Part shown: positions 1 through 44,080 of the stretch, piece by piece
How positions within the stretch are numbered: the stretch's first letter is position 1
How the letters are laid out: every line of letters begins with the position of its first letter
Position numbers and translations under genes: made by a program
The notes under the pieces: generated by a model
Database searches by the model: none
Told to the model about the DNA's origin: nothing
What the model saw: the letters and a program-made list of their open reading frames with translations, nothing else
Source: an uncultured Armatimonadota bacterium
GTDB taxonomy: Bacteria > Armatimonadota > Fimbriimonadia > Fimbriimonadales > Fimbriimonadaceae
DNA: 44,080 nt
NCBI GenBank assembly: GCA_903899015.1
Contig: CAIUHP010000086.1
Location: 1 to 44,080, forward strand
Direction: 5' to 3'

Positions 1-50
1 AGAACTCCGGTAACATCGACCACAAGAACCAACCGACAGGCATGCGAAAA

Positions 51-138
51 ATGATCAGTTTGGACAGTTAGAGTGATCACTTTGGAGCGGCAGAGTGATC
101 ACTTTGCGCCGGTAGGGTGATCACTTTCAGCGGAATGC
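51..138. mobile_element. IS21-family-like element end (four 22-bp repeats)
   Basis: Four units of exactly 22 bp start at 51, 73, 95 and 117. The last three begin with the palindrome GTGATCAC followed by TTT; the first is degenerate (ATGATCAG). Tandem copies of a GATCACTTT-type repeat are, from what I know, typical of the transposase-binding ends of IS21-family (istA/istB) elements. No transposase is visible; it would lie before base 1. A short frame open from base 3 to about 71 could be the tail of an element gene but is too short to assign. It could also be a degenerate remnant. Confidence 0.55.
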
Positions 139-346
139 GCATTAGGGCGGATGCGGCAATAGTCAACTATCTAAGGTATTCGCTTCTTATCATCCCGAGG
201 TGCATCAACACTCAGCACTTCAGATGATTCTTAAACAGCCGAGTCTGTCATGGCTGTCACTATTTATTTACTTTTTCTCTTATATTTTCAGATATATCGG
301 ATCGTGAAGGCGGATACGTCTGGCGCAACTTTCAGGATACTCCTAC
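139..346. other. Intergenic stretch between IS-like end and rplE terminator
   Basis: I see no gene here. It is AT-richer than its surroundings, with a pyrimidine-rich run near 262-290, and separates the repeat cluster from the ribosomal operon terminator. Its junction with the element end should hold any target-site duplication, but I cannot identify one with only one end in view. Confidence 0.5.
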
Positions 347-377
347 AAAAAAAGGGACCACCTTAACGGTGATCCCT
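347..377 (-). terminator. Rho-independent terminator after rplE
   Basis: On the minus strand a 10-bp stem (arms 368-377 and 353-362, one G-U pair, 5-nt loop) is followed by seven T (347-353). It lies 23 nt after the rplE stop and is the clearest terminator in the window. It marks the true 3' end of the ribosomal protein transcript, so the operon ends at rplE by design rather than being cut by the nearby IS-like end. Confidence 0.9.
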
Positions 378-399
378 GTCAATGCTTACGGTCCCTGGC

Positions 400-996
400 T
401 CACTTCTCGCGAAGTGGGAGGCCCATGGCCTTTAGGAAGACTCGGGCTTCCTGGTCGGTCTTGGCGGTGGTGCAGATGATGATGTCCATTCCGCGAATTC
501 GGTCGAATGTGTCGTACGGAATTTCAGGGAATACCAACTGCTCTTTCAAGCCGAGAGCGTAGTTGCCTCGACCGTCGAATGACTTAGGCGACAGACCTTG
601 GAAGTCTCGGATTCGGGGGAGAACAACCGTTGCGAGTTTGTCGAAGAAGTGGTACATCTGGTTGCCACGAAGGGTGACCTTACAACCAACTTCCATGCCT
701 TCTCGAAGTTTGAAGTTCGAGATAGCTTTCTTAGCCTTGGTGACGATTGGCTTCTGACCAGAAATCAGCGTCATGTCTCGAATCGAGTTTTCGAGGTTTT
801 TGTCGCCGTTCTTTTCTTTGCTGCCAGTTCCCATGTTGATGACAATCTTGTCCAACTTAGGTGCTTGCATGACGGACTTGTACTTAAACTCTTCTTGGAG
901 CTTAGGCAGAACCTCTGCTTTGTACTTCGCCTTAAGTCTTGGCTGAGGCAGGGTAACTGGGCCAGTTGCTTTTTCTTCTTTTTCTTTACGTGCCAT
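400..996 (-). CDS. rplE: 50S ribosomal protein L5
   Basis: L5 binds 5S rRNA and the central protuberance of the large subunit and contacts the P-site tRNA region. The protein is 198 residues against about 180 usual. The extra length is a charged N-terminal leader (residues 1-20, Lys/Glu-rich) before the family core beginning around [17 protein letters not shown]. Conserved segments include [22 protein letters not shown] and [13 protein letters not shown]. It is the last gene of the minus-strand cluster, 47 nt after rplX and followed directly by a terminator. Most bacteria continue here with rpsN, rpsH and rplF, which are absent. Confidence 0.97.
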
Positions 997-1043
997 TAAT
1001 TTTCCTTACAAGCGCCTGATTGCTGACCAGGCATCCGTAGCTA

Positions 1044-1460
1044 CTACTCAGATCGTGGTTCCATTACTGGAACGTCAATCAATTTCTCTCCGCTCTTCTT
1101 CGCATAGCGAACGAGCTTGCCATCTTCCTTTCGTCGACCGACTCGGGTTGGCTCATTGGTCTTAGGATCAAGAACCATCACGTTGCTGACGTGGATGGGT
1201 ACCGGAATCTTAATTCGAGCAGAACGCTCGCCTTGAGTCTTCGCCTTTCGGTGCTTGATTGCCGCATTCAAAGGCAGCGGCTGTTCTGGATTCTCTTCGT
1301 TCTCCTTGAGAACGATGACCTTCTGCTCCTTAGGAGAAACAGCGGCTACGAATCCAATCTCGCCCTTGTCCTTACCGGAGATGATGACAACACGATCTCC
1401 CTTTCGGACTTTCAGCTTGATGTGAGTTGCCTTTTGTTTTAGTTCAGCCTTTGTTGGCAT
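1044..1460 (-). CDS. rplX: 50S ribosomal protein L24
   Basis: L24 is an early assembly protein of the large subunit and lies near the exit tunnel. The KOW motif is seen as KVRKGDRVVIISGKDKGEIG at about residues 17-36. At 138 residues it is longer than the usual 103-110. The extra part includes a Glu/Pro-rich insert after the KOW motif and a C-terminal tail. Its ATG overlaps the rplN stop by one base (TAATG), which argues for translational coupling. Arginines near the C terminus are mostly CGA. Confidence 0.96.
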   Translation of the reverse strand: MPTKAELKQKATHIKLKVRKGDRVVIISGKDKGEIGFVAAVSPKEQKVIVLKENEENPEQPLPLNAAIKHRKAKTQGERSARIKIPVPIHVSNVMVLDPKTNEPTRVGRRKEDGKLVRYAKKSGEKLIDVPVMEPRSE

Positions 1461-1831
1461 TAGAGGGCCTCCGGTGCAAGCGATACGATCTTCATGAAAT
1501 TCTTGTCTCGCAATTCACGAGCCACTGGCCCGAAGATGCGTGTGCCGCGTGGTTCGGAGTTCGCTGGGTTAATAACGACGCAAGCGTTGTCATCAAATCG
1601 CAAGGTGGAACCATCGGTTCGTCGTACGGCTCGCTTGGTGCGGACGATAACGGCCTTGATGACGTCTCCCTTCTTAACGGGCATGTTTGGGGTAGCGACC
1701 TTGACGGCTGCGACAATAACATCACCAATACCGCCGTAGCGGGGCTGGGATCCCTTCAGGACGCGAATACACATTACTTCGCGAGCTCCTGAATTGTCGG
1801 CTACTTTAAGCCTTGTAAACTGCTGAATCAT
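1460..1831 (-). CDS. rplN: 50S ribosomal protein L14
   Basis: L14 sits at the subunit interface and binds 23S rRNA. The 123-residue protein has the family start [19 protein letters not shown] and the conserved [15 protein letters not shown] and [14 protein letters not shown] segments, at normal length. AAGGA lies just before its ATG. The 119-nt spacer to rpsQ upstream carries three hairpins, which is unusual inside this otherwise tight operon. It is coupled to rplX by a TAATG overlap. Confidence 0.97.
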
Positions 1832-1861
1832 TTTCTTATTCCTTCTTTATTCAGAGGCCAT

Positions 1862-1942
1862 TCCGGTGTTCCGGAGGAGGCTTGACATACGTTTGAGGCA
1901 AAGCGTGCTTTGCCTCAAACGCGTCGGCAGGACAAGCCTGCC
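1862..1942 (-). repeat. Cluster of three hairpins between rpsQ and rplN
   Basis: In mRNA order: a 6-bp stem with 5-nt loop (arms 1937-1942 and 1926-1931); a perfect palindrome of 32 nt (1890-1921, 15-bp arms around a 2-nt centre); and a 5-bp TCCGG/CCGGA stem (1862-1866 and 1871-1875). None has a following T tract, so they are not classic terminators. They could be a REP-like mobile palindrome, an RNase processing or stabilising site, or a regulatory structure for L14 translation. Confidence 0.75.
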
Positions 1943-1950
1943 TTTACGTA

Positions 1951-2256
1951 TTACTTGACCTTTTCGAGGATTTGGGTAACGCGCCAGCACTTATCTCGGC
2001 TGATGGGTCGCGTTTCCATAATCTCAACTCGGTCTCCCTCGTCGCATCCAATGATGTCGTGGGCCTTGAACTTCTTGGTTCGAAGAACAACCTTTCCGTA
2101 GAGAGGGTGCTGAACACGTCGCTCGATCTTTACAACGACCGTCTTCTCCATTTTATTGGAGACGACGATTCCTTGTCGAACCTTACGAGTGCCTCTTTCT
2201 TCCTGAACCGTTGCGTCTGGCGTGACTTCTACGGCCGCTGCTTTCTTAGTTGCCAT
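1951..2256 (-). CDS. rpsQ: 30S ribosomal protein S17
   Basis: S17 is a primary 16S rRNA-binding protein of the small subunit. The OB-fold core ([19 protein letters not shown], then [15 protein letters not shown] and [20 protein letters not shown]) is standard. The 101-residue protein carries an additional N-terminal segment of about 22 residues rich in Lys, Ala, Thr and Glu. It overlaps rpmC by one base and is followed by the hairpin-containing spacer before rplN. Confidence 0.96.
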
Positions 2257-2462
2257 TACGCGTTTCCTCGCTTCTTCTCGGCGATGAGAGTCATCATTCG
2301 AGCGATGTTATGTCGTCGAATTTTGACGCTTGCCGTATCGGTAATCCGTCGGAAGACGAGATCTCGTCGAGCCTTATAAAGGTTCGCTCGCTCTTCACGT
2401 ACCATCGCTTCTAGCTCAGGCACGCTCTTCTCTCGGAGGTCTGATGTTTTAGTATCCTTCAT
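2256..2462 (-). CDS. rpmC: 50S ribosomal protein L29
   Basis: L29 is a small helical protein near the tunnel exit, part of the docking site for exported-chain factors. The 68-residue sequence has the expected two-helix pattern: [20 protein letters not shown], then [20 protein letters not shown], ending in a basic [17 protein letters not shown] helix. It lies 7 nt after rplP and overlaps rpsQ by one base. Confidence 0.95.
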
Positions 2463-2469
2463 TTATTTG

Positions 2470-2958
2470 CTAATCCTGAGCGCTCTCTAGCGCGGTCTCA
2501 ACTGTCGGTTCCTCATCTGATTTGCCAATCAAAGCAGCTTCTGCTTCGAGTTGGGCCTTCGTGACGAACTTACATCGGATTGGCAACTTGAAGATAGCAA
2601 GTCTCATAGCTTCCTTCGCGACGTCCATAGCAACTCCGTCCATTTCAAATAGGACTCGGCCTGGCTTGACGACGGCTACCCAGCCTTCAACAGGAGCTTT
2701 ACCCTTACCCATACGGGTTTCGAGAGGCTTCTTTGTATAGGACTTATCTGGGAAGATGCGAATCCAAACTTTTCCACCACGCTTGATGTGGCGGGTCATG
2801 GCGATACGAGCGGCTTCGATCTGGCGTGAAGTGATCCACGCTGGCTCTTGCGCGACGATCGCGAATTCGCCGAAGGAAACTCGGTTACCCTGAGTTGCCT
2901 TACCCTTCATGCGTCCGCGGTGCATCTTACGATGCTTAACTCGCTTTGGCATTAACAT
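2470..2958 (-). CDS. rplP: 50S ribosomal protein L16
   Basis: L16 contacts the A-site tRNA elbow and is a late assembly protein. The start [11 protein letters not shown] matches the common MLMP start of the family, and its ATG overlaps the rpsC stop as TAATG. Core motifs include [29 protein letters not shown] and [19 protein letters not shown]. At 162 residues it exceeds the usual 137-145 because of an acidic C-terminal tail of about 22 residues, similar in style to the tails of L22 and S3 here. Confidence 0.97.
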
Positions 2959-3743
2959 TACGCTTCACCTCCGGGCTGAGCTGCTGGAGCAGGTGCAGGA
3001 GTCTGAGTCGAAGCGAATGCCTGAGCGGCTGCTTCGTCTCGTTGACCTCGACCACGTCTAGGAGCCTGTACCTGAGGCTCAAGATCTCGAAGTCTGCGCT
3101 CCGGAAGAACTTCGCCCTTGTAGATCCAAACTTTGCATCCAACCGAACCGTAAACGGTATGGGCAGTTGCCTGGCCATAGTCGATGTCGGCGCGAATGGT
3201 GTGAAGAGGAATCTTGCCGATCTTGTCGCCTTCTCGTCGAGCGATTTCAGAACCACCCAATCGACCGGAAACTTGAATCTTGATACCTCGTCCGTTCATT
3301 CGCATGACACGGGTCATTGCTTGGCGCATCGCACGTCGGTGGCTAATTCGCTTCTCAAGCTGTTGGCAAACGTTCTCTGCAACGAGCTGAGCGTCAAGCT
3401 CAGGCTGTCGAACTTCAGTTACGTTTACTTGAACAACCATCGTCTTGTCCTTCGCTCTAACCATTCGGTTCAGAGTGTCGGTCAATTCGTCGATTCCCTT
3501 ACCACCTCGGCCAATGATTGCGCCGGGTCGTGCGGTGAAGATAGTAACCTTGACTCGGTTAGCTGCGCGCTCAATTTCTACGCGGCTAACGTTGCCGAGG
3601 CCCGTTCGCTTCTTAATAAATACTCGAATCTCGTGGTCCTGGAGAAGTGCGTTACCGTATCCCTTCTTTCCGTAATACCACTGGCTGTCGAAGCCACGGA
3701 TGACCCCGACGCGAAAGCCTACTGGATGAATCTTCTGACCCAA
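2958..3743 (-). CDS. rpsC: 30S ribosomal protein S3
   Basis: S3 lies at the mRNA entry channel and contributes to mRNA unwinding. Recognised by [20 protein letters not shown], the KH-domain segment [17 protein letters not shown] (about residues 70-86) and the C-terminal domain [20 protein letters not shown]. The 261-residue protein ends in a low-complexity tail rich in Arg, Gly, Gln, Ala and Pro (about residues 225-261). It follows rplV by 2 nt. Arg codons in the tail include several CGA and AGA. Confidence 0.97.
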
Positions 3744-3745
3744 AG

Positions 3746-4333
3746 TTACTCCGCTCCTTTTTCGTCTGTGCTAACTTCGCTAGCTGCAGACTCATTAGTT
3801 GGGGCCTCAACGGCCGTTTCAATTGTCGAACTTGTTTCCGTCTCAGTAGCGGCGGCTTCGGTTGAAACCTCTTCCACTTCCACAACAGGAGCTTCCACTA
3901 CTGCAGCAGCGGCTACGGCCTTCTTCTTGCCCTTTACAGGTGCACTGAATGTCGGTCGTGGCTTGGCTTTCGTGCCGTGTGGCTTAACCGGTGCCGGTGC
4001 TTCGTAATCCTCAACAACTACCGTGATGTGGCTAGTCTTCTTGATGATTCGATTGCCTCGACCCATGGCTCGAGCCTGCATTCTCTTCAAGCGGGGTCCT
4101 TCATCAACTGTGATCGCAGCGATCTTCAGCTGATCTGGCGACAGGTTATGATTCTCCTGTGCGTTTGCTATAGCGGACACCAAAACTTGGTGAAGAGCTT
4201 GAGCGCCCTTGCTTGTGTGATATCTGAGCAGACTAACCGTGTGCGCAGCAGATTTACCACGGACTTCGTCCGCGATGATCCGCACTTTTCGCGGCTGCAC
4301 TCTTACATATTTTGCGATTGCTTTTACTTCCAT
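3746..4333 (-). CDS. rplV: 50S ribosomal protein L22 with long acidic C-terminal tail
   Basis: L22 lines the peptide exit tunnel. The core (MEVKAIAKYVRVQPRKVRII to RIIKKTSHITVVVEDYE) is about 110 residues. It is followed by a tail of about 85 residues: first Lys/Pro-rich, then rich in Ala, Val, Thr and Glu. I place the start at ATG 4333, preceded by GAGG at a 9-nt spacing, rather than the TTG at 4348. The tail makes the protein nearly twice the usual length. It is probably disordered and solvent exposed. Confidence 0.95.
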   Translation of the reverse strand: MEVKAIAKYVRVQPRKVRIIADEVRGKSAAHTVSLLRYHTSKGAQALHQVLVSAIANAQENHNLSPDQLKIAAITVDEGPRLKRMQARAMGRGNRIIKKTSHITVVVEDYEAPAPVKPHGTKAKPRPTFSAPVKGKKKAVAAAAVVEAPVVEVEEVSTEAAATETETSSTIETAVEAPTNESAASEVSTDEKGAE

Positions 4334-4399
4334 CGTCTGTTGCCTCAAGCGGTTGCCGCGAACACTCGCGCAAAGCCGCCTATTTTACCCTTAAGGGAC

Positions 4400-4687
4400 T
4401 TACCTTAGCTTCGTCCCCCTCTCGGCGAGACCACCAGCGTGGCCACGGAACATACGAGTAGGAGCAAACTCACCGAGTTTGTGCCCAATCATGTTCTCCG
4501 TTACAAAGACCGGAACGTGCTTGCGTCCGTCATGAACTGCAAACGTGTGTCCGACCATGTCGGGAAAGATGGTTGATCGGCGACTCCAAGTCTTAATGAG
4601 TCGCTTTTCACCCTTCATATTCAGATCGAGGACCTTCTTCATTAGATGGTCGTCGACAAAAAATCCTTTCTTTAAGCTTCTTGCCAT
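4400..4687 (-). CDS. rpsS: 30S ribosomal protein S19
   Basis: S19 sits in the small-subunit head and pairs with S13 near the A-site finger. The 95-residue protein has the family start [19 protein letters not shown], then [20 protein letters not shown] and [15 protein letters not shown]. Length is normal. There are 66 nt between its stop and the rplV ATG, and a 127-nt spacer with a long hairpin upstream of it after rplB. Confidence 0.97.
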
Positions 4688-4765
4688 TTTTTACTCCTGT
4701 GTTGCCCCAAAACCCATTCGAGTGGGCAGTGCACGCACCCAAGTAAGGCCGAAGTTGCTAACCGC

Positions 4766-4794
4766 TTGGACGCTCATTTGAATGAAGCGTCCAA
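4766..4794 (-). repeat. Long hairpin in the rplB-rpsS spacer
   Basis: Arms 4766-4774 and 4786-4794 pair over 9 bp (TTGGACGCT with AGCGTCCAA). The intervening bases continue the stem by four pairs (CATT with AATG) across a single bulged base. The hairpin lies just after the rplB stop and about 80 nt before rpsS. No T tract follows on either strand, so it is more likely a processing, stabilising or regulatory element than a terminator. Confidence 0.7.
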
Positions 4795-4814
4795 CGATTA
4801 ACAGACTTAGACGA

Positions 4815-5648
4815 CTACTTGGACTCCCTCCGACGAACAATGTACTTCTCGGTTCGCTTGTTGTGTCGCGTTTTCTGTCCGAGAGCCTTGTTGCCCCATC
4901 GGTCGACGGGACCTTTCTTTCTACCAATCGGTGACTTCGCTTCACCACCACCATGAGGGTGGTCGCGAGGACTCATTACGACGCCACGAACGTGTGGCTT
5001 GCGGCCGAGACCGCGGTTCTTACCAGCTTTACCGATCGATTCGTTCTCGTGCTCGGCATTTCCTACTTCGCCGATGGAGGCTCGGCAGGTGTTGTGAACC
5101 ATTCTCATTTCGCCACTTGGCAATCGAAGGGTGACATAGTTCCCTTCTTTAGCCATAACCTGAGCAGAAGCTCCGGCTGAGCGAACCATCTGACCACCCT
5201 TCTTAGGCTGCAGTTCAATGTTGTGAACCAGCGTACCAAGAGGAATGTTCTTCAACGGAAGCGCATTACCTGGAAGAATGTCAGCGCCTTCTCCGCTCTC
5301 CACGATCGTGCCAACGGCAAGATTCTTTGGAGCGAGGATATATCGCTTTTCACCATCAAGGTAGTGGAGGAGCGCAATTCGGCATGTTCGGTTTGGATCG
5401 TATTCAATTGCTACGACCTTTGCCTTTACCGAATCCTTCTCGCGCTTGAAATCGACCATTCGATACTTGGTCTTGTTTCCACCGCCACGATTCTTCGAGG
5501 TGAGACGACCGCTACTGTTTCGACCACCGGTATGAGGCTTTGCCGAAACAAGTGTCTTCTCCGGCTTACCTTTGGTAATTTCCGAGTAGGTCGCGCCAAT
5601 CATATGGCGTCGGCCTGGTGAGGTCGGTTTATACTGTCTTGTTGGCAT
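4815..5648 (-). CDS. rplB: 50S ribosomal protein L2
   Basis: L2 is a core large-subunit protein needed for subunit association and peptidyl-transfer activity. The 277-residue protein is of usual length. Motifs include [20 protein letters not shown] near residue 40 and the C-terminal region with [20 protein letters not shown] containing the conserved histidine of the family. It lies 1 nt after rplW. Several arginines are CGA. Confidence 0.98.
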
Positions 5649-5649
5649 T

Positions 5650-5991
5650 TTAGACTCCGTAATCCTCGAGCATTTGGCCCTTAGCGAGCGTGATTACGGC
5701 CTTCTTTCGATTTGGCTCATATCCAACGCTTTTACCACGGCGTCGCTTCTTACCCAGAACTTTGATCGTTCGGACTGACTCGACACTAATGGTCTGATCT
5801 TTCTTTTTGCCTTCGTTGTAGATCGACTCAATCGCTTGCTTGATTTCAATCTTGTTAGCGGTTGTTGAAACTTCAAAGGTGTACTTTCGAACGAGGTCGT
5901 CCTCGTTCTTGATCCGTGGGTCGCCATACGAAAGGGCTACTGCCTTTTCCGTAATATGCGGTCGGACGATGATATCGTATGGGTTCTTCAC
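5650..5991 (-). CDS. rplW: 50S ribosomal protein L23
   Basis: L23 at the tunnel exit is the docking point of trigger factor and SRP. The 113-residue protein shows the family pattern: [36 protein letters not shown], then the basic loop [19 protein letters not shown] and a C-terminal VITLAKGQ. It overlaps rplD by 4 nt (ATGA), so translation is probably coupled. Confidence 0.96.
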
Positions 5992-6659
5992 TTAGCCCAG
6001 ACCTCCTCGATCTTGGTGAGGGCATCCTTAGCGATAACGATCTTCTGAGCAAGCAAAAGATCTCGAGTCGAGAAAACCGCAGTCTTCACGGCCTCGGCGC
6101 CACCGGCTGAAGATGACGGAGCAGTTCGCACCGTTACGTTCGGCAGGTTTCGGAAGCACTTATGAGTGATGGTGTCGTACTCTGGAAGCACAACGAGCAC
6201 ACGGCGCTGATTGGCTAGGCCTAAAGCAGCTAGCATCGCGGTCGCATCCTTCGTCTTTGGCTCTGCAAATACGATTGAATCGACAATGCTTACATTGCCT
6301 GCTTCAACCTGAGCTGCAAATGCTCCGAGAATAGCTGCTCGTCGCTCTTTCTTGTTGATCTTCTTCTCATATCCACGTGGCTTAACGGCAAGAGCCATAC
6401 CACCATGGGTGTAATGAGGAGCGCTGATCGTACCTTGACGAGCGTTACCAGTCTTCTTCTGCTTGTACGGCTTTCGGCCACCACCACGGACTTCGGATCG
6501 AGTCTTTGCAGACTGAGTTCCTTGTCGTTTGTTGGCTTCTTCCGCAACAACTGCTCGGTGAGCGGTTACGTGACTGACCTTAGCGTCTGCGAGAGCTTTG
6601 CTCAGACTGTGGGTGCCGACATTCTTGCCGTCTTTACCTTGAATTTGTAGTTCTGACAT
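5988..6659 (-). CDS. rplD: 50S ribosomal protein L4
   Basis: L4 reaches into the exit tunnel and in some bacteria represses its own S10 operon. The 223-residue sequence contains the signature stretch RQGTQSAKTRSEVRGGGRKP followed by KQKKTGNARQG and the loop AVKPRGYEKKINKKERRAA. It starts 4 nt after the rplC stop and overlaps rplW. No S10-leader-like hairpin of the E. coli type was recognised upstream of the operon. Confidence 0.97.
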   Translation of the reverse strand: MSELQIQGKDGKNVGTHSLSKALADAKVSHVTAHRAVVAEEANKRQGTQSAKTRSEVRGGGRKPYKQKKTGNARQGTISAPHYTHGGMALAVKPRGYEKKINKKERRAAILGAFAAQVEAGNVSIVDSIVFAEPKTKDATAMLAALGLANQRRVLVVLPEYDTITHKCFRNLPNVTVRTAPSSSAGGAEAVKTAVFSTRDLLLAQKIVIAKDALTKIEEVWAK

Positions 6660-6663
6660 CGCT

Positions 6664-7290
6664 TTACCTCGCCACCTTCGTGATAACTACCTGGGCTCCG
6701 TTAGGACCAGGAACGCTGCCATCGATGAGGATGAGATTTCTCTCCGCGTCGATCTTTACGACCTTCAAGCCCTTTTGAGTGACCGTTGCGTCACCCATGT
6801 GACCCGGACCACGCTTGCCCTTGAAAACTCTTTGAGGACCGGTTGCACCGTTCGACAAAGGACGTCTGTGAGTCATATAACCGTGAGTCATATGCTGTCC
6901 CTTGAAGTGGTACCGCTTTACACCACCGGCGAAACCACGACCTTTACTGGTTCCAGTAACCGTGACCTTCTCACCTTCAGCGAAAATGTCGACGAGAATC
7001 TCTTGGCCAAGCGCCAAACCTTCCGTCGAGTCGATTCTAAATTCCTTAAGAGTCCGAAGATTTCGAGTCAAACCTGCTTTCTTGAGGTGACCAAACTTAG
7101 GGAAAGTGAGCTTGCTCTCTTTCGCTTCGCCATAGCCAACTTGAACTGCGGTGTAACCGTCAATTGCTTCCGACTTTAGTTGTGTAACGTATACCGGACC
7201 GGCTTGAACAACCGTAACCGGCACCATTTTGCCCTCGTCTGTAAAGACGTGGGTCATCCCAATTTTCGTGCCCAGAATTCCTGGCAACAT
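6664..7290 (-). CDS. rplC: 50S ribosomal protein L3
   Basis: L3 is an early-assembling large-subunit protein close to the peptidyl-transferase centre. The 208-residue protein starts MLPGILGTKIGMTHVFTDEG and contains VTGTSKGRGFAGGVKRYHFK, MTHGYMTHRRPLSNGA and the loop with KRGPGHMGDATVTQKGLKVV. The spacer to rpsJ upstream is 116 nt. An open frame in that spacer ends with TAA directly touching the rplC ATG; I do not call it a gene. Confidence 0.97.
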   Translation of the reverse strand: MLPGILGTKIGMTHVFTDEGKMVPVTVVQAGPVYVTQLKSEAIDGYTAVQVGYGEAKESKLTFPKFGHLKKAGLTRNLRTLKEFRIDSTEGLALGQEILVDIFAEGEKVTVTGTSKGRGFAGGVKRYHFKGQHMTHGYMTHRRPLSNGATGPQRVFKGKRGPGHMGDATVTQKGLKVVKIDAERNLILIDGSVPGPNGAQVVITKVAR

Positions 7291-7406
7291 TTATTTCACC
7301 TTCTTCGCTTCCACTGTGTTTGGATCGTTTACCGCGTTGCCCGCTTTGCCATCGGGACGCCGAATCCTCACCTTTGAAGCGCCAATTGTCGTTTCGAAGA
7401 GAACGC

Positions 7407-7718
7407 CTAGGCGCTCTTGATTTCGATATCTACGCCGCTGGGGAGATCGAGTCTCATCAACGCGTCGATTGTCTTATTAGTCGGCTCGAGAATATCGATG
7501 AGCCGGTTGTGGGTCCGAAGCTCAAAATGCTCCATGGACTCCTTGTCGATGTGCGGACCTCGGATAACACAGAACCGACGAATGTTCGTAGGTAGTGGTG
7601 TTGGACCTGCCACACGTGCTCCCGTTCGCTTTGCCGTATCCGTAATCTTTTCGGCCGATTGGTCGATGATTCGGTGGTCAAAAGCGCGGAGTCTGATTCT
7701 GACTTTTATTCCTGCCAT
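7407..7718 (-). CDS. rpsJ: 30S ribosomal protein S10
   Basis: S10 is a small-subunit head protein and in many bacteria also the NusE partner in antitermination complexes. The family start is [20 protein letters not shown], so the start is ATG 7718, giving 103 residues. A longer reading from 7748 runs through the tuf hairpin and is rejected. Conserved [20 protein letters not shown] and [13 protein letters not shown] are present. The hairpin after tuf ends only 17 nt before this start, and there is no room for a separate promoter between them. Confidence 0.96.
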
Positions 7719-7735
7719 AGTTTGCTTTTCATGAA

Positions 7736-7763
7736 GAAGCCCCCGCACTTAGGCGGGGGCTTC
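7736..7763 (-). terminator. Hairpin between tuf and rpsJ, probable partial terminator
   Basis: Arms 7753-7763 and 7736-7746 give an 11-bp GC-rich stem with a 6-nt loop, 12 nt after the tuf stop. The downstream tail is only TTCAT, a poor U tract. Because rpsJ begins 17 nt later, full termination here would need another promoter inside tuf. Partial termination, RNase trimming or 3'-end protection of the tuf message is more likely. Confidence 0.7.
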
Positions 7764-7775
7764 TAATCTGTCCTC

Positions 7776-8984
7776 TTAGACTTCGATCTCCGTGATCGTT
7801 CCAGCGCCGACTGTTCGGCCGCCTTCTCGAATAGCGAATTTCGAACCCTGCTCCATGGCGACTGTCGAAATCAATTCGATGGTCATGGTGATGTTGTCAC
7901 CAGGCATAACCATTTCAACACCGTCAGGAAGGTTCAGTGTACCTGTAACGTCCGTGGTGCGGAAGAAGAACTGAGGGCGATAGCCGGAAACGAATGGAGT
8001 ATGTCGACCACCCTCATCTTTCGATAGGACGTAGACCTCGGCCTTAAATCTGGTGTGAGGCTTGATTGAACCAACCTTACAGCAAACCATACCGCGCTCG
8101 ATCGAAGCTCGATCGACGCCTCGGAGAAGCAGACCGACGTTGTCGCCAGCTTCACAGTAGTCGAGAGTCTTTCGGAACATTTCGATTCCAGTACAGACAG
8201 CCTTTCTCGAGCTTTCGCTGAGACCGACGATCTCGATTTCTTCCATCGACTTGAGCTGACCGCGCTCAACACGACCGGTTGCAACCGTACCGCGACCAGT
8301 GATCGTGAATACGTCTTCAACAGCCATGAGGAACGGCTTGTCCTTATCTCGAGTTGGAGTTGGGATGAACGTGTCAACCGCATCCATCAAGTCGAGAACC
8401 GACTTGTACGCTGCGTCATCGATCGAAGTGCCCTTTTCGAGTGCTTCGAGTGTCTGAACAGCGGAACCCTTGATGATCGGGGTGTCGTCGCCAGGGAAAC
8501 CGTACTTGTTGAGAAGATCTCGAACTTCCATCTCGACGAGCTCGATGAGTTCAGGATCGTCTACGAGGTCGACCTTATTGATGTAAACAACGATGTGAGG
8601 TACGCCGACCTGACGAGCAAGCAGAATGTGCTCACGAGTCTGAGGCATAGGACCATCAGTTGCCGACACAACCAGAATAGCGCCGTCCATCTGGGCAGCA
8701 CCGGTGATCATGTTCTTGATAAAGTCAGCGTGCCCAGGACAGTCAACGTGAGCGTAGTGTCGCTCAGCGGTTTCGTACTCCTGGTGCGAAATGTTAATCG
8801 TGATACCGCGGGCCTTTTCTTCAGGTGCCGAGTCGATTTCAGCGTATGAAACCTTCTTCGACAAACCCTTTAGTGCGAGGGTGCCTGTAATCGCAGCCGT
8901 AAGCGACGTCTTGCCATGGTCAACGTGGCCGATTGTGCCGATATTGACGTGTGGCTTTTTCCTTTCAAATTTAGCTCTTGCCAT
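7776..8984 (-). CDS. tuf: Translation elongation factor Tu
   Basis: EF-Tu is the GTPase that brings aminoacyl-tRNA to the ribosome. The 402-residue protein has G1 GHVDHGKTS near residue 20, G3 [15 protein letters not shown] near 80, and G4 NKVDLVDD near 137. Domain 2 has [13 protein letters not shown], and the C terminus is [17 protein letters not shown]. It lies 34 nt after fusA and is followed by a hairpin. No second copy lies in the window, so I cannot tell whether it is tufA or tufB. Confidence 0.98.
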
Positions 8985-9018
8985 GTTTTGTGCTCCTATC
9001 TAATCTTGTCGGCCAGGG

Positions 9019-11148
9019 TTAGCGGCCGCTTTGCGCCTTAGCCGTGATCTCGGCTGCGATGCTGTGCGGGACCTCCTCATAGTGAGAAGGAGTTACGTTC
9101 GGTTGCGCTCGACCTTGTGTGAGCGATCGCAACGTTGTAACGTATCCGAACATTTCGGAAAGCGGGACGTGTGCATTGACAATTGTCACTCCACCCATCG
9201 CGTTCTCCATTCCTTCAATCCGGCCACGTCGACCATTAATGTCTCCGATAACGTCGCCCACGTTTTGCTCAGGCGTCGTAACTTCGACATGCATGATCGG
9301 CTCTTTAAGAACCGGATTCGCCTTTCTCATCGCTTCCTTGAAAGCGAGGATGCCAGCTTGCTTGAAAGCATTTTCGTTCGAGTCAACTTCGTGGTACGAA
9401 CCTTCCAGAAGTTTAACTTTAACGTCGACTACCGGATATCCAGCAAGAACGCCTGCAATGAGACTTTCTCGGACACCCTTTTCGATCGCAGGAATATATT
9501 CCTTTGGAATCGAACCACCGACGACCTTGTTCTCGAATACGAAGCCTGAACCAGCAGGAAGTGGCTCCATCTCAACCCAACAGTGGCCGTATTGTCCGGA
9601 ACCACCCGTCTGTCGAATGAAGCGACCTTCGCCCTTCGCTGAAACGCGAACGGTTTCTCGGTATGCAACCTGCGGCTTGCCCTGATTCGCCTGTACGCCG
9701 AACTCTCGATTCAATCGGTCAACAATGATCTCAAGGTGAAGCTCACCCATTCCAGAGATGATTGTCTGACCAGACTCTTGGTCGGTAAAGACTCGGAAAG
9801 TCGGATCTTCTTGAGCAAGTCGCTGCAAAGACGAACCAAGCTTCTCTTGGTCGGCCTTTGACTTAGGCTCAATCGCGATCTGAATAACCGGCTCTGGGAA
9901 CTTGATACTTTCCAGAGCAATCAGATTGTCGTTATCACAAATGGTGTGACCCGTATTAACATCGCTGAGACCGATAACACCGACGATTTCGCCAGCGTAA
10001 ACTTCATCAATATCGTTTCGGCTATTGGCGTGCATCTCAAGGATTCGACCAATTCGCTCGTTACGGATTCGAAACTCATTTGTCTGCGGATCACGGTAGG
10101 TGACAGCAACCGAAGTTCCCTTCTTCAAGACGCCAGAGTAAAGTCGAAGGAACGTAAGACGTCCAACGTACTTATCCGACATGATCTTGAACGCGAGAGC
10201 AGCAAACGGCTCCTTGTCATCCGGACCACGAGTGATGGTCACTTCCGAATGAGGATCGACACCCTTCACAACGCCTACGTCGAGTGGTGATGGAAGATAG
10301 TCAAGCACTGCGTCAATCATGGCCTGGACGCCCTTGTTCTTGAAGGACGAACCCGAGATCATCGGGACAACCTTATTTGCAAGAGTTCCTCGTCGAAGAG
10401 CATCTCGGATATCTTGCTCAGGAATTTCCTGACCTTCCAAGAATCGCTCCATGATCGAATCATCGAAGTCAGAGATCGATTCGATCATCATCTCTCGATA
10501 CTCGTTGGCTTGATCTAGCATGTCTGCCGGGATCTCTCGCTCTTCACTTGTCTTTCCATCATCTGACATATAGATGGTGGCTTTCATCGTGATGAGGTCG
10601 ATATAACCTGAATAAAGTGATTCGGCACCGATCGGCAACTGGATAGGAGCCGCGTTAGCGCCTAATCTATCCTTAACGCGAGCGAGAACGGTATAGAAGT
10701 CCGCACCCAATCGATCCATCTTGTTTACATAGATGATTCGGGGGACAACATACTTGTTCATCTGGCGCCAGACAGTCTCGGTCTGAGGCTGAACACCACC
10801 AACCGCGCAGAGCACGCAGACAGCACCGTCGAGGACGCGGAGTGACCGCTCTACTTCAACCGTAAAGTCAACGTGACCAGGCGTGTCAATGATGTTAATC
10901 TTGTGCTCAGGTCGATCCTTCTTGCTACCTTTCCAGAAGCAGCTCGTAGCAGCCGAGGTGATCGTAATCCCTCGCTCCTGCTCTTGCTCCATCCAGTCCA
11001 TGGTCGCTGCGCCGTCGTGTACCTCGCCGATCTTGTGCGACTTTCCTGTGTAAAAAAGGATTCGCTCAGTTGTAGTGGTCTTACCCGCGTCAATGTGAGC
11101 GGCGATTCCGATGTTTCTGACCAATTCTAAGGCGTGGCTACGGGGCAT
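9019..11148 (-). CDS. fusA: Translation elongation factor G
   Basis: EF-G is the GTPase that drives translocation and, with RRF, ribosome recycling. At 709 residues it is full length. G1 is [19 protein letters not shown], with the switch segment [19 protein letters not shown]3 is [21 protein letters not shown]4 is [10 protein letters not shown], and domain IV has [15 protein letters not shown] and [15 protein letters not shown]. It is the third gene of the str operon, 12 nt after rpsG. CGA dominates its arginine codons in the stretches checked. Confidence 0.98.
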
Positions 11149-11160
11149 TTTCAGTCCTTG

Positions 11161-11631
11161 TTAAAAACGATAGTGGGCGAAGGCTTTATTGGCCTCCGCC
11201 ATACGGTGCGTGTCCTCACGCTTCTTAATTGTGCTTCCAGTTCCATTGTAAGCGTCGAGGATCTCTGACGACAGACGATCAATCATCGTCTTCCCTGATC
11301 TCTTACGTGCTGCGCCGATCATCCATCTCAATGCAAGAGTTCTGCGTCGATCTGGTCGTACATCCATCGGCACTTGATAAGTCTGACCACCGACACGTCG
11401 CGGTCGAACTTCAACCGCGGGCATGACGTTGGAGAGAGCCTTCTCGAAGACCTCAACTGCTGGAACACCGGCTTTCTGCTCGCAGATCGCCATCGCTCCA
11501 TAAAAAATCTTCTCGGCTGTGACCTTCTTTCCATCAACCATCATTCGATTGATGAATCGAGTCATCAGCTCCGATCCGTAGATTGGATCGGGCAACGTAA
11601 TTCGCTTTACTGCTGGTCCTTTTCTTGGCAT
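11161..11631 (-). CDS. rpsG: 30S ribosomal protein S7
   Basis: S7 nucleates the small-subunit head and contacts the E-site tRNA. The 156-residue protein has normal length, with [59 protein letters not shown] and the C-terminal [20 protein letters not shown]. It follows rpsL by 25 nt. CGA is prominent among its arginine codons, beside AGA and CGT. Confidence 0.98.
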
Positions 11632-11656
11632 TGGTTTTCCCTAAATCTTTAAATTC

Positions 11657-12064
11657 TTACTTGCGCTTGCCTGCGGCTGCTGCTGGCTGGCCTGGCTTTG
11701 GACGCTTTGTTCCGTACTTTGAACGACCCTGCATTCGCTTGGCAGTGCCGGCAGTCTGCTGAGTACCGCGCACGATGTGATAGCGAACACCAGGAAGGTC
11801 CTTTACACGACCACCACGAACGAGCACGACTGAGTGCTCCAGGAGGTTGTGACCTTCACCCGGAATGTATGCCGTTACTTCGACACCATTGGTCAAACGC
11901 ACACGGGCGGTCTTTCGAAGAGCTGAGTTTGGCTTCTTCGGAGTCATGGTTCGCACAACTGTGCATACCCCTCGCTTGAAGGGGTTACTCTTCAATGCGG
12001 GCGACTTAGACTTCACCTTTGGGGCACTTCGGCCCTTGCGTACCAGCTGGTTAACGGTCGGCAT
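11657..12064 (-). CDS. rpsL: 30S ribosomal protein S12
   Basis: S12 is the decoding-centre protein and the classic site of streptomycin resistance. The 135-residue sequence has [23 protein letters not shown] and the loop [14 protein letters not shown]. The lysines whose replacement gives resistance in other bacteria are present, so a sensitive form is expected from the family. The C-terminal tail is Lys/Ala-rich. GAGGTG precedes the ATG. It is the first gene of the cluster, about 200 nt downstream of a strong promoter. Confidence 0.98.
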
Positions 12065-12125
12065 TCACACCTCTATTCATTTTCGTATTTCCTTACTTAA
12101 TTTTGGGCTGCTACCCTCAGGCAAC

Positions 12126-12158
12126 AAAAAACCCCTCTGCCTATCACGCGACAAGGGG
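12126..12158 (-). terminator. Terminator-like hairpin in the str operon leader
   Basis: On the minus strand CCCCT (12154-12158) pairs with AGGGG (12132-12136), possibly with two more inner pairs, followed by six T (12126-12131). It lies between the promoter at 12274-12303 and rpsL, about 60 nt before the start codon. With no minus-strand gene before it, it can only act in the leader, as an attenuator. The loop holds CGTGATA (complement of 12142-12148), complementary to TATCACG earlier in the leader (12231-12237), a possible competing pairing or pseudoknot. Confidence 0.6.
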
Positions 12159-12273
12159 CTCCTCAGTCCGACAGCATTCGCTTCTTGCGTTGTATCGTAG
12201 TTCCTTACGAAACCGGCCTGCGCCTCCCGACGTGATAATCGACTGAAGACGCAAGGTCTCCAGACAATCAGGG

Positions 12274-12303
12274 ATTATGACCTTGAATTCAAGCCGATGT
12301 CAA
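12274..12303 (-). promoter_or_regulatory. Sigma-70-type promoter of the str operon
   Basis: On the minus strand TTGACA (12298-12303) is followed after 18 nt by CATAAT (12274-12279). This is the best housekeeping-type promoter in the window and lies 210 nt upstream of rpsL. A transcript would start near 12267 and carry a leader of about 200 nt with the attenuator-like hairpin. It probably drives rpsL to tuf and possibly the whole cluster. Confidence 0.75.
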
Positions 12304-12471
12304 GGCCTATGAGCCAGGCACAAACAGGGCGGAAGGATACTTCAACCCGTTTCGAGCAAGTTTAAGGAAAAGGACGAAGGATCGCGCCTTTTAGACGCAA
12401 TAAAACATTTGGGCGAGATATCGACTAAGGGAGTTGAGCTAAGCGCCAGACAAGAAGCTTGGCCAAGTACA

Positions 12472-14043
12472 ATGTCTGCTCCCATGAATGAAGAACTATC
12501 CCTTCGTGACGTCAGGCTTCAGAAGCTCGCGCGCATGCGTGAACTGGGCCACGACCCATTCAAAATCGAACGATTTGACCGGACTCACTCGGCCAAACAA
12601 ATGCTCGACGGCTTTGAAGAAGGAAAACAAGTCTCATTCGCAGGCCGTGTCGTTTCCTTCCGCCTCATGGGTAAGGCGGGATTTGCGCACATCAGCGACG
12701 GCGACGATCGAATCCAAGGCTATTTCAAAAAGGACGACCTTGGCGAACTTGGCTGGGACCTGTACAACCTGCTCGATGTGGGAGACCACATTGGAGTGGA
12801 AGGCTATTTATTTGTCACCAAGACGGGTGAAAAGTCGATCCATATCCAGAACTTGGTGCCCCTGAGCAAGTCTCTCCAGAACCTGCCCCTCGGAAAAGAG
12901 AAGGATGGACACGTTTTCTCCGGCCTTGCCGATGTGGATCTGCGTTATCGCCACCGCCACCTAGACCTTATTTGTAATCGTGAAGCCCGAAAGGCCCTCA
13001 TCGCTCGCATGAAGATCACTTCTGCGGTGCGACGGTTCATGGACAATCGCGGATACCTCGAGGTGGAAACCCCTATTCTGCAACTAGAAGCAGGCGGTGC
13101 AGCTGCCACGCCGTTCGTGACCCACTACAACGCTTACGACTTAGACGTCAAACTTCGTATCTCACTTGAGCTCTACCTAAAGAGAATCATTTGCGGTGAC
13201 ATTCCAAAGGTTTATGAAATTGGTCGCGTCTTCCGAAATGAAGGTGTGAGCAATCGCCACAACCCAGAATTCACGCTTTTGGAGTTCTACGAGGCCTACA
13301 TCAACCTCGAAGAAGTTATGGTGATCGTCGAGGAAATGTTCAAGTTTGTGGCTCTCGAAGTATTTGGGAGCACAACGGTTCATATTTCGACGGATCCAAA
13401 TACGGAAGTCGAGCAGCACGAAGCATCTGAAACGGGCCCAGTTCTCGATTTCGGCAATCCTTGGCGTAGACTCGACCTCCTAACCGCAATCGAAGAGTTA
13501 GCAGGCGTTAGCCGAGATGAGTTGAAAGATCTAGAGTCGGCGAAGACGGCGATGGAACGAGTGGGTCTCCCTAGCGCTAAGGAGAACAACCTTGGCGGGA
13601 TCATCGAGAAACTCCTCGAGAAATTCGTGGAGCCAACTTTGATTCAACCAACCTTCCTGATCGGTTACCCCATCGAGACTTCCCCGCTCGCCAAGAAAGA
13701 CCCGAGCAACCCAAGAATGACTCGTCGCTTCGAAGGTTACGTACGAGGTCGAGAGATCTGCAACGCTTTCTCCGAGATCAATGATCCCATCGATCAGCGA
13801 GAGAGGTTTATGCAGCAAGTTGCTGAACGCGCCAAGGGAGATGACGAAGCTCATCCGCTCGATGAAGAGTTTTTATACGCTCTGGAAGGTGGTATGCCAC
13901 CTACCGGAGGATGCGGAATCGGAATCGATCGAATGGCGATGCTACTCACTGGAGCGGAGCATTTGCGTGAAGTTCTCTTGTTCCCAACAATGAAACCAAC
14001 GCGAGTCGGTGAATCTTCGAAGGACGAAGCACCAGCTGAGTAA
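12472..14043 (+). CDS. lysS: Lysyl-tRNA synthetase, class II
   Basis: It charges tRNA-Lys with lysine. An N-terminal OB-fold anticodon-binding domain (about residues 40-140 of this start) precedes the class II core. Motif 2 is seen as GRVFRNEGVSNRHNPEFTLL and motif 3 as GCGIGIDRMAMLLTG near the C terminus. I take ATG 12472 as start; the frame is open to TTG 12409, but the extra 21 residues do not look like the family. This gives 523 residues, slightly above the usual 490-510, with a short polar C-terminal tail. It is divergent from the str operon. Confidence 0.96.
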   Translation: MSAPMNEELSLRDVRLQKLARMRELGHDPFKIERFDRTHSAKQMLDGFEEGKQVSFAGRVVSFRLMGKAGFAHISDGDDRIQGYFKKDDLGELGWDLYNLLDVGDHIGVEGYLFVTKTGEKSIHIQNLVPLSKSLQNLPLGKEKDGHVFSGLADVDLRYRHRHLDLICNREARKALIARMKITSAVRRFMDNRGYLEVETPILQLEAGGAAATPFVTHYNAYDLDVKLRISLELYLKRIICGDIPKVYEIGRVFRNEGVSNRHNPEFTLLEFYEAYINLEEVMVIVEEMFKFVALEVFGSTTVHISTDPNTEVEQHEASETGPVLDFGNPWRRLDLLTAIEELAGVSRDELKDLESAKTAMERVGLPSAKENNLGGIIEKLLEKFVEPTLIQPTFLIGYPIETSPLAKKDPSNPRMTRRFEGYVRGREICNAFSEINDPIDQRERFMQQVAERAKGDDEAHPLDEEFLYALEGGMPPTGGCGIGIDRMAMLLTGAEHLREVLLFPTMKPTRVGESSKDEAPAE

Positions 14044-14351
14044 AAGCTGACTGCCCGTAAGAACAATCAGTGCAGCAAGCAATATTCGTGTGAGCCAAAG
14101 GATCAACATGCGCCCTCTCCACCACAATATTCTCAACATTCGATTGTTCCGCGTCCATGCCAGCAGGATAAATCTCCTGAAGGACTTTTCGCGATTGGAC
14201 TCAAAATGCCACCCGCAAAATAGACCGATAGGTTCACAGGAGAATCCATCATCCAATTCTCCAGTCCTAGAGGGATATTAGAACACAGCGAAGGGCTTTC
14301 TACCCTGGAAGCATCCTCTGCGTTTAGACTAGACTGAGGTGTAAGTGAAAC
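14044..14351. other. Intergenic region after lysS without a recognised gene
   Basis: About 300 bases with no convincing coding frame. A minus-strand frame across 13942-14256 would encode a hydrophobic stretch but runs deep into lysS and has no support. No clear terminator follows lysS. GAGGTG sits about 12 nt before the small gene at 14352. Confidence 0.4.
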
Positions 14352-14483
14352 ATGGGCGATAAAAAACCAAAAAAGAACTCTTCAGGTAATTCCGACGCAC
14401 ACAAGGCTAAACAAGATAAAGGAGCCGCAAACCGAGCTCCAGTTCCTCCTAAGTCTATCGAAAAAGGCAAAGACAAGAAGTAG
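14352..14483 (+). CDS. Small basic protein of the MGDKKPKK type, 43 residues
   Basis: The frame starts ATG and encodes 43 residues beginning MGDKKPKKNSSGNSDAHKAK and ending in KGKDKK. It is very rich in Lys, Ala and Ser. Short proteins starting MGDK-x-PK with Lys/Gln/Ala-rich bodies are, from memory, scattered through many bacterial phyla as uncharacterised proteins, which makes this more than a chance frame. GAGGTG lies upstream. It is followed by an 8-bp stem (14503-14510 with 14527-14534). Function unknown; a disordered nucleic-acid-binding protein is a guess. Confidence 0.65.
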   Translation: MGDKKPKKNSSGNSDAHKAKQDKGAANRAPVPPKSIEKGKDKK

Positions 14484-14502
14484 CCTTTGAGCCGCTTTTC
14501 AC

Positions 14503-14534
14503 GGACGGTCCGCTACTGCTGTGTACGACCGTCC
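14503..14534 (+). terminator. Hairpin after the small basic protein gene
   Basis: GGACGGTC (14503-14510) and GACCGTCC (14527-14534) form a perfect 8-bp stem with a 16-nt loop, 19 nt after the stop codon. The following bases (ACTCTTGTCGG) are only mildly T-rich, so termination is plausible but not certain. Confidence 0.45.
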
Positions 14535-14839
14535 ACTCTTGTCGGATAAATGTCGATCCCAGGCTAGGCAACGAAAATGACGGTGTGAGTTGACTCGTAA
14601 AGCTGAATCACACGTCGCAGGCTATGAGTCCTATTCGTCCTTTTCATACCTAAGAATCCCGAACGGGAACGATCACAAGCGAACTAAGCGAATACCCCCT
14701 ATTCACTTCCACAATCAAGCTGACAGCGCCTAATGGGGTCGTGATGGGTTCGATCTCGTGTAGCCATCGGACTGCAGGCGGGCCGTCCACATATAACAAT
14801 CTCTCGTCGTCTGAGGATTATATTCCTTCCCTCGCTCTT

Positions 14840-15075
14840 CTCAAAAGGGGCAATCCTGAATTGAAAGAAGTCGAGCTCACAATAGATGATGGTCCCCACA
14901 TAAATGGGCACCGTCCATTATTAGGACTTTACAAGAAAACCACGTACTCGCCACGTTCTTTGTGGTGGGCAGAAAAGTCAAGGAGCATCCGGAACTTGAT
15001 CGGCAAATGCTTGCAGGCGGTACTGCTAGTGGTTCCTGGCATCAAGGTCAACAGGAGACTCTCACTCCCAAGTAA
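14840..15075 (+). pseudogene. Polysaccharide deacetylase (NodB/CE4) remnant, frameshifted
   Basis: One frame reads ELKEVELTIDDGPH, matching NodB motif 1 (TFDDGPH in active enzymes). After a shift of frame near 14910-14920, another reads RTLQENHVLATFFVVGRKVK, then EHPELDRQMLAGG and GSWHQGQQETLTPK up to TAA at 15073-15075, the expected continuation of CE4 enzymes. Motif 2, normally GH-x-IG-x-H-x-x-x-H, is damaged, and the rest of the domain (another 100 residues or more) is missing. No credible start was found upstream. I infer a dead gene fragment with frameshift and 3' truncation. Confidence 0.75.
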
Positions 15076-15101
15076 GTGCGCCCTACCGGGCTCACAAACA
15101 A

Positions 15102-15130
15102 AAACACCCCGCGGTCTACACGGGGTGTTT
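15102..15130. terminator. Bidirectional terminator hairpin
   Basis: AAACACCCCG (15102-15111) pairs with CGGGGTGTTT (15121-15130) over 10 bp with a 9-nt loop. T-rich sequence follows on the plus strand, and A-rich sequence precedes it, so it can also work on the minus strand, where it lies about 165 nt after the lipoprotein gene. On the plus strand it follows the deacetylase remnant. Confidence 0.75.
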
Positions 15131-15294
15131 GCTCTTTATCCTTGGGAAGTCGGGTTCATTGCTAACCCGGCATTCGAACGAGCCCAGTGGCTAAAACCTC
15201 GAACCTCCGTCGGTCTCACTTTGTAAAATTATCAAAAGGCACCACCTCCATCAAACAAGATAATAGTTACTACGTAAGACAAGTTCGAATTGGT

Positions 15295-15981
15295 TCAACC
15301 CTTTGGTGTCACGGCTGGCTGAATCAGAACCTTTTGTTTTAGCAAGGACATATCGACCTTAATCTGGTCTTTTCGTGCCTGGTCGGGAGACATACCCAAA
15401 GCATCCATCACGACGTTGTCGCCGATTGCGACCGTAATCTTTATCACATCTCGGTCAGTAGCGTAGGCGCAGATCATCAATCTTTGATCGTCTTTTTCCC
15501 AGAACCAATATGAGACGCGCTTGCCCTTTAAGGTTGTGGGAGTTAGGCGACTGCCCATCTGATCTTGGTGATCTCGAACTAGCCGATCCACCCGGTCTTG
15601 GTTCCCCTTATCTTCTTGGTAAATGGCAGCCGCAAGGCCCCCGTTGTACAGGATTTCACCAAAGCCCATGTGAATATGATCTTCTTCCCATGTTCGAGCG
15701 CTATAGGGCGGCTGGAACTTAGGCGGAAGGTTGTCATATTCAAATCCGACCTGTTTTGGATCTTGAAACTTTCGAAAGGCAGCGTCTGCAGAAGACCACA
15801 CTGTTATGGGATTCCCTGGACGTACTACGAGTGCAATGACGGTGGCTTCGCGTGTAATAGGAGCGGAAACAGATGCCTCTTTGACAACAGGAGGAGATGA
15901 AGCTTCAGGCGCGAGTGCGGCACCGCCTTGGCATCCCGCCAAAACAGTGGCAATCAGTATGAGCCAGCCACTTCGTCTCAA
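15295..15981 (-). CDS. Putative lipoprotein of unknown function
   Basis: 228 residues starting at a TTG, with a basic n-region, hydrophobic stretch and lipobox LAGC (Cys at residue 18), so it is predicted to be lipid-anchored. The mature part is a soluble domain with an Ala/Pro linker. I do not recognise a family. It lies 4 nt after greA and is probably co-transcribed with it. It is followed by the hairpin at 15102-15130. Confidence 0.8.
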   Translation of the reverse strand: MRRSGWLILIATVLAGCQGGAALAPEASSPPVVKEASVSAPITREATVIALVVRPGNPITVWSSADAAFRKFQDPKQVGFEYDNLPPKFQPPYSARTWEEDHIHMGFGEILYNGGLAAAIYQEDKGNQDRVDRLVRDHQDQMGSRLTPTTLKGKRVSYWFWEKDDQRLMICAYATDRDVIKITVAIGDNVVMDALGMSPDQARKDQIKVDMSLLKQKVLIQPAVTPKG

Positions 15982-15985
15982 TCTG

Positions 15986-16456
15986 TCACTCTACGCCCAT
16001 GATACGGTAACGACTGGTACCGCGTGGCGCTGCAACCTCAAATTCGTCACCGATCGTTTTGCCAAGCATCGACTCGCCTAAAGGAGAGCCAATAGAAATC
16101 AAGTCTTTCGAAGGATCGGCCTCAAAGGAGCCAACGAGAGTAATCGTGAAGTCTTCGTCAAATTCGAGATCGCGGAGGGACACTTTGGATCCCAGATGGG
16201 CAGTTTTGCCTGATGCATCCGGGTTCTCAACAATCTTCGCAAGCTGAAGGGCCTTTTCGAGTTCAGCAATTCGACTTTCCAGGCGACTCTGGTTAAGCTT
16301 ACATTCGTGGTAGGCTGCGTTCTCACGCAGGTCACCGTGAGACTTGGCTTCTCGGATCGCATCGGCAATCGCCAAACGAGTTGGACCTTTCAAGTCTTCC
16401 AACTCTTTTTTCAATTTCGCGAATCCTTCGCGAGTGAAGTGGAATTCCTTGTTCAT
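15986..16456 (-). CDS. greA: Transcription elongation factor GreA
   Basis: GreA inserts its coiled coil into the RNA polymerase secondary channel and stimulates cleavage of backtracked RNA. From ATG 16456 the protein has 156 residues, the family norm. It shows FTREGFAKLKKELEDLKGPT and the coiled-coil tip region EAKSHGDLRENAAYHECK with the functional acidic residues. The C-terminal FKBP-like domain has SIGSPLGESMLGKTIGDEFE. TACAAT lies 9 nt before the ATG, suggesting a leaderless or nearly leaderless mRNA. Confidence 0.96.
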   Translation of the reverse strand: MNKEFHFTREGFAKLKKELEDLKGPTRLAIADAIREAKSHGDLRENAAYHECKLNQSRLESRIAELEKALQLAKIVENPDASGKTAHLGSKVSLRDLEFDEDFTITLVGSFEADPSKDLISIGSPLGESMLGKTIGDEFEVAAPRGTSRYRIMGVE

Positions 16457-16465
16457 GGGTCGGAT

Positions 16466-16471
16466 ATTGTA
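16466..16471 (-). promoter_or_regulatory. -10 box of greA next to the start codon
   Basis: TACAAT on the minus strand ends 9 nt before the greA ATG. The transcript would begin at or within about 3 nt of the ATG. A TTGACC lies 20 nt further upstream, too far for a standard -35. The spacer to the divergent glycosyltransferase start is only 31 nt. Confidence 0.5.
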
Positions 16472-16487
16472 GCATCTACGAGGAATT

Positions 16488-17408
16488 TTGAGGTCAAACG
16501 TAAGCATCGTCATAGTCAGCTTCAACACCCGTGAGAAATTACGGCAGTGTCTGGCATGTATTGAGCCTATCCACGAAATTATCGTTGTGGATAACGCTTC
16601 AATAGATGGGTCGGTCGAAATGGTTCGCCAGGACTTCCCAGAGGTTCATTTGATCGTCAACCCAGGAAACATGGGGTTTGGGGCGGCCAATAACATTGGG
16701 TGTGGTACGGCGACCCGAGACCTCGTTCTATTCCTAAATAGCGACGCCTATGCTGATCCAGGCGCCATCTCCAAGGTTGAAGAAGTATTCACCGATCCAG
16801 CCGTCGTGGCAGCCGGAGGCATGCTCCTAAACCCGGACCGCAGCCTTCAGCTAAGTACCGCCAATCGCCTCAACCTGTGGGCGGTGTTCTGTGAACAAAC
16901 CTATCTTGAGAAACTCTTCCCCAATTCGAGCTTCTTCAGCCCATATTGGACAACCCAGAAACTTGCAAAGCGCCCCGACCCCTCGGAAACTCCTCAAATC
17001 ATGGGGGCTTGTTTGATGGTCAGGGCGAACAAGGGCGAGCCCATTGAAAGCTTCGATGTTCGATACTTCCTCTACTGCGAAGACACCGATCTCTGCCGCC
17101 GCCTAGAGCGACACGGCAAGCTGCTTTACGTTCCGGCAGCGAAGTTCGTCCATGATCTTGGATCAAGCAGTGCCAAAGATCCCGCGATCGGAATCATGCG
17201 ATACAACTGGGGCAAAGAGCTTTACTTTCGCATTCACCATGGGATGGCAGCTTCGATGGTCTGCCTGCTGCTGAATCGCTTCGGAGCCCTTCTGCGGCTC
17301 TTGGCGTGGACTGCAAAGCTTGTGCTGTCCGGTTTCAGAAGTCCGTCCTCCAAGGTTCAGGCAAACGTTTTCTGGCGAGTGACGACTATGCCGCGTCGGT
17401 CTCCATAG
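16488..17408 (+). CDS. Glycosyltransferase family 2 (rhamnosyltransferase-like)
   Basis: It transfers a sugar from a nucleotide donor to a growing surface glycan, acting at the cytoplasmic face of the membrane. The GT-A fold is seen as VSIVIVSFNTREKLRQCL, VVDNASIDGSVEMV, NMGFGAANNIG and the metal-binding LNSDAY, then FLYCEDTDLCRRL typical of WbbL-type enzymes. A hydrophobic region near the C terminus may associate with the membrane. The start is TTG with GAGGA 3 nt upstream; no ATG is available. Its 3' end overlaps the convergent ABC ATPase gene by 23 nt. Confidence 0.9.
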   Translation: MRSNVSIVIVSFNTREKLRQCLACIEPIHEIIVVDNASIDGSVEMVRQDFPEVHLIVNPGNMGFGAANNIGCGTATRDLVLFLNSDAYADPGAISKVEEVFTDPAVVAAGGMLLNPDRSLQLSTANRLNLWAVFCEQTYLEKLFPNSSFFSPYWTTQKLAKRPDPSETPQIMGACLMVRANKGEPIESFDVRYFLYCEDTDLCRRLERHGKLLYVPAAKFVHDLGSSSAKDPAIGIMRYNWGKELYFRIHHGMAASMVCLLLNRFGALLRLLAWTAKLVLSGFRSPSSKVQANVFWRVTTMPRRSP

Positions 17409-18132
17409 GAGTCGATTCGTAAAGCGGAATCACTTCGTCAGGCGTACCAATCATCTTGATGTGCCCCTTGTGGAGCCACACGCAACGGTCGGCTACTTTG
17501 CGGACCGCCTGCATGTTGTGCGAAACAAAAAGGATCGTTCCTCCGTTGGCCCGAAATTCATCGATCTTGGCGTAGCACTTCTTTTCGAATTCGTAGTCTC
17601 CCACCGCAAGCACCTCATCGACGAGCAACACATCTGCGTCGACATGAACGGCAATCGAGAATCCTAGTCGAGCAAGCATGCCACTAGAAAACGTTCGGGT
17701 GGGGGCATTGATGTGATCGGCAACTTCACTAAAGGCGACGATCTCATCGACCCGTTCTTTCACTTGCTTGCGGGTCAAACCGAGAATGATGGAATTGAAG
17801 TAAATGTTCTCCATCCCCGTGAGATCGGGGTGAAAACCAGCTCCTAGCTCAAGGAGCGGCGCGGCTCTACCCGTGATGGTTGCCGTGCCCGAAGTAGGCT
17901 TATAAACTCTGGCAAGTAAAGACAGGAGAGTGCTCTTTCCTGCCCCGTTGCGTCCAATCACGGCAACGCACTCCCCCGGCTTCACATCAAAGCTGATTCC
18001 CTTCAGAACATCAAAGCATGTCTTCTTCCTCGGCTTCCACCAAAGAAGAGCAGTCTTGATCGAGTTCACACCGGAAGCGTTCACGTTGAACACTTTCTTG
18101 AGGTCCTGCACAACGATTGGAGATTCAGCCAT
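17386..18132 (-). CDS. Glycan-export ABC transporter ATP-binding protein (Wzt/TagH-like)
   Basis: This is the nucleotide-binding subunit of an exporter of lipid-linked surface polysaccharide. Walker A is VIGRNGAGKSTLLSLLARVY. The family-typical PTSGTATITGRAAPLLELGA, the signature FSSGMLARLGFSIAV and Walker B DVLLVDEVLAVGD are all seen. At 248 residues it lacks the C-terminal carbohydrate-binding domain of E. coli O9a-type Wzt. The permease gene ends 1 nt before its start. Which glycan is exported cannot be told. Confidence 0.93.
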   Translation of the reverse strand: MAESPIVVQDLKKVFNVNASGVNSIKTALLWWKPRKKTCFDVLKGISFDVKPGECVAVIGRNGAGKSTLLSLLARVYKPTSGTATITGRAAPLLELGAGFHPDLTGMENIYFNSIILGLTRKQVKERVDEIVAFSEVADHINAPTRTFSSGMLARLGFSIAVHVDADVLLVDEVLAVGDYEFEKKCYAKIDEFRANGGTILFVSHNMQAVRKVADRCVWLHKGHIKMIGTPDEVIPLYESTPMETDAA

Positions 18133-18133
18133 G

Positions 18134-18991
18134 TTAAGGTCTCTCCACGAATTTCCACTTCAATCGGTTGAAGGTGGAGTAGCCAGAAATAAGAATAGCA
18201 ACCGAAACAAAAGCTGCCCATGCCACGTAGCGCCAGTCGAGGGGGAGCGGATCCACCAGGACTTTATCAACCATTATTTTTTGAGGAGCAATCAAGATTT
18301 TTCGGTAGGCGTTGGAAAGTGCAAACACTGGGTTTGCATTCATAAACATATAAATCTTGCCGCCCCAGGCTTGGTTTAACGGACTGTTAGCGACTCTCTC
18401 TTCAAAGTAGAGGATGGGACAGAGGAAGAACATGAGATAGGTCATGACCCCCACGATGTATTTCACGTCTTCGTAGAACGTGTTGAAAGCGCTTATGTAG
18501 AAACTCAATCCCAACGAGAGGCAAAAGTTGATAAGGAGCAGGACCGGAAGAAATACTGAGGTCGCTTGGAATGGCCATTGCCCAGGGTGAATGATGTAAA
18601 CCGCGAGCATGTAGATGACAAACATGACCAGGGCTAGCAGTAGGTGAATAAAATTGCTGATGACCGACGCAATCGGAAGTATTTCCCTCGGAAAGTAGAT
18701 CTTCCTAATAAGTGGGAGTGCAGTTAGGATCGTCTGAGCGGAATCCATCAAACAGAGTTGGAAAAAGGTGAACGGAAGATAGGCCGCAAGAATGTAGGCG
18801 GTTGCACTGGGTACGCCGTTTGACAGGAAGTTCTGGAACACGAAGCTCATCACCAAAACGGTGATCAGAGGATTGAGCATTGACCAGAAAAAGCCAAGTG
18901 CCGAGTTCTTGTAGCGGATCTTAAGTTCGCGCTGAACCATGGTGAGCAAGAGTTCGCGGAACTTCCACAGTTCCTTGAGTTCGCTCAGCAT
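18134..18991 (-). CDS. Glycan-export ABC transporter permease (Wzm/TagG-like)
   Basis: ABC-2 type permease of 285 residues with about six membrane segments. The amphipathic N-terminal segment ELKELWKFRELLLTMVQREL followed by KIRYKNSALGFFWSMLNPL is characteristic of polysaccharide exporters. The start at 18991 is favoured because this N-terminal segment is part of the family. It overlaps the end of the FKBP-like gene by 71 nt, unusually long. Works with the ATPase immediately downstream. Confidence 0.92.
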   Translation of the reverse strand: MLSELKELWKFRELLLTMVQRELKIRYKNSALGFFWSMLNPLITVLVMSFVFQNFLSNGVPSATAYILAAYLPFTFFQLCLMDSAQTILTALPLIRKIYFPREILPIASVISNFIHLLLALVMFVIYMLAVYIIHPGQWPFQATSVFLPVLLLINFCLSLGLSFYISAFNTFYEDVKYIVGVMTYLMFFLCPILYFEERVANSPLNQAWGGKIYMFMNANPVFALSNAYRKILIAPQKIMVDKVLVDPLPLDWRYVAWAAFVSVAILISGYSTFNRLKWKFVERP

Positions 18992-19421
18992 AAGTGGATT
19001 CTACCTTTGGCGAGTCCATTGCCTTGGCTGCGATCACATAAATCCATAAATGAAGGTCCGTCTTTGGAGGAATAATGCTTCCGATTCCCTTCGGAACAAC
19101 ATCCGAAGGAATGAGAGCGGTCCGAATGCCGCCTGCATGTATACCTGCTAAAGCAACCGAAACCAATGGATCGGAGTTCCTGCTCCCAACAAGAATGGTA
19201 TACGCCATCCCTCGCTTGTATGAATTAGCCAATTCGCGATCGAGAGAATCCCTCACTTTGTACTGGATCGTAATCTTGTCGCCATCTTCAACAAGCTTCC
19301 CGGTTCCCACATGTTCTTCAACGACGGTAACGCCGTGTGGCAACTCCAGCGGAGTCGGCTGGACGGATTGAGCTCCCGTTTGAGACGAGAGAAGCATGAA
19401 GACGGAAATGATGTTCACCAC
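18921..19421 (-). CDS. FKBP-type peptidyl-prolyl isomerase-like protein, probably exported
   Basis: 166 residues from a GTG. A short hydrophobic N-terminal segment (about residues 1-18) looks like a signal peptide. The body matches an FKBP domain: DGDKITIQYKVRDSLDRELA, an FKBP flap-like VSVALAGIHAGGIRTALIPS, and GIGSIIPPKTDLHLWIYVIA near the end. Some catalytic-pocket aromatics of classic FKBPs are not obvious, so activity is uncertain. The last 35 or so residues form a tail beyond the domain, read from sequence overlapping the permease gene. Confidence 0.75.
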   Translation of the reverse strand: MVNIISVFMLLSSQTGAQSVQPTPLELPHGVTVVEEHVGTGKLVEDGDKITIQYKVRDSLDRELANSYKRGMAYTILVGSRNSDPLVSVALAGIHAGGIRTALIPSDVVPKGIGSIIPPKTDLHLWIYVIAAKAMDSPKVESTYAERTQGTVEVPRTLAHHGSART

Positions 19422-19426
19422 AGGTG

Positions 19427-19432
19427 TATCTT
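19427..19432 (+). promoter_or_regulatory. Candidate -10 box of the ribokinase-family gene
   Basis: TATCTT ends 8 nt before the ATG at 19441, fitting the TANNNT-plus-7 leaderless pattern also seen at purL, greA and ridA. AGGG in the 8-nt gap could equally be a weak Shine-Dalgarno for a longer transcript, so this is the weakest of the four cases. Confidence 0.35.
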
Positions 19433-19440
19433 TAGGGACG

Positions 19441-20358
19441 ATGCAAGAGCTCGAAGTGATGTTAGTTGGCAGCGCAAATATCGATCTGGTGATTCGGACT
19501 CCACGATTCCCCGCACCTGGAGAAACTTTGCAGGGTTCCGACTTTCAAACTTTCGCGGGTGGCAAGGGCGCTAATCAAGCGGTTGCGATCGGGAAGATCG
19601 GCGGAAATTGTGGGTTAATCGCGAAAGTTGGAAGCGATGGATTCGGCAAACAGCTTATTGAAAGTTTGCGAACCAACAACGTCCACATCAACAATGTTCT
19701 TCAAGTTTCAACCGAATCGACTGGGGTCGCGGTCATCACTGTCGATGCTCAGGGCCAGAACACGATTTTAGTTGCTCAAGGGACAAACGGGTTGCTCGCA
19801 CCGGAAGAAGTTCGACAAGGATTAAGTCATGCCTCGTTCAAAGTCCTGCTCGTTCAGCTTGAAATCCCGATGGAAGCCGTTATGGAGGCATCCAAGTTCG
19901 CATCGGGCCGAATCTTTATTCTCAATCCCGCACCAGCCCAAGAACTGTCTGATGAACTCTTATCGCGAGTCGACTATCTCACCCCGAACGAGACGGAAGC
20001 CCACCTCCTCACGGGGATCTTGCCGGTCGACAGTAAAAGTTGCGACCAAGCGGCCGCCGTTATCCTAGCAAAGGGTGTTAAAAATGTCCTGTTCACTTTA
20101 GGATCGATGGGAAGTTATTTGGCGAACGCTTCTGGAGGTCGCCTTTTCCCGGCTATTCGAGTTACTCCGATTGATACCACCGCGGCTGGCGACGCCTTTA
20201 ACGGCGCATTTGCTCACTACTTGGCTTCCGGGGAGACGGTCGATCGGTCCATTCGCCTCGCTAATATCGCCGGTGCCTTGTGCACCACCAAACCGGGCGC
20301 ACAAGCGTCGATGCCAAGTCTTGCGGAGATCCTGCTACACGATCAACAGGCGCTTTGA
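19441..20358 (+). CDS. Ribokinase-family (PfkB) carbohydrate kinase
   Basis: It probably phosphorylates ribose at O5 or a related sugar or nucleoside. The 305-residue protein (from ATG 19441) has the N-terminal PfkB region VGSANIDLVIRTPRFPAPGE, GGKGANQAVAIGKIGG and the C-terminal signature DTTAAGDAFNGAFAHYL with the catalytic Asp. This combination, especially GGKGANQAVA, is typical of RbsK. No ribose transporter is nearby. Its end is 18 nt from the convergent phoU. Confidence 0.9.
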   Translation: MQELEVMLVGSANIDLVIRTPRFPAPGETLQGSDFQTFAGGKGANQAVAIGKIGGNCGLIAKVGSDGFGKQLIESLRTNNVHINNVLQVSTESTGVAVITVDAQGQNTILVAQGTNGLLAPEEVRQGLSHASFKVLLVQLEIPMEAVMEASKFASGRIFILNPAPAQELSDELLSRVDYLTPNETEAHLLTGILPVDSKSCDQAAAVILAKGVKNVLFTLGSMGSYLANASGGRLFPAIRVTPIDTTAAGDAFNGAFAHYLASGETVDRSIRLANIAGALCTTKPGAQASMPSLAEILLHDQQAL

Positions 20359-20376
20359 GACGAGGAGCGCTAAAGT

Positions 20377-21072
20377 CTACGCAGGAGCATCGTCTTTCTT
20401 TGATAGCTGCTTGAACTCGCCCGTGACCATGAAGTTCACCCTCTCGGCAATGTTCACAGCATGGTCGGCAATTCGCTCAACGTGGTGAATGGCTAAGAAA
20501 AGCCAACCGTCCGCAACTACTTGCTCAGGGTTTTCCCGCATGTTCTCAAAAATCTGGGCTCTTAATTCGCGATAGAGCGCGTCAACGTTCTCGTCCCGTT
20601 CGCAAACCTCTCTGACTCGGTTTAAGTCACGATGAATGTAGGCTTCGAGTGCTTCATGGAACATCGCCCGAGCCTCTTTGGCCATCTTTGGGATATCGAT
20701 GAAGCTCGTTTCACCGAACTCCTTTTCAACTTTGAGTGCGATTTTGGCGATATCGACAGCCAGGTCACCGACTCGTTCAATGTCGGTAATCATCTTCATG
20801 GCGGTGCCGACTACCCGCAAATCGCCTGCCATCGGTTGCTGGAGAGCAAGCAGCCTCAAACATCGAGCCTCAATCTTCAGGTCGCGTTCGTCAATCTCGT
20901 CATCCTTGAAGATGACGCTCATCGCAAGGCTTGTATCGAGAGAACACAACGCGTCAACGGACTGAGCCACCATTTGTTCGGCACGACTTCCCATGTCGAG
21001 CAGGTCATGCTCAAGCGTTTTTATCTCATCGTTATATGCCTGTCGGGCATAGCTTGGACTTTCCACCATCAC
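20377..21072 (-). CDS. phoU: Phosphate signalling protein PhoU
   Basis: PhoU links the PstSCAB phosphate transporter to the PhoR sensor kinase and dampens the Pho response. The 231-residue protein has the duplicated three-helix PhoU repeats: RQAYNDEIKTLEHDLLDMGS, then GDLRVVGTAMKMITDIERVG with DLAVDIAKIA, and the second copy ending in HHVERIADHAVNIAERVNFM. The start may be GTG 21072 or the next codon ATG. No pst genes are nearby. It lies 48 nt after the OppF-type gene and could be at the end of that operon. Confidence 0.94.
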   Translation of the reverse strand: MMVESPSYARQAYNDEIKTLEHDLLDMGSRAEQMVAQSVDALCSLDTSLAMSVIFKDDEIDERDLKIEARCLRLLALQQPMAGDLRVVGTAMKMITDIERVGDLAVDIAKIALKVEKEFGETSFIDIPKMAKEARAMFHEALEAYIHRDLNRVREVCERDENVDALYRELRAQIFENMRENPEQVVADGWLFLAIHHVERIADHAVNIAERVNFMVTGEFKQLSKKDDAPA

Positions 21073-21120
21073 TTACGACGGATAGATTACAGTCTCTGAT
21101 TCGGCCCAAAGCACCAATTG

Positions 21121-22041
21121 TTAAGAACTCTTTACAGGGAAGTGACAGAAATAAGCTCTTGCCGCCTCAGTAGTCCTACCAGGATCGGTATTAAGACATA
21201 AATCTTGAGCATGCGGGCACCGGCTTGCAAACCGACAGCCCACAAAACGAGTTTTGGGGTCCGGTACTTCTCCGACAGGCGGTTCTGGCAAGTGCATCAA
21301 CTTCTCAAGGCTAGGTGCAGACTCAAGAAGAGCTGCCGTATAAGGGTGCCTCGGATTCGTAAAGATCTCTTCAGTCGGACCTTCCTCAACCACTCGCCCC
21401 ATGTACATGACGGCGACTCGATCCGCAAGAAAACGAACCGTCGTGAGGTCGTGAGAGATATATAGGAAGGAGCAACCATTGGCCTTCTGAACGTCCTTGA
21501 GAAGGTTCAGAATTTGAGCGCGGATGCTAAGGTCAAGCGCTGCGGTTGGCTCATCGCAGATAACCAAAGGGGGCTTAAGAGCCAAGGCGCGGCCAATGGC
21601 TACGCGTTGCCGTTGACCTCCACTGAGTTGATGCGGATATCGATCGACAAAACGAGGGTCAAGTCCGACTTCTTCAAAGATCTTTCCGGCATCCCCCGAT
21701 TTTCCAACCAGCCGCATTGGCTCCATCACCGAGCGACCGACTTTCCACTTAGGATTCAAACTCGCGTAGGGGTCTTGCCAGACCATTCCGACTCGCTCGG
21801 CCATTCGTCGAGGAGTGCCGTGAATCTTTTCACCCGTTAACGTGATCGATCCACCAGACAACGACTGCAAGCCAAGCACCGCCCTAGCGAGAGTCGTTTT
21901 GCCACAACCGGACTCCCCAACAACTGCAAGAGTCTCTCCAGGATTCACTTGCAAAGTCACGCCATCCAGCGCTCGAATGGCTCCGCCCGCAACATTAAAC
22001 TCAACCTGAACATCGCTTATTTCAAGGAGTTCGCTGCTCAA
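21121..22041 (-). CDS. Oligopeptide ABC transporter ATP-binding protein (OppF/DppF-like)
   Basis: ATPase subunit that would energise uptake of peptides or a similar solute. Walker A VVGESGCGKTTLARAVLG, Q-loop WQDPYASLNPKW, signature LSGGQRQRVAIGRALAL and Walker B VICDEPTAALD are all intact. The C-terminal oligopeptide-family motif with CRFASRCPHAQDLC is present. I choose TTG 22041, whose TTGA overlaps the nadK stop and which has GGGAGA at good spacing, over TTG 22071; this gives 306 residues. No permease, binding protein or OppD partner is adjacent. Confidence 0.9.
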   Translation of the reverse strand: MSSELLEISDVQVEFNVAGGAIRALDGVTLQVNPGETLAVVGESGCGKTTLARAVLGLQSLSGGSITLTGEKIHGTPRRMAERVGMVWQDPYASLNPKWKVGRSVMEPMRLVGKSGDAGKIFEEVGLDPRFVDRYPHQLSGGQRQRVAIGRALALKPPLVICDEPTAALDLSIRAQILNLLKDVQKANGCSFLYISHDLTTVRFLADRVAVMYMGRVVEEGPTEEIFTNPRHPYTAALLESAPSLEKLMHLPEPPVGEVPDPKTRFVGCRFASRCPHAQDLCLNTDPGRTTEAARAYFCHFPVKSS

Positions 22042-22898
22042 AAATTCTCTCCCATGGTTCCCTGGCTCCAAAACAATCGCTGACCGAGCTTGACTAAGAA
22101 GTCGTCTTTATTCACTGTCACAAGATTGGTCACTCGGGGTGATTTAGTGATACAAACTTCATCGCCGCTCAAAATGTGAAGACGGGTTTGTCCGTCTGCC
22201 GAAAGCACCGCGTCTCCTCGACTTCCTACCGTCAACTGGATAACGGAGTCGGTTTTCAAGATCATGGTTCGGGCCGAAAGGGTGTGCGGAGCAACGGCGG
22301 TCAGTACCAGTGCTTCGACAGTAGGGTCCATGATGGGTCCGCCGGCCGACAAGTTATATCCCGTTGAACCGGTTGGAGTGGACACCATCACGCCATCAGC
22401 CGGATAGCTCGTCAAGTTATGCCCATCGACTGCGACCTGAAAAGTCATCATCCTCGCGGTCACGTCTCGCTGAAGAACCACTTCGTTGAGGGCGTGAATT
22501 TCGGCAATTGTTTGGCCGCTTCGCGTAAGTTGGGCTTGGATCATCGTTCGGCTCTCGATGATGGCTTCCCCTTCCAAGGCGGCGGTGACACATCCCTGAA
22601 CGTCGTCCCCGGTGCATTGGGTGACAAATCCGAATCGTCCGAAATAGACTCCCAGAATTGGGGTTCCCTTGAGAGCACACATGTGAGCGGCGCGAATCAA
22701 CGTGCCGTCGCCGCCAAAAGCTACCGCGAGATTAGCGTCCGCGAAATCATCCGAGGAGACGATTGGCAAATCGATACTCCGTCCGGTTTCACTATCGACG
22801 GCGACTTCAACGCCCTTGCTGCGTAGCCAAAGTGCCGTTTCTACAATCGCGGCAAGAGCATCTGGCCGATAAACATTCCCAACTATATGAACGCGCAA
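22038..22898 (-). CDS. nadK: NAD kinase
   Basis: It phosphorylates NAD to NADP in the cytoplasm. The 286-residue protein has the family GGDGTLIRAAH motif (about residues 60-70), GVYFGRFGFVTQ where GxNxGxLGFL is common, NEVVLQR, and the NAD-binding YPADGVMVSTPTGSTGYNLS. It begins with TTG directly after the TPR gene stop (TAATTG), with GAAGG just upstream, and overlaps the next gene by 4 nt. Confidence 0.95.
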   Translation of the reverse strand: MRVHIVGNVYRPDALAAIVETALWLRSKGVEVAVDSETGRSIDLPIVSSDDFADANLAVAFGGDGTLIRAAHMCALKGTPILGVYFGRFGFVTQCTGDDVQGCVTAALEGEAIIESRTMIQAQLTRSGQTIAEIHALNEVVLQRDVTARMMTFQVAVDGHNLTSYPADGVMVSTPTGSTGYNLSAGGPIMDPTVEALVLTAVAPHTLSARTMILKTDSVIQLTVGSRGDAVLSADGQTRLHILSGDEVCITKSPRVTNLVTVNKDDFLVKLGQRLFWSQGTMGENF

Positions 22899-24347
22899 TT
22901 AACCTTCGCCTCTCATCCTGGAAAGGTTACGCTGAATGTCTTCGTCGTTGGGGGCAATCTTCAATGCTTTTTCTAAAACTTTAATGGCTTCATTGACTTG
23001 ATTCCCTTTTTGAAGGGTTACCGCCAAATTGTTATAGGCTCCGACGAGCTTTGGATCCGCTTCGATTGCCGATCGGAAGGCTGCTTCGGCTTGAACTAGC
23101 TTGCCGGCTTTGAGGTGGCAAAGCCCAATTCCATTGAGAGCTTCCGCGTTATTTTTGTCTGCGGCCAAGATCTGCAAGTAGTGGAATCGAGCATTGTCAA
23201 CATCACCTTCTGCCCAAAGAGCATTGGCAAGGTCCATGCGCACATCCATTCTCTTCGGCTCAGAACGAACGACATCTTTCCATGCCGCAATCGCCTTCTT
23301 GATATCACCCGATTTGGCGGCCGAAGCACCTAAATTAAGCTTGGCGGCAACCGAACTTGGATTAAGGCCAGATAATTTGTCGAAGAGCGTTGTGGCTTCT
23401 TCGTATGCGCCCTTTCGGAACTGCATCAACCCAAGATTGTTGAGGGTATCGAGATCGTTTGGATTAACTGCGAGTGCGCGCCGATAAGCCTGTTCGGCTC
23501 CCGCAGCATCTTGATTCTGGGCGCGTAAAACACCTAAGTTAAACCAGAATGTCGCATTCTTCGCCTCGGCATCTCTCAGCCCTTCATAGTATTTGAGGGC
23601 ATCGGCTTTGCGTCCAGCCCGAGAGTACGCCTCACCGAGCGCAAGTGCAATTGCGGGATCAGTGCCGTCTCCGAGAGACTTTTCCAAGTAAGGCAAAGCT
23701 TGCGTGCTTCGAATCTTCGCGAGTGCGAGACCTGCGTTGTGGGCAAAGGTCAGATTGGCCGGCAACATATCCGCAGCCTTCTTAAATGCTTTCGCTGAAT
23801 TGAACGCATCGTGATTGCCCTCGTAGGCAACTCCAAGATTGTTCTGAACGAACGGATCTTGAGGTTTGAGTTTAACCGCCATCAAAAACTGAGGGATCGC
23901 TTTAGCGTAAGCCTTCTGACGAAGGAAAATCGTCCCACTATTGTAAAACGGCTCAAACATAGTTGGGCTCGACTTCGCGACCGAACGATATTTGTCCAGC
24001 GCCTTATCAAGTTCGCCGGTTGCCATGTAAGCATCACCGAGATTGATCTGAATTTCAAGATCTCGGGGTCGCTGCGCTTCCGCCTTTTCGAGCAAAGGCA
24101 GTGCTAAGGTGGGCTTCTTCGCTCGCAGATACAAGAATCCCAGCCATGCCTGAACATTCGAACTGCGATCGTTGATCTTGTGTAGATCTTCAAATTGGGT
24201 AATGGCTTCGTCGACTTTGCCTTGTTTGTAGAGCGCCGTAGCATCCGCTACTCGCTTACTAAATTCACGTTCATCTGGGACCTGAGCAAAACCCGAAACC
24301 CAGAAACTGGAAAGTGCACACAAAAAAGCTATTCGAAGTACAGACAT
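22899..24347 (-). CDS. Exported tetratricopeptide repeat protein
   Basis: 482 residues with a signal peptide (hydrophobic residues 4-20, ending near GFAQ) followed by about a dozen TPR units covering nearly the whole protein. Clear examples are AQAWLGFLYLRAKKPTLAL, NNLGLMQFRKGAYEEATTLF and NNLAVTLQKGNQVNEAIKVL. TPR arrays are protein-interaction scaffolds; the partner is unknown. It lies between purL and nadK in an apparent operon, which gives no clear functional hint. Confidence 0.88.
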   Translation of the reverse strand: MSVLRIAFLCALSSFWVSGFAQVPDEREFSKRVADATALYKQGKVDEAITQFEDLHKINDRSSNVQAWLGFLYLRAKKPTLALPLLEKAEAQRPRDLEIQINLGDAYMATGELDKALDKYRSVAKSSPTMFEPFYNSGTIFLRQKAYAKAIPQFLMAVKLKPQDPFVQNNLGVAYEGNHDAFNSAKAFKKAADMLPANLTFAHNAGLALAKIRSTQALPYLEKSLGDGTDPAIALALGEAYSRAGRKADALKYYEGLRDAEAKNATFWFNLGVLRAQNQDAAGAEQAYRRALAVNPNDLDTLNNLGLMQFRKGAYEEATTLFDKLSGLNPSSVAAKLNLGASAAKSGDIKKAIAAWKDVVRSEPKRMDVRMDLANALWAEGDVDNARFHYLQILAADKNNAEALNGIGLCHLKAGKLVQAEAAFRSAIEADPKLVGAYNNLAVTLQKGNQVNEAIKVLEKALKIAPNDEDIQRNLSRMRGEG

Positions 24348-24374
24348 CAGAATTTCAATTTTCAGGAGATTTGA

Positions 24375-26624
24375 CTACGAAGTTCCCGCCATGGCGCGTG
24401 GAATTGCGCCTTCAAACGCTTCCTTCAGTTCATCAACGGTCCAGACTAGGGTTTGGGTTCCAACATGAATGCTTAAACCTTCGCCAGTTCCAGAATGACC
24501 GACTGGATACGCCTGCAATCCGTATTGTGAAGCAAGGTCTTGGATCGCGGTTACCGAGTGGACCGTGACCAAAACACGACCCGGAAATTCGCCAAAGAGC
24601 ATGGAGTCTTCCCTGCTGCTGATATGAGGAACCGAGGCAATCTGGATGGGAGTCCCAGCGATGACCATTTCAGCGGCTGCTACCGCCAATCCGCCATCAC
24701 TCAAATCGTGAGCTGCGGTAATGATTCCCTCTGAAATACCCTTATTCAACGCCATACAAAGCCATTTTTCAGCTTCCACTTCTGGCGCCTCGGGATATCC
24801 ATCTTCAATGCCATGGATTTCGGCGAGGAATGCGCTCGCTCCGAGCCCCATTTGTTCCGGATCGGGCCCAATCACCGACATCATCACCAGAATGCCAGGA
24901 TCCTTTGCCGAAATGCCTACTCGCTTTTCTGCATCATCCAAAAGTCCGAGCATGCCTATCAACGGGGTGGGAGGAACTTCGCCCAAGTCGCTCTCGTTGT
25001 AGAAGCTCACGTTGCCGCTAATAACCGGTGTTCCCATGATTTCAGCCGCATCGGCAATGCCTTTCACGGCTTCACTGAACTGCCAGTAAACGTGAGGATA
25101 AGTAGGATTGCCAAAGTTCAAGCCGTCCGTCACCGCTCTCGGTTCTGCACCGGTACAAGCAACGTTTCTCGCCGCTTCAACAACGGCAAGTTGGCCACCT
25201 CGGTAGGGGTGCAGGTAGCACTGCCGGGCGTTGCCATCAATTTTGAGCGCGATTCCCTTCTTAGTTCCGCGAGGGGCCAGAACAGCCGCGTCTCCCGCTC
25301 CAAATCCAAGAGTCGTTTGAGTTTGCACCTGTTGGTCGTATTGCTCGAAAATCCAGCGCTTACTGGCAATTTCTGGCGATGCCAGAAGCTTCAGCAGGCT
25401 CGACTTTGCGTCCGTTAGTGGCAGTGAAGCTGGATCGAACTTAAACGCGTGTTGGAAATACTCAGGAACCGTTGTTGAGCTCTTATAGACCGGGCATTCG
25501 TCCGTCAAAAGTTTGGGATTGACTTCACACTCAACTTTTCCATGACGTGAAATCGTCACCATTCCATTGTCGGTGATATTTCCAATGACGACCGCTTTCA
25601 GCCCCCACTTGTGGAACACGTCGAGCACTTCTTGCTCTCGACCTTTCTCTGCTACCGCCAGCATTCGCTCTTGACTTTCGCTTAGGAGCAACTCGTAAGC
25701 GGTCATGTCGTCTTCTCGCATCGGCACTAGGTCGAGGTTGACATCCATGCCTACGCTCCCTTGACTGGCCATTTCGATCGTCGAGCAAGTAAGGCCTGCC
25801 GCTCCCATGTCTTGAATCGCGACAACAGCTCCGGTCTTGAGCGCTTCCAAAGTGGCTTCGATCAACAGTTTCTCAGCAAATGGATCTCCGATTTGTACAT
25901 TGGGGCGCTTGGCGTCGTTGTCTTCGCCTAGGGCATCGCTCGCAAAGGTCGCGCCGTGAATCCCATCTTTGCCGGTCGCCGATCCAAGGTAGATCACCGG
26001 ATTGCCTACTCCAGATGCAGCGGCAGTTGTAACCTCATCGAGCTTCAATATTCCAACGCACATCGCGTTGACGAGGGGATTCCCACTGTAGCGAGGGTGA
26101 AAACCGACCTCGCCCGCCACAGTCGGAACGCCCACGCAGTTCCCATATCCGGCAATGCCGGCAACGACATGCTCGAACAAGTAGCGATTTCGTTCCACAA
26201 CTTCGGGTGACCCACTACCGTCTGTAATGGGGCCAAACCGCAGAGAATTCAGCGCTGCAATCGGTCGAGCTCCCATGGTGAGGATGTCGCGTATGATGCC
26301 GCCAACACCGGTGGCAGCACCTTGATAAGGTTCCACTGCAGAAGGGTGATTGTGAGATTCCACCTTCATCGTGATGCCAAGGCCATCGCCAATGTCGACA
26401 ATTCCAGCATTCTCTAGGCCTGCACCTTCCATCGCCTCTTTGTACTTTTTAAAGTAGGCAAGCACGGGTCGGGAATATTTATAACCGCAGTGCTCGCTCC
26501 ACATAACTGCGAACATTCCTAGTTCGGTGTAAGTAGGTTCTCTATCAAGGAGTTTGAGGATGAGATCGTACTCACCATCATTCAGTCCCATGGACGTGTA
26601 CACTTCGGGGGAGATGAGGGCCAT
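24375..26624 (-). CDS. purL: Phosphoribosylformylglycinamidine synthase subunit PurL
   Basis: PurL makes FGAM from FGAR, ATP and glutamine-derived ammonia in purine synthesis. From ATG 26624 it has 749 residues, normal for the small PurL that works with PurQ and PurS. Motifs seen are MFAVMWSEHCGYKYSRPVL, VKVESHNHPSAVEPYQGAAT-like KVESHNHPSAVEPYQGAATG, and HDLSDGGLAVAAAEM. The longer reading from 26816 is rejected because it adds 64 unrelated residues. TATAAT lies exactly 7 nt before the ATG. purQ and purS are not in the window. Confidence 0.97.
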   Translation of the reverse strand: MALISPEVYTSMGLNDGEYDLILKLLDREPTYTELGMFAVMWSEHCGYKYSRPVLAYFKKYKEAMEGAGLENAGIVDIGDGLGITMKVESHNHPSAVEPYQGAATGVGGIIRDILTMGARPIAALNSLRFGPITDGSGSPEVVERNRYLFEHVVAGIAGYGNCVGVPTVAGEVGFHPRYSGNPLVNAMCVGILKLDEVTTAAASGVGNPVIYLGSATGKDGIHGATFASDALGEDNDAKRPNVQIGDPFAEKLLIEATLEALKTGAVVAIQDMGAAGLTCSTIEMASQGSVGMDVNLDLVPMREDDMTAYELLLSESQERMLAVAEKGREQEVLDVFHKWGLKAVVIGNITDNGMVTISRHGKVECEVNPKLLTDECPVYKSSTTVPEYFQHAFKFDPASLPLTDAKSSLLKLLASPEIASKRWIFEQYDQQVQTQTTLGFGAGDAAVLAPRGTKKGIALKIDGNARQCYLHPYRGGQLAVVEAARNVACTGAEPRAVTDGLNFGNPTYPHVYWQFSEAVKGIADAAEIMGTPVISGNVSFYNESDLGEVPPTPLIGMLGLLDDAEKRVGISAKDPGILVMMSVIGPDPEQMGLGASAFLAEIHGIEDGYPEAPEVEAEKWLCMALNKGISEGIITAAHDLSDGGLAVAAAEMVIAGTPIQIASVPHISSREDSMLFGEFPGRVLVTVHSVTAIQDLASQYGLQAYPVGHSGTGEGLSIHVGTQTLVWTVDELKEAFEGAIPRAMAGTS

Positions 26625-27060
26625 CACAACAATTATAGCTTGGCGGAGGGGTCTAACTTTGCCTCTCGTGCTCGCACTCGCCATTGGTTGTGGCGAAGCT
26701 CCTCGATTCAATTTTGAAGGCGAATGGATCGGGTTCCGAAAAATCCCTTCTGATCCCAACGCAAATCCCGACGTTGTGCGCTCAGCCAGCGAAGTCAAAA
26801 TCATCATCAAACCCAACAGTCGGTTCGATATGTTTTACAAGCTGATCCCGACTTCCGGAAATGTCTCAATCTCAGGCAACAAAGCCACCCTCACAGTTAC
26901 GAATACGATTGACCCTCACCTCGATCGCGACCAAGCCAAATTGCGCGAAATGTATGCGCCAATAGAATTAACTGGCCAAAAGGATCTCACGGTTGTATTT
27001 TTTGACCCGAAATCAACCGATGGAGAAAAAGTGACGTTGAAACGAATCGCAACGCCTTGA
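26614..27060 (+). CDS. Small putative lipoprotein
   Basis: From ATG 26614 the protein has 148 residues with a basic n-region (AWRRG), a hydrophobic stretch and lipobox LAIGC, so it is predicted to be lipid-anchored. The mature domain of about 120 residues reads GEWIGFRKIPSDPNANP, then beta-rich sequence with RFDMFYKLIPTSGNVSISGN, resembling small lipocalin-like domains, but I cannot name a family. Its start overlaps the divergent purL start by 11 nt, so each gene's promoter lies in or against the other gene. Confidence 0.75.
   Translation: MRAITTIIAWRRGLTLPLVLALAIGCGEAPRFNFEGEWIGFRKIPSDPNANPDVVRSASEVKIIIKPNSRFDMFYKLIPTSGNVSISGNKATLTVTNTIDPHLDRDQAKLREMYAPIELTGQKDLTVVFFDPKSTDGEKVTLKRIATP
26632..26637 (-). 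promoter_or_regulatory. Consensus -10 box of purL, leaderless
   Basis: TATAAT on the minus strand ends exactly 7 nt before the purL ATG at 26624, which would put the transcription start at the first base of the start codon. No good -35 lies 16-18 nt upstream (AAAGTT at 17). The box lies inside the coding region of the divergent lipoprotein gene. Confidence 0.6.
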
Positions 27061-27099
27061 TTGCGTCTTCCGTATCCAACAGTGTCCCAGAGCATCCTG

Positions 27100-27654
27100 A
27101 TGAGGGTTTCCGTACTTTATTTCTTGATACCGGCCAGCCTTGCAACCTACGGTGGTTTTCTTTACTACCGGCTCGCGTGGCTACACCATCAGAGTGTTCG
27201 AGCTCTCCAGCACGTTGACGCTCAACTAAACAGTCACCATCAGCTGTTGCCTCACCTCATTCTTGCGATCGCTCAGCATGCGCATCACGAACGTGAAATT
27301 CTTGATAATGCGATCAAGGCTCGACGTGCCGTCCTCAATGCGAGAACTCTTGAGGAGCGAATGATGGCTTCCTCTCAATTGAGCCATGCCTTACGCCACC
27401 TCTTTCAGTTGTCTGAAGCATGCTCCTTGCTCCACATGAACGATGAAGCGAGCTTGATCCACATGCAAGTTGTTGTCGCGGAGCAAAAAATCGCGCTGGC
27501 TCGGGAATATTACAATCATGTAACCCAGCACTACAACGAGCGCATCAGCCGATTCCCCCACAATTTGATGGCCCACATCGCCGGATTCGAACGAAAAATA
27601 CCGTTCGAATTGGGCGATCATGTTGGTCACAGCTTCGCGCGCATGGAATGCTGA
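27100..27654 (+). CDS. LemA-family membrane protein, divergent
   Basis: 184 residues from ATG 27100 (TTG 27061, right after the preceding stop, is the alternative). One N-terminal membrane segment (VSVLYFLIPASLATYGGFLY) is followed by a helical bundle. LemA features are the ordered pattern VDAQLNSHHQLLPHLI, HEREILDNAIKARRAV, then AREYYNHVTQHYNERISRFP and a Gly-Phe near the end. The usual DLIPNLV and YP-LKA motifs are changed and His is unusually frequent. It probably sits in the membrane with a cytoplasmic or exposed bundle. Function of the family is poorly known. Confidence 0.75.
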   Translation: MRVSVLYFLIPASLATYGGFLYYRLAWLHHQSVRALQHVDAQLNSHHQLLPHLILAIAQHAHHEREILDNAIKARRAVLNARTLEERMMASSQLSHALRHLFQLSEACSLLHMNDEASLIHMQVVVAEQKIALAREYYNHVTQHYNERISRFPHNLMAHIAGFERKIPFELGDHVGHSFARMEC

Positions 27655-27657
27655 TTG

Positions 27658-29706
27658 TCAGACAGTTTCTAGGGCCGTCAGTGTAAATGCATATTGCATC
27701 GCGACATCTTTCAGATAGTCATATCGCCCTGAAGCTCCGCCGTGACCACCATCCATTCGGCACTTGAACAAGACAGGAGTGTCATCTGATCGGACCGCTC
27801 GCATCTTAGCCACATACTTCGCCGGCTCGTGGTAGCTGACTTGGCTGTCATTCAGGCTCGTCACCACTAACATCGTGGGATACGAAACATTTCTGATGTT
27901 CTCATACGGGCTGTATGCGCGAATCCAGCGATATTGCTCTTCGATCTTAGGGTTTCCCCACTCGTTGAACTCACTGGTGGTAAGAGGCAGCGTTTCGTCG
28001 AGCATGGTGTTGATGACATCCACAAACGGAACCATTGCCAGCGCGGCTTTGCACAGATTGGGCCGCAGATTGACCACTGCGCCAACCAATAATCCGCCCG
28101 CACTTCCCCCCATGATCGCCAGCTTCTTTCGATCGGTTCGCTTTGATTTCACAAGGAAGTCGGCACAAGCGATGAAGTCCGTGAACGTGTTCATCTTGTT
28201 GGCCATCTTGCCAGCGTCGTACCATTCCTCACCCATGTCGCCCCCGCCTCGGATCTGACCGACTGCGTAGATAAAGCCTCGGTCAAGGAGGCTGATGATG
28301 TTGGGGCTAAATCCAAAGGTGGCCGACATTCCGTATGACCCGTAGGCGTACAGCAACGTTGGCATTGCTTTCTTCTTGAGATCCTTGCGATAGACAAGTC
28401 CCATTGGCACTTTGCACCCATCCTTCGCCGTCACCCAAACTCGCTCGGTCCGATACTGTTTGCTGTCAAAACCAGGGGTTTCAGTTCGCTTAAGAATTTT
28501 CTTCTTTCCGGTTTCCAAATCCAACTCGATCGTCTCGAGCGGCTTCACCGCGGAAGAATAGGTGTATCTCAGTTTCGAAGTCTCAAATTCAGCATTGGCT
28601 CCTATCGACACCGAATAGGCCGCATCCTTGAATTGAAGTCTTTGAATTTCGCCAGACTTCAGGTCAACAACCCTTATACCGGGCAACCCATTTTGACGGT
28701 CACCGAGAACGATGTGATCTTTCAGAACCAGGAAGTTATTGATCCTGACTTGAGGGTCGTGAGGTACGACCTCGGTCCATTGATCGGGTGCCGATACTGG
28801 GGTGCTGATGATGCGGAAGTTCTTCGCATCTTTGTCGGTTCGCACGTAAAATCGGTCGGCGTTGTGCTCGAGGCTAAACCGCTCTTTTGGTTTGCGGGCA
28901 AAGATCAATTTTGGCTCGGCATTCGGCGTCTCGGTTTCAAGCACATAGACGTCGTTTTCTTCTTTGCTATGGCCTCCAAAAACGAGATACTTCTCATCTT
29001 GAGTTTTAGTCAGATAGAGGTCGAATAAGCTATCGTCCTCCTGCATGACCAAAACCGGTTCCGATTCCCCGAGTGTCAATCGGAAGAGCTGGAAGCTCCG
29101 CTTGGTGACTTCATGCTCCTGGATCACAAAAAGTGTTTTGCTGTCAGCAGCCCACTCCACCGAATCCACCCGTTCCATCAAATTCTCGGTGACCGCTCCG
29201 GTTTCCAAATTCTTGACGTGTAGTTTGTATTGTCGGTAGCCCGTCTCGTCCGTCGTGTAGGCGAGAAGTTTATTGTCGGGGCTGACCTCGAGCGCTCCGA
29301 TGCTGTAAAACGCCTTCCCCACCGCAAGTTCGTTTTGATCAAGCAAAACGAACTCCTTGCTTCGGTTGTTCTTCTTTCGGCATCGGATCGGATAGCTTTG
29401 CCCCTTCACTGTTCGGTGATAGTAAAGCCAGCCATTCTTGGGATAAGGCACCGATTGATCGTCCTCTTTGATTCTCCCAAGCATCTCCTCGTACAGCTTC
29501 GCTTGGAGTTCCTTTGTAGGCTCCATTGCCGCCTCGAAGTAAGTGTTTTCCGCGTTCAAATAACTCAGAACTTTGGGATTTTGCTTCTCTCGGAGCCACG
29601 CATAGTCGTCGACCAGTTCGTCACCATGAATCTTGGTGACGACAGGAACTCGTTTCGCAGTCGGTGCGGTGATGTCGAGGTTGAAAGATAACGGTGTGTG
29701 ATTCAT
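27658..29706 (-). CDS. Oligopeptidase B / prolyl oligopeptidase family (S9A)
   Basis: A serine peptidase cutting short peptides; oligopeptidase B prefers sites after Arg or Lys. The 682-residue protein has an N-terminal beta-propeller and a C-terminal alpha/beta hydrolase domain. The nucleophile motif is GGSAGGLLVGAVVNLRP; the Asp and His lie in SLNDSQVSYHEPAKY and DGGHGGASGRYDYL. PYAYGSYG-type LLYAYGSYGMS and RGGGDMGEEWYDAGK match OpdB. No signal peptide, so probably cytoplasmic. It converges with the LemA-like gene, with 3 nt between stops. Confidence 0.93.
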   Translation of the reverse strand: MNHTPLSFNLDITAPTAKRVPVVTKIHGDELVDDYAWLREKQNPKVLSYLNAENTYFEAAMEPTKELQAKLYEEMLGRIKEDDQSVPYPKNGWLYYHRTVKGQSYPIRCRKKNNRSKEFVLLDQNELAVGKAFYSIGALEVSPDNKLLAYTTDETGYRQYKLHVKNLETGAVTENLMERVDSVEWAADSKTLFVIQEHEVTKRSFQLFRLTLGESEPVLVMQEDDSLFDLYLTKTQDEKYLVFGGHSKEENDVYVLETETPNAEPKLIFARKPKERFSLEHNADRFYVRTDKDAKNFRIISTPVSAPDQWTEVVPHDPQVRINNFLVLKDHIVLGDRQNGLPGIRVVDLKSGEIQRLQFKDAAYSVSIGANAEFETSKLRYTYSSAVKPLETIELDLETGKKKILKRTETPGFDSKQYRTERVWVTAKDGCKVPMGLVYRKDLKKKAMPTLLYAYGSYGMSATFGFSPNIISLLDRGFIYAVGQIRGGGDMGEEWYDAGKMANKMNTFTDFIACADFLVKSKRTDRKKLAIMGGSAGGLLVGAVVNLRPNLCKAALAMVPFVDVINTMLDETLPLTTSEFNEWGNPKIEEQYRWIRAYSPYENIRNVSYPTMLVVTSLNDSQVSYHEPAKYVAKMRAVRSDDTPVLFKCRMDGGHGGASGRYDYLKDVAMQYAFTLTALETV

Positions 29707-30036
29707 AAATGAGATGGCCCTTCGCGAGTTCTACGCGATCCAGCATAGACCGTTCAGCACCATTCATGCCCCAAAGGTTCTAAATGCTCTCGTTTGGATC
29801 TTTCATGAACGCCTTGTTTGTGACACCGGAATGGCGGAAATCCCAATTCATGATCTTCCATTGCGAATCAATCTCTCAACCTAAGGCAAGAAGCTGTGAC
29901 GCACGCACACATAATGGCTTGCATATCTACACAAAACAGCGACAGGCTATCGCCGGGCTTCAACTTCTGGCGATGGCGGGCTCACTTGAGCTTATTAGCG
30001 CCGGTTCTTGAAGGCAAAGATTGGCTAGCCCAAACT
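29707..30036. other. Intergenic region without a recognised gene
   Basis: About 330 bases. A plus-strand frame at 29784-30011 has no start-site support or family-like sequence. It contains the upstream region of the oligopeptidase gene and the 3' flank of the unknown gene at 30037. No terminator was recognised. Confidence 0.4.
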
Positions 30037-30519
30037 TTACTGCTTGATACGAATTCGGTTGTTCTTTGGTTCGTGAGTTAATTCAACCAATCCCAACTCT
30101 TCCAGTAGTGGCGGAACATACACTCCGAAGCGTCCCCGGAGGCCCTTCTTCAAGCCGTACCAACCCTCTAACGGATTGTTCTCAGAGCGGGCCCAAGCTT
30201 CAAGGGTGTCTGGCTTCGCTTCCTTTTGCTCATCCGCACCACCCAAATCCATCCAGTCACCCCTAGCGGCGAGCATCGCCACTGTGTCTTGAATGCAGCG
30301 CGCATCGTAATACAGGGTGGTCGATCCCACCACGCAGACAATAACTTCGACACTATCCTTCATATCGAAATACATCTGATAGGAGGAGGTCCCAGGAGGG
30401 GTGTTCAGTTGGTAGGGATTGTCCTTGCCGCGCTTTTCCATCAACCAACTATACAGGCTCTGCGGTTTAGTTCCAACTGATTTGCCAGGGTGTATTTGGT
30501 CGAAGTCAAGAATATTCAT
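30037..30519 (-). CDS. Conserved protein of unknown function, 160 residues
   Basis: I do not know a function. The sequence has distinct blocks: PGTSSYQMYFD, STTLYYDARCIQDTVAMLAA, RGDWMDLGGADEQKEAKPDT, EAWARSENNPLEGWYGLKKG and LRGRFGVYVPPLLEELGLVE. From memory, similar blocks occur in uncharacterised proteins of several phyla, so I treat it as a real conserved family. A strong Shine-Dalgarno (GAAGGAG) lies 7-8 nt before its ATG. It is soluble with no signal or membrane segment, and stands alone between two intergenic gaps. Confidence 0.85.
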   Translation of the reverse strand: MNILDFDQIHPGKSVGTKPQSLYSWLMEKRGKDNPYQLNTPPGTSSYQMYFDMKDSVEVIVCVVGSTTLYYDARCIQDTVAMLAARGDWMDLGGADEQKEAKPDTLEAWARSENNPLEGWYGLKKGLRGRFGVYVPPLLEELGLVELTHEPKNNRIRIKQ

Positions 30520-30846
30520 TTAAAGACTCCTTCTGACATTGAATGGGAATTGTCTGAGCGACTAAGGGCCGAGAAAGTTAGGAGAGAGTAAGCAATAAAA
30601 AAGTTGAACCAACGCCCCCAGAAAGTGAAACTGGCTCTCTACTTCTGAGGTTCTTTGAACATTCACCCAAGTGATTTGACTTCAAGCAGTCAGGTTCTCC
30701 TCAGGAAAACGTCTTGTGGACGAATTTCTCCTGGATGGCAGGTTCTACAACTTTGACCGTCCAAAACTCTATGGGAAGCATCTGATACATTTGGAGAAGT
30801 TTCTCGCCCTTTACGGTCCGATTTGACCTTCCTTGCGAATAGAGAG
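30520..30846. other. Divergent intergenic region before the ECF sigma gene
   Basis: Holds the 5' flanks of the unknown gene (minus) and of the sigma factor gene (plus). I see no coding frame that is more than a shadow. If the sigma factor is autoregulated, its promoter should be here, but I could not identify a convincing -35/-10 pair. Confidence 0.4.
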
Positions 30847-31383
30847 ATGAATACCATGCAGCAATCTCTCACCTTGGAACCGGAGACTTCAATTCCACGC
30901 ATTACAAAACCGCGGTGGAGTTCAGAGGACCTATTCGAAGAATACTTTGAGCCAATCCACAGCTACTTTTCACGTCGGGTGAATTCGGCAGAAGATGTCA
31001 ATGATCTCACGGCCGAGACATTTGCCTCAACCGTCGGCACCAAGATCCCTCGGGGAGTGGAGCCTCTTAGTTGGCTCTACGGAATCTCTCGTCGCAAACT
31101 GGCCGATCATCTGCGCAGACAAAAGCGATCGGGCTTCGTTCCGACGGAAGTCGCACCCACGGCCATCAGTGAACGAGCGTTGATGATCCGCGACTGGGTC
31201 GATGCCCTACCATCAGACCAACGAGAAGCCCTATTGCTTCAGGCGCTCGAAGGCTTATCCGTGAATCAAATCGCAGTCGTCATGCATCGATCACCAAAGA
31301 GCGTGAAGGCGTTGCTACAACGTGCAAAGGAAAGCGTCCGGAATCAGTCGCGCATGGAATTCGAAATGGAGGAGAACCGATGA
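30847..31383 (+). CDS. ECF-type RNA polymerase sigma factor
   Basis: 178 residues from ATG 30847 (TTG 30823 and ATG 30856 are alternatives). Region 2 is seen as LFEEYFEPIHSYFSRRVNSA with EDVNDLTAETFAS, and region 2.4 as PLSWLYGISRRKLADHLRRQ. Region 4 is LPSDQREALLLQALEGLSVN followed by the helix-turn-helix IAVVMHRSPKSVKALLQRAK. It would redirect RNA polymerase to a small regulon. Its stop overlaps the start of the next gene by 4 nt (ATGA), the arrangement typical of sigma factor and regulator pairs. Confidence 0.9.
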   Translation: MNTMQQSLTLEPETSIPRITKPRWSSEDLFEEYFEPIHSYFSRRVNSAEDVNDLTAETFASTVGTKIPRGVEPLSWLYGISRRKLADHLRRQKRSGFVPTEVAPTAISERALMIRDWVDALPSDQREALLLQALEGLSVNQIAVVMHRSPKSVKALLQRAKESVRNQSRMEFEMEENR

Positions 31384-32954
31384 AACTTAATGATCAACTA
31401 TTGGAAGCCTATCCTGACTTCAATGCCAACGACGATGTTCGTCGGTTCTGTCGAGTTTCCATGCAGGCGCGATCCGAATCTTTACGGCGAAAACGACAAT
31501 TCAAGCGATCAGCTCTTGTGGGGGCATTCACCATCCTGTTAGGAGTTACCTCCTTTGGCTTGGGACCAAGAGCCTTAGCGGTCTACCGGCTCCAAAGAAT
31601 TGCGGGTTCCGTCGCCGATGCCCAAACCGCTGAAATTGACGAATATACGGTGCAGCCCAATGGAGAGCAAATCTTAAATGGACGCGAGTTGTATGATCGC
31701 GGGAAATGGAGAACCGAGCACGGCACCTCCATCCAAGTGTGGAAGGCTGGGAAGCTCTGGAGCCTGGACCCGATTGCCAAGAGGGTCATAGTCCAAGCCG
31801 CTCCAAACGGGCCAGCTGCCTATAGTTCGAACGGATTTAGCGTCAAAGCAATGATCTCCGATATTGCCCGATGGAAATTGACAGATCAGATCGAGATTGC
31901 AGATGGGCAGTTTAAGGGTGTCGCAGTCTCTCGGGTTACCATCACAAACTCGAACAAACGGGAGCGTTTGGTTGTACTTGCCAATCGCGAAACATCCATG
32001 CCAATCGCCTATCAGATGGAGTCCAAGACGATTCGCGGTTGGAAGCTTTCAGGATTAGCCCGAGCCAAATTTGATCAGCCACTCGACCAAAAGTTATTCG
32101 CAACGAATTTTAACCCGACCTATCCGGTAGTTGATCTGGATCAGTTTAAGGCGACATTCAAGGAGAAGATCGAAAAGCCGCTCGCTTCGTTCGCCTGGAA
32201 AAAGGATAGAAAGATCTCTATCCGGGTGGTCGATGTTAATCCAAATGGGCACGTATTCGTGCTCTACACGGATGGCGAAACTTTGATCCAGCGTCATAAG
32301 GAATCTGAGGCAACTCTGGCTACCGCGCGACAAGGAAGCGGTCGAGTTTTTGACGAATTTCGAGTGGATCATCCGATCATCAAGCTTCAATCTTCAATCG
32401 GTGTCGAATACGCCAGTGACTGGGCACTTCAACCCTACATCGATGGCCCTTCAGAACGGTTTCGAAGTGGCATTGTGCTGAAGAACGGTGAAGTCCTTCA
32501 GGGGGCCTGGTTCATCCCCACACGGCCAGTATCGTGGAAGCCTTTGTCGATCATAGTAACCTTTGACAACCAAGCTTCCATCTCCTATCAGGCGAAATTC
32601 GTATCTGTCTCAACTTCTCTGTTGCCCGATTGGGCTCCACTTATGGGTGTCGGGCCCCATACCGATGAAGACATCCTCATCGGTGAATTGGGGACACACC
32701 GTCGATTCTTGGAAGCAAATTCAGATGTTAAAGCCGTTATCGCTAGCTATGAGGCTGAGCTTGAGTTGAAGCGTAAGATGGAATCACGGGGAATGGGACC
32801 TTGGTCGAAAGGGGATCTGTTTTTGGGGCTGTATCGTCAGTATCTTAAACTCGGAGACCATCCCACTGCGCTGGATTATCTCAGGCAAGCAGCCGATGAT
32901 CCGGTAGCCGCTGAAGGGTTGACGGAAGCATTGGCCAAAGAAGGCTTGAGATAG
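31380..32954 (+). CDS. Membrane-anchored protein coupled to the ECF sigma factor
   Basis: 524 residues. A short basic cytoplasmic N terminus of about 44 residues precedes one membrane segment (SALVGAFTILLGVTSFGLG, about 45-63) and a long extracytoplasmic part. The latter starts with a domain that resembles the LolA/LppX-like periplasmic fold (repeated short beta stretches such as GKLWSLDPIAKRVIVQ) and ends with a TPR-like helix pair near the C terminus. Position suggests an anti-sigma factor or signal receptor, but no zinc-binding HxxxCxxC motif is present. Overlap with the sigma gene implies coupled translation. Confidence 0.75.
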   Translation: MKLNDQLLEAYPDFNANDDVRRFCRVSMQARSESLRRKRQFKRSALVGAFTILLGVTSFGLGPRALAVYRLQRIAGSVADAQTAEIDEYTVQPNGEQILNGRELYDRGKWRTEHGTSIQVWKAGKLWSLDPIAKRVIVQAAPNGPAAYSSNGFSVKAMISDIARWKLTDQIEIADGQFKGVAVSRVTITNSNKRERLVVLANRETSMPIAYQMESKTIRGWKLSGLARAKFDQPLDQKLFATNFNPTYPVVDLDQFKATFKEKIEKPLASFAWKKDRKISIRVVDVNPNGHVFVLYTDGETLIQRHKESEATLATARQGSGRVFDEFRVDHPIIKLQSSIGVEYASDWALQPYIDGPSERFRSGIVLKNGEVLQGAWFIPTRPVSWKPLSIIVTFDNQASISYQAKFVSVSTSLLPDWAPLMGVGPHTDEDILIGELGTHRRFLEANSDVKAVIASYEAELELKRKMESRGMGPWSKGDLFLGLYRQYLKLGDHPTALDYLRQAADDPVAAEGLTEALAKEGLR

Positions 32955-33162
32955 GTTTTACGGGCCAACCACCCTTCAAAGAACAGTCTTGGAAGGATCT
33001 TGGTGATCAAGGGACGATATATCTATAACTCTAGGGCGGCTCTTCGTAAAAATCCTTATGTGAGAGCCGTCCTGCTTGACGTCAGCACTCAAGACGCCAA
33101 CGCAAAGGGGCACTGAGCGACGAAGTGCATCCATGCGCACCGCATTCCTGGGGAGAGATTCT

Positions 33163-34245
33163 TCAGCCGACTCTTGAAACCGTCGGGGCAACGACTCGGG
33201 CTTTCCGGGCGCGTTCGATAGCCTCTTCAGTGACAGCTTTTTCGAAAGATCGCATGCCTGCGAGTTCAAATCCATGCTTTTCGGCAAGCTTTGTGATGAG
33301 GTCCACTTGCTCGACGCTGACATCTTTTCCGAGGGTGAAATTGTAAAGTGATGGATCGCCTTCCAACGCCAAAATCATCGTCTCACTCATGCATGCGTAG
33401 GCAGTATGAGGTGGGAAACCAAAGTTGAAGTTGAATTCCACGTTTCCTGGAACACTGACGACGCCACCTTCAATAACCAGTACGTCCGGGCGCTCTTTCG
33501 AGACTCGAGCGGCAACATCGCGTGGCCGCGCAACGTCGCACACCACACAGCCCGGCTTCAAATGCTCGGGCATGATCAATTCCTTGCCTGCCGAGCTCAC
33601 CGTGATGATTGCGTCCGCAATCTTGATGTCAGCGATGTTGATGCTCGCACTGGCGTTCGGAATTTCAGCAGCAACTGCTTGAGTTCGATCTAGGTCGCGA
33701 CCGACGAGGATCACATTGCCGAATTCTCGACCGAGCACCTTCGCGCAAGTCTTGCCGATCGAACCGGTTGCTCCGACGACCGCTAAGGTCGAATTCTTAG
33801 TGTCTACTTCCAGAAGTTCGAGAGCTCGAACCGTACCTTGAATCGCGGTAGCAACCGTGTAGCTGTTACCGGTGGTGACTCCGATCGGTGATCGGCCAGC
33901 AACCGTAACGCCACCGTCTCCAACCACGCTCGAAAAGGCTCCAAGTCCAATCAGCTGAGCGCCTTGAGCGGCTGCCACTTCGACACACTCTGAGATCCGC
34001 TGGTAAACAAAATCGATGGGAAGCCCGTTCACCATTTGGCTCGGAACGAGCGGCAGTCCAATAAACCAACCTTCGGTCTCCACCCCGGTCTTCGAACGAA
34101 CTCCCGTAATGGAACTCGCAACGACTGGCTTCTTTCGTCTTAGAAACTCTTCTATAACACGATCAGGCAGATACTTCACGATCGGATATCGACGCTGAAG
34201 GTCTTTTGGAAATAGAGGATGAATGATGAATCCGAAGCGCGTCAT
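33163..34245 (-). CDS. Acyl-ACP-reductase-like Rossmann dehydrogenase
   Basis: 360 residues resembling cyanobacterial long-chain acyl-ACP reductase (AAR), which reduces acyl-ACP to fatty aldehyde. Shared features are LIGLGAFSSVVGDGG, TTGNSYTVATAIQGTV, the nucleotide-binding VVGATGSIGKTCAKVL (158-164 for the Gly-rich core), VIEGGVVSVPG and TAYACMSETMILALEG. Cys285 aligns with the acylated cysteine of AAR. Substrate is not proven; homologs are often mislabelled as shikimate dehydrogenases. No aldehyde-deformylating oxygenase is nearby. It lies downstream of a quinate-dehydrogenase-family gene on the same strand, 102 nt away. Confidence 0.75.
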   Translation of the reverse strand: MTRFGFIIHPLFPKDLQRRYPIVKYLPDRVIEEFLRRKKPVVASSITGVRSKTGVETEGWFIGLPLVPSQMVNGLPIDFVYQRISECVEVAAAQGAQLIGLGAFSSVVGDGGVTVAGRSPIGVTTGNSYTVATAIQGTVRALELLEVDTKNSTLAVVGATGSIGKTCAKVLGREFGNVILVGRDLDRTQAVAAEIPNASASINIADIKIADAIITVSSAGKELIMPEHLKPGCVVCDVARPRDVAARVSKERPDVLVIEGGVVSVPGNVEFNFNFGFPPHTAYACMSETMILALEGDPSLYNFTLGKDVSVEQVDLITKLAEKHGFELAGMRSFEKAVTEEAIERARKARVVAPTVSRVG

Positions 34246-34347
34246 ATAGGAAATTGAACTGAGGAACCAGAGATGAGAGGTAGAACCACTATTTTACAAG
34301 GCTCAAAACATGACTCAAATTCTTAAAAAAGTGCGACCGATGCCGAG

Positions 34348-35253
34348 TTAAGGAGTGATTTCGATAATGTTAGGCTTCCAACCTAGGCGACTCAAAGTGT
34401 CCAGATAATCCTTCTCCGTGAGTTCTGATGGTCGTTTTCCAAGTAAAGCTACGATCACACCTTCCATTACGTTCGTAGCAAACGTTTCACCACCAATCAC
34501 TGGTGTGGTCGTAATTGCCCGACGCGTCTTAAATTGCTTGAGCAGATCGAGATCAGCCTTACGCAACGTCTGCGTAATGATGGTCTTCCCTTCCATGTTT
34601 TCAGGCATGTAGCGCCGAATGTAATGCCAATCGCCGCAAATAATCGTTGCCTGAGCAAAAATCTCGGGGTACTTCGGAGTCCGCTGCTCCTGCTTTTCAC
34701 CCGTTGGATAGAACCACTTGAACGGCAGATTGGTGGCAATCGGTAACAGGAGCGACCCAAAGGTTTTGACTTGGCTGTATTTGGTCAGTTTGATGGGAAT
34801 ACCGAGTCCAAACAAGAAATCACCGAAGATCACTTCGGCTCCTGCTTCAATGAGCGCCTGCGCCATTCCAAATCGGTCGACCGCGGAAACAAGAAGAACC
34901 TTTTCTTTTTTGAAATCAACAATGCCATCACGCTGAAGTGATCGAATCGTATCGCGCTCAAGCGTATGTTTGAGGCCGCTACCATCAACCACCGGGGTCT
35001 TCGTTGCCTCTTTTATCAGGTTTAGGATTTCTCGGAAGGCATATTTCTTGTCTTCGATGACCACCCAGATATCGGCACCGCCTACTCCGAGGGCATCCAC
35101 CTTTCCATCAAGGTCGGAAAACATCTGCCCGAACTTCTTCATGTCCCCATCGGTACCGATTCTTTCGAGGAGAAACTGTTCGCCGAGGATTTCCACCTCA
35201 TCGCGCTTATCGCGCTTACTGGTTCCGAGACTGATCGATACGACGTGCTTCAT
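34348..35253 (-). CDS. Protein of the family annotated quinate 5-dehydrogenase
   Basis: From ATG 35253 the protein has 301 residues starting MKHVVSISLGTSKRDKRDEV. Family blocks are ERIGTDGDMKKFGQMFSDLD, VVDGSGLKHTLERDTI, VLLVSAVDRFGMAQALIEAG, FKWFYPTGEKQEQRTPKY and TTTPVIGGETFATNVMEGVI. The family is annotated quinate 5-dehydrogenase in clostridia, but I see no classic quinate/shikimate dehydrogenase motifs, so the name is doubtful. Pairing with an AAR-like gene suggests a joint role in acyl or aldehyde metabolism, as inference. A GTG at 35301 is an alternative start. Confidence 0.7.
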   Translation of the reverse strand: MKHVVSISLGTSKRDKRDEVEILGEQFLLERIGTDGDMKKFGQMFSDLDGKVDALGVGGADIWVVIEDKKYAFREILNLIKEATKTPVVDGSGLKHTLERDTIRSLQRDGIVDFKKEKVLLVSAVDRFGMAQALIEAGAEVIFGDFLFGLGIPIKLTKYSQVKTFGSLLLPIATNLPFKWFYPTGEKQEQRTPKYPEIFAQATIICGDWHYIRRYMPENMEGKTIITQTLRKADLDLLKQFKTRRAITTTPVIGGETFATNVMEGVIVALLGKRPSELTEKDYLDTLSRLGWKPNIIEITP

Positions 35254-35318
35254 GGGAGGTTTTAGGCAAGCAAGGTGGGTCGATGTTCGTATCGAGTCCA
35301 CCCTATGAAAGTTTCAAA

Positions 35319-35699
35319 TTAATAGACGGCTACCATCTCGATTTCGACGTCAACTCCGCGAGGAAGGCCCGCAACCGCGACGGTTGAACGTGCAGGAGGA
35401 TCCGCAGTGAAATAGCCACCATAGACTTCGTTCACACTAGCGAAGTGGTCCATGCTGCTCAAAAAGATTGTTGTTTTGACGATGTTGGCGAAGGTCAGCC
35501 CTGCTTCATCCAGCACCGCTTTGATGTTCGTCATGGATTGAAGTGTCTGTGCCTTGACGTCACCCTGCACCAACTCGCCCGCGGGAGTTAATGGAATCTG
35601 CCCACTCAGAAAAAGGAATCGCCCCTCAGCTCGAATAGCCTGGCTATAAGGACCAATCGCGCCCGGTGCGCCCGAAGTAGCAATCTTCTCTCGTATCAT
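35319..35699 (-). CDS. ridA: RidA family reactive-intermediate deaminase
   Basis: RidA hydrolyses reactive enamine/imine products of PLP enzymes such as serine/threonine dehydratase. From ATG 35699 it has 126 residues, the family norm. It shows GAPGAIGPYSQAIRAEGRFL, FLSGQIPLTPAGELV, and the C-terminal PARSTVAVAGLPRGVDVEIE with the conserved Arg and Glu of active RidA proteins. The start is set by TATTCT 7 nt upstream and by the family; the reading from 35747 adds 16 unrelated residues. Confidence 0.93.
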   Translation of the reverse strand: MIREKIATSGAPGAIGPYSQAIRAEGRFLFLSGQIPLTPAGELVQGDVKAQTLQSMTNIKAVLDEAGLTFANIVKTTIFLSSMDHFASVNEVYGGYFTADPPARSTVAVAGLPRGVDVEIEMVAVY

Positions 35700-35706
35700 T
35701 AACGGC

Positions 35707-35712
35707 AGAATA
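35707..35712 (-). promoter_or_regulatory. -10 box of ridA next to the start codon
   Basis: TATTCT on the minus strand ends 7 nt before the ridA ATG at 35699, which would place the transcription start on the ATG itself. No good -35 hexamer is found at 17 nt. Confidence 0.5.
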
Positions 35713-36233
35713 CCTGCCGACGGAATGAGACACCCGTTTGAGCTCAAGTCAATGAAAGCTTTCCTATCAAGCCAGATAGGTTCGTGGTTAGCAGAAGCTT
35801 AGTTTTACGGCATCGACATTGAATTCCTAGGTTCGCTGGCGTATTCATTGCCAGTTAGGGTTCTACTTCCCTAATTGGTCTGTTATTTTTGCAAGGTGAC
35901 GCGGTAGTTCCATCTTGTTGTACACGTTATTGCCACTTGTTCTGTCATACTCGCATTGATGCCTGAGAGGCTTTCGCTGTTACTACGCAAGTCTGTTCTG
36001 TTCGAAGTGAGCAGAACGCTCGTTGACAGCCCCCAAACGTCCCCCATTGTTGGTGAAAACCCGGTTGGCTTAAGACGCACTCTCAGTAAACGAATTTCTT
36101 TTCCCCATCTGAAGCGCAGCCTACTGAGGTTCAAAAACGTTCCTTGGAGCAGTGTGCTCAACGTCGCCCAATTAAATAACCACCAGAAACCCAGTCGTAA
36201 CACGAAAGTTAAGACCTCTGGTGTCGAGTTGAT
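35713..36233. other. Long intergenic region before the GH42-like gene
   Basis: About 520 bases between divergent genes. It has a 6-bp stem (TTAGGG 35855-35860 with CCCTAA 35869-35874) followed by a T-rich stretch, and just before it a CTGGC/GCCAG pair. Two overlapping frames (35956-36282 plus, 35883-36203 minus) lack family features. I expect the promoter of the three-gene plus-strand set here but cannot place it. Confidence 0.4.
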
Positions 36234-39200
36234 ATGGGCCGTGTCCGCCTTTTACCAAATGCCATGCCCCGAAAGAAGATAGTCTCACCCACGGAAATTA
36301 CGCCGACACCGTCGCCATCGATCACTGAAGCACCCGTTAAGCAAACCAAAAAGAAAGCGAAAGCTGAGCCGAAAGTTGAAATTGTTGTTGCTCCAACTCC
36401 CGAGGTAAAGGCCAAGAAGCCTGCTCAGACAAAAGTTGCCGCACCTAAAGCCGCCAAGGTGGTTGTCGTTGCTCCTCCGGTCGAAGTTGAATCAGTCGTT
36501 GAAACCGTTGTCGTAGAAGCCAAAGCGCCCCAAAAGGCAGCACCAAAGGCAAAGAAGACCGTTTCTCGCCCTACAAAAGCCGCTAAAGTTGCCACACCGG
36601 CCAAAGAAGCCGCACCCGAAGTTTCTGAAAATCACGAGGAAGACCTCATCGTGACCTTCCGCCCTGCTCCAGTTAAGTCTGCAAAGGGCGGCCGTAACCG
36701 ACAAAATCATAAAAACGCGCCAAAGGTCGAGATTCCAGTGGTCGCGGTAGAAGAGGCGCCAGTCGATGTACCGGCAGTTCAGGTTGCCAAACCGAACCAG
36801 AGATCTAAGCAAAAGCCTGGTCGAAACGATAAGAAGACGCCGGTTGAGTCTCCCGCAGTCGTCGTATCTGATGTTCCAGTCCCCGTTTTTTCGGTTGAGG
36901 ATCATCTGCTAGTTGGAGGCGAAGAGCTTCCACTTCCCACTTGGCGTGTCAAGCAAAAACCAGCCCCTAGGAATAACGCGCCTCAGGCAACCACTACAAG
37001 CGAGTCTGAAGCCCCGGAAGCAGCTGGTACCGTCATCAAGCAAAATTCTGAGCGACGCAACCAAAGGAATCGCCGCCAGAGAAGACCGGGAGTCGACGAG
37101 CCGACGACAGCGACGGAGCCTGTAGCCGAAGTCGAAGTCGAAGTCGAAGTCGAAGCAGTCGTACCCGTTTCTGCCGAAGAGCTTCCAAAAGCAAGTTTTC
37201 GCCGAGATCGGGCGGTGCCTCAACCCCCTGTCAAACTCGCAATCCCTATTCCCGAGAATGGCCCCCAGATCGTTATGCGCGACGGCATTCCGACACTGGT
37301 TCGCAATCATCGAGTCTATCCACCGCTCATGTTCTTTGGCAGCCCATCGGACGAAAAGCGAGCGACTACCGTTCTCGATGAGCTGAGAATGGCCTCCGAA
37401 GCGGGAATCCACCTTCACTCATTTCTCATCGATTTTGAAGTGGAACTCGATCAGGTCGACGCTACCGCTGCTTTCGCAGCTTATATGCTTGCCAAGGCTG
37501 TCGAAATTGACCCTGAGTCTCAAGTTGTCTTCCGACTTGTATTCCAAGCAGCCCGGGGATGGCAAGACAAGTATCCAAACGGAAAATACAAGCACGAAGA
37601 TGGTTCGTTAGCAGAGCCAAGTGTTTGCGATGACGAGTTTTGGAACGTTGCCAAGGCATGCCTAGGCAGATTCTCGCGCCAAATGCGCCTTTTGCCACTC
37701 AATGAGCACATCCTTGGCCTCCACCTTGAAAGAGGCGAATGGTTCTTCTCAGAAGGGTTGGGATACGACAACTCCAAGGCTGCCCAAAACCAGTTCCGCG
37801 AGTGGGCGAAAACACGATACAACAACGACGAAGTCACGTTGCGGGCCTCGTGGTTCGACGGTACGGCACGATTTGACAACATTACGATTCCTGAGTACCG
37901 ACACTCGGGATCGGAAGAAGAGAAATTCATTCGGTCGTCGCGAAAGCTTCGACGGTATGTCGACTACCACCTCTTCCTAAGCGATGCAACGGTTCAGCGA
38001 ATTGGAGACCTTGCCTACACCGCTAAGGAAGCAAGTGAAGGGTATTTCTTGGTCGGAGCCAGCTACGGATACACATTCGAGTGGTCTCACCCATCATCGG
38101 GTCACTTATCACTCGGCAAGCTCCTGCGCACACCCGACATCGACTTTATCGCAGGTCCGCCAAGTTACCGTCAGAGAGATCCAGGTGGAAGCGCCGCCTT
38201 CCCTTGCCCGATCGATAGCTTTGCGTTGAATGGCAAGCTTTACATCAGCGAAGAAGATTTCAAGACTTCGCTCAGCACCGGTCACGAACCAGACGATTTC
38301 AACCCAACTCTGAAGACGCCGCAAGCCCTCGAAAGTGCTCACTGGCGCGGAGCCGGTGTTGCGCTGGCTCATGCCAGCGGTATGGCTTGGATGGACCTTT
38401 GGGGCAACGGTTGGCTCAAAACAAACTCCGTTTGGGCGCGAGCTTCAAGGGTTCAAAACGCTTTGATCGACCGAATGCAGATGCCGCTAAGCGATCCGGA
38501 AGTGGCGATCTTCATTGACGAACGTGCTCTGGCCTATTTGGTGGATTCCCACGCATTCGAACTCCTGGTACAAAACGTTCGAGAATCCGTCCTACGAGCC
38601 GGAGTTAGCGCTGCGTTCTACCTCCTGAGCGACCTTGCTCACCGAGAGAAGTTCCCCGACAGCAAACTGTATCTGTTCCTCAACGCGTGGGATATCCGCC
38701 CAGAATTACGAGCCGCGATTAAGTCGCGCTTGCAATGTGACGGAAAGGTATTGTTCTGGCTCTATTCTTCAGGGCTGTTTGACGCGGGCCGAGAGTCATT
38801 GGAACGAGCTCGTGAGGTAACTGGCATCGCATTGAAGCCACAGCCGTTCTATAGCAAGTCGGGCACCACCATCCTCAACCGTAGGCACACACTAAGCGAG
38901 GCGTTCCCAGATAAGAGTTTGATCGGCAGCTCCAAGCTGGAACCAACCTACTTTGCCATTCCAGAAGGAGCAACCGTCCTTGGCGAATACTCACAAACCG
39001 GACTTCCAAGCTTTGTCGTAAAGGAATTTACCGAGGGACCGGCAGAAACACACTGGACAAGTGTTTTCCTCGGCGAGCCGGTTGTAAACGCGGCCCTCAT
39101 CCGAGGGTTAGCTCAGATGGCAGGGGCCCACGTATGGAATTTCCACGAAGATGTGGTTCATGTAAGAGCACCGTTCTGCACGATTCACTGCTCTGGGGCT

Positions 39201-39716
39201 GGACCTCGTGCCATCACCCTTCCAAACAAGTTCTCGGCCTACAACTTATTGACTGATGAATGGGCAGCCGTGGATTCCACCAACCTGCGATTCACGGCAA
39301 CGGATGGATCCACTCACGTTTTCTTAGTCGGTCCAAAGGAGGAGCTCATGCAAATGCTTGAGCGAGACCCAAGTTCAGTCTTGCGAATGGAAGAGTTACC
39401 GGTACGAGATTCAAATGTTCTGGGAGATATTTCGAACTTTGATGTACCGATCATGAAGCTCGACGAGTGGATGGAAGGAAGCGACGGCGACGAGGTTGCC
39501 GAAGATTGGTTCCTTCGACCTCAGCAGATCATTGAAGAACCCGAAACTGAAGAAGATTCGGCTGATAAGATTGGCCGACGCAGAAGACGACGCGGACGTC
39601 CAAATCGTGGTGGTTCAGAGGAAACCGCACACGCTCGACGCGAGCACTCTGGGCAGCCGGTTGCTCCTGAGTTTGGAGACCTTGGCATGAACGTCATGTT
39701 CCGGAAGAGAGAATAG
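36234..39716 (+). CDS. GH42-like glycoside hydrolase with long low-complexity tails
   Basis: 1160 residues from ATG 36234 (ATG 36264, MPRKKIVSP, is equally possible). Residues about 11-335 are low complexity, rich in Lys, Ala, Val, Pro and Glu, and include a (Val-Glu)n run. From about 340 (IVMRDGIPTLVRNHRVYPPL) a TIM-barrel region follows, resembling beta-galactosidase-like GH42 proteins. GLHLERGEWFF plus FREWAKTRY resemble the acid/base region, and GKLYISEEDFKTSLS the nucleophile region. A trimerisation-like domain follows. The last 100 residues are acidic, then very Arg/Gly-rich (RRRRRGRPNRGG). There is no signal peptide. era follows after 5 nt. Confidence 0.75.
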   Translation: MGRVRLLPNAMPRKKIVSPTEITPTPSPSITEAPVKQTKKKAKAEPKVEIVVAPTPEVKAKKPAQTKVAAPKAAKVVVVAPPVEVESVVETVVVEAKAPQKAAPKAKKTVSRPTKAAKVATPAKEAAPEVSENHEEDLIVTFRPAPVKSAKGGRNRQNHKNAPKVEIPVVAVEEAPVDVPAVQVAKPNQRSKQKPGRNDKKTPVESPAVVVSDVPVPVFSVEDHLLVGGEELPLPTWRVKQKPAPRNNAPQATTTSESEAPEAAGTVIKQNSERRNQRNRRQRRPGVDEPTTATEPVAEVEVEVEVEAVVPVSAEELPKASFRRDRAVPQPPVKLAIPIPENGPQIVMRDGIPTLVRNHRVYPPLMFFGSPSDEKRATTVLDELRMASEAGIHLHSFLIDFEVELDQVDATAAFAAYMLAKAVEIDPESQVVFRLVFQAARGWQDKYPNGKYKHEDGSLAEPSVCDDEFWNVAKACLGRFSRQMRLLPLNEHILGLHLERGEWFFSEGLGYDNSKAAQNQFREWAKTRYNNDEVTLRASWFDGTARFDNITIPEYRHSGSEEEKFIRSSRKLRRYVDYHLFLSDATVQRIGDLAYTAKEASEGYFLVGASYGYTFEWSHPSSGHLSLGKLLRTPDIDFIAGPPSYRQRDPGGSAAFPCPIDSFALNGKLYISEEDFKTSLSTGHEPDDFNPTLKTPQALESAHWRGAGVALAHASGMAWMDLWGNGWLKTNSVWARASRVQNALIDRMQMPLSDPEVAIFIDERALAYLVDSHAFELLVQNVRESVLRAGVSAAFYLLSDLAHREKFPDSKLYLFLNAWDIRPELRAAIKSRLQCDGKVLFWLYSSGLFDAGRESLERAREVTGIALKPQPFYSKSGTTILNRRHTLSEAFPDKSLIGSSKLEPTYFAIPEGATVLGEYSQTGLPSFVVKEFTEGPAETHWTSVFLGEPVVNAALIRGLAQMAGAHVWNFHEDVVHVRAPFCTIHCSGAGPRAITLPNKFSAYNLLTDEWAAVDSTNLRFTATDGSTHVFLVGPKEELMQMLERDPSSVLRMEELPVRDSNVLGDISNFDVPIMKLDEWMEGSDGDEVAEDWFLRPQQIIEEPETEEDSADKIGRRRRRRGRPNRGGSEETAHARREHSGQPVAPEFGDLGMNVMFRKRE
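37131..37154 (+). repeat. In-frame hexanucleotide repeat (GTCGAA)4
   Basis: Four perfect copies of GTCGAA encode Val-Glu repeats in the low-complexity N-terminal part of the GH42-like protein. Being a multiple of three, copy-number slippage would change the protein by two residues per unit without a frameshift. Confidence 0.85.
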
Positions 39717-39721
39717 GAACT

Positions 39722-40633
39722 ATGACAGAAGAGAAACAGACTCGTTACCGCTCCGGATACGTTGCGCTTATTGGTAAGCCAAACGTTGGGAAAAGCACGC
39801 TTTTAAACCACATCGTGGGGCAGAAGGTGTCGATCGTCAGCAATAAGCCCCAAACCACGCGACGACGTGTTATTGGAATAGCGACCACCCCGGCGTATCA
39901 AATTGCTTTCATCGATACTCCCGGTATTCACGAGCCCCATACCCAACTTGCTAAGTCGATGATCGAGCAAGCGCGCATGTCACTTGCTGACGCAAACGTG
40001 ATTGTCTTCGTCGCCGACGGGTCTCACCATCCCGGTGAGATGGACAAAGAAGTAAGCAAGCTACTCAAGCGTGAGAGCACGATTCCGGTCATTTTGTGTA
40101 TGAACAAAATGGACCAGTTGAAAGCGGAAGATGTTCAGCGAAACCTGGACGCTTACAAGACGATGCTTGGCATCGAAGATGACGATTTCATGTTGACGAC
40201 GGCCACCCGTGGCCACAACGTTGATCGACTGTTAGAAATCATCGTCAACAAATTGCCCGAGCAGTCTCCAATGTATCCGGAAGATGCCTTTACGGACCAA
40301 TCAAGCCGTTTTCTTGCCGCGGAGATGGTGCGAGAGCAGATCTTAATCGCTACTCGACAAGAGATTCCTCACGCAGTTGCCGTAATGGTGGATGAATGGG
40401 ATGAGCAAGAAGGTTTGACTCGCATCGGTGCTTCAATCTTGGTTGAGAAATCAAGTCAACGAGCAATCATCATTGGCAAGCAGGGCCAATTCTTGAAAGC
40501 GATCGGAACCGACGCTCGGATCGAAATTGAAAAAATGCTCGGCCACAAGGTTTTCCTCCAACTCCATGTACGCGTGAGCGAAGACTGGAGAATGAGCCCT
40601 CGCGTTCTGCGTGAATTGGAGTACGGCGAGTGA
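39722..40633 (+). CDS. era: GTPase Era
   Basis: Era binds the 3' end of 16S rRNA and aids small-subunit maturation. The 303-residue protein has G1 GKPNVGKSTLLNHIVGQ, G2 NKPQTTRRRVIGI, G3 DTPGIHEPHTQL, G4 NKMDQL and a C-terminal KH domain with IIGKQGQFLKAIGTDARIEI. Normal length. Its TGA overlaps the next start as GTGA, and it follows the GH42-like gene by 5 nt, so the three genes are probably one operon. Confidence 0.97.
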   Translation: MTEEKQTRYRSGYVALIGKPNVGKSTLLNHIVGQKVSIVSNKPQTTRRRVIGIATTPAYQIAFIDTPGIHEPHTQLAKSMIEQARMSLADANVIVFVADGSHHPGEMDKEVSKLLKRESTIPVILCMNKMDQLKAEDVQRNLDAYKTMLGIEDDDFMLTTATRGHNVDRLLEIIVNKLPEQSPMYPEDAFTDQSSRFLAAEMVREQILIATRQEIPHAVAVMVDEWDEQEGLTRIGASILVEKSSQRAIIIGKQGQFLKAIGTDARIEIEKMLGHKVFLQLHVRVSEDWRMSPRVLRELEYGE

Positions 40634-41556
40634 CCGCTGGGGTGCCTGACTTCTTTGGTCAGCTTCTTGAAGCTGACTCAGAAATCGCGCTTCCAACTCT
40701 TGAAATCGACCTGCCCCAAAAAAGCGGGCCCCTCCACAAAGTCGAATATGTCATCGAATTTGTAGGTCAACGTTCGGTGCTTGCAGGCGCGGCCGCTCAA
40801 CTCTTGGCTCCAGACTGGTATCAGGCCTTGGGTCACCCTCAAGTGTTTGCGATGCGTCCTGCCGACTTGCACTGGCAACGTTTAACACCCGCGATTGATG
40901 GATCTTACGATTCGTTGGCACTCTCCTGGCCGCTACTGGGTCCAAAAGGGGCAATCACACAGGCGTCTGCCAAGCATCTCCTTGACCTTGCGGAACAGTT
41001 TGGCCCCTATATTCAGCGACGCTCGATGGCGATGCCGGTGCCTCGAGAAATAGACGCCTACGTTCGAGTCTTGAAACAGACCAAGGAAAACCTCGATATC
41101 GGATTTGAGATTTCGGTCATGTCAAGTAAAGCTTCCTTCAGTGAAAAGGATCTCTGGATTGAGTGTGCGCGTCTCGGTCTAACTTTTTCTCCAGTAGGTT
41201 CGTTTGACTGGCGGACTCCAAGTCACGCCTTCCCTCTTTTCAGCGTCACGCCGATCGGTGAGACCGACGCTTTCTCGTTGGCCAACGTCCAAAGAGGTGT
41301 CAGCCACGTTGGTGTCACGCTAGGCTTCAGCGTTCCACTTTGCGCGGCACCTTTGCAAGCCGCAGAGGGTGCTTTCTACACCGCCGACCATATCGCTCGA
41401 CAACTTGGAGGCAGGATCCTCGATGACAGTGATCGGGAAGTCACCGAAGCCATCAAGCAGGACCTGTATGCGAGCATTAGGCAAGCAGTTGGTTTGTTCG
41501 CACAAGTAGGAATGATGACCGGTTCGGCAGAAACTGAAGCACTCTTTGCGGCTTAA
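40630..41556 (+). CDS. ZipA C-terminal-domain-like protein
   Basis: 308 residues from GTG 40630, overlapping the era stop by 4 nt. The second half (about 155-300) follows the pattern of the ZipA FtsZ-binding domain: ENLDIGFEISVMS, then LGLTFSPVGSFDWRT, then SHVGVTLGFSVPLCAA, then a helix with HIARQLGGRILDDSDREVTE and a final helix. The first half is soluble and not recognised. Unlike ZipA of gammaproteobacteria there is no N-terminal membrane segment. A role in division is inference from a remembered pattern, not an alignment. Confidence 0.6.
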   Translation: MTAGVPDFFGQLLEADSEIALPTLEIDLPQKSGPLHKVEYVIEFVGQRSVLAGAAAQLLAPDWYQALGHPQVFAMRPADLHWQRLTPAIDGSYDSLALSWPLLGPKGAITQASAKHLLDLAEQFGPYIQRRSMAMPVPREIDAYVRVLKQTKENLDIGFEISVMSSKASFSEKDLWIECARLGLTFSPVGSFDWRTPSHAFPLFSVTPIGETDAFSLANVQRGVSHVGVTLGFSVPLCAAPLQAAEGAFYTADHIARQLGGRILDDSDREVTEAIKQDLYASIRQAVGLFAQVGMMTGSAETEALFAA

Positions 41557-41872
41557 TTCGGAAGGTTATTCGGGACAATCTACCACTGAGTGACAGGTAA
41601 GAATTAGCGCCCAATTTGACCCTTTCTTTCACCATTAGTGACGGCTCGACTGGCCGAATTGAATACGTCTACTTAACGTCTAGCCCCCGTTATTATTGTC
41701 CCGTATCTTGGCGAAATGTCACGATCAGTACGTTTAGGGCTTTATGACTAGCCTGGTCAATTCTCAGAGAGTCAACTTCGCTCCGAATGGAGCATCGTCG
41801 GTAACCATAAACTCCAAGACCGGCAAACTCGACCGGTTTAACTAAAGCCAAAACAGGTATCGAGTCACCCCG
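41557..41872 (+). other. Leader or 3' region before the GH5 gene, possibly structured RNA
   Basis: About 316 bases without a coding frame of note. Near 41818-41870 there is GGCAAAC, a short potential stem and then AAAGCC, which recalls the core of c-di-GMP-I (GEMM) riboswitches, but the tetraloop-receptor part and the usual length between the blocks are not seen. It is followed directly by a strong terminator, the arrangement of a riboswitch with its expression platform. It could equally be a long 3' end of the era operon. Confidence 0.3.
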
Positions 41873-41907
41873 GCCAGCCTCTTAAATCCGAGAGGCTGGC
41901 TATTTTT
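41873..41907 (+). terminator. Rho-independent terminator upstream of the GH5 gene
   Basis: GCCAGCCTCT (41873-41882) pairs with AGAGGCTGGC (41891-41900) over 10 bp with an 8-nt loop, followed by TATTTTT. It stands 316 nt after the ZipA-like gene and 55 nt before the GH5 start. It either ends the era operon or serves as attenuator for the GH5 gene. Confidence 0.85.
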
Positions 41908-41962
41908 CGCCGTCTGAGCCTCGCTCGAAGGGACAGATTAAACCTTAAATCTTGAATAATGA

Positions 41963-43156
41963 ATGCACACCATGATCACGATGTTGCTGGCAATGACGCA
42001 CCTAACAAAAATTCGTTTCTCAACCCTCCCGGAACTTCACGCGAAAGGCACCGATATCGTTACGAGCGACGGGAAGCCAATCCTCCTTCGAGGGGTCAAC
42101 TTGGGCGGTTGGCTTGTTGAAGAAATGTGGATGACACCTTGGCAAGATCAGCCTCCAGCCGGCAGTTCCTTACCTAAGATCGAAGACCATGTGAGCCTAT
42201 GGAACGTGGTGGCAAAGCGATTCGGTCAAGACAAGATGGTTCAAGTGAGAGATGCTTGGCGTGACAACTGGATCATGGATGCGGATTTCTCGCGCATCAA
42301 AGAAGCTGGATTCAACCACGTGCGCATCCCGTTCCTCGATTCCCTCATCGCCGAGCCTAATGGACTCGCTCGCTTGCACAAAGCCGTCGATACCGCCGCC
42401 AAGCATGGCCTGTATACCGTTCTCGACATGCACGGAGCTCCTGGTGGGCAAAACGACGCAGATCACTCAGGGCAAGTTAAGCGCAACCGATTGTGGATCG
42501 ATGTTGAGAACATATCGAAAATGGAGCAGCTCTGGGCTCAACTAGGGAGAGAGTTTGGGAAAGACCCCAACGTTGCCATGTTCGACTTGATGAACGAGCC
42601 AATGGGAGCTCCGAATCCCGCCATGCTCGCGGTCGTCTATGACCGAGTTGTGAAGGCAGTTAGAAAGACAGCCCCCGAGAAATTACTTCTTATTGAAGAT
42701 GGCTACAAGGGTTTGGACACGACCATTCATCCCAACATTGCGGGCTGGACTAACGTCGTTTATTCGCTTCACTTCTATAACTTCGACGCAAAGGAACCCG
42801 CTGACCACCTCAAGGCGCTCCAGTCTCACGATAAAAAGGAGAAAGAGCTTCAAGGCTATCGGCAGACTCCGATGTATATAGGTGAATTCAACTTAGAACC
42901 TCATGGCACTCTAGGAGCCATGCACGACGTGACCGCTGAGCTAGAAGCCAATGGTTGGTCTTGGGCAATGTGGACGTACAAGACTGACGCCAAAGGCGGC
43001 CCAATGGGTCAGTGGGGCCTTTACAGCCGAGTCCAAAAACCGACGCCAATCGATCCCTATGTCGATTCTGCAGAAGAGATGATCGCCAAAATGAAGAACG
43101 TCCGAACCGACGTGATGCAACCCGTCTCGGGGTTGATTGAGTCGATCAAGAAGTAG
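41963..43156 (+). CDS. Glycoside hydrolase family 5 (cellulase/exo-glucanase-like)
   Basis: 397 residues. After a short hydrophobic start (MITMLLAMTHL, possibly a weak signal peptide) comes a complete GH5 barrel: PILLRGVNLGGWLVEEMWMT, NHVRIPF, VLDMHGAPGGQND, the acid/base Glu in FDLMNEPMG, HFYNF and the nucleophile Glu in YIGEFNLEPHG, then WSWAMWTYK. The start RGVNLGGWL resembles fungal-type exo-1,3-glucanases and related cellulases, so a beta-glucan substrate is likely. It is preceded by a terminator and followed by a weak stem (43178-43183 with 43193-43198). Confidence 0.92.
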   Translation: MHTMITMLLAMTHLTKIRFSTLPELHAKGTDIVTSDGKPILLRGVNLGGWLVEEMWMTPWQDQPPAGSSLPKIEDHVSLWNVVAKRFGQDKMVQVRDAWRDNWIMDADFSRIKEAGFNHVRIPFLDSLIAEPNGLARLHKAVDTAAKHGLYTVLDMHGAPGGQNDADHSGQVKRNRLWIDVENISKMEQLWAQLGREFGKDPNVAMFDLMNEPMGAPNPAMLAVVYDRVVKAVRKTAPEKLLLIEDGYKGLDTTIHPNIAGWTNVVYSLHFYNFDAKEPADHLKALQSHDKKEKELQGYRQTPMYIGEFNLEPHGTLGAMHDVTAELEANGWSWAMWTYKTDAKGGPMGQWGLYSRVQKPTPIDPYVDSAEEMIAKMKNVRTDVMQPVSGLIESIKK

Positions 43157-43273
43157 GGCTTTTTCATGGGTCCAATAGGACGCATGAGACGAGCGTCCAT
43201 ATTTGTTCGTTGTAGATGATTTCAACGTGGAGATAATCTCCAAAATCTCCGCTTTTTTTGCAGGTGGGTTATG
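43157..43273. other. 3' flank of GH5 with weak hairpin
   Basis: GGACGC (43178-43183) and GCGTCC (43193-43198) form a 6-bp stem followed by ATATTTGTT, a possible weak terminator for the GH5 gene. The rest of this stretch leads into the tandem repeat array. Confidence 0.4.
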
Positions 43274-44080
43274 CCCCGGTTTCGTTGTCGGAAGGATGAA
43301 TCTCCGTGGATCGGCTTCGGGCTTTGCGAGTAAAACCCGTCGAGTGCAAACCTCGCGAATCCTTGTATACCGGGGATGGTTCTTGCCCCGGTTTCGCTAT
43401 CGGAAGGATGAATCTCCGTAGATTGGCTTCGGACTTTGCGAGTAAAACCCGTCGAGCGCAAACCTCGCGAATCCTTGTATACCGGGGATGGTTCTTGCCC
43501 CAGTTTCGCTATCGGAAGGATGAATCTCTGTAGATAGGCTTCGGGCTTTGCGAGTAAATCCGGAGTGCGCAAACCTCGCGATTACCTGTAGACCGGGGAT
43601 GGTTTGTGCCCCAGTTTCGCTTTCGGGAGGCTGAATCCCCGTAGTTAAGCTTCGGCCGTTTCGAGTAAAACCGGGGCACAACCCATCCCCGGTCTACAGG
43701 ATTTTGGACGTTCCGTGCCGCTATTTGGAGCGAATGACTCTTCCCAATTTCGCTATCGGAAGGATGAATCTCCGTAGATAGGCATCGGCCGTTACGAATA
43801 AAACCGGGGCACAACCCATCCCCGGTCTACAGGATTTTGGACGTTCCGGGCTGCTACTTGGAGCGAAAGCCTCACCCCGGTTTTGCTTTCGGAAGGATGA
43901 ATCTTCGTAAATTGGATTCGGACTTTGCGAGCAAAAAAGTCGAGCGCAAACCTCGCGAATCCTTGTATACCGGGGATGGTTCTTGCCCCAGTTTCGCTAT
44001 CGGAAGGATGAATCTCTGTAGATAGGCTTCGGGCTTTGCGAGTAAATACGGAGTGCGCAAACCTCGCGATTACCTGTAGA
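43274..44080. repeat. Non-coding tandem repeat array with 111-112-bp and 133-bp units
   Basis: Units start at 43274, 43386, 43498, 43609, 43742, 43875 and 43986; the last is cut by the window end. Units 1-3 and 6-7 are 111-112 bp (type A); units 4-5 are 133 bp (type B). Unit 6 is most like unit 2 and unit 7 like unit 3, a higher-order period of about 489 bp. All carry the kernel CTATCGGAAGGATGAATCTC or close variants. Unit length is not a multiple of three, so long frames here are not genes. Each unit holds an ACCGGGG/CCCCGGT-type stem. Confidence 0.9.

Follow-up and report, generated by a model that had tools for sequence, protein, structure and literature searches.

A predicted transcription attenuator in the rpsL leader of the fused str-S10 operon of Armatimonadota

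Transcription attenuators in rpsL leaders are described in other groups by Naville and Gautheret (2010, PMC2965389), who identified neither a sequence nor a structure shared across lineages, so the kind of element considered here is already known. The available part of that paper does not name Armatimonadota, and, in contrast to the variety reported there, the putative Armatimonadota element has one architecture over many families. The str operon of Escherichia coli is autoregulated by S7 at the level of translation, at the rpsL-rpsG junction (PMC10931766). According to the accessible portion of that article, the likeness lies in the same genes and in operon feedback by the product of the second gene, although the Armatimonadota element precedes rpsL and, by its anatomy, would act on transcription. 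In Bacillus subtilis, the leaders of rplJL, with L10(L12)4, and infC, with L20, use transcription attenuation (PMC10931766). These are also ribosomal-protein operons under attenuation, and rplJL has mutually exclusive terminator and antiterminator folds, but as far as the part of the article seen goes, its protein site is a kink-turn anti-antiterminator, whereas the predicted folds of the Armatimonadota leaders contain no common, conserved anti-antiterminator. Literature searches on ribosomal-protein leaders and attenuation in Armatimonadetes and on transcription attenuators in Fimbriimonas returned no description of this element, and a term search of the main text available for a report of 20 new ribosomal leaders (PMC7247131) found neither uS12, uS7, nor Armatimonad-. 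What appears from the sequences to be new for Armatimonadota is an rpsL attenuator of shared build across the sampled families, and this family span and shared build make it an addition to the known rpsL attenuators.

The window, the whole 44,080-nt stretch of DNA that was analyzed, is contig C86 of a genome of 4.9 Mb; judged by S12 (98%), the nearest relative with a name is a Fimbriimonas MAG. The leader and the operon are on the minus strand. The first gene of the operon is rpsL (S12; 11657 to 12064, ATG at 12064), with rpsG, fusA, tuf, rpsJ, rplC, rplD, rplW, and rplB behind it in the same orientation (all by Pfam), and upstream of the leader is a class II (D, K, N type) tRNA synthetase gene in the opposite orientation. 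A sigma-70 type promoter (12274 to 12303), identified by consensus scan and comparison with relatives, has TTGACA at 12303-12298, an 18-nt spacer, and CATAAT at 12279-12274. Transcription is predicted to start at about 12268, giving a leader of ∼203 nt up to the rpsL ATG, in agreement with the original prediction of this promoter and a leader of about 200 nt.

The transcript would begin with a 5'-terminal stem-loop, P1 (GAUUG-U-CUGGAGAC...GUCUUCAG-U-CGAUU; 12237 to 12269), recognized by comparing predicted folds with shuffles, and continue into segment A (UAUCACG; 12231 to 12237), the putative antiterminator 5' strand, whose partner, by swap test and predicted pairing probability, is the terminator loop. 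GGGAGGC (12222 to 12228) contains a GGAGG motif and is complementary, apart from an A.C mismatch, to GCCCCUU in the 5' arm of the terminator, and a small hairpin (GUUUC-GUAA-GGAAC; 12200 to 12213) lies between the two antiterminator strands. The terminator hairpin CCCCU-UGUC-GCGUGAUA-GGCA-G-AGGGG (12132 to 12158) is followed by the U-tract UUUUUU (12126 to 12131) of an intrinsic terminator; the CCCCT/AGGGG hairpin and six T initially reported are thus present at 12158-12126, and the terminator is stronger than first described, with four extra pairs (UGUC/GGCA) above CCCCU/AGGGG. Its 5' arm and loop (12158-12142) would double as the antiterminator 3' strand, with the loop heptamer CGTGATA at 12148-12142 and its exact 7-nt complement TATCACG early in the leader at 12237-12231, both as first noted. 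As in intrinsic-terminator attenuators, a terminator with a U-tract lies between the promoter and the first gene and, as in ribosomal-protein leaders, a conserved RNA precedes a ribosomal-protein operon. A consensus scan of 8-16 kb shows no promoter-like site on the same strand between the terminator and rpsL, and DNA comparison finds no second copy of the leader elsewhere in the genome.

From the single sequence, the case for an attenuator is weak. The same scan of 8-16 kb yields three promoter-like sites, including that of the rpsL leader, where shuffles lead one to expect 5.1, and it does not list the terminator hairpin, which has a bulge in its stem. A complement of at least 7 nt to the 8-nt loop arises within the preceding 109 nt in 1.4% of 5,000 dinucleotide shuffles, and the TATCACG/CGTGATA match is marginal on its own. 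Because the single sequence goes barely beyond chance, the rpsL upstream regions of Armatimonadota were compared, and it is this sequence comparison that provides evidence beyond chance.

The sample comprises 128 Armatimonadota rpsL upstream regions, 78 from Fimbriimonadaceae and 50 from other families. A strict detector finds a promoter in 97 of the 128, a terminator in 98, and both in 77, compared with 0 to 1, 4 to 11, and 0, respectively, in four shuffled sets, so the conservation of hairpin and T tract among relatives that the original prediction hinged upon is borne out. Strict promoter and terminator together are present in none of 62 comparison rpsL loci, of which 60 are not recognized as Armatimonadota; the set includes L025 and L062, apparently from the Armatimonadota genomes G181 and G186. 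Seventeen of the 128 leaders failed the promoter or terminator pick, and in the remaining 111, with a relaxed pick, the spacer is 18 nt in 84 and the −35 sequence is TTGACA in 83. Spacing is also conserved, and in Fimbriimonadaceae the hairpin mostly ends 115 to 140 nt past the predicted start. Filters on hairpin energy and leader length removed ten of the 111, and 14 of the 101 that passed lack the GGAGG motif, which counts against the antiterminator model; this leaves 87 leaders, and 44 of these have a GYGYG loop motif (shuffled, 12.0 ± 3.1). In three loci of one genus (L117, L127, and L128, upstream of rpsL in G038, G041, and G040), ∼20 nt separate TTGACA...CATAAT from the start of rpsL, there is neither a leader nor a clear ribosome-binding site, and the congener L126 retains the attenuator; this is an apparent natural loss of the leader and counts against the proposed element.

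The strand made of segment A, GGAGG, and a 3' extension shows complementarity to the terminator loop, the 5' arm, and the flank preceding this arm, with letters that vary by species. MAFFT alignments displace the terminator arms by one to three columns between species, and RNAalifold on a MAFFT alignment of 28 leaders gives almost no consensus structure, a result that counts against the proposal. For these reasons a swap test was used in place of a covariance model, so that covariation of the competing pairing was checked by strand swapping and not by alignment; this alignment-free test pairs each upstream strand with the downstream strands of other species. In 87 leaders, the own duplex averages −22.1 kcal/mol and permuted duplexes −18.45 kcal/mol (z −10.3; 0 of 20,000 permutations), and the signal persists at one leader per genus (60 leaders; z −8.9). 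It is present in the parts (segment A with the loop, z −6.0; flank part, z −5.6) and is lost in controls pairing segment A with the flank (z 0.0) or moving the strand 24 nt upstream (z −0.6), or 24 or 36 nt downstream, where there is no gain over swapped strands (z above 0). One control, the 3' extension with the loop, retains a weak signal (z −2.0 and −2.5) without full explanation, and this counts against the interpretation. An earlier test with 61 leaders, with the terminators of L098, L115, and L157 placed by hand, has the same outcome, and a narrower-window version with 41 leaders gives −9.7 for own and −8.4 for swapped strands (p 1.5e-4; genus alone, p 0.04).

Predicted folds of growing transcripts suggest how these strands would succeed one another. 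In the source leader, loop pairing is predicted at lengths 125 to 137 and the terminator from 139 onward, and segment A pairs with the loop with a predicted probability of 0.83 before the terminator 3' arm emerges. In 68 of the 87 predicted folds, the GGAGG motif pairs with the terminator region as long as the 3' arm has yet to emerge. The minimum-energy prediction for the source leader includes only the 7-bp loop half, and the GGAGG part is absent; an exclusive antiterminator using the terminator 5' arm is available, with this stem half as a higher-energy alternative in which the GGAGG:CCCC pairing lies 4.4 kcal/mol above the minimum (−43.2 versus −47.6), which counts against the model. Also counting against it, the completed terminator is favored over the antiterminator state by an average of 5.3 kcal/mol, the latter being lower in energy in only 11% of 87 leaders; readthrough would therefore depend on kinetics or a factor. 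The predicted folding order has the anatomy of a kinetic switch, in which timing or a bound factor would decide.

The comparative signal and predicted folds, covering promoter, terminator, antiterminator complementarity, and folding order, indicate that the element is probably an attenuator controlling transcription of the fused str-S10 operon, and conservation across 128 leaders together with the swap test lends support to the str-leader attenuator first proposed. RNA polymerase would start at about 12268 and form P1, after which segment A and the GGAGG motif would await their partner. The emerging terminator 5' arm and loop would pair with this strand, and the antiterminator so formed would delay the terminator hairpin as polymerase crosses the U-tract, allowing transcription of the operon to go on. 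With the upstream strand occupied or the polymerase slow, the 5' arm would instead pair with the 3' arm, and termination would release a leader RNA of ∼140 nt ending near 12126. Were the attenuator to act this way in the cell, one switch would govern S12, S7, EF-G, EF-Tu, and the S10 operon in a phylum that has received little study, and the element is a place to look for a sensor of ribosome supply in Armatimonadota.

Ribosomal-protein feedback is the likeliest guess for the signal, and S7 tops the list by analogy with E. coli, where it regulates these genes (PMC10931766). Excess of an operon ribosomal protein, S7 first, may bind P1 and segment A and favor termination; P1 would be a natural sensor site since it is extra-stable (mean z −2.3 against shuffles in 87 leaders and −3.8 in the source leader) and adjoins segment A. 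The covariance models of Rfam 15, which include riboswitches, T-boxes, and known ribosomal-protein leaders, give no gathering-level match in the window, two matches in the region that are far below the gathering score, and no match with E up to 1 among 15 related loci. Sequence-only likeness to rRNA in 109 leaders is 19.70 for 16S (19.58 shuffled) and 20.58 for 23S (20.60 shuffled), giving no signal for or against the sensing of S7 or S12 first suggested, and a resemblance of GGAGGGCAAGCG (L097-L099) to 16S rRNA near the 530 loop, seen by eye, is not borne out in the 16S comparison. Leader-peptide attenuation was rejected, since 76 of 87 leaders have no ATG, GTG, or TTG 4 to 12 nt after the motif.

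The middle A of GGAGG is near-invariant in Fimbriimonadaceae, including the source leader (12222-12228), and is mostly unpaired in the predicted antiterminator. Of 50 leaders with the motif, 49 have this A, which is paired in only 13, and since a G would strengthen the antiterminator in 45 of the 49 (mean −3.7 kcal/mol), the A is apparently kept for another reason: either as a weak spot needed for switching, or because AGGAGG is recognized, by 16S rRNA for instance. One alternative is that the 30S subunit binds the AGGAGG through the 16S 3' end, removes the antiterminator strand, and stops the operon at ribosome excess. A start codon is lacking at that distance in the same 76 leaders, and congener 16S rRNA ends ...CACCTCCTTAAAAG, but GGAGG is fully paired at the middle A in all six members of family f12, most members of families f31-f33 have AGGGGG (by eye), the motif is missing from 14 leaders, the search anchor patterns are biased to GGAGG over GGGGG, and motif exposure in predicted folds is near average (0.37 versus 0.40 unpaired); this alternative is unlikely. 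The boldest reading, that the start-less AGGAGG is a decoy Shine-Dalgarno site at which free 30S subunits switch off the str-S10 operon, fits in that no start codon lies behind the motif, and we consider it decidedly unlikely; if true, the RNA would measure spare ribosomes directly and not a single ribosomal protein.

The original prediction left a choice between a competing pairing and a loop pseudoknot, and the swap test (z −10.3) upholds the former. In a pseudoknot, segment A would dock on the loop with the terminator stem still in place, and termination would be stabilized or shaped. The paired part of the source leader is entirely within the 8-nt loop, as a pseudoknot would have it, and the folding programs used exclude pseudoknots from their model; however, complementarity also covers the 5' arm of the terminator and the flank before it, with covariation of its own (z −5.6), and in L119 a 13-bp complementary run extends into the terminator stem, making the pseudoknot improbable. 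Because the complementarity runs on into the 5' arm and flank, the strand of segment A, GGAGG, and 3' extension is best read from these sequences as an antiterminator helix that would exclude the terminator. A constitutive partial terminator that sets promoter output, with the upstream complementarity due to chance, is consistent with predicted folds, in which the terminator is more stable than any other state, but the swap tests with 61 and 87 leaders contradict chance complementarity and leave this highly improbable.

Among the sampled loci, the congeners L084, L086, L088, L089, and L094 share an additional conserved string, GUUGCC...CUUGGCCGC, just 3' of the U-tract, and CCCCU...AGGGG hairpins are also seen by eye before rpsL in several deeper families. 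The 16S rRNA gene was not found in the assembly of genome G000, although it is rated 99.87% complete. At G066:C25:3383-3792, rpsL is apparently split in two stretches, by an assembly error or a frameshift. L005 (JADZEW010000026.1) is labeled as a Methanoregulaceae archaeon, but its S12 matches that of Fimbriimonadaceae genome G056 and the label looks wrong. Bacillales loci (L018, L031, L037, L040, L045, and others) share a conserved GTTTTTG...CAAAAAC hairpin, with TTTGTTTTT after it, located ∼70 nt before rpsL, between the preceding gene and rpsL.

Follow-up and report, generated by a model that had tools for sequence, protein, structure and literature searches.

The window analyzed here, a stretch of 44,080 nucleotides from an uncultured Armatimonadota bacterium of the order Fimbriimonadales, encodes a protein in which a core predicted to adopt a GH42 fold carries long charged tails at both ends. 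This tailed GH42-fold protein is a conserved single-copy protein of genomes from the same order: a match was present in 41/41 of them, one per genome, except for one genome in which the match lies in two pieces. Some relatives within the order have lost one or both putative catalytic glutamates and keep the tails. We tentatively favor the view that the protein acts inside the cell as a scaffold for which a GH42 core serves as the base, and that its enzyme activity would be ancestral and sometimes dispensable; we consider this view plausible, if short of probable.

Gene, Neighborhood, and Distribution

The reading frame is open without interruption from 36234 to 39716 on the forward strand. The protein probably begins at 36264 (MPRKK...) and not at 36234, because the N-tails of most same-order relatives (43/54) can likewise begin with M[PAR][RKST]; the gene would thus span 36264–39716 (+). 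A frameshift joining two separate genes, an artifact that would have refuted the original prediction, was ruled out, the relatives sharing the same open frame, similar in length and free of stops. Inspection of the window protein shows no N-terminal hydrophobic segment, in agreement with the earlier claim that it has no signal peptide.

The gene for the GTPase Era (39722–40633, +; confirmed by NCBIfam) begins 5 bases downstream of this frame and is followed by a gene whose product matches the ZipA C-terminal domain (40630–41556, +; PF04354, E-value 7.7e-10). Separately, 112- and 133-base tandem repeats (86–88% matches) are found at 43272–43909, downstream of a GH5 gene. The association with era is real and holds for the window as well as for most same-order loci, era following the tailed gene at 49/54 of the latter. 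Because the figure is 0/31 outside the order, the linkage characterizes one clade rather than the tailed protein itself. One of the five same-order loci without era is at a contig edge, and the others belong to families f4 and f2. Related proteins unlinked to era and lacking the tails had been named beforehand as a finding that would speak against the prediction: unlinked relatives do exist, yet their tails persist. No conserved neighbors of the tailed gene were seen outside the order.

The fact that era adjoins the tailed gene across most of the order is one argument for an RNA-decay or ribosome-assembly scaffold, whose tails would play the part that the RNase E tail has in other organisms. 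In those same-order genomes that were inspected, RNase E/G lacks a long tail, and there are precedents for such an organization: motifs of the RNase E tail assemble partners in Pseudomonadota, according to one report (PMC11964227), and the GWW motif of Caulobacter PNPase and degradosome assembly are the subject of another (PMC3376730). However, the parallel with our protein is one of analogy, and the era linkage is missing outside one clade, so that we regard this explanation as unlikely.

The same architecture was sought in related genomes, as had been proposed, and was found not only in the order but also in further Armatimonadota families. Of 201 genomes drawn from the phylum, 151 gave a match, a count that includes tail-less paralogs. 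A scan of named genomes returned matches from Armatimonadota or from unnamed bacteria, the closest named relative being a Fimbriimonas MAG; the sole exception was one record with an archaeal title. This record, which bears the title Methanoregulaceae archaeon, contains a copy with 64% identity and is likely mislabeled or a mixed bin. The literature searches made found no paper on the tailed GH42 architecture.

Predicted Fold of the Core and Its Putative Catalytic Glutamates

The core (37224–39443, +; 740 residues) was modeled by AlphaFold2 with high confidence (pLDDT 93.2, pTM 0.93) as a complete three-domain GH42 fold, which matches GH42 structures end to end (Foldseek/VIA-align; about 576–605 residues aligned, Z 20.7–23.0). 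GH5 and GH35 chains scored in the same range but over shorter aligned stretches, and GH164 did so with most of the core aligned, a likeness to be expected within clan GH-A. At the sequence level, the window protein alone scored 13.5 bits (E-value 0.045) against the Pfam GH42 model (PF02449), below its curated cut-off of 21, and found no match in a sequence search of the PDB, whereas a 76-row family profile retrieved GH42 beta-galactosidases from the PDB (best E-value 0.0006). The glycosidase-like core of the original prediction is thus upheld by the model, the structure matches, and the family profile, although the Pfam search it had proposed remained below threshold. Because of this subthreshold score, we describe the window protein, on the basis of its model, as a GH42-fold relative and not as an assigned GH42 member.

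The putative acid/base glutamate (37737–37739, +) is residue 502 counted from the ATG at 36234 (model residue 172) and lies just after strand beta4; the putative nucleophile (38250–38252, +) is residue 673 (model residue 343) and lies in strand beta7. Alignment and secondary structure put both candidates, E502 and E673, where catalytic glutamates are looked for, one at the end of beta4 and the other at the end of beta7. A structure prediction of residues 340–1050 had been suggested as a check on these two residues; alignment and model both indicate that the two are in place.

Among 74 loci at least 45% identical and covering both columns, 61 keep both putative glutamates, as do 57/57 loci below 45% identity, a group that includes family f2. 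This retention argues that catalysis matters in most members, and it weakens the scaffold reading. It also speaks in favor of an ordinary active intracellular glycosidase, whose tails would only place or solubilize it (e.g., at an anionic surface) and whose glutamate-less relatives would be decaying copies. The remaining 13/74 loci, all from the same order, lack one glutamate or both, both being absent in 8; on the tree, loss of both forces at least three changes (quick method, midpoint root). Several of the glutamate-less rows carry long end branches, as decay would predict. In contrast, in a clade of six rows without either glutamate, the end branches are short to moderate in length, and the tails, the terminal motif, and the era linkage all persist. 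This speaks against decay, in the course of which a gene should lose these three features. We therefore hold the plain glycosidase to be possible but somewhat doubtful.

The loss of catalysis may itself be incomplete. One of the eight relatives without both glutamates has an aspartate at the nucleophile position, and several loss cases keep an adjacent glutamate (in SLED), so that the latter may use a shifted nucleophile. All 13 glutamate-losing relatives nevertheless end in an FR[KR] motif, and the persistence of tails and repeated motif in glutamate-less proteins suggests a second, nonenzymatic job. The earlier proposal that the core was recruited for another role has accordingly gained in likelihood.

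Charged Tails and Their Repeated Motif

The N-tail of the window protein (36264–37223, +; about 320 residues) is of low complexity, charged, and rich in K, A, P, E, V, and R; the C-tail (39444–39713, +; about 90 residues) is Arg-rich and ends in MNVMFRKRE. Long charged tails at both ends, as first described, are borne out by the relatives, with median lengths within and outside the order of 279 and 308 residues for the N-tail and 102 and 145 for the C-tail, and a similar composition in both groups, rich in A, P, E, and R. The finer labels held less well: "histone-like" fits the N-tail in composition and in nothing beyond it, and the "RGG-like" C-tail has a single Arg run, GRRRRRRGRPNRGG, and no RGG repeats.

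A motif of roughly the form acidic-(hydrophobic-x)2-[FW]-R recurs in the tails and is confined to same-order proteins. Besides the terminal copy, the window protein contains copies around EDLIVTFRPA (36639–36668), EELPLPTWRVK (36921–36953), and EELPKASFRR (37176–37205), all on the forward strand and with approximate spans. In 55 same-order loci, the motif was counted 169 times (mean 27.4 and maximum 42 in 300 shuffles), against 2 times in 30 loci outside the order (shuffled mean 8.1). As the expression was written after the tails had been inspected and related rows inflate the count, the comparison with shuffled tails should be read as indicative and not as a probability; the difference between inside and outside carries more weight. 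A copy also occupies the extreme C-terminus at 53/54 same-order loci and at 0/31 outside.

Other proteins sharing the motif were sought with patterns that cover only some of its variants. In six genomes, the exact terminal pattern retrieved the GH protein and one match in no listed reading frame; a looser one gave further matches which, taken as a group, were no more frequent than in the backward control. The internal pattern, in six genomes, retrieved the GH protein in four, along with one match within an open stretch of 53 residues and another that a stop interrupts.

The motif is also what suggests a cell-division factor, in which N-tail copies would imitate the C-terminal peptide of FtsZ and compete for its binding proteins. 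FtsZ of the searched genomes ends in DESDLDIPAFIREHRQRG or LDELDLDIPTFLRRQRGG, resembling tail copies such as DDLDLPIPTFRSRE, and the ZipA C-terminal domain, encoded after era in the window, binds FtsZ in E. coli. However, a ZipA-like protein was found in 8/30 Armatimonadota genomes searched and not in the other 22, many of them motif-bearing, which rules it out as a general partner; moreover, proline is absent from most motif copies, including most terminal ones, and the spacing to the arginine is off by one residue. By sequence, the likeness to the FtsZ peptide appears to be a resemblance only, and we consider such mimicry very unlikely. As to FtsZ itself, the searched f1, f3, and f5 genomes have two genes each, and f2 and the genomes outside the order one each.

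A Possible Scaffold and Its Relation to Known Systems

The favored reading of the protein as a scaffold draws on its presence throughout the order and in tailed relatives beyond it, on the confident core model, on the excess of tail motifs and their near-constant terminal copy, and on the FR[KR] ends of the glutamate-losing relatives. GH42 enzymes are usually trimeric. A trimeric core would display three N-tails and three C-tails per particle, the Arg-rich stretches of which could bind an anionic polymer (RNA, the ribosome, or another), while the motif, with its alternating hydrophobic residues and final [FW]R, might join a partner protein as an added beta-strand. The glycosidase activity would be ancestral; the window protein has probably retained it, and some relatives would have lost it and be left with the scaffold role only. 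A broader version, in which a phylum-wide scaffold arose from a glycosidase fold, recruits its partner through the strand-like motif, and became a pure pseudoenzyme more than once, seems to us rather unlikely. A conserved single-copy protein combining a sugar-hydrolase fold with scaffold-like tails would be uncommon among bacteria as an example of an enzyme turned organizer, and it would come from a phylum of which few proteins have been studied; the glutamate-less relatives provide a natural test of which part of the protein is needed.

Two known systems come closest. RNase E likewise joins a folded enzyme core to a long tail of low complexity in which Arg-rich stretches and short motifs occur, but its core is unrelated and its motifs differ; the likeness is one of analogy. 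GH42 beta-galactosidases (e.g., 1kwg and 3tts) share the predicted fold across the whole core, and the putative glutamates after beta4 and in beta7 are located as in clan GH-A enzymes. The window protein is, however, only about 11–15% identical to these beta-galactosidases, and the tailed family differs from them by its long charged tails at both ends and by those of its members without putative catalytic glutamates.
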